DNA of 64,000 nucleotides from Bradyrhizobium sp. CCBAU 53338 (lineage in GTDB: Bacteria > Pseudomonadota > Alphaproteobacteria > Rhizobiales > Xanthobacteraceae). The stretch's first letter is position 1; every line of letters begins with the position of its first letter. Both the position numbers and the translations under genes were made by a program. The notes below the pieces were generated by a model. The model worked only from the letters and a program-made list of their open reading frames with translations, did not search any database and was not told where the DNA came from. Positions 1-64,000 of this stretch are shown one piece after another. The stretch spans positions 3,286,001-3,350,000 of the forward strand of contig NZ_CP030048.1 in the NCBI RefSeq assembly GCF_015291665.1, written 5' to 3'.

Positions 1-1022
1 GCTGAAGCTGAACGGCACGACGATCAGCGGCGGCACGATCACCGACAACGGGCTGATCGAGACGGTGCAGGGCGTCAGCACGATCACCGGCAACGCGCAG
101 CTGAACGGCGGCCTGGTGACGATCGATGCCTCGACGCAGCTGACGCTGGACAATGTGACGGTGACCGGCACGACGATCACCGACAAGGGCACGCTGGCGC
201 TGGCGGACACGGTGACGCTGGCGGGGATCGACATCATCACCGGGACGGGTGGCAGCACGATCAGCAACAGCGGGCTGCTGGACATCACCGGCACGACGAC
301 GCTGAACACCGACAGCGTGACCAACGGCGGCACGATCAGGGTCGGCAACACGCTGAAGCTGAACGGCACGACGATCAGCGGCGGCACGATCGCCGACAAC
401 GGGCTGATCGAGACGGTGCAGGGCGTCAGCACGATCACCGGCAACGCGCAGCTGAACGGCGGCCTGGTGACGATCGATGCCTCGACGCAGCTGACGCTGG
501 ACAATGTGACGGTGACCGGCACGACGATCACCGACAAGGGCACGCTGGCGCTGGCGGACACGGTGACGCTGGCGGGGATCGACATCATCACCGGGACGGG
601 TGGCAGCACGATCAGCAACAGCGGGCTGCTGGACATCACCGGCACGACGACGCTGAACACCGACAGCGTGACCAACGGCGGCACGATCAGGGTCGGCAAC
701 ACGCTGAAGCTGAACGGCACGACGATCAGCGGCGGCACGATCGCCGACAACGGGCTGATCGAGACGGTGCAGGGCGTCAGCACGATCACCGGCAACGCGC
801 AGCTGAACGGCGGCCTGGTGACGATCGATGCCTCGACGCAGCTGACGCTGGACAATGTGACGGTGACCGGCACGACGATCACCGACAAGGGCACGCTGGC
901 GCTGGCGGACACGGTGACGCTGGCGGGGATCGACATCATCACCGGGACGGGTGGCAGCACGATCAGCAACAGCGGGCTGCTGGACATCACCGGCACGACG
1001 ACGCTGAACACCGACAGCGTGA
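1..1022 (+). repeat. Three in-frame 351-bp tandem repeats
   Basis: Units begin at 1, 352 and 703 with the same GCTGAAGCTGAACGG sequence, giving a period of 351 bp (117 codons). Units 1 and 2 differ by one base I can find (ACC versus GCC at 41 and 392, Thr/Ala). Unit 3 matches until about 1022, after which the sequence diverges. Near identity at synonymous positions indicates recent duplication or gene conversion. The array probably continues left of the window, and short-read assemblies could collapse it. Confidence 0.95.
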
Positions 1023-3349
1023 TCAACAGCGGCACGGTCAGGGTCGACGGCGGCGCAACGCTTACGCTGAATTCATCAAATATTGCCGGGGGAACCGTCG
1101 CCGACTATGGCACGATTTACGCCATCACGGCAGTTGATATATCCGGGGACATCATTGGCACCGGCGCGATCAATATCGCCGACCTTGTACAGCTGCAGAT
1201 CGGGGGCTCGGTCGCGTCTGGCAATATTGTGTTGTTTGCGGGCGTCCAAGGTGAACTCATTCTCGATCAATCGAAGCAATTCCTCGGATTGATCGCGGGA
1301 TCTTCCGTCGGGACGCTTCTCACGCTGGATGATCAGATCGACTTGAGGGATCTGTCTTTCAATGCGAACAGCATGTCTACGACGGTTTCCTACAGCTCGA
1401 ACATCAGCACTGTCACTTTCATCGATCACACCGTTGCCGGCGACATCTCCGTCCAGATCCGTTTCTCCGGTGACTATACAAACCAGGGCTGGCAATTCAC
1501 GGATGATGGTCACGGCGGCAGCTTGGTCCAGTTGGCACCGCCACCCGTGTTCTCAGACATTATCGACAACCAATATGCGTTCACGGGCAATAAGACGGCG
1601 TCGGGAAGCATTTGGACGTTCCAGGCCGCTGTGACGGACAACGATGCGGCCGTTGTCGGCCAGGGCGGCATTACAAAATTCGATCTCACGGATAACGGAG
1701 TGCTCCTTGGCTCTGCGGCATTCAATGGAGGCGTATGGACGCTTTCGGGCTTGTTGTCGTCGGTTACTTACCAGTCCGGAATTTACACGATCACAACGAG
1801 TTCTACGACCCTCATCAAGAACAATGACGTTCTTGTAATCACTGCGTATGACTCCGCGAACTTGTCTGCAACCAAGTCGGTGGAATTGACGAATAACTCC
1901 TCCTTCCAAGTCGCGCCTGCCGGTACGTCCGGAGAGCCCATCAATTTGGCGCTGACGGATCCATCAGGCGTCCAGCTGACGGGTCCAGTCCATCTGACGT
2001 TGACCGGAGTACCGACGGATTGGAGCCTCAGCGAAGGTACGAATCTCGATAACGGCATTTGGACGGTAGACACGAATGATCTGAATGCACTGACGGTAAC
2101 GACGGCCGCCGCCTTTTCTGGCGCCATGGTGCTGGGCGTGACCGAAACCTGGACCAATGCAGATGGCAGCATCGGAACCGCGCTGGTGCTGGACAACGTC
2201 GAAGCCTATGCGACGGGTTCGCCGATCTTTGCCCTGTCAGGCGACGACACGCTGACCGGCGCCGGTGGAAATGATCTTTTCGTTTTTGGGCAGCCGATCG
2301 GGCACGACACGGTTTACAGTTTTGACACGGCACGCGATCAGATCGACCTGATCGGATATGACGACTTTAAAAGCTTCAGCGAAGTCCAGGCGCATCTGAC
2401 CGAAGACGTCAATGGCAATAGTTTGATCATGCTGGGAGAAGGGCAGTCGATCGAGTTGCAGGGAGTGCATGCGGCCGCCTTAAGCGAGAGCAATTTCGTT
2501 TTCGACCAGATGCCGACGCTCGACAATGCAGGGACAATGACGATCAGCGATGGGGCCGTGATGCCCTTCAGCGGCACAATCAACAATACCGGCACCATTG
2601 CGTTGAATTCCGCTGGCGATGAAACCGATTTTCAGCTGATTGGGTACGGTGTGACGCTGCTGGGCGGCGGTCACCTCGAACTGTCGGATAGCGATGACAA
2701 CGTCATTTGCGGAACGGGCGCCGCCGTCACGCTCGATAACGAAGACAATACGATCTCCGGAGCCGGACGCCTCGGCAACGGCGAACTGACGCTGACCAAC
2801 GCCGGCAATATCGACGCGACTGGTACTCACGCTCTCACGATCAATACCGGCGTCAACACGATATACAATTCAGGAGTTTTGGAAGCGTCGGGCAGTGGCG
2901 GTTTGATGGTTATGGGCTCGATCGCGAACTCAGGTGTATTGTGGGCCAACGGATCGAGCCTTACGGTTCAGGGCCAGCTGAGCGGAAGCGGCACCGCCAA
3001 GATCGATGGTGCTGCGACGCTTGACCTCGAAGCCTCCGCAACCATCAGTGTAACGTTCGGTTCGGGCTCCGGCGTTCTAAGGCTTGGCGACGCATTCCAC
3101 TTCAATGGCACGATAGCGGGCTTCGGCGAAGCAGACGTGGTTGATCTTGCCAATCTTGATTTTGGTGCGGCCTCGCTCAGTTACCATCAGAACGTCGGCG
3201 GCGCTGGCGGCATGCTCACGATTTCCGATGGAGCCCACATCGCCGAGCTGTCGCTGATCGGTAATTACTCGGCGGACAATTTCAGCCTTGCATCCGATCT
3301 TTCAAAGGGGACTGCGATTACCTATGTGAACCACGATATTGTCGTTTGA
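1..3349 (+). CDS. Large repeat adhesin with RTX-like segment, 3' end only
   Basis: The reading frame is open from base 2, so the start lies upstream of the window; the GTG at 65 is internal. About 1115 residues are visible. The first third is three 117-residue repeats rich in T, G, N and D, with short turns such as GGTIADNG that suggest a beta-helix or beta-solenoid. An Ig-like stretch follows (about nt 1540-1900), then an RTX-like segment with GAGGNDLF near nt 2260-2290. The C-terminus has the pattern ADVVDLANLDF...LIGNYSADNF, which I know from large Bradyrhizobium surface proteins thought to leave by type I secretion. Surface adhesion is inferred. No secretion genes are visible nearby; the rest of the gene and any exporter would lie to the left. 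Confidence 0.8.
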   Translation, partial: LKLNGTTISGGTITDNGLIETVQGVSTITGNAQLNGGLVTIDASTQLTLDNVTVTGTTITDKGTLALADTVTLAGIDIITGTGGSTISNSGLLDITGTTTLNTDSVTNGGTIRVGNTLKLNGTTISGGTIADNGLIETVQGVSTITGNAQLNGGLVTIDASTQLTLDNVTVTGTTITDKGTLALADTVTLAGIDIITGTGGSTISNSGLLDITGTTTLNTDSVTNGGTIRVGNTLKLNGTTISGGTIADNGLIETVQGVSTITGNAQLNGGLVTIDASTQLTLDNVTVTGTTITDKGTLALADTVTLAGIDIITGTGGSTISNSGLLDITGTTTLNTDSVINSGTVRVDGGATLTLNSSNIAGGTVADYGTIYAITAVDISGDIIGTGAINIADLVQLQIGGSVASGNIVLFAGVQGELILDQSKQFLGLIAGSSVGTLLTLDDQIDLRDLSFNANSMSTTVSYSSNISTVTFIDHTVAGDISVQIRFSGDYTNQGWQFTDDGHGGSLVQLAPPPVFSDIIDNQYAFTGNKTASGSIWTFQAAVTDNDAAVVGQGGITKFDLTDNGVLLGSAAFNGGVWTLSGLLSSVTYQSGIYTITTSSTTLIKNNDVLVITAYDSANLSATKSVELTNNSSFQVAPAGTSGEPINLALTDPSGVQLTGPVHLTLTGVPTDWSLSEGTNLDNGIWTVDTNDLNALTVTTAAAFSGAMVLGVTETWTNADGSIGTALVLDNVEAYATGSPIFALSGDDTLTGAGGNDLFVFGQPIGHDTVYSFDTARDQIDLIGYDDFKSFSEVQAHLTEDVNGNSLIMLGEGQSIELQGVHAAALSESNFVFDQMPTLDNAGTMTISDGAVMPFSGTINNTGTIALNSAGDETDFQLIGYGVTLLGGGHLELSDSDDNVICGTGAAVTLDNEDNTISGAGRLGNGELTLTNAGNIDATGTHALTINTGVNTIYNSGVLEASGSGGLMVMGSIANSGVLWANGSSLTVQGQLSGSGTAKIDGAATLDLEASATISVTFGSGSGVLRLGDAFHFNGTIAGFGEADVVDLANLDFGAASLSYHQNVGGAGGMLTISDGAHIAELSLIGNYSADNFSLASDLSKGTAITYVNHDIVV

Positions 3350-3562
3350 CTGGGGATGCACCGGGCAGCTTTCGATTGCACAAAATCATCACGCGGGTTT
3401 GCCCTGAAGTGCGGAGGTTCCGCGTGACCTCTCCGCAACAGGAAAAATCCTGAAAATCTGGTTCAATGTCCAGCTGAAGCGGAATATAGCCGAGGGGTGA
3501 GTCGATCAGCGCGGTGTCGCATGGCGGCCGCTGTGACGCCAGCCTCGGGAACCGCATCCGTC

Positions 3563-5008
3563 ATGTATCTCGGCATCGATCTCGGCACCTCCGCAGTCAA
3601 GACCGTTCTCGTCGATGGCGCGCAGCACGTGATTGCGAGCGAGAGCAGGGCCCTGACGAGCGCCTCGCCGCATCCGGGCTATTTCGAGCAGGATCCCGCA
3701 CAGTGGGTCGCGGCGACGTTTGCCACGCTCGATGCCCTGAAGGCGTCGCATGGGAAGGAGCTGGCATCCGTCGAAGGCATCGGGCTGTCAGGCCAGATGC
3801 ATGGTCCCACGCTGCTCGATGCGAACGATACGCCATTGCGGCCCTGCATTCTCTGGAACGACGGGCGCTCCGCCGCGGAGTGCCGCATTCTGGAGCAGCG
3901 CTGGCCCGCCTTGCGCGCGATCACGGGCAACAAGGCGATGCCGGGCTTCGCGGCGCCAAAGCTGCTCTGGATCGCGACGCACGAGCCTGAGGTCTTTGCG
4001 GCGACCAAACGCGTTCTGCTGCCGAAGGCCTATCTGCGCCTGGTGCTGTCAGGCGAGGCGATCGAGGATGTCTCGGACGCGTCCGGATCCCTATGGCTCG
4101 ATGCGGCGCGGCGGGACTGGTCGGATGCGGCACTGGCCGCGACCGGCCTGTCGCGCGCGCACATGCCGCGTCTGGTCGAGGGGTGCGCGCCCGCGGCCAC
4201 GTTGCGGCGCGAGCTCGCGCAGCGTTGGGGCATGGCGCGGTGCCCGATGATCGCGGGCGGCGCCGGCGACAATCCCGCCGGCGCTGTCGGCATCGGCGCG
4301 ATCAGGCCCGGCACTGCGTTCATCTCGCTGGGAACCTCCGGTGCACTGCTGGCGCCGTCCGACCATATTGCCGCCAATCCGGACCGCGTGGTCCACACCT
4401 TCTGCCACGCGATTCCCCACATGTGGATTCAGGCCGGTGCCATCCTCTCGGCGGCGTCGTGTCTGGCCTGGGCCGCCCGGCTGTTCGGCGCCACTGAAGC
4501 CGAGCTGTTAGCGCCGCTGGGAGAGTGCGCGCAGGCGCCGTCGCCGGTGAGCTTCCTGCCTTATCTTGCGGGCGAACGGACACCGCACGATGATCCCGTC
4601 GTGCGTGGCATGCTCGATGGCTTGAGCCACGGCATCGACCGCACCGCGATCGTGCAGGCCGTGCTCGAGGGGGTTGCCTTCGCGCTGGCCGATTGTCGTG
4701 AGGCGCTTGGCGATGCTGGCATCGCGGTGACGGAAGCTGATGTCATCGGCGGCGGTTCACGGTCCCGGTTCTGGCTGTCGGTGCTATCAAACGTTCTGAA
4801 CGTCCCGATCCATCGCTTTGCCGACGGCGAAACCGGCGCGGCGTTCGGTGCGGCGAGATTGGGGCGGCTTGCTGTCACTGGCGAGGCAATCGAAACCGTC
4901 TGCACGCCACCGCAACGCGTCGAGACTTTCGAACCCGATCGCGCGCTGGTGGAGGCCTATGCCGAGCGGCTTCCCGCCTGGCGCCACTTGTATCGGCCGC
5001 ACCACTAG
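3563..5008 (+). CDS. xylB: Xylulokinase (FGGY family)
   Basis: Predicted 481-residue FGGY kinase that phosphorylates D-xylulose to xylulose 5-phosphate in the cytoplasm. It begins [14 protein letters not shown]. It carries the GQMHG substrate motif near residue 77, [18 protein letters not shown] with the catalytic Asp near residue 235, and [12 protein letters not shown], all close to E. coli XylB in order and spacing. The frame is open upstream to 3497, but 3563 gives the normal family N-terminus. It precedes a sugar ABC transporter on the same strand, so it probably phosphorylates the imported sugar or its ketose product. Other FGGY substrates such as a pentitol-derived ketose are possible. 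Confidence 0.88.
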
Positions 5009-5132
5009 CATCGCTTTGGATGCGCATTTCGCCTTGTTCGCTGTTGCCCTGCGCGATGGCCTTTTGTTTAATGGGCGAACCGCGCTCGAAACGAAGCGCG
5101 GACAGGAAATGCATTGTGCGCCGGGAGGCACG

Positions 5133-6656
5133 ATGAACGATCCGATCCTCGAGATGCGGGGAGTTTCAAAATCCTTCTTCGGCATCAAGGCGCTGCGTGC
5201 GGTCGACCTGACCGTCTATGCCGGCGAGATCCATGCCCTGATGGGCGAGAACGGCGCCGGCAAATCGACTTTGATGAAAATCCTGTCGGGGGCCTACCGG
5301 CCCGATCCCGGCGGCGAGATCCGCATCGAGGGCAAGCCTGTCAGGATCGAAGGTCCGCTCGGCGGCCGGGCCGCGGGTATCTCGATCATCTATCAGGAAC
5401 TGTCTTTGGCCCCCAATTTGAGCGTCGCGGAGAATATTTATCTCGGCCGCGAGATATCGCGTTCAGGTTTGCTGGCGCGCGGCACCATGCGCGAGGGCGT
5501 CGGCCCGATCCTTGCGCGGCTGGGCGCGGACTTCCTGCCCTCGACATTGGTGGCCCATCTGTCCATGGGCCAGCGCCAGCTGGTCGAGATCGCGCGTGCG
5601 CTGCACGCGCGCTCGAAAATCCTGATCATGGACGAGCCGACCACGGCGCTGTCGGCCGGCGAGAGCGAGCGGCTGTTTGCGCTGATCCGTCAGCTCCGTG
5701 CCGAAGGGCTTGCCATCATCTACATCTCGCACCGCATGGACGAGGTCTACGCGCTCGGGGACCGCGTCACCGTGCTGCGCGACGGCCGCCTGGTCGGCTC
5801 GCTCGACAAGCAGGACATCCGCGCCGACGCCATCGTCCGCATGATGGTCGGGCGCGACGTCTCGTCCTTCTACAAGAAGGATCACGATCCCGAGGCCGGG
5901 AAGGGGCACCCCGTGCTCACGGCGAGCGACATGGCCGACGGGCAGCGCGTCAGAGGCTGCTCGCTCACCGTGCATGCGGGGGAGGTGGTGGGACTTGCCG
6001 GCCTGATCGGTGCCGGCCGCACCGAGCTTGCGCATCTCATCGTCGGCGCGGCACCAAAGACGTCAGGCCGTCTCGAACTCGAAGGCCAGCCAATCGAGAT
6101 CCGTACGCCCGGCGAGGCCCTCGAGGCCGGTATCGCCTATCTGACCGAGGACCGGAAGGCGCTTGGCTTGTTCCTCGACATGTCGTGCCTGGACAACATC
6201 AACCTTGCCGTGCTCGGGCGCGATGCGAGGCTCGGCTGGTTCCTGGATCGCGACAAGGCGCGCGAGCGCGCCGACAGGGCGTTTGCGGGACTCAGCATCC
6301 GCGCCGCCAATGTCGGCGTGCCCGCGGGCGGTCTTTCCGGCGGCAACCAGCAGAAGGTGCTGTTGTCGCGGCTTCTCGCCATTGCGCCGAAGGTGCTGAT
6401 CCTCGACGAGCCGACGCGCGGCGTTGACGTCGGCGCCAAGTCGGAGATCTATTCGATCATCGACAATCTCGCCAAGGCCGGCACCGCGATCCTCGTCATT
6501 TCGTCCGATCTGCCTGAAATCATCGGCATCTGCGACCGCGTCCTCGTGATGCGGTCGGGGCTGATCGCAGGTGAGGTCAGGCGAACCGAGACGGCACCCC
6601 TTACTCAGGAAGACATCATGGCCCTCGCTACGGGGACGGAGCATCTCGATGCCTGA
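5133..6656 (+). CDS. Sugar ABC transporter ATP-binding protein, RbsA/XylG-like
   Basis: A 507-residue protein with two nucleotide-binding domains, typical of CUT2 sugar importers. Domain 1 has Walker [10 protein letters not shown] at residues 38-46, signature LSMGQRQ near 142 and ILIMDEPT near 163. Domain 2 has the usual degenerate Walker [10 protein letters not shown] near 290, LSGGNQQK near 400 and VLILDEPT near 420. The start at 5133 has GGGAGG just upstream and the normal N-terminus; the open frame runs back to 4818 inside xylB but that extension is not family sequence. Its end overlaps the permease start by 8 bp. The substrate is probably a pentose or related sugar because of xylB, but this is inference. 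Confidence 0.92.
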
Positions 6657-7689
6657 CAATGGATCGACGCAGGCGAAGGCTGCGATGACGAACGGCCCTG
6701 CTGCCGCCGAGGCGACGAAGCGCCAACGCATCAGGCTGCTGATCCGCGCGGCCGGCATGCTGCCGGTGCTGCTGCTGCTCTGCGCCGGCTTTCATTATCT
6801 CTCGGACGGCCGTTTCTTCACCGGACAGAATCTCGGCATCGTCCTGCAGCAGGCCGCGGTCAACACGGTGCTTGCAGCGGGCATGACCTTCGTCATCCTC
6901 ACCGGCGGCATCGATCTCTCGGTCGGCTCGATCCTGGCGGCATCCGCGATGGCTGGCCTGACGATTTCCAAGCTGCCTGACCTTGGCGCGCTGTGGCTGC
7001 CGGTCGCCGTTCTCACCGGCCTCGGCTTCGGCGTCGTCAATGGCGCGCTGATCGCGCTGTTGCGCCTGCCGCCCTTCATCGTCACGCTGGGCTCGCTCAC
7101 CGCCGTGCGCGGCCTGGCGCGGCTGCTCGGCGCCGACACCACGGTGTTCAATCCGTCGATACCCTATGCCTTCATCGGCAACGGCTCGCTGACGCTCATC
7201 CCCGGCGTCGCCTCGATCCCCTGGCTCTCGGTGATCGCGCTGCTCGTCATCCTCGTCTCGTGGCTGGTGCTGCGCCGGACGGTGCTCGGCGTGCACATCT
7301 ACGCGGTGGGCGGCAACGAGAGCGCCGCGCGGCTTGCCGGCATCAAGGTCTGGGCCGTCCTCATCTTCGTCTATGGCGTGTCGGGATTGCTGGCCGGGCT
7401 AGGCGGCGGCATGCAGGCGGCGCGGCTCTATGCGGCCAACGGCTTGCAACTCGGCCAAAGCTACGAGCTCGACGCCATCACCGCGGTGATCCTCGGCGGC
7501 ACGTCCTTCGTCGGCGGCATCGGTTCGATCTGGGGAACGCTGGTCGGCGCGCTGATCATCGCGGTGCTCTCGAACGGCCTGATCCTCACCGGCGTCTCCG
7601 ACATCTGGCAATATGTGATCAAGGGCCTCGTGATCATCGGCGCCGTGGCGCTGGATCGCTACCGGCTGCAAGGCTCCGCACGAACCTAG
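6649..7689 (+). CDS. Sugar ABC transporter permease, RbsC-like
   Basis: A 346-residue integral membrane protein of the CUT2 permease family. It has about ten hydrophobic segments, the conserved [11 protein letters not shown] motif near residue 85, and [19 protein letters not shown] near 280. It would form the homodimeric channel for the ATPase encoded just upstream. The ATG at 6649 lies inside the last codons of that gene, with GGGACGGA as ribosome binding site, so translation is probably coupled. An in-frame ATG at 6571 would overlap the ATPase by 86 bp and add a non-hydrophobic Arg-rich leader; it was not chosen. Confidence 0.92.
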
Positions 7690-7759
7690 TGATGCGAAAT
7701 TCGGTTGCGGCAACTGGTCTGCCGTGCCCGGGGATGAAGACAGACCAGGGAGGAAGACA

Positions 7760-8707
7760 ATGTTGAAGATGACCATGCTCGCCGGCGCCGCGATGGCGCT
7801 CGCCCTGACCACCGTGCCGTCCTCTGCCAAGGAGCTCAAGTCGATCGGCGTCTCGCTGGGGTCGATGGGCAATCCGTTCTTCGTCGCGCTGTCGAAGGGC
7901 GCCGAGTTCGAGGCCAAGAAGACCAATCCCAATGTGAAGATCACCACCGTCGGCTTCGAATACGACCTCGGCAAGCAAGTCACCCAAATCGACAATTTCA
8001 TCGCGGCCGGCGTCGACCTGATCCTGCTCAACCCCGGCGACCCCAAGGCGATCGGGCCGGCGATCAAGAAGGCGCAGGCGGCGGGCATCGTCGTCGTCGC
8101 GGTCGACACCGCGGCCGAAGGCGCCGATGCGACGGTGACCACCAACAACGTCCAGGCCGGCGAGATCTCGTGCCAGTACATCGTCGACAAGCTCGGCGGC
8201 AAGGGCGATGTCATCATCGAGAACGGGCCGCAGGTCTCGGCCGTGATCGATCGCGTCACCGGCTGCAAGAACGTGTTCGCGAAGAATGCGGGGATCAAGG
8301 TGCTGTCCAGCGACCAGGACGGCAAGGGCTCGCGTGAGGGCGGCCTCACCGTCGCGCAAGGCTATCTGACCCGTTTCTCCAAGATCGACGCCATCTTCGC
8401 CATCAATGATCCGCAGGCGATCGGGACCGACCTTGCGGCGAAACAGCAGAACCGCAGCGGCATCATCATCACCGCGGTCGACGGCGCGCCCGACATCGAG
8501 GCCGCACTGAAGGACCCGGCGTCGCCGCAGATCCAGGCGTCGGCCTCGCAGGACCCGTTCTTCATGGCGCGGCGCGCGGTGCAGCTGGGCGTCGGAATTC
8601 TCAATGGGCAGAAGCCGGCCTCGCCCGTCGAGCTGCTGCCCTCGAAGCTCGTGACCCGCGACAATATCAAGGATTACAAGGGCTGGACCTCGGACCGCTC
8701 GCAATAG
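7760..8707 (+). CDS. Periplasmic sugar-binding protein of the ABC transporter
   Basis: A 315-residue type I periplasmic binding protein (Peripla_BP_4). A signal peptide with a hydrophobic core runs from MLKMTMLAGAAMALAL and ends near SSA at residue 23. The mature part starts IGVSLGSMGNPFFVALSKGAE, the normal first beta strand of RbsB-like proteins, and later has INDPQAIGTDLA and TAVDGAPDI in the usual places. The start at 7760 is preceded by a strong AGGGAGGA. It delivers ligand to the permease. Gene order is kinase, ATPase, permease, binding protein. Ligand identity cannot be read from the sequence. Confidence 0.9.
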   Translation: MLKMTMLAGAAMALALTTVPSSAKELKSIGVSLGSMGNPFFVALSKGAEFEAKKTNPNVKITTVGFEYDLGKQVTQIDNFIAAGVDLILLNPGDPKAIGPAIKKAQAAGIVVVAVDTAAEGADATVTTNNVQAGEISCQYIVDKLGGKGDVIIENGPQVSAVIDRVTGCKNVFAKNAGIKVLSSDQDGKGSREGGLTVAQGYLTRFSKIDAIFAINDPQAIGTDLAAKQQNRSGIIITAVDGAPDIEAALKDPASPQIQASASQDPFFMARRAVQLGVGILNGQKPASPVELLPSKLVTRDNIKDYKGWTSDRSQ

Positions 8708-8718
8708 AACGGGCTGCA

Positions 8719-8753
8719 ATGGACGGCGATCCTCTCGCGGGATCGCCGTCCAT
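8719..8753. terminator. Bidirectional hairpin terminator
   Basis: A perfect 14-bp inverted repeat: ATGGACGGCGATCC at 8719-8732, a 7-nt loop, and its complement at 8740-8753, followed by TTT. It fills the space between the binding-protein gene, which ends at 8707, and the convergent MFS gene, which ends at 8755. It probably stops transcription from both sides. Confidence 0.8.
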
Positions 8754-8754
8754 T

Positions 8755-9960
8755 TTACGTTCGCATGATCGCCCGCTTTGGCACCGTCAGCGCCAACGGC
8801 ACGGCGATGGCAAAAATCGCGACGCCGATGATCCATACGAGCCCGGTTCTGTCGGGGCGCGACAAGGCGTAAATTGCGCCGAAGACGAGCGGGCCGAGGA
8901 TCGCAGCCAGGCTGACGAAGCTCGCGACGACCCCCTGCAACTGGCCCTGACGTTCGCCATCGATGACCTTGGACTGGAGCGCGCGCAATGCTGGCGCGCT
9001 GACGCCGCCGAACGCGATCAGCGGGATCAGCGCGAAAGCGATCCAGCCTGCTTGTGCGAAGGCGAGGGCGAGAAGAGCGATCGCCTCGCAGCTTATGCCG
9101 AGAATGAGCGTGCCACGTTCGCCAAGCCGGCCTGTGAGCGGGGCGATGGCGAAAGCCTGCACCAGCACGACCAGGGCGCCGAAGATGCCGAGCGAAACGC
9201 CGATATCGGTCGCGGTCCAGTGGAAGCGGTCGGTGACGAACAGCACCCAGACCGTGCTGTAGGTCTGGCCGACGAGACTGACGAGCAGGAACACCAGCAG
9301 CAGCGGGATCAGCGTGCGAAACGTCAGCGCCCAGCGCAGCGGTGCGAACGGGTTGAGCGTCCGCCACGCGAACGGCTTGCGCGCGGTGCGGTGCGTTTCC
9401 GGGAGCACGAACGCCGCGATCAGGACGTTCACGCTGCTCAAAGCCGCAGCGGCAAGGAACGGCGCGCGCAGCGAAATGTCGCCGAGCACGCCGCCGATGA
9501 CAGGCCCGATGACGAAGCCGGCACCGAAGCAGGCGTGGAACAGGCCGAAACGGCGGGCGCGCTCCGCCTCCGGCGTGATGTCCGCGATCGTGGCGGTGAT
9601 CATCGCGACGCCCGCCGCGGTGAGGCCGGCGATGGTGCGGCCGATGAACAGCAGCGACAGATAGGGCGTGAAGGCCATCACCAGATAGTCGATGGTCGAG
9701 CCGGCAAGCGCGAGCAACAGCACCGGCCGGCGGCCGAGCCGGTCCGAGAGAACACCGAGCACCGGCGTGACGACGAATTGCGTGAATGCGTGCAGCGCCA
9801 GCAGCACGCCATAGAGCGCCGACACGTTGTCCGTGAATGCCATGGCGCGCAGCAGATGAGGTAGAGTCGGAAAGATCAGCGCGATGCCCGATGCTTCGAG
9901 GGCGGCACAGGCGAGGATTGCGACGAGCGGCCGGCTCATGGGATTTTGCGGCCTGCCCAT
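8755..9960 (-). CDS. MFS drug efflux transporter, Tet/TCR-like
   Basis: A 401-residue, 12-helix major facilitator similar to the TetA family of drug/proton antiporters. MFS motif A reads GVLSDRLGRRPV at residues 69-80 between helices 2 and 3. The second-half sequence GVSAPALRALQSKV is typical of TCR/Tet family members. The ATG overlaps the upstream acyltransferase stop by one base (TGATG), so the two are probably translated together. MSRPLVAI at residue 8 is an alternative start. Family similarity does not prove tetracycline transport; an endogenous envelope-related substrate is equally possible given its partner. Confidence 0.85.
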   Translation of the reverse strand: MGRPQNPMSRPLVAILACAALEASGIALIFPTLPHLLRAMAFTDNVSALYGVLLALHAFTQFVVTPVLGVLSDRLGRRPVLLLALAGSTIDYLVMAFTPYLSLLFIGRTIAGLTAAGVAMITATIADITPEAERARRFGLFHACFGAGFVIGPVIGGVLGDISLRAPFLAAAALSSVNVLIAAFVLPETHRTARKPFAWRTLNPFAPLRWALTFRTLIPLLLVFLLVSLVGQTYSTVWVLFVTDRFHWTATDIGVSLGIFGALVVLVQAFAIAPLTGRLGERGTLILGISCEAIALLALAFAQAGWIAFALIPLIAFGGVSAPALRALQSKVIDGERQGQLQGVVASFVSLAAILGPLVFGAIYALSRPDRTGLVWIIGVAIFAIAVPLALTVPKRAIMRT

Positions 9961-11141
9961 CAGCCGACCGTTTCCGGGAGCGCGGACGATGCAAGCGGCG
10001 GAGCCTCGGTCCAGCGAACGGGATCTGTCAAATCAGATGCGGTCAATCTGGCGTCGGCGGCTTCCACGGCCAGGGCGACGGCCTCGTCATCGGTAGGTGC
10101 CAGCGCGGTCAGCAGATCCGGGCGCCGGCGCTCTGCGATCGCCAGATAAGGATCGTTGGGGATGGGGTGCCAGAGCCAATAGGCCCCGGGCTGCTCGGCC
10201 GTAAAGCCGTCGACATGAGCCGCAACCTCTTGCGTGAACTCGGCCGCCGCGGCTTGAACGAGCATCGATGTCCGATAAGCGATCGGAGCGAGGATGTTCA
10301 TCGAGAATCCCGTGGCATCGCGGCACGATGCGAAGCCGGGCAGAACCAGCGTGCCCGTCCGCGCGTAGCGCGCAGGTCCGGGTGGATAGCGGAATTCGGA
10401 ATCATGGGTGTTGACGGTGATCCCGGCGTAGATGGCGCTGGGATAGACGTCCACGACCATGAAGACGACGCCTTTGTTCTGAAGCACGCGGGCGATCTCG
10501 GCTCCGGTGTTGCGTCGTGCGAACGCGATCGGCGTCGCCCCGGTTGCACTTCGGCCTGCATAGATCCATTGTTCGGTCGGTGTCGGCCGGCGGCCGATCG
10601 AATAGACGAAGCCGACGTTGAAGCCGCAGTCCTTGAGATGTGCTGCGAACAGTTCGAGGCTGCCGATATGGGGCACGGCAATGATGCAGCCGTTGCGCGA
10701 TTCTGAAAGCGCCCGCGCGAGACGATCGAGCGCATCGCCCGGAATCCTGGCTTCGAGACCCAAGGCTCTGCCGCGATCCTGCTGAAGATTGGCAAGGTCG
10801 AACAGGACGGTGACCCACGCGGCCAATCCGTCGATCACATTGTCGGATGTCGCGGTACTGCGGCGAATGATGCTCTGGCGTAGGAACATGTTGTTGCCCA
10901 TCGCGCTCGGCAGGCTCGCGATCAGGCTTGCGATCTCGCAGGCAACGTGTCCCTGACGTGCGACGGGGACGATTGGGGCCAGGCGGTCGACGAGAGTTAC
11001 TACGGCGGTCTGGATGTCCCCGTGCTCGCGAGGAAAGGGCCGCGGATTTGTCCCGCGCTGGTCGATCCCCGCTGCTGTTTCCCGAAACGTCACGTGAGCC
11101 CCAGATCCCGCCAGAAATTGCGGGAAAATCACACCATACAA
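9960..11141 (-). CDS. HtrB/LpxL-like lysophospholipid acyltransferase family protein
   Basis: A 393-residue protein with the LPLAT pattern of lipid A late acyltransferases. The HX4E signature is H158-I-G-S-L-E163 (canonical HtrB is HxxNWE), followed by NVGFVYSIGRRP and a VVFMVVDVYP strand. The last ~100 residues are less conserved. The first ~45 residues look unlike the family, so the true start may be internal. It is the first gene of a leftward pair with an MFS pump and diverges from gmd-fcl, which suggests an envelope lipid or polysaccharide role. The acyl acceptor is unknown. It may belong to a divergent LPLAT branch rather than true LpxL. Confidence 0.65.
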   Translation of the reverse strand: MYGVIFPQFLAGSGAHVTFRETAAGIDQRGTNPRPFPREHGDIQTAVVTLVDRLAPIVPVARQGHVACEIASLIASLPSAMGNNMFLRQSIIRRSTATSDNVIDGLAAWVTVLFDLANLQQDRGRALGLEARIPGDALDRLARALSESRNGCIIAVPHIGSLELFAAHLKDCGFNVGFVYSIGRRPTPTEQWIYAGRSATGATPIAFARRNTGAEIARVLQNKGVVFMVVDVYPSAIYAGITVNTHDSEFRYPPGPARYARTGTLVLPGFASCRDATGFSMNILAPIAYRTSMLVQAAAAEFTQEVAAHVDGFTAEQPGAYWLWHPIPNDPYLAIAERRRPDLLTALAPTDDEAVALAVEAADARLTASDLTDPVRWTEAPPLASSALPETVG

Positions 11142-11322
11142 GTGTTACCAGCTTCTCAAGGTTTCCCTTCGGCCTTCGGTGCCGCCCCTCCGGCTCGCGG
11201 CCGGAATCCTCGGAAAAAGAACGGTTTAACGCCGTAGTGGGTTGACCCCGGCGAACGATGTGTCAGAGAAGGGCAGGTTTCGGAAGCCGGCCCCGCGGGG
11301 CCGATTGGGAGCGTTTGCGGAT

Positions 11323-12393
11323 ATGGCTGAGCGGGTCGCTCTCATCACCGGTGTGACGGGTCAGGACGGCGCTTACCTTGCCGAGCATCTGCTGTCGCTC
11401 GGTTATGTCGTGCACGGGATCAAGCGGCGCTCGTCCTCGTTCAACACCGCGCGCGTCGATCACCTTTACCAGGACCCGCATGTCGGCAACGTGCCGTTCC
11501 TGATGCACTACGGCGACATGACGGATTCGACCAATCTGATCCGCCTGGTGCAGCAGATCCGGCCAACCGAGATCTACAATCTCGCCGCCCAGAGCCACGT
11601 CGCCGTCAGCTTCGAGAGCCCCGAATATACCGCCAACGCCGACGCCATCGGCGTGCTGCGCTTGCTGGAGGCGATCCGTATCCTCGGCATGGAGAAGCAG
11701 ACGCGGTTCTACCAGGCCTCGACCTCCGAGCTCTACGGCCTCGTGCAGGAGATCCCGCAGAAGGAGACGACGCCGTTCTATCCGCGCTCGCCCTATGGCG
11801 TGGCAAAACTCTATGGCTACTGGATCACGGTGAACTACCGCGAAGCCTATGGCATGTTTGCCAGCAACGGCATCCTGTTCAACCACGAGAGCCCGATCCG
11901 CGGCGAGACCTTCGTCACGCGCAAGATCACGCGCGGTGTGGCGCGGATCGAGGTCGGGCTGGAGCAGACGCTCTATCTCGGCAATCTCGAGGCCAAGCGC
12001 GACTGGGGCCATGCCAAGGATTACGTCGAGGGCATGCACATGATCCTGCAAGCCGACAAGCCCGACGATTTCGTGCTCGCCACCGGTGAGACGCGCTCAG
12101 TGCGTGAATTGGTCGAGCTGTCCTTTGCCCATGTCGGCCGTCGCATCGAATGGCGCGGTGCTGGCGTCGATGAAACCGGCATTGATGCCGCCAGCGGCAA
12201 GGCGGTGGTGAAGATCGACCCGACCTATTTCCGCCCGACCGAGGTCGATCTGCTCGTCGGCGATGCAAGCAAGGCGCGGCAGGTGCTCGGCTGGAAGCCG
12301 AAGCGGAGCTTTGCGCAACTCGTCGAGGAGATGATGACGAGCGATCTGGCCGATGCCAAACGGGATGTCGTCAATGGCAAGCGTACCGTTTGA
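11323..12393 (+). CDS. gmd: GDP-mannose 4,6-dehydratase
   Basis: A 356-residue extended SDR that converts GDP-mannose to GDP-4-keto-6-deoxymannose. The NADP-binding motif [13 protein letters not shown] is at residues 9-21. [15 protein letters not shown], and the catalytic [12 protein letters not shown] with Tyr near 157 follow, and [16 protein letters not shown] is diagnostic of Gmd. The start at 11323 matches the family; the frame is open back to 11242 but that part is not conserved. It overlaps fcl by 20 bp, so the two form one operon. Confidence 0.95.
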
Positions 12394-13330
12394 GCTGAAA
12401 GGCAAGAGCGTCTACGTCGCCGGCCATCGCGGCATGGTCGGCAGCGCCATCGTGCGCCGGCTGGCGCGGGAGAATGTGAATCTCGTCACCGTCGACCGGC
12501 GCGAGGTCGATCTCTGCAACCAGGCTGCCGTGTTCGACTGGTTCGCGCGCCTGCGGCCGCAGGTCATCTTCCTCGCCGCGGCCAAGGTCGGCGGCATCGT
12601 CGCCAACAACACGCTGCGCGCCGAGTTCATCTACGACAACATCGCGATCGCCGCGAATGTGATCCAGGCCGCGCATCAAAACGGGGCCGAGAAGCTGATG
12701 TTCCTCGGCTCCTCCTGCATCTATCCGAAACTGGCGCCGCAGCCGCTGCGCGAGGACAGCGTGCTATCGGGCCCGCTGGAGCCGACCAACGAGCCCTACG
12801 CGATTGCCAAGATCGCGGGCATCAAGATGGCGGAGGCCTATCGCAGCCAGTATGGCAGCGACTTCATCAGCGTGATGCCGACCAATCTCTACGGCCCCGG
12901 CGACAATTATCACCCCGAGCTGAGCCACGTCGTTGCCGCGCTGATCCGTCGCTTTCACGAGGCGAAAGTGTCGGACGCGAAGACCGTCGCGGTCTGGGGT
13001 ACCGGCACGCCGCGTCGCGAGTTCCTCTATGTCGACGACATGGCGGATGCCTGCGTGCATCTGATGAAGATCCATTCCGGCGCGGAGCTGGTCAACATCG
13101 GCACCGGCGAGGACATCGCCATCGCCGAGTTCGCGCGCGTCGTCGCCGAGATCGTCGGCTATCGGGGCGAGATTGTCTTCGACACCTCGCGTCCCGACGG
13201 CACGCCGCGCAAGCTGCTCGATGTCAACAGGCTGACCAGGCTCGGCTGGCGCGCGACGACGTCGCTTCAGGATGGCTTGAAGCAGGCTTACGAGGCGTAT
13301 CAGGCCGCGTCGTCGGTTCCCGCGCAATAG
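12374..13330 (+). CDS. fcl: GDP-L-fucose synthase
   Basis: A 318-residue SDR epimerase-reductase that completes GDP-L-fucose synthesis from the Gmd product. It has [11 protein letters not shown] at the N-terminus, LGSSCIYP, the catalytic [11 protein letters not shown], and [15 protein letters not shown], all characteristic of Fcl/WcaG. The ATG at 12374 has CGGGA upstream; an ATG at 12365 is possible. The product feeds fucosylation of LPS, EPS or, in some rhizobia, Nod factor. No fucosyltransferase gene is nearby, so the destination is unknown. Confidence 0.94.
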
Positions 13331-13333
13331 ACC

Positions 13334-14269
13334 TCACACGATCAGACGGCCGCGCCGCCCGGCAATGCCGATCGCGACCTCGGCGCCCGCATTGAAATCG
13401 AGGCGGTCGGCTTCGACGCCGTCGCTGAAGATGACGCCGTTCTCCGCCATCAGCGAGCGGATGCGCAATTTCTCCTCGGACGCGAGGCGCCCGCAGACCA
13501 GATTGGTCTGCGAGTAGCGGCTCGGGAAGGGCTCGCGCACGGCAAAGCGCAGCTCCGCGGCGTCCCAGGGCAGGGCCTCGTAGCCCGTCAGAGCAGGCGG
13601 CAGGCCAAAGCTGCCGGCGATGGCCAGCGAGCCGGTGACGATGCTCTTGAACCAGGCGGTCGATCCGAGACCGGTCGAGACGATCAGTCCGCTCGAGGAT
13701 TGCCGTTCCGTCGTTCCTCCCGCTGCGATCTCGTAGATCGCGGAAGTATGGGTGCGCGCGCCGATGAAGAGGTCGTTTACGGCATGGAGCACCTGGCCGT
13801 CGCTGAGTCGCGCCTCGGCCATCGTCACGGCCTGGCTGTTGCGCTTGTCGGCTGCGACCTCCGGCAGCAGCTTTGCGAGGTCGGGCGGTTCGAAGGGAAG
13901 CAGGATGCCGTCGTAGCGCGCAGGATCCGGGTTGAGCCCGATCAGAGGATGGTCGTCGAGATATTTCATGGTGTTGGCGACGACGCCGTCCTGGCCCAGC
14001 GCGACCACGATGTCATCGGGCGCGAAGATGAAATTGGGCAGGAAGCCGCGCTCGATGACCTGGTAACGCCCCCATTGCTCCAGCACCTGAAGCGTCGCGT
14101 GTCGCTGCGCATGATAGATCTCGTGCTCGTGTTCATAGTCCGAGAAGTCGGCGCCGAGGTGCTCGACATAGAAGCGCGCCTGCGCCGCCGTCAGGTAACG
14201 CGCGACCAGGTCCTCCAGCCTGGTCTTGCGCGTCACCAGCACGACCTTGCGGTCATTGGCGGCGGGCAT
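13334..14269 (-). CDS. NAD(+)-kinase-like protein
   Basis: A 311-residue protein related to ATP-NAD kinases. LGQDGVVANT at residues 91-100 sits where the family has GGDGT. NPDPARYDGILLPF, AVNDLFIGARTHTSAIYEI and STGLGSTAWF follow the family order. The canonical second Gly of GGDG is replaced by Gln (G-Q-D-G), so activity should be tested rather than assumed. It overlaps the upstream SPFH gene by 17 bp, so the two are one operon, divergent from an NrtR-like regulator. That context supports a role in NAD metabolism. Confidence 0.72.
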   Translation of the reverse strand: MPAANDRKVVLVTRKTRLEDLVARYLTAAQARFYVEHLGADFSDYEHEHEIYHAQRHATLQVLEQWGRYQVIERGFLPNFIFAPDDIVVALGQDGVVANTMKYLDDHPLIGLNPDPARYDGILLPFEPPDLAKLLPEVAADKRNSQAVTMAEARLSDGQVLHAVNDLFIGARTHTSAIYEIAAGGTTERQSSSGLIVSTGLGSTAWFKSIVTGSLAIAGSFGLPPALTGYEALPWDAAELRFAVREPFPSRYSQTNLVCGRLASEEKLRIRSLMAENGVIFSDGVEADRLDFNAGAEVAIGIAGRRGRLIV

Positions 14270-15296
14270 TGATGGCCTCCGGCTTCGGCTTCTCGATCAG
14301 CTGGCTGAGCAGGTCAGGCGAGACGTTGAGCTGGCCGATCCTCTCGGCCTTCTCGGCGATGCCGGAGAAGGCCTGCGCGATCAGCTGGCCCGGCTGCATG
14401 CCGGCCGCGGCGAGCGCCTGGATGACGCGGGTGTCGACGCCCTCGAAAATCTTCATCAGCGCGCCGACGCGATAGGCTTCGGCATCGGCCAGCGTACGAG
14501 TGTTCCCGGCGTTGAGGCCGACGAAATCCTTGCGCTTGCCTTCCAGCACGATGTCCGCGGCCATGCCGGCCTGGCGCAGCTCGTTGCGCTTGGCGGCGAC
14601 GCTCGCCTCGGCGTCCATCTGGGTCTCGCGGATCGAGCGCTTCTTCTGCTCGACCGCGATCTCGGTGTCGAGCTCGCTCTCGCGAATGGCGCGCTCCTGC
14701 TCGACCGCGAAATTGCGCCGCGCGAAGATCGCCTCGTCCGCGATCTTCAGGATCGCTTCGCGGGCCTGCGCCTCCAGCGCCTTGGCGGTGTCAGGCGTCG
14801 GCTTGATGCCGCGGATCGACACGCCCAGGATTTCGAGGCCGAGGGCCTCGATGTCGGCGCGTCCCCGCAAGCCGCCTGCAATGATGTCGGCGATGCGGTC
14901 GGAAGCCTGCAACGCGTCCTTCAGCGCCAGCTCCTTGATCGCCTGCTGCGCGAGCACCTCGACCGTACCGAGAATACGCTCGGGCAGCTTCTCCGGATCG
15001 TCGCTCTCATAGGTCTTGCCGTCGGGCTTCAGGGTGAAGTTCAGCATCGAGGCCGCCTTCTTCGGCTCGCTGACGCGATAGGTGACGAGGCCCTGCACGG
15101 TCAGCGTTTGAAAGTCGCGCGCGATCAATGGGAAGATGAAGGAGGCGTCGCGGCTGCCGACGGGCACGGCGACGAGCGTGGTCACCGGCGCGTAGTACAG
15201 GGCGGAAAGGCCGGTGCCCTCGGCGACGACCGCACCGGCGCGGTACTTCATCAGATAGGTGGTGGGCTGGGCCTTGATGAATCGGATGCCGAACAT
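14253..15296 (-). CDS. SPFH/band-7 domain protein
   Basis: A 347-residue SPFH (stomatin/prohibitin/flotillin/HflK) protein. It starts MFGIRFIKAQPTTYLMKY and has the SPFH fold to about residue 165. A long charged helical region rich in E, R, K and A (about 165-260) is likely coiled coil. The start at 15296 has a perfect AGGAGG; the open frame runs to 15332, through the ribosome binding site. No clear N-terminal membrane helix is seen. Family members scaffold membrane microdomains. It is first in a leftward operon with the NAD-kinase-like gene. Confidence 0.8.
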   Translation of the reverse strand: MFGIRFIKAQPTTYLMKYRAGAVVAEGTGLSALYYAPVTTLVAVPVGSRDASFIFPLIARDFQTLTVQGLVTYRVSEPKKAASMLNFTLKPDGKTYESDDPEKLPERILGTVEVLAQQAIKELALKDALQASDRIADIIAGGLRGRADIEALGLEILGVSIRGIKPTPDTAKALEAQAREAILKIADEAIFARRNFAVEQERAIRESELDTEIAVEQKKRSIRETQMDAEASVAAKRNELRQAGMAADIVLEGKRKDFVGLNAGNTRTLADAEAYRVGALMKIFEGVDTRVIQALAAAGMQPGQLIAQAFSGIAEKAERIGQLNVSPDLLSQLIEKPKPEAINARRQ

Positions 15297-15314
15297 GGCT
15301 TGCCTCCTATGGCA

Positions 15315-15358
15315 GTAAGTTGGTCTAAGCAACTAAGTAAGTTGGACTGTACAACTAA
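15315..15358. promoter_or_regulatory. Two adjacent 22-bp operator-like repeats in the nrtR/SPFH promoter
   Basis: Two head-to-tail 22-bp units, 15315-15336 and 15337-15358, match at 18 of 22 positions. Each holds an inverted repeat AGTTG-N7-CAACT (15318-15334 and 15340-15356). Their centres are 22 bp apart, about two helical turns, so two dimers would bind the same face. Unit 2 overlaps a possible -35 (TTGGAC, 15342-15347) with TAGTGT 17 bp downstream for the rightward gene. The likely ligand is the adjacent NrtR-like regulator; this is inferred from position. Confidence 0.75.
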
Positions 15359-15395
15359 CTGTGCTAGTGTCAAGGTCGAACGGGGGAGGCTGCCA

Positions 15396-16124
15396 ATGGC
15401 GGGCGAGGATCGGGTCCAAGGGGCTGGACAATCAGGGCAATTGGATTTCGCGCGGCCGCTGACCACGGTCGACGTCGTGATCTTTGCGATTCTCGACGAC
15501 AGGCTTCAGGTGCTGCTGGTGCAGCGTCCGGCCGGCGAGGGCGAGCCGTTTCCACTCAGCCTGGCGCTGCCGGGCGGCTTCGTCGACGTCGCCAAGGACC
15601 GTGACCTCGCCGCCTGTGCGGCACGCAAGCTGAAGGACAAGACCGGCGTCACCAGTCCTTATCTCGAGCAGCTCGGAAGCTGGGGAAGCGCGACGCGCGA
15701 CCCGCGCGGCTGGTCGGCAACCCACGCCTATTTCGCGCTGATCCCGGCCGATGCAAGGGAGATTACCAGCGATGCGCGCTGGTGTCCGATCAGCGGCGGC
15801 AAGGTCAGGGAGAAGCTCGCCTTCGACCACGGCGATATCCTGACAAGCGCAATCCAGCGCCTGCGCAACAAGGTGGAGTATACCTCGCTGCCCGCTTATT
15901 TGATGCCTGCGGAATTCACGCTGCCCGATTTGCAACGCGTCTACGAGGTCGTGCTCGATCGTCCGCTGGAGAAGAGCGCCTTCCGCACAAGGATCCTCTC
16001 GGCCGACATCATCGAGCCGGTCGCAAAGATGCGGCGCGGCCCGAACCGTCCGGCGCAGCTCTATCGCCTCAGGAAGGGCAGGGAGCCCGTCTATTTCGTG
16101 CGGACATTCAATCCGCCGGAATGA
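15396..16124 (+). CDS. nrtR: NrtR-like regulator: degenerate Nudix domain plus winged helix
   Basis: A 242-residue protein with an N-terminal Nudix fold (about 20-150) and a C-terminal winged helix (about 165-235) ending in RGPNRPAQLYRLRK, as in NrtR repressors of NAD metabolism. The Nudix box at 60-85 has lost its catalytic glutamates: where REUxEExGU is expected it reads RKLKDKTGV. That fits a sensor of ADP-ribose or a related ligand rather than a hydrolase. The ATG at 15396 is preceded by GGGGGAGG. The divergent SPFH and NAD-kinase-like operon and the paired operators suggest control of both units. NrtR assignment is by domain pattern. Confidence 0.8.
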   Translation: MAGEDRVQGAGQSGQLDFARPLTTVDVVIFAILDDRLQVLLVQRPAGEGEPFPLSLALPGGFVDVAKDRDLAACAARKLKDKTGVTSPYLEQLGSWGSATRDPRGWSATHAYFALIPADAREITSDARWCPISGGKVREKLAFDHGDILTSAIQRLRNKVEYTSLPAYLMPAEFTLPDLQRVYEVVLDRPLEKSAFRTRILSADIIEPVAKMRRGPNRPAQLYRLRKGREPVYFVRTFNPPE

Positions 16125-16348
16125 CGTCGCGTCGGGAGCTCCGGACGCAGATAACATCATGTTAGGTTTATCGCATAACTGGGTAATTGTGTTAGTCCGG
16201 CGAAAGCCTATTGTCGCGCCAATCAAACACCCATCGGCAGTGACGAACGCTTGCGGAGACCCCGCACGGCGCGCGGACAGTGCTGCCCAGTTTCTTCGAA
16301 GAAGCCCGACCACGGGACGCCAGCAAACCAGTTTGGAGGACTCTCAGG

Positions 16349-17737
16349 ATGACCGGAATCCATCAGGTGAGCCAGTCGAGGAAAGCCGCTGCGAGCGGCT
16401 GGATCGGGTCGGCGCTCGAATATTATGACTTCTTCATCTACGCGACCGCCGCGTCGCTGATCTTCCCGCAAATCTTCTTCCCGTCGGACAATCCCACGGT
16501 CGCGATCGTCGCGTCGCTGGCGACCTATGGCGTTGGCTATGTGGCCCGGCCGATCGGCGCCTTCGTGCTCGGACATTGGGGCGACACCCACGGCCGCAAG
16601 ACCGTTCTCATCGTCTGCATGTTCCTGATGGGCATCTCGACCATGGCGGTGGGCATCCTGCCGACCTATCAACAGGTCGGCATCCTCGCGCCGATCCTGC
16701 TGGTCATCCTTCGCCTGGTGCAGGGCTTTGCCGTTGCCGGCGAAATCTCCGGCGCAAGCTCGATGATTCTGGAGCATGCGCCGTTCGGCCGGCGCGGCTT
16801 CTATGCGAGTTTTGCGCTCCAGGGCGTGCAGGCCGGACAAATTCTCGCGGCCGCCGTCTTCCTGCCGCTGGCGGCTTACATGCCGACTGATGCCTTCAAC
16901 AGTTGGGGCTGGCGGATTCCGTTCCTGCTCAGCTTCTTCGTCATCGTCGCAGGCTACATCATTCGTCGCGAAGTCGACGAAACCCCCGCCTTTGCGCGAG
17001 AAGGCGAAAGGGGAGAAACGCCGCGGACGCCCGTCGTTCAGGCCATCAAGCTGAACTGGCCCGACATGCTCAGGGTCATCTGCATGGCGCTGATGAACGT
17101 CATCCCGGTCGTTGCGACCATCTTCGGCGCGGCCTACGCCGTGCAGCCGGCCTACGGCATCGGCTTTGCCAAGGACGTCTATCTGTGGATCCCGGTGCTC
17201 GGAAACATGGTGGCCGTGTTCGTCATTCCCTTCGTCGGCAGTCTCTCCGACAGGATCGGCCGCAAGCCTCCGATCATCGTGGGTGCGCTGCTCTCCGGCC
17301 TGCTCGCCTTCCTCTATCTCTACGCCATCAGCATCCGGAACGTGCCGCTCGCGATCCTGGTCTCGCTCTTGATGTGGGGCGTCGTCTATCAGGGCTACAA
17401 CGCGATCTTCCCGAGCTTCTATCCGGAGCTGTTTCCGACGCGCACCCGCGTCTCGGCGATGGCGATCTCGCAGAACATTGGAACGACCATCACGGCGTTG
17501 CTTCCGGCCCTGTTTGCGACGGTGGCGCCTCCCGGCTCGGCCAACATTCCGACAACGGTGGGCGCGATCGCCTTCGGCATCACTGTCATCGCGGCGCTGG
17601 CGGCTGTCACGGCGAGGGAAACCTACCGGATCAGCATCGACGATCTCGGCAATCCCACGGCCGTTCCGATGGCGCGCTCCGACTACGAGCGGCAGCGGGC
17701 GGGCGCCGCGAGCGGTGCTGTCGCCGTTCGGATCTGA
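16349..17737 (+). CDS. MFS transporter, metabolite:H+ symporter (MHS) family
   Basis: A 462-residue, 12-helix permease of the MHS branch (ShiA/KgtP/ProP-like). It has the hallmark ALEYYDFFIYATAA in helix 1, GHWGDTHGRKTVL (motif A) after helix 2, RLVQGFAVAGE in helix 4 and GSLSDRIGRKP in the second half. TTGGAGGA lies 8 nt before the ATG at 16349; the longer frame from 16280 lacks a suitable site. Members import organic acids, betaines or shikimate. The BKACE gene downstream suggests a keto acid or carnitine-like substrate, but this is only context. The 224-bp upstream spacer shows no gene. Confidence 0.87.
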   Translation: MTGIHQVSQSRKAAASGWIGSALEYYDFFIYATAASLIFPQIFFPSDNPTVAIVASLATYGVGYVARPIGAFVLGHWGDTHGRKTVLIVCMFLMGISTMAVGILPTYQQVGILAPILLVILRLVQGFAVAGEISGASSMILEHAPFGRRGFYASFALQGVQAGQILAAAVFLPLAAYMPTDAFNSWGWRIPFLLSFFVIVAGYIIRREVDETPAFAREGERGETPRTPVVQAIKLNWPDMLRVICMALMNVIPVVATIFGAAYAVQPAYGIGFAKDVYLWIPVLGNMVAVFVIPFVGSLSDRIGRKPPIIVGALLSGLLAFLYLYAISIRNVPLAILVSLLMWGVVYQGYNAIFPSFYPELFPTRTRVSAMAISQNIGTTITALLPALFATVAPPGSANIPTTVGAIAFGITVIAALAAVTARETYRISIDDLGNPTAVPMARSDYERQRAGAASGAVAVRI

Positions 17738-17745
17738 AGGGGCAA

Positions 17746-17773
17746 CGCCGCTGCGATGAGGTTCGCAGCGGCG
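17746..17773 (+). terminator. Strong hairpin after the MHS transporter gene
   Basis: A perfect 11-bp stem (CGCCGCTGCGA at 17746-17756, complement at 17763-17773) with a 6-nt loop lies 9 nt after the transporter stop. There is no T run, so it may be a weak terminator or an mRNA-stabilising element in front of the BKACE gene. Confidence 0.5.
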
Positions 17774-17845
17774 AGACTTCACTGTATAAGCTGACCGTCG
17801 ATTGAAGTTTGAAGCGCGCGAGCGCGATCATGATGAGGTTTGCAG

Positions 17846-18673
17846 ATGAATCCCGTTGTTGTTGCCGTCGCAATCACCGGCTCCGTTCCGCGCAAGAAGG
17901 ACAATCCGGCGGTGCCGATCTTGCCGGCCGAGCAGGTCGAATCGACACACCAGGCCTTCGAGGCCGGCGCCACGCTTGCGCATATCCATGTCCGCAACGA
18001 CGACGAAACGCCGTCCTCCGACCCGGAGCGTTTTGCGCAGGTGCAGCAGGGGATCAAGAAGCATTGTCCCGGGATGATCGTGCAGTTCTCGACCGGCGGG
18101 CGCGGCCGCGATCCCTCGGCGCGAGGATCGTCGCTCTACCTGAAGCCGGACATGGCCTCGCTGTCGACGGGGTCGGTGAACTTTCCAACCATTGTCTACG
18201 AAAACAGCGCCGCCCTGGTCGAGACTCTCGCCACCGGCATGAAGGCGAATGGCATTCGCCCTGAGATCGAGATCTTCGATCTGTCGCATCTGCACGGCGC
18301 GCGACGCCTGATCGAGGCGGGGCTGATGGACGCGCGTCCGCACGTGCAGTTCGTCATGGGCGTCAAGAACGCGATGCCGGCCGACGAGCATGTGCTCGAC
18401 ATCCTGCTGGCTGAACTCCGTCGCCTGATCCCGAAAGCGACCTGGACCGCGGCCGGGATCGGACGCCATCAGGCCGAGGTGATGGGCTGGGCCTTGGCGC
18501 GCGGCGCCGATGCGGTTCGCACCGGGCTCGAGGACAATATCAGGGTCGACAAGACGCGCCTCGCCGCCAGCAATGCGGAGCTCGTGAGCATCGCTTGTGA
18601 AGCCGTCACGCACCACGGCCGGCGCGTGGCGACTGCGGCCGAGGCGCGATCCTTGCTCGGGATCGCGGGGTAG
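17846..18673 (+). CDS. Beta-keto acid cleavage enzyme (BKACE, DUF849)
   Basis: A 275-residue zinc-dependent TIM-barrel enzyme of the Kce/BKACE family. These condense a beta-keto acid with acetyl-CoA to give acetoacetate and a CoA ester. AHIHVRN holds the paired metal-binding histidines near residue 50. PEIEIFDLSHL, GIGRHQAEVMGWALARGADAVRTGLEDNI and the C-terminal helix are typical. The ATG at 17846 follows GAGG; a TTG 6 nt earlier is unlikely. It lies between two MFS genes and upstream of a CoA transferase, a plausible keto acid uptake and cleavage locus. Substrate class (carnitine-derived, aromatic or amino) cannot be read directly. Confidence 0.87.
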   Translation: MNPVVVAVAITGSVPRKKDNPAVPILPAEQVESTHQAFEAGATLAHIHVRNDDETPSSDPERFAQVQQGIKKHCPGMIVQFSTGGRGRDPSARGSSLYLKPDMASLSTGSVNFPTIVYENSAALVETLATGMKANGIRPEIEIFDLSHLHGARRLIEAGLMDARPHVQFVMGVKNAMPADEHVLDILLAELRRLIPKATWTAAGIGRHQAEVMGWALARGADAVRTGLEDNIRVDKTRLAASNAELVSIACEAVTHHGRRVATAAEARSLLGIAG

Positions 18674-18819
18674 GGACGCCCGTCCCACACCTGACATCTG
18701 CCTGACATGCTCCTGGCTGCCTTCTGCCATTCGGCGCTCGGCGTTCCCGTGCGCTGAGTCTCCGGGTAAGACAGGGCTCACAGGCGTGATCGGCGCCTGC
18801 CGGGCAGGCGACGACTGGA

Positions 18820-20025
18820 ATGCGGTTCTTGAAATCTGACAGCGGGCTCCTCGGGGTCCTGCTGGTGCTTGCAATCACCCAACTCATCGGATGGGGTACG
18901 ATCGGCCTTCCGGCCGTGGTCGGCCGCGACCTCGGAGCTGATCTCGGCATGAGCCTGCCGGCGGTGTTCGCGGGCAGCTCGGTTCTCTATGTCACCATGG
19001 GTCTGTGTGCGCCGTGGCTGGCCAAGGCCTTTGCGCGGCACGGCGCGCGCAAGGTGATGATGGTCGGCACTCTTGTTTCCGCGCCGGGCTTTGTCGCTCT
19101 GTTTTTCGCGCGCGAACCGTTGCTCTATTTCGCCGGCTGGGTGATTCTCGGCATGGGCGGCAGCGCCACGCTGTCGACCGGCGCCTATATCATGCTCAAC
19201 GAGGTGGCCGGACGAGGCGCCAAGAATGCGATCGGCGGGCTGATGCTGGTGACGGGTCTCTCCAGCAGCATCTTCTGGCCGACCACGTCGTTCCTGAGCG
19301 ATTGGCTCGGCTGGCGCGGCACGTGCCTGGTCTATGCGGCGATGATGCTCGCCATCAACCTTCCGCTCTACGCGTTCGTCGCGCCGCGCCGGAAAATTAC
19401 GACGGAGGATCGCGGCGAGGCCGTCAAGCGTGCGCCACCGTCGGCGATCCCAAGAAGCACCTTCGGTCTCGTCGTCTGCGTGATCACGATGAACGCCTTC
19501 GTCAATTTCGGCATCAGCGCGATCCTGATCGAACTGTTGCGGGCGGAGGGCCTCGCGCCCGCGCAGGCGCTTGCTTTCGGTTCGATGCTGGGCGTGATCC
19601 AGGTCAGCGCGCGCGGCCTCGACTTCCTCGGCGGCGGCCGATGGGACGGCATCACCACCGGGCTCGTCGCGGGCACGGCACTCCCCGTCGCCATGGTGCT
19701 GCTGATGCTGAGCGAGGGCGCGACCTGGGCGGTCGCGACCTTCATCCTGCTCTATGGTGCCGGCAGCGGCGCGATGGCGGTGGCGCGGGCGACGATCCCG
19801 CTCGTCTTCTACGACCAGGCCGAATTCGCCAAGGCGATGTCGATGATCGCGTTGCCGCTCAACCTGGCCTCGGCGATCTCGCCACCGCTGCTGGCCGGCC
19901 TGCTCACCCAGTTCGGCAGCCGCGGAGCGCTTGGCCTCACGCTGGTGTTTTCCTGCGCGACGGTGCTGATCCTGGTTTGGCTGGGCCGGAGGCGTCCGCA
20001 ATTGGCTGCGGCAACAGCGACCTGA
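18820..20025 (+). CDS. MFS transporter, function unknown
   Basis: A 401-residue, 12-helix major facilitator. It starts MRFLKSDSGLLGVLLVLAI and has AITQLIGWGTIG in helix 1, GAYIMLNEVAGRGAKNAIGGLML in the middle of the first half, and ARGLDFLGGGRWDGITTG in the second half. This resembles the monocarboxylate/oxalate-like MFS group common in Bradyrhizobium. A 17-nt palindrome (CGCCTGCC-G-GGCAGGCG, 18794-18810) just before the start may hide the ribosome binding site; no clear Shine-Dalgarno is seen. The 146-bp upstream spacer holds no gene. Confidence 0.8.
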   Translation: MRFLKSDSGLLGVLLVLAITQLIGWGTIGLPAVVGRDLGADLGMSLPAVFAGSSVLYVTMGLCAPWLAKAFARHGARKVMMVGTLVSAPGFVALFFAREPLLYFAGWVILGMGGSATLSTGAYIMLNEVAGRGAKNAIGGLMLVTGLSSSIFWPTTSFLSDWLGWRGTCLVYAAMMLAINLPLYAFVAPRRKITTEDRGEAVKRAPPSAIPRSTFGLVVCVITMNAFVNFGISAILIELLRAEGLAPAQALAFGSMLGVIQVSARGLDFLGGGRWDGITTGLVAGTALPVAMVLLMLSEGATWAVATFILLYGAGSGAMAVARATIPLVFYDQAEFAKAMSMIALPLNLASAISPPLLAGLLTQFGSRGALGLTLVFSCATVLILVWLGRRRPQLAAATAT

Positions 20026-20216
20026 GGTCATCAGGGTAATATTCGCGGCGCGGAATGGCGCATCGCGGGCCGCCTCCGCTGCGGGGCCGGGGATGGCCGT
20101 ATGCCCATAGCGCAGTGCTCGGGTCGCCAAAATGGTGTATCCGCAGGGAGCGCGGCCCGCGATCTCGCCGCCGCGCCAAGATCAGCTTCAAGATTCAGTT
20201 CCCGGAGGAAATCGAC

Positions 20217-21446
20217 ATGTCGGCCCTGCCGCTCTCAGGCATCAAGATCCTTGACTTCACGCGCGTGCTCGCGGGGCCCTTGTCGGCCCAGATGCTGGGC
20301 GATCTCGGCGCCGAGGTGATCAAGATCGAGCGGCCCGGCACCGGCGACGACGCGCGTGCCTTCGGCCCGCCTTATCTAACGGACCCCGAGGGCAAGGCGA
20401 ACAACAACAATTCGTTCTATCTGTGCGCCAACCGCAACAAGAAGTCGGTCACGGTCAACATCGCAAAGCCCGAGGGGCAGGCGATCATCCGCGAACTCGC
20501 GAAAGATGTCGACGTCTTCATGGAGAACTACAAGGTCGGCGATCTCAAGCGCTACGGCCTCGACTACGAGACGATCAAGGCGATCAATCCAAAAATCATC
20601 TACTGCTCGGTGACCGGCTTCGGCCAGACCGGACCTTACGCGCCGCGTGCCGGCTATGACGCGATTCTCCAGGCGATGGGCGGCCTGATGAGCGTCACCG
20701 GCCATATCGACGGCGAGCCCGGCGAGGGCCCGATGAAGGTCGGCCCGTCGATCGTCGACTACATGACCGGCATGAACACCTCGATCGGGCTGCTCTCTGC
20801 GCTATACCACCGCGACGTCAATGGCGGGCAGGGACAGCACATCGATGTCTGCCTGTTCGACACCGTCATCGCCTCGCTGTCGCACTGGCTCCAGATCTAT
20901 CTGGTCAACGGCAAGACGCCGCCGCGCCGCGGCACCTGGGGCAATGGCGGCATGCCGGCCGGCGTGTTCCGCTGTACCGACGGCGAACTGATGCTGGTGG
21001 TCGGCAATGACGGCCAGTTCCGGAAGACCTGCGCCGTGCTCGGCGAGCCGGAGCTTGCGAGCGATCCGCGCTTCATCAAGAACAACGACCGCGTCGTGCA
21101 CGGCAAGGAGATCATGGCGATCTTCGCCGGCCTGTTCCTGAAGCAGCCGGTGGCCTATTGGCTCGAGAAGCTGGAGGAGGCCGGCGTGCCGTCGGGCCCG
21201 ATCAACAATTTCGAGCAGGTGTTTTCGGATCCGCATGTGCAGTCGCGCGGCATGCGGGTGAAGGTCGACCATCCTTTCGAGCCCAATCTGTCGCTGATCC
21301 GCAACGCGCTGACCTTCTCGGAGACCCCCGTGAAGACCTATCGCGCCCCGCCGCTGCTCGGCGAGCACACCCAGGAGATTCTCGGCGGCAAGCTCGGCTA
21401 TGATGCCGGCAAGATCGACGAGTTGAAGAAGCAGGGGATCATCTAG
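20217..21446 (+). CDS. CaiB/BaiF-type (family III) CoA transferase
   Basis: A 409-residue family III CoA transferase that moves CoA between carboxylic acids. The N-terminus GIKILDFTRVLAGPLSAQMLGDLGAEVIKIE is the family signature. The catalytic Asp is D148 in AGYDAILQAMGG, and GPINNFEQVFSDPHVQSRGM is the conserved C-terminal piece. GGAGGA lies 7 nt before the ATG at 20217; the frame stays open to 20055 but that extension is not family sequence. Its neighbours suggest activation of an organic acid for the catabolic genes that follow. Substrate unknown. Confidence 0.9.
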   Translation: MSALPLSGIKILDFTRVLAGPLSAQMLGDLGAEVIKIERPGTGDDARAFGPPYLTDPEGKANNNNSFYLCANRNKKSVTVNIAKPEGQAIIRELAKDVDVFMENYKVGDLKRYGLDYETIKAINPKIIYCSVTGFGQTGPYAPRAGYDAILQAMGGLMSVTGHIDGEPGEGPMKVGPSIVDYMTGMNTSIGLLSALYHRDVNGGQGQHIDVCLFDTVIASLSHWLQIYLVNGKTPPRRGTWGNGGMPAGVFRCTDGELMLVVGNDGQFRKTCAVLGEPELASDPRFIKNNDRVVHGKEIMAIFAGLFLKQPVAYWLEKLEEAGVPSGPINNFEQVFSDPHVQSRGMRVKVDHPFEPNLSLIRNALTFSETPVKTYRAPPLLGEHTQEILGGKLGYDAGKIDELKKQGII

Positions 21447-21630
21447 CGCTTTTCCTTCGCGCCCGCGGGGGCCGGCCACGATAAAATCGTGACTGAAGCA
21501 TGACGATCGCGCGGCCTTGCGTAGGGCTTGCGCGCAATCCCCAGACAAACACGGTCCGTAGTACAACCGGCTTCCGCTTCGGCCTCGACTCAGATTCGAT
21601 CAGTCTCACTGAGTTCGGGGAGACAAGTGC

Positions 21631-21846
21631 ATGTCCTACACGATCGGGTTCCAGGCGAAGAACCAGAAGTCCATTCTGGCGACTGAGGCGGCGACGGCCA
21701 ACCAGGCCGTCGCGATCATTGCCGCGCTGCGGCAAAGTGCCGAGGAGATCAAGTTCATCCGCTCGCCGCAGGAAGGCGACATGGGCATCGAGATGCTGCT
21801 GCTACTCGCCAAGGAAGAGGCCGAGGAGATGCCGCAGCGGGCCTAG
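21631..21846 (+). CDS. Small conserved-looking protein, unknown function
   Basis: A 71-residue soluble acidic protein starting MSYTIGFQAKNQKSILATEA. No domain is recognised. GGGGAGA stands 7 nt upstream of the ATG. The third codon positions are GC-rich as in real genes here, and the C-terminal half is helical and Glu-rich (LLLLAKEEAEEMPQ). It lies alone between the CoA transferase and RidA genes with its own 184-bp upstream spacer. Function unknown. Confidence 0.6.
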   Translation: MSYTIGFQAKNQKSILATEAATANQAVAIIAALRQSAEEIKFIRSPQEGDMGIEMLLLLAKEEAEEMPQRA

Positions 21847-21943
21847 CCCCGCGCATAGCAGCCACACTTCGAGCTTTGACGAAGCATACCGGCTACGGAA
21901 CAATGTAGTCAGGCCTCAGTCTCGCTTGAACCGAAGGTGGCCC

Positions 21944-22336
21944 ATGAAACGCGAAGCGCTCCGCGTCGAACCGATCTCGTCCTTTCTCGACCGCGTGAAG
22001 GCGCCGACCTCGCCGGTGACGCGCGCCGGTAACATGATATTTGTCGCCGGCCTGCCGCCGTTCCATCCCGAGACAGGCGAGATCGGAGGCATGCCGATCG
22101 AGCGGCAGAGCGAGATCGTCATGGAGCAGATGAAGTTGTGCCTGGAGGCGGCCGGCGCTTCGCTCGACAATGTCATGAAGTGCAACGTCTATTGCACCTC
22201 CACACAACACTTCGCCGCCTTCAACGCGGTCTATGCCCGCTACTTCCCGGTCGATCCGCCGGCGCGGATCTTCGTCGTGACGCCGGAATGGTTCGGCCCA
22301 TTCGACGTCGAGATCGACTGCATCGCGATGATGTGA
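21944..22336 (+). CDS. RidA family protein (reactive imine/enamine deaminase)
   Basis: A 130-residue YjgF/YER057c/UK114 protein. It has NMIFVAGLPPFHPETGEIGG, a helix with EQMKLCLEAAGASLDNVMKCNVYC, R108 in PPARIFV (the catalytic Arg in RidA) and E123 in DVEIDCIAM. These residues support imine hydrolase activity. The ATG at 21944 follows AAGGTGG; the open frame starts at 21500 but the upstream part is not family sequence. It converges on the TetR gene 4 bp away. It may serve the neighbouring catabolic pathway. Confidence 0.88.
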   Translation: MKREALRVEPISSFLDRVKAPTSPVTRAGNMIFVAGLPPFHPETGEIGGMPIERQSEIVMEQMKLCLEAAGASLDNVMKCNVYCTSTQHFAAFNAVYARYFPVDPPARIFVVTPEWFGPFDVEIDCIAMM

Positions 22337-22340
22337 GGGA

Positions 22341-23003
22341 CTAGCGAGCCGCGATCCTGGCGGCCGCCTTCGTCTCCGTCCGTCCCGCCGTCAGCGCCAT
22401 CGTTGCCACGCTGACGACGCGCTGCACAACGTCCTCGACGTCGTCGAGATCGCATTTTCCTTCCGACAGTTTCGTCAGGCGTTCGCTCTCGCGGATGGTG
22501 TGATGCGCCATCGCGAGCGCGAAGTTCAGGCCCCAATAGATATCGACGTCGCTGCGGTCGGGCAGGGAGCGGCGCATCGCGCCCGCGAATTTCCGCAAAT
22601 GATCGATCTCACGGTTCTTGATGCGGCGGATCGGCGGCACTGACTCGATCGAGGCGCGGATCATGAAGCGTGCCGCGGTGGAGCGCTGGTTCTCAGGGCC
22701 AAGGCAACCGCGCAGCGTGGGGCCGACCAGCGCACGCAGGATCACCTCGATCGGTGCGCGGCCGCCGCCGCCTTCCTCCGCCGCCTTCAGCTCGCGCAGG
22801 CGCTCGCGGTTGGTCGCGATCGAGCGGGTGACAAATAATTCCGCGATCAGCTCGTCCTTCGAGCCGAAATGATAGTTCACCGCAGCCAGGTTGACGTTCG
22901 CCTCCGCGACGATGTCCCGCAGCGTGACGTCGCCGAAGCCGCGATCGGCATAGAGCCGTTCCGCGGCGGCGAGAATGGCAGACCTCGTATGATCGCTGGC
23001 CAT
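22341..23003 (-). CDS. TetR family transcriptional regulator
   Basis: A 220-residue TetR repressor. The N-terminal HTH (about 8-50) reads [20 protein letters not shown]...[19 protein letters not shown]-terminal helical region of about 150 residues (TetR_C, CecR-like) follows. The start at 23003 has GGAGG upstream; the ORF runs 42 codons further back but that part crosses the promoter. It is divergent from the acyl-CoA dehydrogenase gene and probably represses it and itself, with an acyl-CoA or related metabolite as likely inducer. Confidence 0.87.
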
Positions 23004-23030
23004 GGATTGCCCTCCGGGAGGGGAGTTGCA

Positions 23031-23062
23031 TTTCAAACACTTGTATGAAACTATCGTTTGAA
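23031..23062. promoter_or_regulatory. Operator-like inverted repeats between tetR and the acyl-CoA dehydrogenase gene
   Basis: TTCAAAC (23032-23038) and GTTTGAA (23056-23062) form a 31-bp inverted repeat. Nested inside the same DNA is TTTCA-N10-TGAAA (23031-23050). This AT-rich island in the 215-bp divergent spacer is the likely TetR binding site and promoter zone. The TTTCAAAC half-site recurs at 29288-29307. Confidence 0.65.
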
Positions 23063-23218
23063 GGCCGGAGAAAGTCAATCCGCAATCGCAACTCGTTCGC
23101 ATCAAGCGCAACGGTTCCGACGCTCGCAAAGCCTCATTCGCGCTTGCGGGCCGGGCATTGCGGGAGGACAGTCCGGCGCAAAACGAGATCGCAAAAGAGA
23201 GAGACCGAGGAGCGTCCC

Positions 23219-24454
23219 ATGGATTTCGATATGTCGCCCAAGCAGAAGGAATGGCTCGACCGCGTGCAGTCCTTCATGGCCAAGCACGTGCGTCCGGCGG
23301 TGCCTGTTTACAACGAGCAGGATCACAGCGGCGAGCGCTGGAAGGTCATTCCTGTTCTCGAAGACCTCAAGAAGAAGGCGAAGGCCGAGGGCCTCTGGAA
23401 CATGTTCATGCCGCCGAGCGAGCATGAGGATGACGAATTCCGCGGCGCGGGATTGAGCAATCTCGAATACGCGCTGCTCTCGGAAGAGATGGGCCGCATC
23501 ACCTGGGCCTCGGAAGTGTTCAACTGCTCCGCGCCCGACACCGGCAACATGGAAGTCTTCATCCGCTACGGCTCCAAGGAGCAGAAGCGCAAATGGCTGC
23601 GTCCGCTGATGGACGGCGAGATCCGCTCGGCCTTCCTGATGACGGAACCGGCCGTCGCCTCGTCGGATGCCACCAACATCGAGACCCGCATCGAGAAGGA
23701 CGGCGATCACTACGTCATCAACGGCCGCAAATGGTGGTCGTCGGGCGTCGGCGATCCCCGCTGCAAGGTCGCGATCCTGATGGGCAAGACCGACTTCAAC
23801 GCGGCCAAGCACCAGCAGCAGTCGCAGATCCTGGTTCCGCTCGACACCCCCGGCATCAAGGTCGAGAAGATGCTGCCCGTGTTCGGCTTCGACGATGCGC
23901 CGCACGGCCACGCCCAGGTGCTGCTCGATAACGTGCGCGTGCCCAAGGAGAACATCCTGCTGGGCGAGGGCCGTGGTTTCGAGATCGCACAGGGCCGTCT
24001 CGGTCCCGGCCGTATTCACCACTGCATGCGCACCATCGGCAAGGCCGAGGAAGCGCTGGAGAAGATGGTGAAGCGTCTGACGTCGCGCACCGCCTTCGGC
24101 AAGAAGATCGTCGAGCACTCCGTGTGGGAGCAGCGCATCGGCGAGGCCCGCACCAACATCGAGATGACGCGTCTGCTCTGCCTCAAGGCCGCCGACATGA
24201 TGGACAAGGTCGGCAACAAGACCGCGCAGGCCGAGATCGCCATGATCAAGGTCGCCGCCCCCAACATGGCGCTGAAGATCATCGACGAGGCGATCCAGGC
24301 GTTTGGCGGCGCGGGCGTCTCCGACGATGCCGGCCTTGCCAAGGACTACGCCCATATCCGCACGCTGCGTCTCGCCGACGGTCCGGACGAGGTGCACAAT
24401 CGCGCCATTGCAAGGCTCGAGGTTCGGAAGTATGCCAACTCTCCCAAGCATTAA
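23219..24454 (+). CDS. Acyl-CoA dehydrogenase, ACAD10/11-like
   Basis: A 411-residue FAD acyl-CoA dehydrogenase. N-terminal helices start [19 protein letters not shown]. The mid-domain motif [38 protein letters not shown] and the C-terminal [34 protein letters not shown] (near 387) are typical of the branch found in ACAD10/11 and bacterial LvaC-type enzymes. GAGGAG lies 7 nt before the ATG. The APH-like kinase follows downstream, matching the fused ACAD10/11 arrangement, so 4-hydroxyacyl-CoA catabolism is a fair inference; ordinary short or branched acyl-CoA oxidation is the alternative. Confidence 0.88.
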
Positions 24455-24500
24455 GCGGGGGAGCCCTGCGGCGCTCCTGACTTGAAGAAACGACGGGGCG

Positions 24501-24558
24501 TGATCCAATCGCGGTGACCGCTTGACGCAAGTGCGTCGGCGGTTACCGATTAGGATCA
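24501..24558. repeat. Long imperfect inverted repeat between the dehydrogenase and kinase genes
   Basis: A 58-bp near-palindrome. Outer arms are TGATCC-AATC (24501-24510) and GATT-A-GGATCA (24548-24558), middle arms GCGGTGACCGC and GCGGTTACC, inner arms GACGCA and TGCGTC around a two-base centre. It has few mismatches and no T run. It could be an RNA processing or stability element in one operon, or a binding site for a dimeric protein. The next gene starts 28 bp downstream. Confidence 0.6.
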
Positions 24559-24585
24559 TGTTCGGACTGAAGAGGGAGCGTCACA

Positions 24586-25644
24586 GTGGCTGACGGCGTC
24601 AGGAAAGACGAAGAGTTCTCGGGCACCAAGCCGGTCGAGGAGCGTCATCGCTTCGACGAGCTGCGGCTCGAAGCCTGGATGCACGAGCACGTCGAAGGCT
24701 TTGAAGGCCCGCTGGTCGTCCTCCAGTTCAAGGGCGGCCAGTCCAATCCGACCTACCGGCTCAACACGCCGAAGCGCTCATACGTGATGCGCAGAAAGCC
24801 GTTCGGCAAATTGCTGCCCTCGGCGCATGCGGTCGATCGCGAGTATCGCGTCATCGCGGCCCTTGGAAAACAGGGTTTTCCGGTCGCCCATGCCTACGCA
24901 CTGTGCCAGGACGACAGCATCATCGGCGCTGCCTTCTACATCATGTCGATGGAGGAGGGCCGCGTGTTCTGGGATCCGACGCTGCCGAGCCAGGACAATG
25001 ACGCGCGCCGCAAGATCTTCACCAGCAAGATCGAGACGCTGGCGAAACTCCACATGTACGATCCCGTTGCGATCGGGCTCGGCGATTTCGGTAAGCCCGG
25101 CAATTATTTCGCGCGCCAGATCGACCGCTGGACCAAGCAGTATCGCGCGTCCGAGACCCAGCACATTCCGGAGTTCGAGAAGGTTGCCGAATGGCTGCCC
25201 AAGACGGTGCCGGAGCAGGCGCGCGTCTCGATCGTCCACGGCGACTATCGCCTCGACAACATGATTTTCCACGCGACGGAACCGCGCGTGCAGGCGGTGC
25301 TCGACTGGGAGCTGTCGACGCTCGGCGATCCCATGGCCGACTTCACCTATCTGTTGATGCAGTGGATCATGCCGGGTCTGCAGGGTGCCGACCTCAAGGC
25401 ACTCAACATTCCGAGCGTGGAAGAGGCAGCGCAGATCTATTGCAACGTCACCAAGATGACGGTGCCTGATCTCAACTGGTACTTCGCCTACAATCTGTTC
25501 CGCCTCGCCGGCATCACCCAGGGCATCGCCGGCCGCGTCCGCGACGGCACCGCCGCCAACGCCAAGGCGCTGGAGTCAGCCAAGCGCACCGTGCCACTGT
25601 CGAAGGCGTCATGGGAATACGCGCAGAAGGCGGGGGCGGTGTAG
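24586..25644 (+). CDS. APH-like phosphotransferase (ACAD10/11 kinase-domain type)
   Basis: A 352-residue aminoglycoside-phosphotransferase-fold kinase. FKGGQSNPTYRLNT forms the nucleotide loop, SYVMRRKPFGKLLPSAHAVDREYRV holds the catalytic Lys region, HGDYRLDNMIF near 220 the catalytic Asp, and LDWELSTLGDPMAD the metal-binding Asp. Start is GTG at 24586 with GAGGGAG upstream. This family phosphorylates 4-hydroxyacyl-CoA in ACAD10/11 and LvaA; the adjacent acyl-CoA dehydrogenase supports that over antibiotic modification. A terminator follows its stop. Confidence 0.87.
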   Translation: MADGVRKDEEFSGTKPVEERHRFDELRLEAWMHEHVEGFEGPLVVLQFKGGQSNPTYRLNTPKRSYVMRRKPFGKLLPSAHAVDREYRVIAALGKQGFPVAHAYALCQDDSIIGAAFYIMSMEEGRVFWDPTLPSQDNDARRKIFTSKIETLAKLHMYDPVAIGLGDFGKPGNYFARQIDRWTKQYRASETQHIPEFEKVAEWLPKTVPEQARVSIVHGDYRLDNMIFHATEPRVQAVLDWELSTLGDPMADFTYLLMQWIMPGLQGADLKALNIPSVEEAAQIYCNVTKMTVPDLNWYFAYNLFRLAGITQGIAGRVRDGTAANAKALESAKRTVPLSKASWEYAQKAGAV

Positions 25645-25654
25645 GAATAACAAG

Positions 25655-25679
25655 AGCGCGGCGGTGGCCGCGCTTTTTT
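25655..25679 (+). terminator. Intrinsic terminator after the kinase gene
   Basis: The stem is AGCGCGGC (25655-25662) and GCCGCGCT (25667-25674) with loop GGTG, followed by six T (25674-25679). It sits 10 nt after the kinase stop codon. Confidence 0.92.
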
Positions 25680-25764
25680 CTTGCACCGCTCTCCTGTCCC
25701 GGACGCGCTGCAGCGTGAAATGCTGCTGCGCAGAGCCGGGACCCAGAGTTTTCGTGGAGGTCGA

Positions 25765-26952
25765 TTACCTGGCCGCGCAATGCGCGATCAGCTTCTCCAC
25801 GAAGCCTGCGCATTTCTCCAGCTCTGCCATCGCGACGAACTCATCCGGCGTATGCGCCTGCGCGATCGAGCCCGGGCCGATCACCACGGAGGGGATATCG
25901 GCCATGCTGGCAAACAAACTCGCTTCGGTGCCGAAGGCGACCTTGGCGTGGTCGTTGCGGCCCGCAAGGCTCTTGGCCAGCGTGACGATGGCGGCATCGG
26001 CCTTGGTGTCGAGGGCGGGGTAGTCCAAAATCTCCTCGAAATCGATGCCGCAATCCGGATGCTGCTTCTTCATCGCCGGCTCCAGCTCGGCCTTGGCCCA
26101 GGCGACGATCGAATCCGTCACCTCCTTGGACTCGGTGATGCCGATGCCGCGGCATTCGAAATCCACGGTGCAGGTGTCGGGCACGATGTTGAGCGCCGCG
26201 CCGCCATGCACGATGCTGGTGAGCAGCGTTGAGTGCGGCACGTCGTAGAGACTGTTGCGCTCGACTTCGGCTGCAAGCTTCACGGCGCGGCGACGGATCT
26301 CGGTGATCATCTCGGCGGCATATTCGATGGCGTTGACACCGTCAGGCGCGATCGAGGAGTGGCGGGCGAGGCCATGGAACGTCGCGCGCACGCCGTGCTT
26401 GCCCTTGTGGCCGATGATGACCTTCATCTCGGTCGGCTCGCCGATGAAGGCGCCGAGCGGCCGCACTTTCTTCTTCGCGACCTCGAGAAGCATCGGCCGC
26501 ACGCCGATGCAGCCGATTTCCTCGTCATAGGAGATGGCGAGATGAATCGGCGTCGTCAGCTTGGCCTCCAGCATCTCTGGCACCATGGCAAGGCACACCG
26601 CGACAAAGCCCTTCATGTCGGTGGTGCCGCGGCCAAAGAGCTTGCCGTCGCGCTCGACCAGCTTGAACGGGTCATGGCTCCAATCCTGGCCGAGGACAGG
26701 CACGACGTCCGTATGCCCTGACAGCACCAGACCAGGCTTGTCCTCCGGTCCGATCGTGACCCAGAGCGAAGCCTTCTGCCCGGTCTCATCGACGACGCGC
26801 TCACCCTTGACGCCGAGGAAGGCGAGGTAGCTCTCGATATGCGCGATCAGCGGCAAATTGGTGCGGTCGCTGATGGTGTCGAAGCCGACGAGGTCAGCGA
26901 GAATATTGCGGATGCGATCGGCGCGTGAACTCGGGAAGATTGGATTGGGCAT
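25765..26952 (-). CDS. argE: Acetylornithine deacetylase
   Basis: A 395-residue M20 metallopeptidase that removes acetate from N-acetylornithine in arginine synthesis. Metal ligands are visible: H and D in LSGHTDVVPV, the bridging D in GRGTTDMKGF, EE in SYDEEIGCIG, E in GEPTEMK, and H in AQAHTPDEF near the C-terminus. GHKGKHGVRATFHGLARHSS is the dimerisation-domain entry. Start 26952 gives the usual N-terminus; the 25 codons before it are not conserved. It lies 78 bp downstream of a tetR gene on the same strand. Other ArgE/DapE family substrates remain possible. Confidence 0.88.
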   Translation of the reverse strand: MPNPIFPSSRADRIRNILADLVGFDTISDRTNLPLIAHIESYLAFLGVKGERVVDETGQKASLWVTIGPEDKPGLVLSGHTDVVPVLGQDWSHDPFKLVERDGKLFGRGTTDMKGFVAVCLAMVPEMLEAKLTTPIHLAISYDEEIGCIGVRPMLLEVAKKKVRPLGAFIGEPTEMKVIIGHKGKHGVRATFHGLARHSSIAPDGVNAIEYAAEMITEIRRRAVKLAAEVERNSLYDVPHSTLLTSIVHGGAALNIVPDTCTVDFECRGIGITESKEVTDSIVAWAKAELEPAMKKQHPDCGIDFEEILDYPALDTKADAAIVTLAKSLAGRNDHAKVAFGTEASLFASMADIPSVVIGPGSIAQAHTPDEFVAMAELEKCAGFVEKLIAHCAAR

Positions 26953-27030
26953 TTTCTTTTCTGTCGGAGATTGCAGAGGCTGAGGTTGCTTGCACGAACC
27001 ATACCAACGGGGCGGCCCGTCAGGCAAATG

Positions 27031-27705
27031 TCAGCGCCTGCTATTGCCCGCGATTTGTTCCAGCGAAGCGAGGTCGCGCGGCAAAAGCTGCTTGAACAGC
27101 GCCAGCGATCGGCGGCCTTCGGCAGGCGGCAGGATGATCGCATGGCGCACGGCGGCGGCAATCAGCACCATCGTGATCTGTGAGAACGAGGTGAGGATAG
27201 TCCCCGGGACGTTTGGGGCGACGCGTTTCAATGCATCGCAGAGCAGGCCGGCCAGGAAAGCCACATCCTCCCTGTCGATCTCTTGAAGCGTCAGGTCTCC
27301 CTGCGTCGCCTGCCAGATGTGATGCATCACGGGATGCTCGCGGAACATCTGGTAATAGCCGTCGGTGATGCGGCCGAGCGCTGCATGAAGGTCGGACAGC
27401 TTCTTCATCTCGGCAAGGTCGCGCGCTACGCATTCGCGGCCGATGGCATTGCAGCGCTCGGCAAGTGTTCCGATCACGGCGCTCTTGTCCGGAAAATATT
27501 GATAGAGCGAGCCGAAGGCGATGCCGGTGCGCTCGACAATGTCGCTCATCCGGAAGGCGTCGCTGCCTTTTTCCGTCAATATCTCGCTTGCTGCGATCAG
27601 GATGCGATCGAAACGCTCCCGGCTGCGCTCCTGCGTCGGCACCAGCGGCGTGCGCCGCCCGGCCGCTTGCGTCGCTTTGCCCGCCCTGATCTTCCGTTCC
27701 GGCAT
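27031..27705 (-). CDS. TetR family transcriptional regulator
   Basis: A 224-residue TetR regulator with a basic N-terminal extension (PERKIRAGKATQ). The HTH is near 32-78 and contains RMSDIVERTGIAFGSLYQYFPDKSAVI, followed by a ligand-binding domain. ATG 27705 is preceded by CGGGAAATCAGG; the frame is open to 27765 but that would run through the operator. It is divergent from the DUF1772 gene at 27801 with paired operators between, a classic autoregulated pair. It may also read through into argE. Confidence 0.87.
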   Translation of the reverse strand: MPERKIRAGKATQAAGRRTPLVPTQERSRERFDRILIAASEILTEKGSDAFRMSDIVERTGIAFGSLYQYFPDKSAVIGTLAERCNAIGRECVARDLAEMKKLSDLHAALGRITDGYYQMFREHPVMHHIWQATQGDLTLQEIDREDVAFLAGLLCDALKRVAPNVPGTILTSFSQITMVLIAAAVRHAIILPPAEGRRSLALFKQLLPRDLASLEQIAGNSRR

Positions 27706-27737
27706 CCTGATTTCCCGCGATCCGCGCTTGACGCCAA

Positions 27738-27787
27738 AAATAAGAGAGTCTATCGCTTTTATCAAATACGAGAGTTTATCGTATTTA
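27738..27787. promoter_or_regulatory. Two tandem 24-bp operators between tetR and the DUF1772 gene
   Basis: Copies at 27738-27761 and 27764-27787 match at 20 of 24 positions, 26 bp apart. The second contains the perfect inverted repeat AAATACGA-N7-TCGTATTT (27764-27786); the first is a weaker version with GAGAGT and TATCG conserved. The AT-rich block is the only promoter-like DNA between the divergent genes. Confidence 0.8.
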
Positions 27788-27800
27788 ATGGAGGCGTGGC

Positions 27801-28283
27801 ATGCGGCAGGTTTTGACGAGCGGATTGCTGTGGTTTTCAGCCCTTGGCTGCGGCCTCATGGCCGGCGTCTATTTCGCCTTCTCGACCTTCATCATGACCT
27901 CGCTCGGCCGTCTCGATCAGGCCGCCGGCATTGCGGCGATGAACGCGATCAATGCCGACATCGTGCGCTCGCCGTTCATGCCGTTATTCCTCGGGACCAC
28001 GGTGGCGGGCGCGGCTTTGGTGGTGATCGGCGCACTGCGTCTCAACGAGCCGGGGGCGATCAGCATGATCGCCGGCGGTGGCCTCTACGTCATCGGGATG
28101 TTCGTGGTGACGATGGCGTTCAATGTGCCGCTGAACGACGCACTCGCCGCGGTGCAGGCCTCTGCGCCGAAGGCGGGCGCGGTGTGGACAACGTATCTGA
28201 AGGACTGGGTGTTCTGGAACCATGTGCGGACGGTCGTGTCGGCAGCGACGAGCGCGCTCTTTATCGTTGCGCTCGCTGCGTAG
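27801..28283 (+). CDS. DUF1772 (anthrone oxygenase-like) membrane protein
   Basis: A 160-residue integral membrane protein with four hydrophobic segments. It has the DUF1772 features GVYFAFSTFIM near residue 25, NVPLNDAL near 110 and WNHVRTVVSA near 137. GGAGG precedes the ATG. Family members include fungal anthrone oxygenases, but most bacterial ones are uncharacterised and are often controlled by an adjacent TetR, as here. A role in xenobiotic response is inferred. Confidence 0.85.
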   Translation: MRQVLTSGLLWFSALGCGLMAGVYFAFSTFIMTSLGRLDQAAGIAAMNAINADIVRSPFMPLFLGTTVAGAALVVIGALRLNEPGAISMIAGGGLYVIGMFVVTMAFNVPLNDALAAVQASAPKAGAVWTTYLKDWVFWNHVRTVVSAATSALFIVALAA

Positions 28284-28403
28284 CCCGGATGGCGCAAAAT
28301 TCAGGCGAGACAAGCCGCGAGGATGCGAAGGTCCGCCTGCGATGAAGTTGCGGATCGAAAGAGCGGCGCCGCCACCACACGCTCCGTCCTTGCGAGCGTA
28401 GCT

Positions 28404-28431
28404 GCGCAGCAGCGTAAGAACGCTGCTGCGC
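28404..28431. terminator. Hairpin between convergent DUF1772 and SDR genes
   Basis: A perfect 12-bp stem, GCGCAGCAGCGT at 28404-28415 and its complement at 28420-28431, with loop AAGA. It lies between gene ends at 28283 and 28456, so it can serve both directions. No T run follows, as is common at high GC. Confidence 0.6.
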
Positions 28432-28455
28432 GTGCGGGACATGCGAGAGAGCGTA

Positions 28456-29241
28456 TTAAACCGGCTTCCCTGTGTAAGGCATCGAGGCCGTAAGGCCGCC
28501 GTCCACCGGGAACGCCTGGCCGTTGACATACGACGCCTCGTCGCTCGCCAGGAATAACCCCATCGCGGCAAGCTCGTGCGGCTGGCCGGGGCGCTTCAGC
28601 GGATTGAGCTGGCCGATCTTGTCCTGGGTGCCGCGCTCCTTGGCGCGGTCGAAGATCGGCTTGGTCATGCCTGTTTCGATAAGGCCCGGGCAGACCGCAT
28701 TGATGCGTACGCCGGTGCCGGTGAGCGAATAGGCCGTGGTCTGCACCAGAGAGATCACGCCGGCCTTGCTCGCGGCATAGGGATGTCCGCTCGCGCCGGC
28801 CTTGAGGCCCGCAACCGACGCCGTGAGCACGATCGCGCCGGACTGCTGCTTCACCATGTGGGGCATCGCGTACTTCACCGCGAGGAACGGGCCGATCAGG
28901 TTGACGCGCAGGATTTCCTGCCAGTGTTCGACCGTCTGCTCGGCGATCGGAATGAGGCCGCCGGAGACGCCGGCATTGGCCCAGATCACGTCGAGCCTTC
29001 CATGCGTCTTCACCGCCTTGTCGATGACGGCCATGACGTCGGTCTCGGAGCCGGCATCGGCGATCATCGCCTCGGCAATGCCGCCGGCCTTCTTCACCTC
29101 GTCGACGGTCTCCTTCACCGCCTCGGTGCGATCGACCGCGATCAGTTTTGCGCCTTCCCTGGTGAACAGGTGCGCAGCCGCGCGGCCGATGCCGCTGCCG
29201 GCGCCGGTGATGATGACGGATTTGCCTTGCAGGCGACCCAT
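28456..29241 (-). CDS. SDR family oxidoreductase
   Basis: A 261-residue classical short-chain dehydrogenase. TGAGSGIGRAAA (residues 12-23) is the cofactor loop. D37 in VDRTEA at the end of beta 2 suggests NAD(H). WANAGVSGG holds the NAG motif, LTASVAGLKAG the catalytic Ser, and HPYAASKAG the Tyr-Lys pair. VNGQAFPVDGGL is the normal C-terminus. AGGGAG lies upstream of the ATG. It is divergent from the histidine phosphatase gene, with a shared regulatory spacer. It probably oxidises a hydroxyacyl intermediate; the substrate is not evident. Confidence 0.88.
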   Translation of the reverse strand: MGRLQGKSVIITGAGSGIGRAAAHLFTREGAKLIAVDRTEAVKETVDEVKKAGGIAEAMIADAGSETDVMAVIDKAVKTHGRLDVIWANAGVSGGLIPIAEQTVEHWQEILRVNLIGPFLAVKYAMPHMVKQQSGAIVLTASVAGLKAGASGHPYAASKAGVISLVQTTAYSLTGTGVRINAVCPGLIETGMTKPIFDRAKERGTQDKIGQLNPLKRPGQPHELAAMGLFLASDEASYVNGQAFPVDGGLTASMPYTGKPV

Positions 29242-29284
29242 GCGTTTCTCCCTTTGGTGCGCGCGCGACGCTTGCCGCGCGACG

Positions 29285-29327
29285 GAATTTCAAACAGAAT
29301 TTCAAACGGCAAAGTGTCTTGAGACAC
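29285..29327. promoter_or_regulatory. Direct repeats and palindrome in the SDR/histidine phosphatase spacer
   Basis: GAATTTCAAAC occurs twice, at 29285-29295 and 29297-29307. A palindrome GTGTCT-TG-AGACAC follows at 29314-29327. The TTTCAAAC core equals the half-site in front of the acyl-CoA dehydrogenase gene (23031), which suggests that the same TetR protein acts here. Confidence 0.55.
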
Positions 29328-29374
29328 GTTCACACCTGACGTACAGCGACATCACACGGGATGGAAGAGGCTCA

Positions 29375-30073
29375 ATGGCAACCGCAGACAAGCCTGATGT
29401 GGTCACGACGCGCTGGTGGTGGGTTCGTCACGCGCCGGTGCGCAATGACGGCGGCAACATCTACGGGCAGAGCGATCTTCCCTGCGACACCAGCGACACC
29501 TACGTGTTCAACGCCGTTGCCAAGGTGCTGCCGCGCAACGCGGTCTGGTATTCGAGCAATCTGATGCGCACGCATCAGACCGCCGAAGCGATCTGGGAGG
29601 CCGGCTACCCGCGGCCTGCGTCGATGAAATGGGAGGCTGATCTCGCCGAACAGAATCTCGGCCGCTGGCAGGGCATGAACCGCGCCGCGTTCATCGCCAG
29701 CCGTCCCGTCGGTTCGAGCTGGTTCGCCGACATCAACGAGCCCGCGCCTGGCGGCGAAAGCTTCATGGACCTCTACAACCGCACCCGCCGCACCGTCGAA
29801 CGGATCAACAATGAGGCGGGCGGGCAGGACATCATCGCAGTCGCGCATGGCGGAACCATCAAGGCGGCGATCGGCCTCGCGCTCGACGGCCAGGTCGAGC
29901 GGGCGCTGTCGTTCGACATCGACAACGTCTCGATCACGCGGCTCGATTATTTCGCAAGCCCCGAGCGTAGCGTCTGGCGGCTGCCGATGGTGAACCAGCA
30001 GCCGTGGATCGCCGACGATGCGCATGCCGAGCTGCATCAGTTGGCGGGACCGGAAGTCAAGAAGCTGGCGTAA
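29375..30073 (+). CDS. Histidine phosphatase family protein
   Basis: A 232-residue branch-2-like phosphoglycerate-mutase-fold protein. The phosphohistidine motif is VRHAPV with R18-H19 (RHG in most members). SSNLMRTHQTAEAI, the acid WEADLAEQNLGRWQG and the second His in VAVAHGGTIKAA near 157 complete the active site. GGAAGAGG precedes the ATG at 29375. Lying between two SDR genes and near the APH-like kinase, it may dephosphorylate a pathway intermediate or reset a phospho-acyl-CoA. The open frame upstream to 28802 is antisense to the SDR gene. Confidence 0.85.
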   Translation: MATADKPDVVTTRWWWVRHAPVRNDGGNIYGQSDLPCDTSDTYVFNAVAKVLPRNAVWYSSNLMRTHQTAEAIWEAGYPRPASMKWEADLAEQNLGRWQGMNRAAFIASRPVGSSWFADINEPAPGGESFMDLYNRTRRTVERINNEAGGQDIIAVAHGGTIKAAIGLALDGQVERALSFDIDNVSITRLDYFASPERSVWRLPMVNQQPWIADDAHAELHQLAGPEVKKLA

Positions 30074-30146
30074 GCGAATTGTCATTCCGGGACGGTCCGC
30101 AGGACCGAACGCGGTATCACATTGAAGATCACTCTGGGAGAGAAGC

Positions 30147-30914
30147 ATGACCTTGTTCGACATGAAGGGGAAAGTCGCCGTCATCACCGGCTCGACGCGC
30201 GGCATCGGACTTGCGATCGCGGAACGCATGGCGGAGCACGGCGCCAAGGTCGTGATTTCGTCGCGCAAGGCGGACGTCTGCGAAGAGGTCGCCAAGGGCA
30301 TCAACGACAAGTTCGGCAAGGGCACTGCGGTCGCGATCGCCGCCAACATCTCCTCGAAGGAAAATCTGCAGAACCTCGTCGACGAGAGCAACCGCGCCTT
30401 CGGCAAGATCGACGTGCTGGTCTGCAATGCGGCGTCCAATCCGTATTACGGTCCGCTCGCCGGCATCTCCGATGATCAATTCCGAAAGATTCTCGACAAC
30501 AACATCGTCGCCAACAACTGGTTGATCTCGATGGTGGTGCCGCAGATGATCGAGCGCAAGGACGGCTCCGTCATCATCGTCTCTTCGATCGGCGGCCTGA
30601 AGGGCTCGACCATCCTCGGCGCCTACGCGATCTCGAAGGCTGCCGACATGCAACTCGCGCGCAACCTCGCCTGCGAATACGGCAAGCACAACATCCGCGT
30701 GAACTGCATCGCGCCCGGCCTGATCAAGACCGACTTTGCCAAAGCGCTGTGGGACAATCCGGAGAATTTGAAAGCCTCGACCTCGCGCTCGCCGTTGCTG
30801 CGCATCGGCATCCCCGACGAGATCGCCGGCGCGGCGGTGTTCCTCGGTTCGAAGGCCGGCGACTTCATGACCGGCCAGACCATGGTGATCGACGGCGGCG
30901 CGACGATCAGCTGA
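30147..30914 (+). CDS. SDR family oxidoreductase
   Basis: A 255-residue classical short-chain dehydrogenase. TGSTRGIGLAIA is the cofactor loop; SSRKADV after beta 2 (Ser-Arg-Lys) suggests NADP(H). VCNAASNPYYGPL replaces the usual NNAG, the catalytic Ser lies in VSSIGGLKG and YAISK holds the Tyr-Lys pair. TGQTMVIDGGATIS is the C-terminus. GGGAGAG precedes the ATG. It lies 73 bp after the histidine phosphatase gene; that spacer holds a small GGTCC-GCA-GGACC hairpin of REP type (30093-30107). Confidence 0.88.
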   Translation: MTLFDMKGKVAVITGSTRGIGLAIAERMAEHGAKVVISSRKADVCEEVAKGINDKFGKGTAVAIAANISSKENLQNLVDESNRAFGKIDVLVCNAASNPYYGPLAGISDDQFRKILDNNIVANNWLISMVVPQMIERKDGSVIIVSSIGGLKGSTILGAYAISKAADMQLARNLACEYGKHNIRVNCIAPGLIKTDFAKALWDNPENLKASTSRSPLLRIGIPDEIAGAAVFLGSKAGDFMTGQTMVIDGGATIS

Positions 30915-30934
30915 CGCGTCAATGCCGGTATCAT

Positions 30935-31030
30935 CGCCCGCGAAAGCGGGCGATCCAGTACTCCGCGGCGGAAGTTGTGTGAACGAACTGCCGCCGCGGA
31001 GTACTCGATGCCCCGGTCAAGCCGGGGCAT
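30935..31030. repeat. Composite REP-like element of three hairpins
   Basis: Hairpin 1: CGCCCGC-GAAA-GCGGGCG (30935-30952, GNRA loop). Hairpin 2: 15-bp perfect arms AGTACTCCGCGGCGG (30957-30971) and its complement (30991-31005), extended by AGTT/AACT after one mismatch. Hairpin 3: ATGCCCCGG-N5-CCGGGGCAT (31008-31030). The phrases GGGCGATCCAGTA and GCCCCGGTCAAGCCGGGGC resemble dispersed intergenic repeats I know from Bradyrhizobium. It fills the space between convergent genes and likely also terminates transcription. Confidence 0.8.
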
Positions 31031-31081
31031 GACAGCGAGTGTGTGGATGCGGCCTCGCGACGCGAGCCTAAGCGAGCGATT

Positions 31082-32299
31082 TCAATCCACCGCCGCGTAA
31101 ACCAGATCCCGCACCAGCGTCCTTGTAAAATCGCGCTGGCCCGGACCTTGCGTCATGAACACCGTGAACAGATCCTCCCTCGGATCGATCCAGAAGAACG
31201 TGCCGGCGATGCCGCTCCAGAAATAGTTGCCGACGCTGCCGGGGAAGGGCGCGATGCCGGCCTCGCGGCGGACGGCGAAGCCGAGACCGAAACCATGGCC
31301 GGGCGAGAGCAGCGTGCCGTTGGTGACGACGTGAGGCCCGAGATGGTCGGACGCCATCAGTTCCAGCGTCTTGCGGCCGATGATCCTGACGCCGTCGAGC
31401 GTGCCGCCATTGCGCAGCATCAGCGCGAAGCGGGCATAGTCCATCGTGGTCGAGACCAGACCGCCGCCGCCTGATTCCATCACCGGCTGCTCGAGCATGT
31501 TGAACAGCGCGACCTTGTCGCCGGTCCAGGGATCGGCTTCGAACGGCTGGGCGAGCCTGCCAGCATTGACCTCGGAGGTGGAGAAGCCGGTCTCGGTCAT
31601 CTGCAAGGGCGCGAGGATGCGTTCGGTGAGGAACGTGCCGAGTGATTTGCCGCTGACGACCTCGATGATGCGGCCGAGAATGTCGGTGGAGCGGCTGTAG
31701 TTGAACTCGTCGCCGGGGTGGCAGACGAGGGGGAAGCTCGCCACCAGCGCGGCGTGCTCGGCATTGGTGATCTTGCGGCTGCGGACGCGGGACTCCTGGT
31801 AGATCTTGTGCACGGGGCCATCGCCCTGATGCTCGTAAGTCAAGCCCGAGGTATGGCGGAGCAGGTCCTGCACCGTCATCGGCCGCTTCGGTGGAACCAG
31901 TTCCAGCCTGCCGCCGCTGACGACGCCGACTTTCTGGTTCGCGAACTCCGGAATGAACTTGGCGACGGGATCGCCAAGGAGCAGGTGGCCGTCCTCGACC
32001 AGCGCCATGACGCCGACCGACACGATCGGCTTGGTCATCGAGAAGATCCGGAAGATCGAATCAAGCGCCATCGCCGGACCCGCCGGGCCCTGCTTGCCGA
32101 GCGCCTCGAACCAGCCGATTTGGCCGCGGCGGGCCACCAGCACGGTCACACCGGGCACGGTTCCCTTGTCGATCTCGCGCTTGAAGGCGTCCGACATCGC
32201 CTGGAGGCGGGATCGCGACAGGCCCAGCGTTTCCGGATTGGCCTCGGGCAGAGGCGGGGTTTTCGGCGGGGTCGAGGGGCGGGCGGCGGTGGCGGTCAT
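31082..32299 (-). CDS. Serine hydrolase, beta-lactamase/esterase family VIII-like
   Basis: A 405-residue class C beta-lactamase-fold hydrolase. The nucleophile motif is S87-M-T-K90 (SxxK), the Tyr motif is YSRS (class C enzymes have YxN), and HGFGLGF replaces the KTG triad. That combination is typical of EstB-like esterases rather than true beta-lactamases. No clear signal peptide is present (MTATAARPSTPPKTPP), so it is probably cytoplasmic. GGGAG is well placed for ATG 32299; the GTG at 32305 is too close to it. Ester or lactone hydrolysis would fit the hydroxyacid theme nearby, but this is speculative. Confidence 0.85.
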   Translation of the reverse strand: MTATAARPSTPPKTPPLPEANPETLGLSRSRLQAMSDAFKREIDKGTVPGVTVLVARRGQIGWFEALGKQGPAGPAMALDSIFRIFSMTKPIVSVGVMALVEDGHLLLGDPVAKFIPEFANQKVGVVSGGRLELVPPKRPMTVQDLLRHTSGLTYEHQGDGPVHKIYQESRVRSRKITNAEHAALVASFPLVCHPGDEFNYSRSTDILGRIIEVVSGKSLGTFLTERILAPLQMTETGFSTSEVNAGRLAQPFEADPWTGDKVALFNMLEQPVMESGGGGLVSTTMDYARFALMLRNGGTLDGVRIIGRKTLELMASDHLGPHVVTNGTLLSPGHGFGLGFAVRREAGIAPFPGSVGNYFWSGIAGTFFWIDPREDLFTVFMTQGPGQRDFTRTLVRDLVYAAVD

Positions 32300-32464
32300 G
32301 TTCACTCCCGGGGGCGCGTTATTATAGGGAACGGAGAGTGGCCCAGAAGCCGCGGTACAAACAAGCGAAGCCAGCGCGCTTCACCCTTGCAATCCGTCCT
32401 TGCAATCCGGCCGTCCCCTGTGCTTGAAAGCGCCCCTGATCCGCGTGGCAACGCGAGGGTCCGT

Positions 32465-32540
32465 AGGAGTGTAGCTCAATTGGTAGAGCACCGGTCTCCA
32501 AAACCGGGGGTCGCAGGTTCGAGCCCTGCCACTCCTGCCA
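32465..32540 (+). tRNA. trnW: tRNA-Trp (anticodon CCA)
   Basis: A 76-nt cloverleaf. The acceptor AGGAGTG (32465-32471) pairs with CACTCCT (32530-32536), then G and an encoded CCA end at 32540. The anticodon stem CCGGT/ACCGG encloses loop CTCCAAA with anticodon CCA. The T arm contains GGTTCGAGCC. Position directly before secE-nusG is common in proteobacteria. Confidence 0.97.
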
Positions 32541-32864
32541 GCTAATCCCGACATTCAGGATCGACAGGCGGGACGGCGCCGGGCCGAAGGCGCGGACCGC
32601 GGTCAGCGGCCCCTGTAAACCCTTGATCTGCATCACGTCCGTCAGCCGGCCCCGCGCGCATCGCACTCCGGCCACACCTTGACCTTTGGCCCCATCCGCA
32701 GTAGATACCCCGCACTCGCAGCCGGCCCGTTAGACGCGGATCTCCGGCGCGGCTTTGAAATCCCCGAACATCAGAGCCCGGTTTTCCGGCTCATCCTTCG
32801 AGACAGAGGGCTGGGCCACAGGCGGCTGTTCGGATCCCTGAAATCTTCAATGGCGTCTCAAACG
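32541..32864 (+). promoter_or_regulatory. Spacer between tRNA-Trp and secE with a sigma-70-like promoter
   Basis: This 324-bp stretch holds no supported gene. A good promoter lies at 32679-32707: TTGACC (32679-32684), a 17-bp spacer, then TAGATA (32702-32707), so transcription of secE-nusG would start near 32714. The remaining sequence is GC-rich with no obvious coding signal. Confidence 0.65.
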
Positions 32865-33056
32865 ATGGCAGTCAGCCCGTTCAAGTTCTTGCAGGAAGTG
32901 CGCTCGGAGACCGCCAAGGTCACCTGGCCGACCCGTCGTGAGACCACGATCACCACCATCATGGTGTTCGTGATGGTCGCCGTGGCCTCGATCTTCTTCT
33001 TCGCCGCCGACCAGATCATCCGCTACCTCATCACCTTCCTTTTGGGCATTCACTGA
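32865..33056 (+). CDS. secE: Preprotein translocase subunit SecE
   Basis: A 63-residue single-helix SecE of the SecYEG channel. MAVSPFKFLQEVRSETAKVTWPTRRET is the amphipathic helix with the conserved KVTWP. One transmembrane helix follows, VFVMVAVASIFFFAADQII. The start is uncertain: ATG 32865 gives the usual length; ATG 32850 adds five residues; neither has a clear Shine-Dalgarno. Its stop overlaps the nusG ATG by one base (TGATG). Confidence 0.92.
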   Translation: MAVSPFKFLQEVRSETAKVTWPTRRETTITTIMVFVMVAVASIFFFAADQIIRYLITFLLGIH

Positions 33057-33610
33057 TGGCTACAGCAACGGCTCAACTGTCCGACAAGCGCTGGTACATC
33101 GTCCACGCCTATTCGAACTTCGAGAAGAAGGTCGCCGAATCCATTCGCGAGCAGGCCAAGCAGCGCGGGCTCGAGGAGCTGTTCGAGCTGGTGCTGGTTC
33201 CAACCGAGAAGGTCACGGAGGTGCGCCGCGGCCGCAAGATCGACGCCGAGCGCAAGTTCTTCCCGGGCTACGTGCTGGTGAAGATGAAGCTGACCGACGA
33301 GGCGTTTCATCTGATCAAGAACACCCCGAAGGTCACGGGCTTCCTCGGCGCCGAGAACAAGCCGATGCCGATCTCTGAAGCCGAGGCCATGCGCATTCTG
33401 CATCAGGTGCAGGAGGGCGTGGAGCGGCCGAAGGCGTCGGTGTCGTTCGAGATCGGCGAGAACGTGCGCGTGGCCGATGGCCCGTTCGCCTCGTTCTCGG
33501 GTGTGGTCGAGGAAATCGACGAGGCGCGCTCGCGCGTGAAGGTCGCGGTGTCGATCTTCGGTCGCGCAACGCCGGTCGAACTGGAATTCGGTCAGGTCGA
33601 GAAGGTCTGA
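33056..33610 (+). CDS. nusG: Transcription termination/antitermination protein NusG
   Basis: A 184-residue NusG with an NGN domain (RWYIVHAYSNFEKKVAESI, FFPGYVLVKM) and a C-terminal KOW domain (VRVADGPFASFSGVVEEID). It binds RNA polymerase, Rho and ribosomal S10. Translation is coupled to secE by the one-base overlap. Length and motifs are normal. Confidence 0.97.
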   Translation: MATATAQLSDKRWYIVHAYSNFEKKVAESIREQAKQRGLEELFELVLVPTEKVTEVRRGRKIDAERKFFPGYVLVKMKLTDEAFHLIKNTPKVTGFLGAENKPMPISEAEAMRILHQVQEGVERPKASVSFEIGENVRVADGPFASFSGVVEEIDEARSRVKVAVSIFGRATPVELEFGQVEKV

Positions 33611-33619
33611 CCGGGTAAC

Positions 33620-33643
33620 GCGTAAAGCCGAGAGGCTTTGCGC
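33620..33643 (+). promoter_or_regulatory. Hairpin in the nusG-rplK spacer
   Basis: GCGTAAAGCC (33620-33629), loop GAGA, GGCTTTGCGC (33634-33643): a 10-bp stem with one G-U pair, 9 nt after the nusG stop. It may be a partial terminator or part of an L11/L1 leader; the 133-bp spacer shows no coding region. Confidence 0.45.
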
Positions 33644-33743
33644 AAAGAGAGGCCGTGGGAGGGAGAGGGCGGTTGCCAGCCGCATCCGACCCAGACCACG
33701 AACCTGAAACCGCCGGCACTCGTCGGCACAACAGGAGTGATAC

Positions 33744-34172
33744 ATGGCAAAGAAAGTGACCGGATACCTGAAGCTTCAGGTCCCGGCCGGTGCGGCGAAT
33801 CCCTCGCCCCCGATCGGTCCCGCGCTTGGTCAGCGCGGTCTCAACATCATGGAGTTCTGCAAGGCGTTCAACGCCCAGACCCAGAAGGAAGAGAAGAACA
33901 CCCCGATTCCCGTCGTGATCACGATCTACGCCGATCGTTCGTTCACGTTCGAGATGAAGACCCCCCCGATGTCCTTCTTCCTCAAGCAGGCTGCCAAGAT
34001 CCAGTCGGGCTCGAAGGCGCCGGGCCGTGACAAGGCCGGCAAGGTGACCAAGGCGCAGGTGCGCGAGATCGCCGAGAAGAAGATGAAGGATCTCAATTGC
34101 GATACCATCGAATCGGCCATGAAGATGGTCGAGGGCTCCGCCCGTTCGATGGGTCTGGAAGTTGCGGGGTAA
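33744..34172 (+). CDS. rplK: 50S ribosomal protein L11
   Basis: A 142-residue L11 of the GTPase-associated centre. It begins [32 protein letters not shown] and ends with the RNA-binding domain [11 protein letters not shown]...[21 protein letters not shown] precedes the ATG. Six bases separate it from rplA. Confidence 0.97.
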
Positions 34173-34178
34173 GCGGTC

Positions 34179-34871
34179 ATGGCAATCGGAAAGCGTTTGA
34201 ACAAAGCCCGCGAAGGTGTTGACCGCGAGAGGCTCTACCCGCTCGCGGACGCCATCAAGATGGTCAAGGAACGCGCGAAAGCGAAGTTCGACGAGACCAT
34301 CGAGGTCGCGATCAATCTCGGCGTCGATCCGCGTCACGCCGACCAGATGGTCCGCGGCGTCGTGACCCTGCCGAACGGCACCGGCCGTACGCTCCGTGTC
34401 GGCGTGTTCGCCCGCGGCGCCAAGGCTGACGAAGCCAAGGCCGCAGGTGCTGACGTTGTCGGCGCCGAAGACCTGGTCGAGAAGGTGCAGAACGGTTCGA
34501 TCGATTTCGACCGCTGCATCGCCACCCCCGACATGATGCCGCTGGTCGGCCGTCTCGGTAAGGTGCTCGGCCCGCGCGGCCTGATGCCGAACCCGAAGAT
34601 CGGCACCGTGACCATGGACGTCACCGGTGCGGTGAAGGGTGCCAAGGGCGGCTCGGTCGAGTTCCGCGTCGAGAAGGCGGGCATCCTGCAGGCCGGCGTC
34701 GGCAAGGCCTCGTTCTCCGAGGAGAAGCTGGTCGAGAACATCAAGGCGCTCGCGGATGCGGTTGCGAAGGCGAAGCCGGCTGGCTCCAAGGGCACCTACA
34801 TCCAGCGCGTCGCGGTATCCTCGACGATGGGCCCGGGCGTGAAGGTCGAGCCGGGTACCATTCTCGGCTAA
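34179..34871 (+). CDS. rplA: 50S ribosomal protein L1
   Basis: A 230-residue L1 of the mobile L1 stalk; in many bacteria it also represses its own L11-L1 m[41 protein letters not shown] and [19 protein letters not shown] are the conserved blocks. It is followed by a strong hairpin, so rplKA is a separate unit from rplJL here. Confidence 0.97.
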
Positions 34872-34890
34872 GTCTGGAAATTGCATGAGG

Positions 34891-34930
34891 CGAGGGGCGG
34901 AATTGGGCAACCGATTCCGCCCCTCGTCGT
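34891..34930 (+). terminator. Terminator after rplA
   Basis: A perfect 13-bp stem, CGAGGGGCGGAAT at 34891-34903 and its complement at 34914-34926, around a 10-nt loop that can pair further, then TCGTTT. It starts 19 nt after the rplA stop and separates the L11-L1 unit from the dehydrogenase gene. Confidence 0.8.
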
Positions 34931-34961
34931 TTGTGGGCGGCACTCACCGGAAACGAGAACA

Positions 34962-35915
34962 ATGGCTGACAAGGTCCTGATCTATTCGCGCTTTCCCAAG
35001 ACGATGATGGCGCGCTTCGCCGAGCGGTTCGAACTGCTCGACACTGGTGGAAAGCCCGCGCGCGACGTCTTTCCTGCCGAGGAGCTCAGCGGCATCCGCG
35101 CGTTGCTGACCGCCGGCGGCTCGCCGCTGGGGGCTGAGGCGATGGACCTGCTTCCAAAGCTCGGTGCCATCGTCTGCTACGGCACCGGCTATGACGGCGT
35201 CGACCTGAAGGCGGCGGCCAGCCGCAACATCACGGTCGCCCACAGCCCCGGCGCCAATGCGGCATCGGTCGCCGACATCGCGATGACCCTGATGCTGGCG
35301 ACGACGCGGCGGATTCTGGTGGCCGACCAATATGTTCGCAGCGGTGATTGGGCCGCGTCAAAACAGTCGCCGATGATGCGGCCTCAGGCCGGCATGCCCG
35401 GCCGCCGCATCGGCGTCTTTGGCATGGGCGAGATCGGCCGCAAGATCGCCGCGCGCTGCGCCGCCTTCGAGAGCGAGGTCGGCTATTTCAGCCGCGCCAG
35501 GTACGATCTGCCCTATCAATATTTCCCGACCCTGGAGGCGCTCGCCGACTGGTGCAGCGTGCTGATGATCGCGGTCCGGGCGGGGGCCGACACGCAGCAC
35601 GTCGTCAACGGCGATATCCTGGGGCGCCTCGGCGCGGACGGCTATGTCGTCAACATCTCCCGCGGCTCGGTCATTGACGAGAAGGCCCTGGTCGCCGCGC
35701 TGACCGACAAGACCATCGCCGGCGCCGGCCTCGACGTCTTCGAGAAGGAACCGCACGGCCCGGACGCGTTGACGGCGCTCCCCAACGTGGTGTTTGCCCC
35801 CCATATCGGCGGTCACACCCTCGAATCGCACGTCGCCATGCAGAGCTGCGTCCTGGCCAATTTGGGCGCATTTTTCGAGGGCAAACCGCTGCCTCATCCG
35901 GTCAAATCAGCCTGA
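34962..35915 (+). CDS. D-2-hydroxyacid dehydrogenase (glyoxylate/hydroxypyruvate reductase-like)
   Basis: A 317-residue NAD(P)-dependent dehydrogenase. GVFGMGEIGRKIA is the cofactor loop. The Arg-rich FSRARYD after beta 2 suggests NADP(H). The catalytic triad is visible: Arg in NISRGSVIDE near 237, Glu in DVFEKEP near 264, His in APHIGGHTLE near 284. The start at 34962 is in the normal place; the longer frame from 34881 overlaps the terminator. It sits alone between rplKA and rplJL, an unusual position for a metabolic enzyme. It probably reduces glyoxylate, hydroxypyruvate or a related 2-keto acid. Confidence 0.87.
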   Translation: MADKVLIYSRFPKTMMARFAERFELLDTGGKPARDVFPAEELSGIRALLTAGGSPLGAEAMDLLPKLGAIVCYGTGYDGVDLKAAASRNITVAHSPGANAASVADIAMTLMLATTRRILVADQYVRSGDWAASKQSPMMRPQAGMPGRRIGVFGMGEIGRKIAARCAAFESEVGYFSRARYDLPYQYFPTLEALADWCSVLMIAVRAGADTQHVVNGDILGRLGADGYVVNISRGSVIDEKALVAALTDKTIAGAGLDVFEKEPHGPDALTALPNVVFAPHIGGHTLESHVAMQSCVLANLGAFFEGKPLPHPVKSA

Positions 35916-36493
35916 ATCGGCCCTTGTCCGGCTGCCTCGCGCCCTGATAGCAACGGATTGGAACTGGTGTGAATTTTGCTCTTGGCAATCAGGTAGAGAG
36001 CGGTTAAAGAACCGCCTCCGGACGTGCCGGCTCTGGCTGGCGCGTCCGTGCACGCATTCCGAAAACCCGACACGCAGGAGATCATTCCTTTTCAGGACGT
36101 CCGCAAGGATTGGCCCGAAAAGGAAGGAAAATCCATCGGCCGGTGGGATGCGGGCAGAGGTCAGGCGGTTCGCCGGCTGGCCTTGTCCTGTCCAAGACTG
36201 CAGGCGCCCGCGGGAAATTTCGATTTCTCAACGGCTTAATCGCATGGCCTGCATAGACGGGTGAAGACCGGATTTCACTTCGCTTCTCACCTTTCGGTGG
36301 TCGCGGAAGGAGTTTGGTTCGGACCTCGACACGCCGTGGGCTCTTACAGGCTCCCGGAGGGCAGGCTTTTAAATTGTCGTCTTGCCCGGCGTGTCCGATG
36401 GGTTTTGACCCTGAGGTTCAGGTTTGGGCGGGACGATGGGTGCAACCCGGCGGTCCCGCTTTCGCGATGACCGCCAACCGGAAAGAGCTTGCT
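35916..36493 (+). promoter_or_regulatory. Long leader upstream of rplJ
   Basis: 578 bp with no supported gene. A possible promoter is TTGGCA (35982-35987), 17 bp, TAAAGA (36005-36010). Close to rplJ, an irregular hairpin runs 36428-36459: outer stem GCGGGAC/GTCCCGC, a 3x4 internal loop, inner stem GGGT/ACCC. An outer stem with an asymmetric internal loop is what an L10-(L7/L12)4 autogenous binding site would look like. Two smaller hairpins precede it (GGGT-TTTG-ACCC and CCTGA-GGT-TCAGG). Confidence 0.5.
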
Positions 36494-37012
36494 GTGGAAC
36501 GAGCGGCAAAAAAAGACGCGGTCGAACAGCTCAATGGGGTCTTCAAGACCACGAGCGTCGCGATCGTTGCTCAATATTCCGGCCTCACCGTCGCCCAGAT
36601 GCAGAAGCTGCGCCAGCAGATGAAGCAGGCGGGTGCCTCGGTGAAGGTCTCGAAGAACCGTCTCGCCAAAATTGCTCTTGAAGGCACTGACGTCGTTGCC
36701 ATCGGCCCCATGCTGAAGGGACCGACCGTGATCGCCACTTCGAACGATCCGGTAGCGGCGCCGAAGGTCGCCGTCGAATTCGCCAAGGCGAACGAAAAGT
36801 TCGTCATCGTTGGCGGTTCGATGGGAACGACCGTCCTGAATGTCGACGGCGTGAAGGCTCTTGCCTCGCTGCCGTCGCTTGACGAACTGCGTGCCAAGAT
36901 CGTCGGCCTGCTCGTGGCCCCGGCGACCAAGCTCGCTCAGCTCGCCAATGCGCCCGCGGGCAAGCTCGCGCGCGTCATCCAGGCTCATGCCTCAAAGGGC
37001 GAAGCGGCCTGA
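36494..37012 (+). CDS. rplJ: 50S ribosomal protein L10
   Basis: A 172-residue L10 that anchors the L7/L12 stalk. The family N-terminus [17 protein letters not shown] begins at GTG 36494, with GGAAAG upstream. An in-frame ATG at 36467 would add nine residues (MTANRKELA), directly after the leader hairpin, and is the alternative. [26 protein letters not shown] and a C-terminal helix that binds L7/L12 are normal. Confidence 0.94.
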
Positions 37013-37066
37013 CGCCCTTCGCAAAACTCAAACCCGAACCAGACTTACACCTAAGGAAACTGAACA

Positions 37067-37444
37067 ATGGCTGACTTGCAGAAGATCGTTGACGACCTCT
37101 CGAGCCTCACCGTGCTCGAGGCTGCCGAACTCGCGAAGCTCCTCGAAGAGAAGTGGGGCGTTTCGGCTGCCGCGGCTGTCGCCGTGGCCGGCCCGGCCGG
37201 TGGTGGCGCTGCCGCCGCTCCGGCGGAAGAGAAGACCGAGTTCACGGTCGTTCTCGCCTCTGCCGGCGAGAAGAAGATCGAGGTCATCAAGGAAGTCCGC
37301 GCCATCACCGGTCTCGGCCTGAAGGAAGCAAAGGACCTCGTCGAGGGTGCTCCGAAGCCGCTGAAGGAAGGCGTGAACAAGGAAGAAGCCGAGAAGATCA
37401 AGGCCCAGATCGAGAAGGCTGGCGCCAAGGTCGAGCTCAAGTAA
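37067..37444 (+). CDS. rplL: 50S ribosomal protein L7/L12
   Basis: A 125-residue stalk protein that recruits translation GTPases. It has an N-terminal dimerisation helix pair ([28 protein letters not shown]), an Ala/Gly-rich hinge near 40-55, and a C-terminal domain with [24 protein letters not shown]. It follows rplJ by 54 bp. Confidence 0.97.
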
Positions 37445-37917
37445 GCATTGCTTACGGGCAGGGTCCCGGGCCGAGGCTCGGGACCCTGGTCCGCCCCGCA
37501 AGAGGGCGGCCTGATGCAAAAGGCGTGCGACGGATCGTCCCGACGCAGGCCAAACACGAAAATGTGTGGGGATTTGAGGGTTTAACCCTCGAATCTACTC
37601 TATTGTCGCCCCATATCGGGTCGGCAGCACGAAAGCGCGGTGGGCAGGGATGCCGGATTTCCCTGTAAGCCGTTGGGAGAGCAGGCTATTTCGGGCTTTT
37701 GCAGTCCGTGAAGACGATCGTTGTGACGGGCGGGCGCGCGCTAGCGCCCCGCGCGTCGTTTTGCGTTTTGAAGGTCTGAAGAACAGATTCAGGACATTCC
37801 CGCCTGAAGCTGAGTCTCCGGCCCCCAAAGCGGGTTCGAAAAATTCAACCCGGGGAGCGGTGGCAGCCGCGTTCCGGACGGTTCGCCCAGAGCGGGCGAC
37901 GAAAATGAGAGGCCACG
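37445..37917 (+). promoter_or_regulatory. rplL-rpoB spacer with attenuator-like hairpins
   Basis: 473 bp with no supported gene. The rplL stop lies in a palindrome GTAAGCA-T-TGCTTAC (37441-37455). A 10-bp hairpin CAGGGTCCCG/CGGGACCCTG (37459-37488) follows at once, as expected for partial termination between L12 and RNA polymerase genes. A third, GAGGGTT-T-AACCCTC, lies at 37576-37590. The downstream 300 bp may carry an rpoB promoter that I could not define. Confidence 0.55.
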
Positions 37918-42042
<4,125 letters not shown>

Positions 42043-42053
42043 CCCGACCTTCC

Positions 42054-42078
42054 ATGCCCGGCCTTCGCGGCCGGGCAT
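42054..42078 (+). promoter_or_regulatory. Hairpin in the rpoB-rpoC spacer
   Basis: ATGCCCGGCC (42054-42063), loop TTCGC, then the perfect complement GGCCGGGCAT (42069-42078). There is no T tract, so it is more likely an RNA processing or stability element than a terminator inside this essential operon. Confidence 0.6.
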
Positions 42079-42171
42079 TGGCGCCCCTCCCGATGCCTTG
42101 AGGGCAGGGCGCCCCGCTCAAGTGATTTTCGAATTTGCGGCCGGAGGCGACCGGTACGCGAGGAGAAGACG

Positions 42172-46368
<4,197 letters not shown>

Positions 46369-46399
46369 TGGTTCATCCGTAGGAATACCGAGGACAACG

Positions 46400-46426
46400 A
46401 AAAGGCCGGCGAAAGCCGGCCTTTTT
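46400..46426 (+). terminator. Intrinsic terminator after rpoC
   Basis: The stem AAAGGCCGGC (46401-46410) and GCCGGCCTTT (46415-46424) has a GAAA tetraloop and a T run to 46426. It closes the rplJL-rpoBC unit, so the next gene needs its own promoter within 46427-46561. Confidence 0.95.
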
Positions 46427-46561
46427 GCTGCTTTGTTTGCCTGTTGCGATGCGGGATCAACCTTTGTTCATCTTTCCTTCAGGCGCAAAAGCGCTTCTGC
46501 TAAGGGAGCTTAGACCGGTGGATCCCGTGACGGGGGCAGGGCCGGAGACCACGGAACTAAT

Positions 46562-48625
46562 ATGCTGGATCTCGCAATCGTAGGCGGCGGCCCGGGCGGG
46601 CTGATGAGCGCCTGGTATCTGAAGCGTAAGCTCGGCGACCTCTGCCGCATCACCATCTTCGAGGCCTCCGACAGGCTCGGCGGCAAGATCGTCACGCGCA
46701 AATTCGATTCGGCGCCGGCAATGTACGAGGCTGGTGTTGCCGAGATCTACGACTACTCGATGACGGGTCCAGATCCGCTGCGCGAGCTGATCCAGCATTT
46801 CGGCTTGCAGACGATTCCGATGGATGCCGAGCAGGTGCAGTTCGGCGGTGAGTTGCTCAACGACGTCGCCGGCATGCGCCGCAAATACGGTGCCAAGACT
46901 GCGGCCGCGATCGAGGAGTTTCGCAAGCGCTGTGCCGACGAGATGTCGCCGATCGAGTATTACGAAGGCGTCGGCGCCCATGACAACGAGAACCCCTGGG
47001 CCTACAAGACCGCCGAGCAGGTGCTCGACGAGGAGGTCAAGGACGAGATCGCAAAGCGGTTCTTCAAGGTGATGGCGCGCTCGGACATCGCGACCGAGAG
47101 TCACAACACCAACGGCCTCAACGCGCTCAAGAACTATCTGATGGATGTCGACGGCTATATCGGCCTCTACTCCATCCAGAACGGCAACGAGCAGCTGATC
47201 GACTGCCTCCAGTCGGAGGTCAACGCCGACATCCAGCTCAATCATCGCGTGCTGACCGTCGGCAAGGCGTCGACCGGCCGCTATCAGCTCAAGATGATGA
47301 ACGGGAAGGGGCCGGAGACTCGCGACTTCGATCTCGTGCTGGTTTGTCTGCCGCACTCCTGGCTCTCCACCGTCGGATGGGAAGGCGAGCAGCTGCGCAA
47401 GTCGATGGTCAAGCACGTCGCTTTTTTCGACCGTCCCGCGCATTATTTGCGCGTCTCGATCCTGTTCGACAGCCCGTTCTGGGGCGACAGGATTTCCGGC
47501 GCCTGGTTCATGTCGGAAGCCTTCGGCGGCTGCTGCGTCTACAACGAGGGCGCCCGTCACGACGTCGGCAAGCACGGCGTGCTGAACTGGCTGATTCCGG
47601 GCTCCGATGCGCTCGCCTTCGCCAACCTGTCAGACCAGGAACTGATCGACGCCGCGCTGAAATCATTGCCGGCCTCGCTTGGGGACGCGCGCGCGCACTT
47701 CATGGAAGGCAAGATCCACCGCTGGCTGTCGTCGGTGAATGCGCTGCCTGGCGGCCTGCCCGTGCGCGACATCATGACCAACCATCGCCCCGAGCCGAAG
47801 GAACATCCCGGCATCGTGGTGGTCGGCGATTATCTGTTCGACTCGACGCTGAACGGTCTGCTCGATTCCTCGGACGCCGCGACCGACATCATCCTGACCG
47901 AGATGATGCGCCTGCGCCGCGAGCGCGCGCAGGAAGCCGGCGAGGCGATCTCCGACAAGATCGACCGCGACTATTTCGAGAACTACCGCGGCCTCGGCCC
48001 CTATGGCGAGGTCTGGAAGCAGTTCACCGATCCGGATTATCTGTCCGGGCTGATCAGCATCGTCTGGGGCAAGACCAAGGGCGCGCGGCTGCTGGTCGCA
48101 GGCTCCGCCAGCGGCGAGCTGGTCGGCGCGTTGCGAGATCGCGGTATCGATGCCTGGGGCATCGAGAACAACCGCGCCATTCACGCCAAGACGCCGAAGG
48201 CGCTGAAGAAGTTCAACAAGCTCGGCTCGATCACCGACATGCCGTTCAAGGACGGCAGCTTCGACTACGTGTTCGAGACCAGCCTCTGCCACGTTGCCCC
48301 GAAGCAGGTGGTCCGTGCGATCCGCGAGTTGAACCGCGTGGTCAAGACCGGCCTCGTGTTCGGCTCGGTCACCTCGGACATGGCATCGGCCGTGATCGAC
48401 CGCTACGATCTCTTGCGCGGGGTCAAGAAGCTCGGCACCTGGTGGGAATGGTCCGAACTGTTCTTCGGCAACGGCTTCGATCTGTCGATGCACCGCAAGG
48501 ACTGCACCGACGCGCTCTGGACGGCGACGCTCGCCGCCAACAAGGGCCCGGGCCAGTGGTATGCCGACGCCGACAGTTTGCGCTATTCCTTCTTCGACAA
48601 GGTCGAGGACGAAGACGACGACTAG
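46562..48625 (+). CDS. Flavin amine-oxidase-like domain fused to a SAM methyltransferase-like domain
   Basis: A 687-residue two-domain protein. Residues 1-455 are an FAD amine oxidase-like fold: LAIVGGGPGGLMSAWYL at 4-20, IFEASDRLGGKIVT, and the C-terminal FAD contact IVVVGDYLFDSTLNGLLDSS near 418-440. Residues about 490-670 look like a class I methyltransferase: LLVAGSASGELVGALRDRG near 509 (degenerate motif I), acidic GIENN, then FDYVFETSLCHV. No linker break or frameshift is seen, so the fusion appears real. It ends in an acidic tail (VEDEDDD). There is no signal peptide. An ABC exporter follows 134 bp downstream. Substrate unknown; oxidation plus methylation of a small molecule or peptide is inferred. 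Confidence 0.8.
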   Translation: MLDLAIVGGGPGGLMSAWYLKRKLGDLCRITIFEASDRLGGKIVTRKFDSAPAMYEAGVAEIYDYSMTGPDPLRELIQHFGLQTIPMDAEQVQFGGELLNDVAGMRRKYGAKTAAAIEEFRKRCADEMSPIEYYEGVGAHDNENPWAYKTAEQVLDEEVKDEIAKRFFKVMARSDIATESHNTNGLNALKNYLMDVDGYIGLYSIQNGNEQLIDCLQSEVNADIQLNHRVLTVGKASTGRYQLKMMNGKGPETRDFDLVLVCLPHSWLSTVGWEGEQLRKSMVKHVAFFDRPAHYLRVSILFDSPFWGDRISGAWFMSEAFGGCCVYNEGARHDVGKHGVLNWLIPGSDALAFANLSDQELIDAALKSLPASLGDARAHFMEGKIHRWLSSVNALPGGLPVRDIMTNHRPEPKEHPGIVVVGDYLFDSTLNGLLDSSDAATDIILTEMMRLRRERAQEAGEAISDKIDRDYFENYRGLGPYGEVWKQFTDPDYLSGLISIVWGKTKGARLLVAGSASGELVGALRDRGIDAWGIENNRAIHAKTPKALKKFNKLGSITDMPFKDGSFDYVFETSLCHVAPKQVVRAIRELNRVVKTGLVFGSVTSDMASAVIDRYDLLRGVKKLGTWWEWSELFFGNGFDLSMHRKDCTDALWTATLAANKGPGQWYADADSLRYSFFDKVEDEDDD

Positions 48626-48759
48626 CATCACGAGGCGGATGAATTCGCCAATTGTTTTGCCGAATTCATCCTGATCGCATAGAATCGCTGCAAGTAGCGG
48701 CTTCCGCTATTTCCCTGCTTTCTCTGCGGTCATGCCGGCCGTCAGCATCGGTTGGTTTC

Positions 48760-50793
48760 ATGGCGTCCAGGCCTCTTTCTCCCGACAAACAGAAGCTCGC
48801 CGCGCAAGAGGCGGCCGAGCTCGAGGACAAGCTCGTCGCCGGTCAGGAGCCCGAGCTGGAAGACGACGAGGACGACCAAGACGAGGACGACGACGAGCTC
48901 GAGCTCGAGGACGATGATGACGAGGATCTCGTCGTCTTTACCGCCCGCGAAGCCGCCGGCGCGCTGGCGACCATCCTGGGTTTCGTCAGACCCTTCCTGT
49001 CCAACTACAAGCGCATCCTGGGCTATGTGGCGTTCGGCGTTCTGGTCGAGACGCTGTTCAACGTCATCATGCCGCTCAGCCTCAAATTCCTCATCGACGA
49101 TGCGCTCGGCGAGGAGGATTTCCAGGCGCTGTACAAGATCCTCGGCGTGCTCGCGGTCGCCGGTATCTTCACATCGATTGTCGCGGTCTGGTACGAGCGC
49201 TGGGACGCACGGCTGGCCGCCTGCATCATCTCCGACGTCCGCAAGCGGCTGTTCGAGCACGTCCAGGATCTGCCGGCGGCCTATTTCGGCCGCACCAAGC
49301 GCGGTGAGATCCTGTCGCGTTTCTCGGTCGACCTCTCGGCTTTCGAAGGCTCGGTCAAGACCTTTGCCAACAGCGCGGCGCTGCCGTTCCTGGAGTTGAT
49401 CGCCGGCATCATTCTGATGCTGTTCCTGAACTGGCAGCTCGCCGTGGTCGCGCTGCTGGTGTTTCCGATCACGCTGATTGGCCCGCGCATCCTGACGCCC
49501 AAGGCGGTGCAGGCCAATTACGAGCAGAAGCTCAACGAAAGCGCACTGCTCGGCATGGTGCAGGAGAACGTGGCGGCGCAGGCCGTGATCAAGGCGTTCA
49601 GCCTGCAACGCAAGATGTTCGGCTTCTTCAGCTTCCGCAACGACGCGACCCGCGACAGGATTGCGGCCGCGGCGTTCCTGTCGACGATGGTGGAGCGGAC
49701 GGTCACCATCTCGGTGCTGCTGTTGCACCTCGTCGTGCTCGCCATCGGCGCCTATCTGGCGACCAAGGGCCAGATCACCATCGGCACCTTCGTCACCTTC
49801 GAGAGCGCGTTCTGGGAAGTGTCCTACAACATCGCCCACGTGATGCACTTCATCCCGGTGTCGATCTCCTCGGCTGCTGCAATCCGTCACATCCAGGAGT
49901 TGCTCGACGAGCCGACCCGCGGGGCCGATCGCCCGGGCGCGCCGGATCTGCCGCGCATCACCAACGACATCACCTTCGACCACGTGACGTTCCAGTACGA
50001 GGGCGGCCAGACGCCGGTGCTGGACAATCTCAGCCTCAAGCTCAATGCCGGCAAGAGCATCGCCATCGTCGGCCCGTCAGGCTCCGGCAAAAGCACGCTC
50101 CTCAATCTGATCCTGCGGCTTTACGTGCCGGACGAGGGGCGCGTCACCATCGACGGCGTCGACGTGCGCAAGGTGACGCTGGATTCGCTGCGTCGGAGCA
50201 TGGCCGTGGTGTTCCAGGAGAACATGCTGTTCAACATGTCGATCCGCGAGAACATCCGGCTCGGCAAGGAAGGCGCCACCGACGCGGAGGTGGAGGAGGC
50301 CGCCAAGAAGGCCGAGATCCACCGCTACATCATGAGCCTGCCGCAGCGCTACGACACGCCGGTCGGTGAGCGCGGCGACACGCTGTCGGGCGGCCAGCGC
50401 CAGCGCATCGCGATCGCGCGCGCGATCATCCGTAACCCTTCCGTGCTGCTGCTGGATGAGGCCACCTCGGCGCTCGACCAGACCACGGAGGCTGCGATCA
50501 ACCGCACGTTGCTGAAGGTCGCCAAGGGCCGCACCATGATCTGGTCGACCCACCGCCTGACTTCGGTGGTCGAGATGGACGAGATCATCGTGATTTCAGG
50601 GGGCAGGGCGATCGAGCGCGGCTCGCACGCCGAACTGCTCGCCAAGAACGGCACCTATCGCAAGCTCTGGAACGACCAGATCCATCAGCCGCACGGCGGG
50701 GCCGCTCAGGCTGAAGACGACAGCGACGATGACGACGAGGATGAGGACGACCTCGACGAGGATGATGAGGACGAGGACGAGGAGGAGGAGTGA
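48760..50793 (+). CDS. ABC exporter (fused TMD-NBD) with acidic N- and C-terminal tails
   Basis: A 677-residue half-transporter of the MsbA/multidrug type. Residues 30-56 are 22/27 Asp or Glu. Six transmembrane helices span about 75-360. The NBD has Walker A GPSGSGKST, Q-loop VFQEN, signature LSGGQRQR, Walker B VLLLDEATSALD and H-loop STHRL. The last 26 residues are 24 Asp/Glu. The start at 48760 was chosen because the longer frame from 48652 lacks family sequence; no strong ribosome site is seen. The acidic tail is antisense to the end of the next gene. Together with its flavoenzyme neighbours it may export their product. Confidence 0.87.
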   Translation: MASRPLSPDKQKLAAQEAAELEDKLVAGQEPELEDDEDDQDEDDDELELEDDDDEDLVVFTAREAAGALATILGFVRPFLSNYKRILGYVAFGVLVETLFNVIMPLSLKFLIDDALGEEDFQALYKILGVLAVAGIFTSIVAVWYERWDARLAACIISDVRKRLFEHVQDLPAAYFGRTKRGEILSRFSVDLSAFEGSVKTFANSAALPFLELIAGIILMLFLNWQLAVVALLVFPITLIGPRILTPKAVQANYEQKLNESALLGMVQENVAAQAVIKAFSLQRKMFGFFSFRNDATRDRIAAAAFLSTMVERTVTISVLLLHLVVLAIGAYLATKGQITIGTFVTFESAFWEVSYNIAHVMHFIPVSISSAAAIRHIQELLDEPTRGADRPGAPDLPRITNDITFDHVTFQYEGGQTPVLDNLSLKLNAGKSIAIVGPSGSGKSTLLNLILRLYVPDEGRVTIDGVDVRKVTLDSLRRSMAVVFQENMLFNMSIRENIRLGKEGATDAEVEEAAKKAEIHRYIMSLPQRYDTPVGERGDTLSGGQRQRIAIARAIIRNPSVLLLDEATSALDQTTEAAINRTLLKVAKGRTMIWSTHRLTSVVEMDEIIVISGGRAIERGSHAELLAKNGTYRKLWNDQIHQPHGGAAQAEDDSDDDDEDEDDLDEDDEDEDEEEE

Positions 50794-51959
50794 CCAAGGA
50801 AGTTCGGCTCCAGATCGAAGGCGCCTCCAAGCCTGCGCAATAATCCCTGGGTCGACCACGCCATGAAGCGCGCCCAGCGCTGCGCCGTCCAGTACGGGCC
50901 GGTTGCCATCGAAACCGAGCGGAAGTGGAAGGCTTTCGCCGCCGACCATTCATCGCAGGCCCGCTTGACCGGATCGGCATAGTAGCCGGCGATCTTGTTC
51001 GCATCCATCGCGTCGGACGCCAGCCATTGTGGGATGTAGACGTTGCAGAGCCGCTCGACGTCGGTGAAGACCTTGTCGCAGCCGGTGCCCGCAACCGGGC
51101 AAGAGGTGGCAAAGGCATCGCCCGCCAGCACCACGCCTGGCTGATGGCCGGCATCGTTCACGTAGAGGTCGACGGGACGGATCTTCGGCTCGCCGGCGAT
51201 GTCGAAGGCGCCGGTGATGCGCTTCAGCCGCGGCAGGGAGGCGTTCAATGTCTCGGCCGGCGCGCGGCGGAACTCGCGCAGCCAAGGATCGTCGAAACCG
51301 CGGTACACGAACAGATTGGCCCGCATCCGCGGGCCGATCGGAAACAGCGAGAAATAGGGGATCCGATCGCTCGGCCGCTCCGAGAAATAGGTCAGCGCCG
51401 GGAAGTCGAACGAAGTCCGTCCCGCCGGCACCACGTCGAAGCCGATCGAGATCGAATGGCAGGCGCTGATGACGTTGCGCTCGATCCCAAGCTGGTGGCG
51501 CAGGCCGACGTTCAGGCCGTTGGCGAGCACCACCAGACGGGCCGAGATGGCCTCGCCGTTCGCGAGGGCGATTCTCTGCCGCTCCGGGCTGGTCTCGACC
51601 GATACGGCTTTGGTCCAGATTCGCTCGACCGTCTCGGGGATTTCGTCGCGGATCGCGTTGACCAGGGAATCGTAGAGGATGTTGAACTGCCGACTCGGCG
51701 CCTTGTCGAGCAGATGGCCGAAGCGCGCGATCCAGTTCTCGCCGGAGAAAGTTGCCCGGCGCAGCACCGAGTCGGCGATTCCCGTCCGCTGAAATCGCTC
51801 GACCTGTCCGTGACCGCTGAGTTTCTCGACGCGAAAATCGACCGGGTAGGTCTCATGCGGGTCGATCATGACTGCCGAAATGCCGGCGCGCCCGAGCATC
51901 GCAGCGGCCGTCGAGCCGGCCAGTCCCCCGCCAATGATGGCAATATCGGTGTACCGCAT
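50706..51959 (-). CDS. FAD-dependent monooxygenase-like protein with polyserine tail
   Basis: A 417-residue group A flavoprotein. DIAIIGGGLAGSTAAAML at 5-22 is the dinucleotide motif, and GVVLAGDAFATSCPVAGTGCDKVFTDVERL carries the GD motif that contacts FAD. It lacks the WxWxIP of tryptophan halogenases. The family-like part ends near EPNFLGH; the last 26 codons are S12-R-S9-L-S3, read antisense through the exporter's acidic tail, then a stop at 50706. The two genes converge and overlap by 88 bp. Start ATG 51959 is followed upstream by an AT-rich zone (52001-52056). It probably hydroxylates or reduces a hydrophobic substrate; unknown. Confidence 0.8.
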   Translation of the reverse strand: MRYTDIAIIGGGLAGSTAAAMLGRAGISAVMIDPHETYPVDFRVEKLSGHGQVERFQRTGIADSVLRRATFSGENWIARFGHLLDKAPSRQFNILYDSLVNAIRDEIPETVERIWTKAVSVETSPERQRIALANGEAISARLVVLANGLNVGLRHQLGIERNVISACHSISIGFDVVPAGRTSFDFPALTYFSERPSDRIPYFSLFPIGPRMRANLFVYRGFDDPWLREFRRAPAETLNASLPRLKRITGAFDIAGEPKIRPVDLYVNDAGHQPGVVLAGDAFATSCPVAGTGCDKVFTDVERLCNVYIPQWLASDAMDANKIAGYYADPVKRACDEWSAAKAFHFRSVSMATGPYWTAQRWARFMAWSTQGLLRRLGGAFDLEPNFLGHSSSSSSSSSSSSRSSSSSSSSSLSSSA

Positions 51960-52624
51960 GGCGCTTGTCTCTGCCGGAGGCGGCAGATTGACGCATCAAC
52001 AGGAAAAAAAACCTTAGCGGGCGATATAAAAGTATATTTCTTCCGGGTATAAATGACTTGTGGGCTGGCGGAACAGGGCGGCTTTCCCACATCAGGGAGG
52101 CGCGGCGAGGGTGCCCAACGGGCGATTTCCGGAGGCGCGCGAAGCGCTTTCCAGCTGTGGTTTCGCCTTGACTTGAGCGATTCTCACTTATAGAAAGCGC
52201 CTCACTTAACGACAGGCGGTGAGCATTGCCAACGTCGGAACGGGCCACCCGTTGATCCGCTGGGATCGCCAAACGGGCACCAACCTCGACGAATGCCGCT
52301 CAAACGCTGTCGATAATAGCTAGGCAATGCCAGTGCGATTTTAGGCCTCTCGAGCAAGTTCTCCTGAGACCGAATTCGGATGCATGACCTCAGTGCGCGG
52401 GCCGCGGCTTCACGCTGATCGGCCTCAATACTGCGGTCCTCTGTGGCGTCGAAGCGCTTTCCACTCAGCAATGGGCGGTTGGCGCGATTTCGCTTTGTGC
52501 GGATTGTTCCGTGCGAGGTGGCCTCCGTCGGCGGGTAGCGCGACAAGAATTTGCGGTCCCGGCAACGGGCCGCGGCAAGACAGCGGATCCGCAAGGGGCC
52601 GCGATAACAAAGGGTAAGGCCAGG
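51960..52624. promoter_or_regulatory. Spacer between the monooxygenase gene and rpsL, with str operon promoter
   Basis: 665 bp with no supported gene. The left part is AT-rich (A8 run near 52003, TATAAA-like boxes 52024-52052) and should hold the leftward promoter. A likely str promoter is CTTGAC (52167-52172) and TATAGA (52189-52194), 16 bp apart. The roughly 420-nt leader that follows contains no clear ORF; GAAGCGCTTTCCA occurs twice, near 52141 and 52449. Confidence 0.5.
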
Positions 52625-52996
52625 ATGCCGACGATCAACCAGCTGATCGCTCAACCGCGTGAAGTGCAGAAGTCGCGCAAGAAGGTGCCGGCGCTGCAGC
52701 AGTCGCCGCAGAAGCGTGGCGTTTGCACGCGCGTCTACACCACGACCCCGAAGAAGCCGAACTCGGCGCTTCGTAAGGTCGCCAAGGTGCGTCTGACCAA
52801 CGGTTTCGAGGTGATCGGCTACATCCCGGGTGAGGGTCATAACCTCCAGGAGCACTCGGTGGTCATGATCCGCGGCGGTCGCGTCAAGGACTTGCCCGGC
52901 GTGCGCTACCACATCCTCCGCGGCGTTCTGGATACCCAGGGCGTCAAGAACCGTAAGCAGCGTCGTTCGAAGTACGGCGCGAAGCGTCCGAAGTAA
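52625..52996 (+). CDS. rpsL: 30S ribosomal protein S12
   Basis: A 123-residue S12 at the decoding centre. It starts [34 protein letters not shown] and [14 protein letters not shown] keep the lysines at streptomycin-sensitive positions. The start at 52625 follows AAGG; the frame extends to 52511 but that part is not family sequence. Confidence 0.98.
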
Positions 52997-53482
<486 letters not shown>

Positions 53483-53515
53483 CGGCGAAGCAAACGGACT
53501 CGCAAGGAACACCCC

Positions 53516-55588
<2,073 letters not shown>

Positions 55589-55628
55589 TTGTCGTCGGTC
55601 ACGAACTGACGATTGAACGGAGAGTCAA

Positions 55629-56819
<1,191 letters not shown>

Positions 56820-56836
56820 TTACGAGAATAGGGACC

Positions 56837-56877
56837 GGCGAGTAGCGAATGGTGACATTCGCTATTCGCTATTCGCC
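56837..56877. repeat. Hairpin with 7-bp repeats between tuf and rpsJ
   Basis: TAGCGAAT (56843-56850), loop GGTGAC, ATTCGCTA (56857-56864). The right arm belongs to three tandem ATTCGCY heptamers (56857-56877), and the left arm extends outward as GGCGAG (56837-56842), so alternative pairings are possible. It may be a partial terminator dividing the str and S10 units or a dispersed repeat. Confidence 0.65.
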
Positions 56878-56901
56878 ACCCAACGAAGAGAGACCACGGC
56901 A

Positions 56902-57210
56902 ATGAACGGCCAGAATATTCGCATCCGTCTCAAGGCGTTCGACCATCGGATCCTCGATACGTCGACCCGCGAGATCGTGAACACGGCGAAGCGCACCGGT
57001 GCGCAGGTTCGCGGACCCATTCCGCTGCCCACCCGCATCGAGAAGTTCACCGTCAACCGTTCGCCCCACGTCGACAAGAAGAGCCGCGAACAGTTCGAGA
57101 TGCGCACTCACAAGCGTCTGCTCGACATCGTCGATCCGACCCCGCAGACCGTCGATGCTTTGATGAAGCTCGACCTGGCCGCCGGTGTCGACGTCGAGAT
57201 CAAGCTCTAA
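56902..57210 (+). CDS. rpsJ: 30S ribosomal protein S10
   Basis: A 102-residue S10, also NusE, partner of NusB and Nus[20 protein letters not shown] is the normal N-terminus at 56902; [30 protein letters not shown] is the conserved loop. It is the first gene of the S10 unit, 82 bp after tuf. Confidence 0.98.
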
Positions 57211-57263
57211 GATTTTTGGATCACGTTCGCACCTAGCGGACAGAAAGAACAGGAAGCACGCCG

Positions 57264-57980
57264 ATGCGCTCCGGAGTGATCGCACAAAAGGTCGGGATGA
57301 CGCGAGTCTTTACAGAGGCCGGCGAACATATCCCCGTGACCGTGCTGAAGCTCGGCAATTGCCAGGTCGTAGGCCACCGCACTGAAGAGAAGAACGGTTA
57401 CGTTGCGCTCCAGCTTGGTTCTGGCAGCCGCAAGACCGTGTACATGCCCAAGGCAGAGCGCGGCCAGTTCGCGGTCGCCAAGGTAGAGCCGAAGCGGCAG
57501 GTCGAGGAGTTCCGCGTTTCCGCGGACGCCATGATCCCCGTGGGCGCCGAGATCCTCGCCGACCATTTCGTCGTCGGCCAGTTCGTCGACGTCACCGGCA
57601 CCTCGGTCGGTAAGGGCTTCGCCGGCGGTATGAAGCGCTGGAACTTCGGCGGTCTGCGCGCCACGCACGGTGTGTCGGTCTCGCACCGTTCGATCGGTTC
57701 GACCGGTGGTCGTCAGGACCCGGGCAAGACCTGGAAGAACAAGAAGATGCCCGGCCACATGGGCGTCGACCGCATCACCACGCTCAACCTGCGCGTCGTT
57801 CAGCTCGACGTCGAGCGTGGCCTGATCCTCGTCGAAGGCGCCGTTCCTGGCTCCAAGGGCGGCTGGATCCGCGTGCGCGACGCCGTCAAGAAGCCGCTGC
57901 CGAAGGAAGCTCCGAAGCCCGGCAAGTTCAAGGTTGCGGGCGGCGAAGCCGAGGCTGCGGCCCAGCAAGAGGGTGCGTGA
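57264..57980 (+). CDS. rplC: 50S ribosomal protein L3
   Basis: A 238-residue L3. [20 protein letters not shown] starts it; the central loop with [28 protein letters not shown] holds the Gln that is methylated in many bacteria. An Ala/Glu-rich C-terminal tail of about 25 residues is typical of alphaproteobacteria. Confidence 0.98.
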
Positions 57981-57981
57981 G

Positions 57982-58602
57982 ATGGAATTGAAGGTCACCA
58001 CTCTCGAGGGCAAGGAAGCGGGCTCCGTCCAGCTGTCCGACGCCATTTTCGGCCTCGAGCCGCGCCAGGACATCATTGCACGTTGCGTGCAGTGGCAGCT
58101 CAACAAGCGTCAGGCCGGTACGCACAAGGCCAAGGGTCGCGCCGAGATCTGGCGCACCGGCAAGAAGATGTACAAGCAGAAGGGGACCGGCGGTGCTCGT
58201 CACGGCTCGGCCCGCGTGCCGCAGTTCCGCGGCGGCGGTCGTGCCTTCGGTCCGGTCGTGCGTTCGCACGCCACCGACCTGCCGAAGAAGGTCCGTGCGC
58301 TCGCTCTGAAGCATGCGCTCTCGGCCAAGGCCAAGGACGGCGATCTGCTCGTGATCGACAAGGCGGCGCTGGAGGCTGCCAAGACCAAGGCGCTGCTCGG
58401 TCACTTCTCGGGCCTGGGGCTCACCAACGCGCTGATCATTGACGGTGCCGAGCTCAACAACGGCTTTGCCGCGGCGGCCCGCAACATCCCGAACATGGAC
58501 GTGCTGCCGATCCAGGGCATCAACGTCTATGACATCCTGCGCCGTCAGAAGCTCGTTCTGACCAAGGCCGCCATCGATGCGCTGGAGGCGCGCTTCAAAT
58601 GA
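57982..58602 (+). CDS. rplD: 50S ribosomal protein L4
   Basis: A 206-residue L4, known S10-operon autoregulator in enterics. [14 protein letters not shown] starts one base after the rplC stop; the exit-tunnel loop carries [24 protein letters not shown]. It overlaps rplW by four bases (ATGA). Confidence 0.98.
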
Positions 58603-58901
58603 CGAAGAACATCGAGGCTCGCCATTACGACGTGATCGTCGCCCCGGTCGTCACCGAAAAGGCGACGCTGGCGTCCGAGCACAACAAGGTTCTGTTCAAG
58701 GTGGCCGCGAAGGCGACCAAGCCGCAGATCAAGGAAGCGATCGAGAAGCTGTTTGACGTCAAGGTCAAGAGCGTCAACACGCTGGTCCGCAAGGGCAAGA
58801 CCAAGGTCTTCCGCGGAAATCTCGGCTCGCAGTCGAACACCAAGCGCGCGATCGTGACCCTCGAAGAGGGTCATCGGATCGACGTGACCACCGGTCTGTA
58901 A
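58599..58901 (+). CDS. rplW: 50S ribosomal protein L23
   Basis: A 100-residue L23 at the tunnel exit, docking site for trigger factor and [28 protein letters not shown] and [15 protein letters not shown] are the conserved blocks. Its start overlaps the rplD stop. Confidence 0.98.
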
Positions 58902-58913
58902 GGTCGCACGACG

Positions 58914-59747
58914 ATGGCACTGAAGAAATTCAATCCCACGACACCGGGTCAGCGCCAGCTGGTCATGGTCGATCGTTCAGCCCTCTACAAGGGCAAGCCG
59001 GTCAAGGCGCTCACCGAAGGCAAGAAGTCCTCGGGTGGCCGCAACAACACCGGTCGCATCACCGTGCGCTTCCGTGGCGGTGGCCACAAGCAGACGCTGC
59101 GCACCGTCGACTTCAAGCGTGAGAAGATCGACGTTCCCGCAACCGTCGAGCGGCTCGAGTACGATCCGAACCGGACCGGCTTCATCGCGCTGATCAAGTA
59201 TCAGGACGGCGAACAGGCCTACATCCTGGCGCCGCAGCGCCTGGCCGTGGGTGATACCATCGTCGCCGGCAACTACGTCGACGTGAAGCCGGGCAACGTC
59301 ATGCCGCTCGGCAACATGCCGGTCGGCACGATCATCCACAACATCGAGGTCAAGATCGGGAAGGGCGGCCAGCTCGCCCGGTCCGCCGGCACCTACGCCC
59401 AGCTCGTCGGCCGCGACCAGGACTACGTGATCATCCGCCTGAACTCGGGTGAGCAGCGCCTGGTGCACGGCCGTTGCCGCGGTACGATCGGTGCGGTGTC
59501 GAATCCGGACCACATGAACACCTCGATCGGCAAGGCCGGTCGCAAGCGTTGGATGGGCCGTCGCCCGCACAACCGCGGTGTCGCGATGAACCCGATCGAC
59601 CATCCGCACGGCGGTGGTGAAGGTCGTACCTCGGGCGGTCGCCACCCGGTCACCCCGTGGGGCAAGCCGACCAAGGGCAAGAAGACCCGCACCAACAAGT
59701 CGACCAACAAATTCATTCTCCTAAGCCGCCACAAGCGGAAGAAGTAA
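58914..59747 (+). CDS. rplB: 50S ribosomal protein L2
   Basis: A 277-residue L2 of the peptidyl transferase region. [22 protein letters not shown] near the N-terminus and [21 protein letters not shown] with the critical His near the C-terminus are present. Confidence 0.98.
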
Positions 59748-59759
59748 GGAACGACGGAC

Positions 59760-60038
59760 ATGGTTCGTTCAGTCTGGAAAGGCCCGTTCGTCGAGGGTTC
59801 TCTGCTCAAGAAGGCAGATGCCGCGCGCGCGTCCGGCCGTCACGACGTCATCAAGATCTGGAGCCGTCGCTCGACGATCCTGCCGCAGTTCGTCGGCCTG
59901 ACCTTCGGCGTCTACAACGGTCAGAAGCACGTGCCGGTGGCCGTCAACGAGGAAATGGTCGGTCACAAGTTCGGCGAGTTCTCGCCGACCCGGACCTTCC
60001 ATGGCCACTCGGGCGACAAGAAAGCCAAGAAGGCTTGA
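59760..60038 (+). CDS. rpsS: 30S ribosomal protein S19
   Basis: A 92-residue S19 of the 30S head. [44 protein letters not shown] and [20 protein letters not shown] are conserved. It lies 12 bp after rplB. Confidence 0.98.
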
Positions 60039-60048
60039 GGATTAAACG

Positions 60049-60438
60049 ATGAGCAAACCTAAGCGCGAACGGAGCCTCGCCGAGAACGAGGCCAAGGCGG
60101 TCGCCCGGATGCTGCGGGTGAGCCCGCAGAAGCTCAACCTGGTCGCCCAGCTCATTCGCGGCCGGAAGGCTTCTGCTGCGCTCGCCGACCTGCAGTTTTC
60201 GCGCAAGCGGATCGCGGTTGACGTGAAGAAGTGCCTGGAATCGGCTATCGCCAATGCCGAAAACAACCACGACCTCGACGTCGATGATCTCGTCGTGGCG
60301 CAGGCCTTCGTCGGCAACGGCCTCGTGATGAAGCGCTTTGCCGCCCGCGGCCGTGGCCGCTCGGGCCGCGTCTACAAACCATTTTCGCAGCTGACGATCA
60401 TTGTTCGTCAGGTCGAAGCCGAAGCAGCAGCGGCTTAA
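60049..60438 (+). CDS. rplV: 50S ribosomal protein L22
   Basis: A 129-residue L22 lining the exit tunnel. [23 protein letters not shown] and the beta-hairpin [22 protein letters not shown] are typical and look macrolide-sensitive in length. Confidence 0.98.
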
Positions 60439-60456
60439 GGGTCGCAGGAGAAAACG

Positions 60457-61182
<726 letters not shown>

Positions 61183-61212
61183 TCCAGCACAGGAATTTGA
61201 GGGCTTAAAGCC

Positions 61213-61626
61213 ATGATGCAACCTAAGAAAACGAAGTTCCGGAAGGCGCATAAGGGCCGCATTCACGGCGTTGCGACTTCGGGCGCGACGTTGGCGTTCG
61301 GCCAGTTCGGCCTGAAGGCGACCGAGCCTGAGCGCGTCACCGCGCGTCAGATCGAAGCCGCCCGCCGCGCGCTGACCCGCCACATGAAGCGCGCCGGCCG
61401 CGTCTGGATCCGCGTGTTCCCCGACGTTCCGGTGTCGAAGAAGCCGGCCGAAGTCCGCATGGGCTCCGGCAAGGGTTCGCCGGAATTGTGGGTCGCCCGC
61501 GTCAAGCCGGGCCGGGTGCTGTTCGAGATCGACGGCGTCAACACCCAGACGGCGCGTGAGGCGCTGACCCTGGCGGCCGCCAAGCTGCCGATCAAGACGC
61601 GCTTCGTCGAGCGCATTGCGGAGTAA
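61213..61626 (+). CDS. rplP: 50S ribosomal protein L16
   Basis: A 137-residue L16 near the A site. [42 protein letters not shown] and [25 protein letters not shown] are conserved. ATG 61216 is an alternative. Its stop overlaps a possible earlier rpmC ATG (TAATG). Confidence 0.98.
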
Positions 61627-61631
61627 TGGCC

Positions 61632-61838
61632 ATGGCCCAGATGAAGATCGAAGACATCCGCGCGATGAGCCCCGACCAGCAGGACGACGCCGTCCTGAAC
61701 CTGAAGAAGGAGCGCTTCAACCTGCGCTTCCAGCGTGCCACCGGGCAGCTCGAGAACACCTCGCGTCTGCGCGAGGCTCGCCGTGACATCGCCCGGATCA
61801 AGACCGTCGCCGCGCAGCAGCGCGCGAAGAAGAAGTAA
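61632..61838 (+). CDS. rpmC: 50S ribosomal protein L29
   Basis: A 68-residue two-helix protein at the tunnel exit. [20 protein letters not shown] and [20 protein letters not shown] are conserved. Start 61632 has CGGAG at good spacing; ATG 61626, overlapping the rplP stop, would add two residues. Confidence 0.96.
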
Positions 61839-61851
61839 GGGGCTAACGGAT

Positions 61852-62100
61852 ATGCCGAAACGTACTTTGCAAGGCGTGGTCGTCAGCGACAAGACTGCCA
61901 AGACCGTCGTGGTGCGCGTCGATCGCCGCTTCACGCACCCGATCTACAAGAAGACCATCCGCCGTTCGAAGAACTACCACGCGCACGACGAGAACAACGA
62001 GTTCAAGCCGGGCGACATGGTCTGGATCGAAGAGACCAAGCCGATCTCGAAGTTGAAGTGCTGGATCGTGATCCGGGGCGAACACAAGAAAAGCGCCTGA
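61852..62100 (+). CDS. rpsQ: 30S ribosomal protein S17
   Basis: An 82-residue OB-fold protein. [27 protein letters not shown] and [25 protein letters not shown] are conserved. It is the last gene of the S10 unit; an 84-bp spacer with a small hairpin (62140-62158, GCGCCGGC/GCTGGCGC) precedes rplN. Confidence 0.98.
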
Positions 62101-62184
62101 TCTGTTGGCCTTGGCCGACTGACTTCAGGGAAATGTTGAGCGCCGGCTAGGCTGGCGCAAAGAGAAAGAGGACGAGGTGCATCA

Positions 62185-62553
62185 ATGATTCAGATGCAGA
62201 CCAACCTCGACGTGGCCGACAATTCTGGCGCACGCCGTGTCATGTGTATCAAGGTGCTCGGAGGCTCCAAGCGCCGCTACGCCACGATCGGCGACGTCAT
62301 TGTCGTCTCGATCAAGGAAGCCATTCCGCGTGGCAAGGTGAAGAAGGGCGACGTGATGAAGGCCGTCGTGGTGCGTGTCCGCAAGGACATCCGCCGCGCT
62401 GACGGTTCGGTCATCCGGTTCGACCGCAACGCCGCCGTTCTGATCAACAATCAGTCCGAGCCGGTCGGCACCCGTATCTTCGGGCCCGTGCCGCGCGAGC
62501 TGCGCGCCAAGAACCACATGAAGATCATTTCGCTCGCGCCGGAGGTGCTGTGA
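62185..62553 (+). CDS. rplN: 50S ribosomal protein L14
   Basis: A 122-residue L14, first gene of the spc unit. [27 protein letters not shown] and [21 protein letters not shown] are conserved. The stop overlaps the rplX ATG by one base. Confidence 0.98.
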
Positions 62554-62867
62554 TGGCTGCGAAGATCCGCAAGGGCGACAAGGTCGTCGTGCTGACCGGC
62601 CGCGACAAGGGTCGCACCGGCGAAGTGTTCGAAGTTCGCCCCGACGCCGGCACGGCGCTCGTGCGCGGCATCAACATGGTCAAGCGTCACCAGAAGCAGA
62701 CGCAGGCCCAGGAGGGCGGCATCATCTCGAAGGAGTCGCCGATCCAACTGTCCAACATCGCGTATGTCGGCAAGGACGGAAAGCCGACCCGCGTCGGATT
62801 CAAGATTCTGGCGGACGGCAAGAAGGTCCGCATCGCCAAGAGCTCGGGAGCTGAGATCGATGGCTGA
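62553..62867 (+). CDS. rplX: 50S ribosomal protein L24
   Basis: A 104-residue L24, an early 50S assembly initiator. The KOW motif is [40 protein letters not shown] follows. A GTG three bases earlier is possible but ATG 62553 (TGATG) is favoured. It overlaps rplE by 8 bp. Confidence 0.97.
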
Positions 62868-63417
62868 GGCCGCTTACACCCCGCGCCTGCGCGCGGAATA
62901 CGACGCGAAGATCCGCACGGCCATGACCGAGAAGTTCGGTTATGAGAACGTGATGCAGGTTCCGCGCCTGGACAAGGTCGTGCTGAACATGGGCGTGGGC
63001 GACAGCGTCAACGACCGCAAGAAGGCCGAGACCGCCGCTGCCGAACTGACCCAGATCGCCGGCCAGAAGGCGATCGTGACCTATTCGCGCATCGCGATCG
63101 CGACCTTCAAGCTGCGTGAGAACCAGCCGATCGGCTGCAAGGTCACGCTGCGCAAGGCCCGCATGTACGAGTTCATCGATCGCCTGGTGACGGTCGCGCT
63201 GCCGCGCGTCCGCGACTTCCGCGGCCTGAACCCGAAGAGCTTTGACGGCCGCGGCAACTACTCGCTCGGCATCAAGGAGCACATCATTTTCCCCGAGATC
63301 GACTTCGACAAGGTCACGGAAGCCCGCGGCATGGACATCACCGTCTGCACCACGGCCAAGACCGACGAAGAGGCGAGGGCCTTGTTGACCGCTTTCAATT
63401 TCCCGTTCCGGCAGTGA
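62860..63417 (+). CDS. rplE: 50S ribosomal protein L5
   Basis: A 185-residue 5S rRNA-binding L5. [51 protein letters not shown] and [17 protein letters not shown] are conserved. The start lies inside the last codons of rplX. Confidence 0.98.
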
Positions 63418-63463
63418 GACGCTGACCTAAAGCCTCTCAAACGCGGATACCCAGGAGCCAAGC

Positions 63464-63769
63464 ATGGCAAAGAAGAGTTCAGTCGAGAAGAACAACCGGC
63501 GCAAGCGGATGGTGAAGAACGCCGCCCCGAAGCGCGAGCGGTTGAAGGCGATCATCGCCGACAAGACGCTGCCGATGGAGGAGCGGTTCGCCGCGACCCT
63601 GAAGCTTGCGGAAATGCCGCGCAATTCGTCGGCCACCCGCATCCGTCTGCGTTGCGAGCTGTCGGGCCGTCCGCGCTCGAACTACCGCAAGAACAAGCTG
63701 TCCCGTATCGCGCTCCGCGACCTTGGCTCCAAGGGCATGGTCCCGGGCCTCGTGAAGTCGAGCTGGTAA
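63464..63769 (+). CDS. rpsN: 30S ribosomal protein S14
   Basis: A 101-residue S14 of the long, zinc-free type: it lacks the CxxC pairs of the short zinc form. [18 protein letters not shown] starts it and [26 protein letters not shown] is the 16S-binding part. Confidence 0.98.
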
Positions 63770-63783
63770 GGAGGGTCGTTTAG

Positions 63784-64000
63784 ATGTCTACGCACGATCC
63801 AATCAGCGATCTGATCACCCGCATCCGCAACGCGCAGATGCGCTCCAAGAGCAAGGTCTCCACGCCTGGCTCGAAGATGCGCGAGAACGTCCTCGAAGTG
63901 CTCAAGAGCGAGGGCTACATCCGCGGTTATGCGACCCTCGAGCACTCCTCGGGTCGCAGCGAGATCGAGATCGAGCTGAAGTATTTCGACGGCGAGCCCG
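63784..64000 (+). CDS. rpsH: 30S ribosomal protein S8, 5' part
   Basis: Reading from ATG 63784 gives [20 protein letters not shown] and continues open for 72 codons to the window edge with [18 protein letters not shown], the S8 N-terminal domain. GGAGGGTCG lies upstream, 14 bp after the rpsN stop. S8 binds 16S rRNA and represses the spc operon in enterics. The C-terminal half lies beyond the window. Confidence 0.95.

Follow-up and report, generated by a model that had tools for sequence, protein, structure and literature searches.

A flavoenzyme-methyltransferase fusion and an ABC exporter with acidic tails form a linked gene pair between rpoC and rpsL in Bradyrhizobium

Three genes lie between rpoC and rpsL in the window, the 64,000-nucleotide stretch of Bradyrhizobium sp. 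CCBAU 53338 DNA analysed here, and the question that they raise is whether they act together and, if so, in what. They encode a fused oxidoreductase and methyltransferase (AOMT), an ABC exporter and a flavin monooxygenase (FMO), and the initial annotation, whose open reading frames and families agree with the coordinates and Pfam matches obtained here (Table 1), read them as a small three-gene tailoring-and-export pathway. As to linkage, that reading stands for AOMT and the exporter, which are one closely linked two-gene unit, and falls for FMO, which is a bystander.

Table 1. Features of the rpoC-rpsL interval, in window coordinates
Feature	Position	Strand	Basis or remark
rpoC	end 46368		upstream of AOMT
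Intrinsic terminator of rpoC	46398..46427	+	13-pair stem, loop of 4, T-run
Conserved 20-nt element TTTGTTCATCTTyCCTTCAG upstream of AOMT	46463..46482	+	alignment; weaker conservation to ~46517
AOMT (fused FAD amine-oxidase-fold oxidoreductase and class I SAM methyltransferase)	46562..48625	+	Pfam, models, fold matches
35-nt inverted repeat with 11-bp stem in the AOMT-exporter gap	48637..48671	+	
ABCB-like half-size ABC exporter with acidic N- and C-terminal extensions	48760..50793	+	Pfam, PDB sequence matches
FAD monooxygenase (FMO)	50706..51959	-	Pfam; judged a neighbour, not a member
rpsL	start 52625		downstream of FMO

Linkage, inheritance and control of the pair

The terminator that had been proposed to end rpoC was recovered. 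The str promoter placed before rpsL was not demonstrated, as a scan of the FMO-rpsL gap, limited to promoters of the sigma-70 type, returned no promoter-like site. An Rfam search over the region gave three weak matches, all under their gathering scores.

Co-occurrence data tie AOMT to the exporter. Among 397 genomes sampled from the order, AOMT was present in 34 and an exporter orthologue in 30, all of them within those 34; in every one the exporter adjoins AOMT on one strand, with less than 500 nt between the matches (judged by eye), which bears out the earlier suggestion that oxidase, methyltransferase and exporter are one linked unit. The denser sample of the family (149 genomes) gave AOMT in 47 genomes spread over 13 of 47 genus labels; the exporter, always together with AOMT, was in 44 genomes from 12 of these labels. 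The three AOMT genomes lacking the exporter all belong to genus g65. In these searches AOMT matches were accepted at E 1e-30 or 1e-80 and exporter matches at 1e-110, with scoring applied to the best 3-9 exporter candidates in each genome.

Retention of the pair extends across the window's genus to several more genera of the family and to Phreatobacter. Within the genus, AOMT was found in each of the 36 genomes examined, the window's own among them, as a single full-length match in 33 and in split or fragmentary form in G021, G030 and G033. The G021 genome is otherwise complete, and its AOMT is found as two adjacent reading frames with the break at residue 349, either a frameshift or an assembly error. 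Among the best 120 AOMT protein matches, all that carry an organism name are from Bradyrhizobium. The loci L097-L190 were fetched for holding AOMT, one search keeping the best 80 of 252 loci, so its presence there is no evidence by itself; what they reveal is its company. AOMT was intact in all 69 named loci (L121-L190 minus the Nostoc locus L137; nearly all Bradyrhizobium by title), as was the exporter in 68 of them; in the remaining one a contig end truncates the exporter gene. The pair was likewise found in 14 of 14 neighbourhoods from other genera (L097-L110), with FMO seen in three; the sequences of L103 and L106 end before rpsL. Together with rpoC the two genes occur in all 83 of these loci from Bradyrhizobium and its relatives, an arrangement far beyond chance, although the loci were chosen for the presence of AOMT. 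Eight of eight Phreatobacter or Phreatobacter-like loci (L111-L118) also have the pair, with rpoC not nearby, while in L203, from another family, the pair (AOMT 63%, exporter 58%) is flanked by rpoC and rpsL. Losses occur as well: the pair is missing from the g44 genomes G078, G119, G160 and G177, at least four genomes of a genus label in which G141 and G193 have AOMT.

The pairwise protein distances of the two genes and of rpoC are closely correlated (Spearman coefficients of 0.92-0.94 over 75-82 loci), and because the distances of the pair track those of rpoC so closely, its pattern is one fitting vertical inheritance. Mean distances in the shared set were 0.135 for AOMT and 0.055 for rpoC. 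Median dN/dS relative to the window was 0.083 for the exporter, 0.117 for AOMT, 0.076 for rpoC and 0.222 for FMO; AOMT and the exporter are thus under purifying selection. Partial or stop-holding matches were dropped from rates and distances, the rates set left out L111-L120 and L137, which lie outside the Bradyrhizobium clade, and the correlations are descriptive coefficients. The stable vertical inheritance that had been supposed for the whole cassette is therefore supported where the pair tracks rpoC, and not in the variable stretch between exporter and rpsL or in the g44 genomes without the pair.

The 20-nt element upstream of AOMT was found 66-279 nt from the gene in 82 of the 83 loci at three or fewer mismatches (65 exact, 13 with one, three with two and one with three); none was found in L101. 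At the same tolerance the 8.3 Mb genome contains the element once, and the reversed-pattern control not at all. In eight loci 1.4-5.2 kb separate rpoC from the element, which still lies near AOMT, and because this proximity is kept despite the insertions, the element is tied to AOMT and not to rpoC. It is probably part of a dedicated AOMT promoter, from which transcription would start. In Phreatobacter, L203, Polyangium and Nostoc the 350 nt preceding AOMT showed no such element. No known motif could be assigned to the element, whose GTTC-N7-CTTC spacing may resemble that of alphaproteobacterial LexA boxes. L152 and L103 have several extra kb between rpoC and this control element.

The case for a single AOMT-exporter operon is weakened by the gap between the two genes, which varies in length and can hold a hairpin. 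The inverted repeat in the window's gap is centred on GAATTC; similar inverted repeats are present in several, not all, relatives, and different hairpins in others.

The monooxygenase and the slot before rpsL

FMO is 417 aa long (PF01494, E 2.6e-16), convergent with the exporter, and shares the last 88 bases of that gene. Its serine-rich C terminus reads the acidic codons of the exporter's tail on the reverse strand and was for that reason rejected as a feature in its own right; paralogues of 38-41% identity align only up to residues 366-369. None of the best 25 of its 51 NCBIfam matches reached a cut-off, and identification as UbiH/Coq6 (TIGR01988) was rejected at 67.9 bits against a cut-off of 224.65.

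A pathway in which FMO serves as a third tailoring enzyme would account for its position in the window, next to the pair. Of the 69 named AOMT loci, 66 extend to rpsL, and 40 of these hold an intact FMO; the gene is, however, absent from 22 of the 66 and partial in four. At E 1e-30 it was matched in 45 of the 149 family genomes, some of the matches being paralogues of 37-42%, and 18 of the 45 have no AOMT while 27 do; in some genomes holding both, for example G124 and G198, FMO lies far from AOMT. Its distances also track rpoC less well (0.764 over the smaller set of 41 loci; 0.74-0.77 over 41-43 loci against the other genes in general). Furthermore, FMO has a companion of its own. In nine of the 11 loci fetched away from the AOMT locus (L191-L201; the exceptions are L191 and L192), a GNAT gene lies within ~225 nt of it, divergent in six, and these GNATs (L193-L201) share 35-65% identity with the Acetyltransf_6 protein found in L106. 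In L194 and L197, both from g44, FMO and GNAT stand beside rpoC, and AOMT and the exporter are missing from both whole genomes. A scan of the 83 AOMT loci matched FMO in 48, GNAT in eight and both in five.

Across genera, FMO and GNAT thus look like a module of their own. The exporter-rpsL interval holds FMO in some genomes and in others GNAT (L104, L106), an FkbM methyltransferase (L097), a weakly matched ATP-grasp protein (L097, L105), DUF2239 (L110) or other reading frames; contents that differ so from genome to genome make FMO one tenant of a variable slot. It was concluded that the three-gene pathway is very improbable and that FMO looks like an unrelated, often lost neighbour of the pair. 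As a conserved and co-occurring neighbourhood, the proposed cassette is reduced to AOMT and the exporter: FMO, with its own distribution, is scattered independently of them, and they are not scattered independently of each other.

The enzyme, the exporter and their proposed function

AOMT has 687 aa, an oxidoreductase over residues ~1-452 and a class I SAM methyltransferase over residues ~485-684. The first matches PF01593 (E 1.4e-26; 94.2 bits against a curated cut-off of 19.8) and the second Methyltransf_11 above its curated cut-off (E 1.1e-9), with a SAM-binding motif present and the Gly-rich motif and acidic residue of class I enzymes conserved. None of all 15 NCBIfam matches reached a cut-off. 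Structure models had pLDDT values of 87.8 and 90.2, and fold matches on the flavin side mostly covered residues 1-452, in lists from which a matching PDB family may be missing. The dinucleotide-binding glycines G8, G9, G10, G12 and G13 are invariant in 42 sequences, as is R297 in all 42 aligned homologues. Flavin amine oxidases have a lysine near flavin N5. In the profile alignment it is Arg297 of AOMT that stands opposite this lysine of MAO-A and putrescine oxidase, and because the residue is replaced, amine oxidation by AOMT is doubtful; the Arg297 site may catalyse a reaction unlike that of the amine oxidases, and the flavin step could be a dehydrogenation other than plain amine oxidation. 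Two AOMT relatives, P0159 and P0190, seemingly have two successive methyltransferase domains, P0159 with two matched stretches.

The exporter frame is open from a TTG at 48652; its start was taken at the ATG at 48760, giving 677 aa, because a relative, L210, has a similar SVGFMA start. ABC_membrane and ABC_tran domains were matched, and Walker A, LSGGQ and Walker B motifs were recognised by eye in the translation, as in an ABCB-type exporter. The acidic tails described initially are present at both ends: the N extension is net negative in 93 of 93 sequences and the C tail in 88 of 91, the window's included in each count. Each of the best 25 of 190 matched NCBIfam models was under its cut-off, and two identities were rejected on these scores, the MsbA lipid A exporter (TIGR02203, 377.3 bits against 602) and the ChvA/NdvA glucan exporter (TIGR01192, 287.4 against 585.4).

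From these features a make-and-export unit for a small, probably amine-bearing compound, with FMO excluded, appears somewhat probable. The flavin domain of AOMT would oxidise (dehydrogenate) such a molecule, and the fused methyltransferase would methylate that same intermediate. The exporter would function as a homodimer and carry the product across the inner membrane, its acidic tails serving perhaps to concentrate a cationic product or to dock AOMT. More tentative is the possibility of a core pathway shared by Bradyrhizobium and close relatives, composed of an Arg297 flavoenzyme-methyltransferase, a polyacidic-tailed exporter of a secreted metabolite and a genome-unique promoter element.

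Among the top PDB sequence hits of the exporter is the phosphatidylcholine translocator ABCB4, with MsbA ranking lower, and a Foldseek comparison of the AOMT methyltransferase domain listed phosphoethanolamine methyltransferases. These would suit a route in which AOMT modifies an amine-bearing membrane lipid, for instance an amino-hopanoid or the head group of an aminolipid, and the exporter acts as a flippase; Bradyrhizobium produces amino-hopanoids. ABCB similarity, however, cannot separate lipid from drug export, and with the score against the MsbA lipid A model so far under its cut-off, a lipid role is unlikely. Multidrug pumps are also found among ABCB-type exporters, and retention across the window's genus fits a protective housekeeping role, in which AOMT would convert a toxic amine or aldehyde for the pump to expel, without making a signal. 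Oxidation and methylation in one chain resemble tailoring instead, and acidic tails are to our knowledge no trait of multidrug pumps; detoxification is accordingly regarded as rather improbable.

The make-and-export unit must also accommodate AOMT without a neighbouring exporter, of which 11 loci at 40-46% identity to the window's AOMT were examined: L119 (Polyangium), L120 and L137 (Nostoc), L093-L095 (g65), L096, L202 and L204-L206, with L205 and L206 being short contigs. Following AOMT in six of the 11 (L093-L096, L202, L204) is a gene for a ~290-aa protein with a hydrophobic C terminus (for example, L093:10124-10996 and L096:10312-11154). The two that were scanned had no Pfam match; the partner P0241, itself without a Pfam hit, may resemble RMD1/DUF155 proteins. 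L202 contains two copies of the partner. Since these loci have no adjoining exporter, the enzyme does not always depend on that pump, and a partner that differs by lineage weakens the case for a fixed link. The occurrence of AOMT in Polyangium and Nostoc, far outside the Alphaproteobacteria, suggests horizontal transfer.

Novelty and comparison with known systems

A literature search found no paper on the AOMT-exporter pair or its combination, and no metabolite, phenotype or expression datum, in agreement with the initial view that no named system has such a composition. Passages of three papers on strain USDA110 give bll5409 and bll5410 as the two large RNA polymerase subunits (PMC8225791; PMC8632152; PMC6320959), from which the counterparts of the pair are probably bll5408 and bll5407. 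A search of main texts found no paper combining Bradyrhizobium with either tag. The pair is under selection near that on rpoC (dN/dS of 0.08-0.12 against 0.076), yet it is without a function in searchable papers. The pair is thus a compact unknown in agriculturally central bacteria, which may secrete a molecule that nobody has sought.

Each domain of AOMT, the exporter and FMO belongs to a known superfamily. New are the exporter's two acidic extensions, N- and C-terminal, the genome-unique 20-nt element in 82 of 83 loci, and Arg297 in place of lysine.

In the maturation of quinohemoprotein amine dehydrogenase, the flavin monooxygenase QhpG is accompanied by QhpF, an ABC exporter, a juxtaposition like that in the window. 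In contrast, FMO is not tied to the window's exporter, and its identification as QhpG was rejected at 31.6 bits against a cut-off of 240 (NF049967). Pls/PosA synthetases came into view through P0175, a metagenomic protein of 1307 aa in which part of the terminal domain of these non-ribosomal peptide synthetases is joined to an AOMT, at a synthetase-family score of 336 bits, below the cut-off of 423. The idea that such a synthetase acts as the upstream enzyme was rejected for lack of co-occurrence: it is present in 20 of the 149 family genomes, none of them among the 47 with AOMT.

With the flavin amine oxidases of PF01593 (monoamine oxidase, putrescine oxidase, L-amino-acid oxidase, VioA), AOMT has in common its fold and FAD-binding glycines; it differs in Arg297 and in its C-terminal methyltransferase domain, with 12-21% identity in the structure alignments listed. 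That domain in turn has the fold of the class I methyltransferases CgnL, TleD, TylM1 and RebM/AtmM (10-22% identity in the structure alignments listed), from which it is set apart by its fusion to a flavin domain. Finally, the exporter has the transmembrane and ATPase domains and half-transporter layout of ABCB1/ABCB4, Sav1866, MsbA and TM_0288, and differs from such ABCB-type exporters in carrying acidic extensions at both ends that are kept in its relatives.
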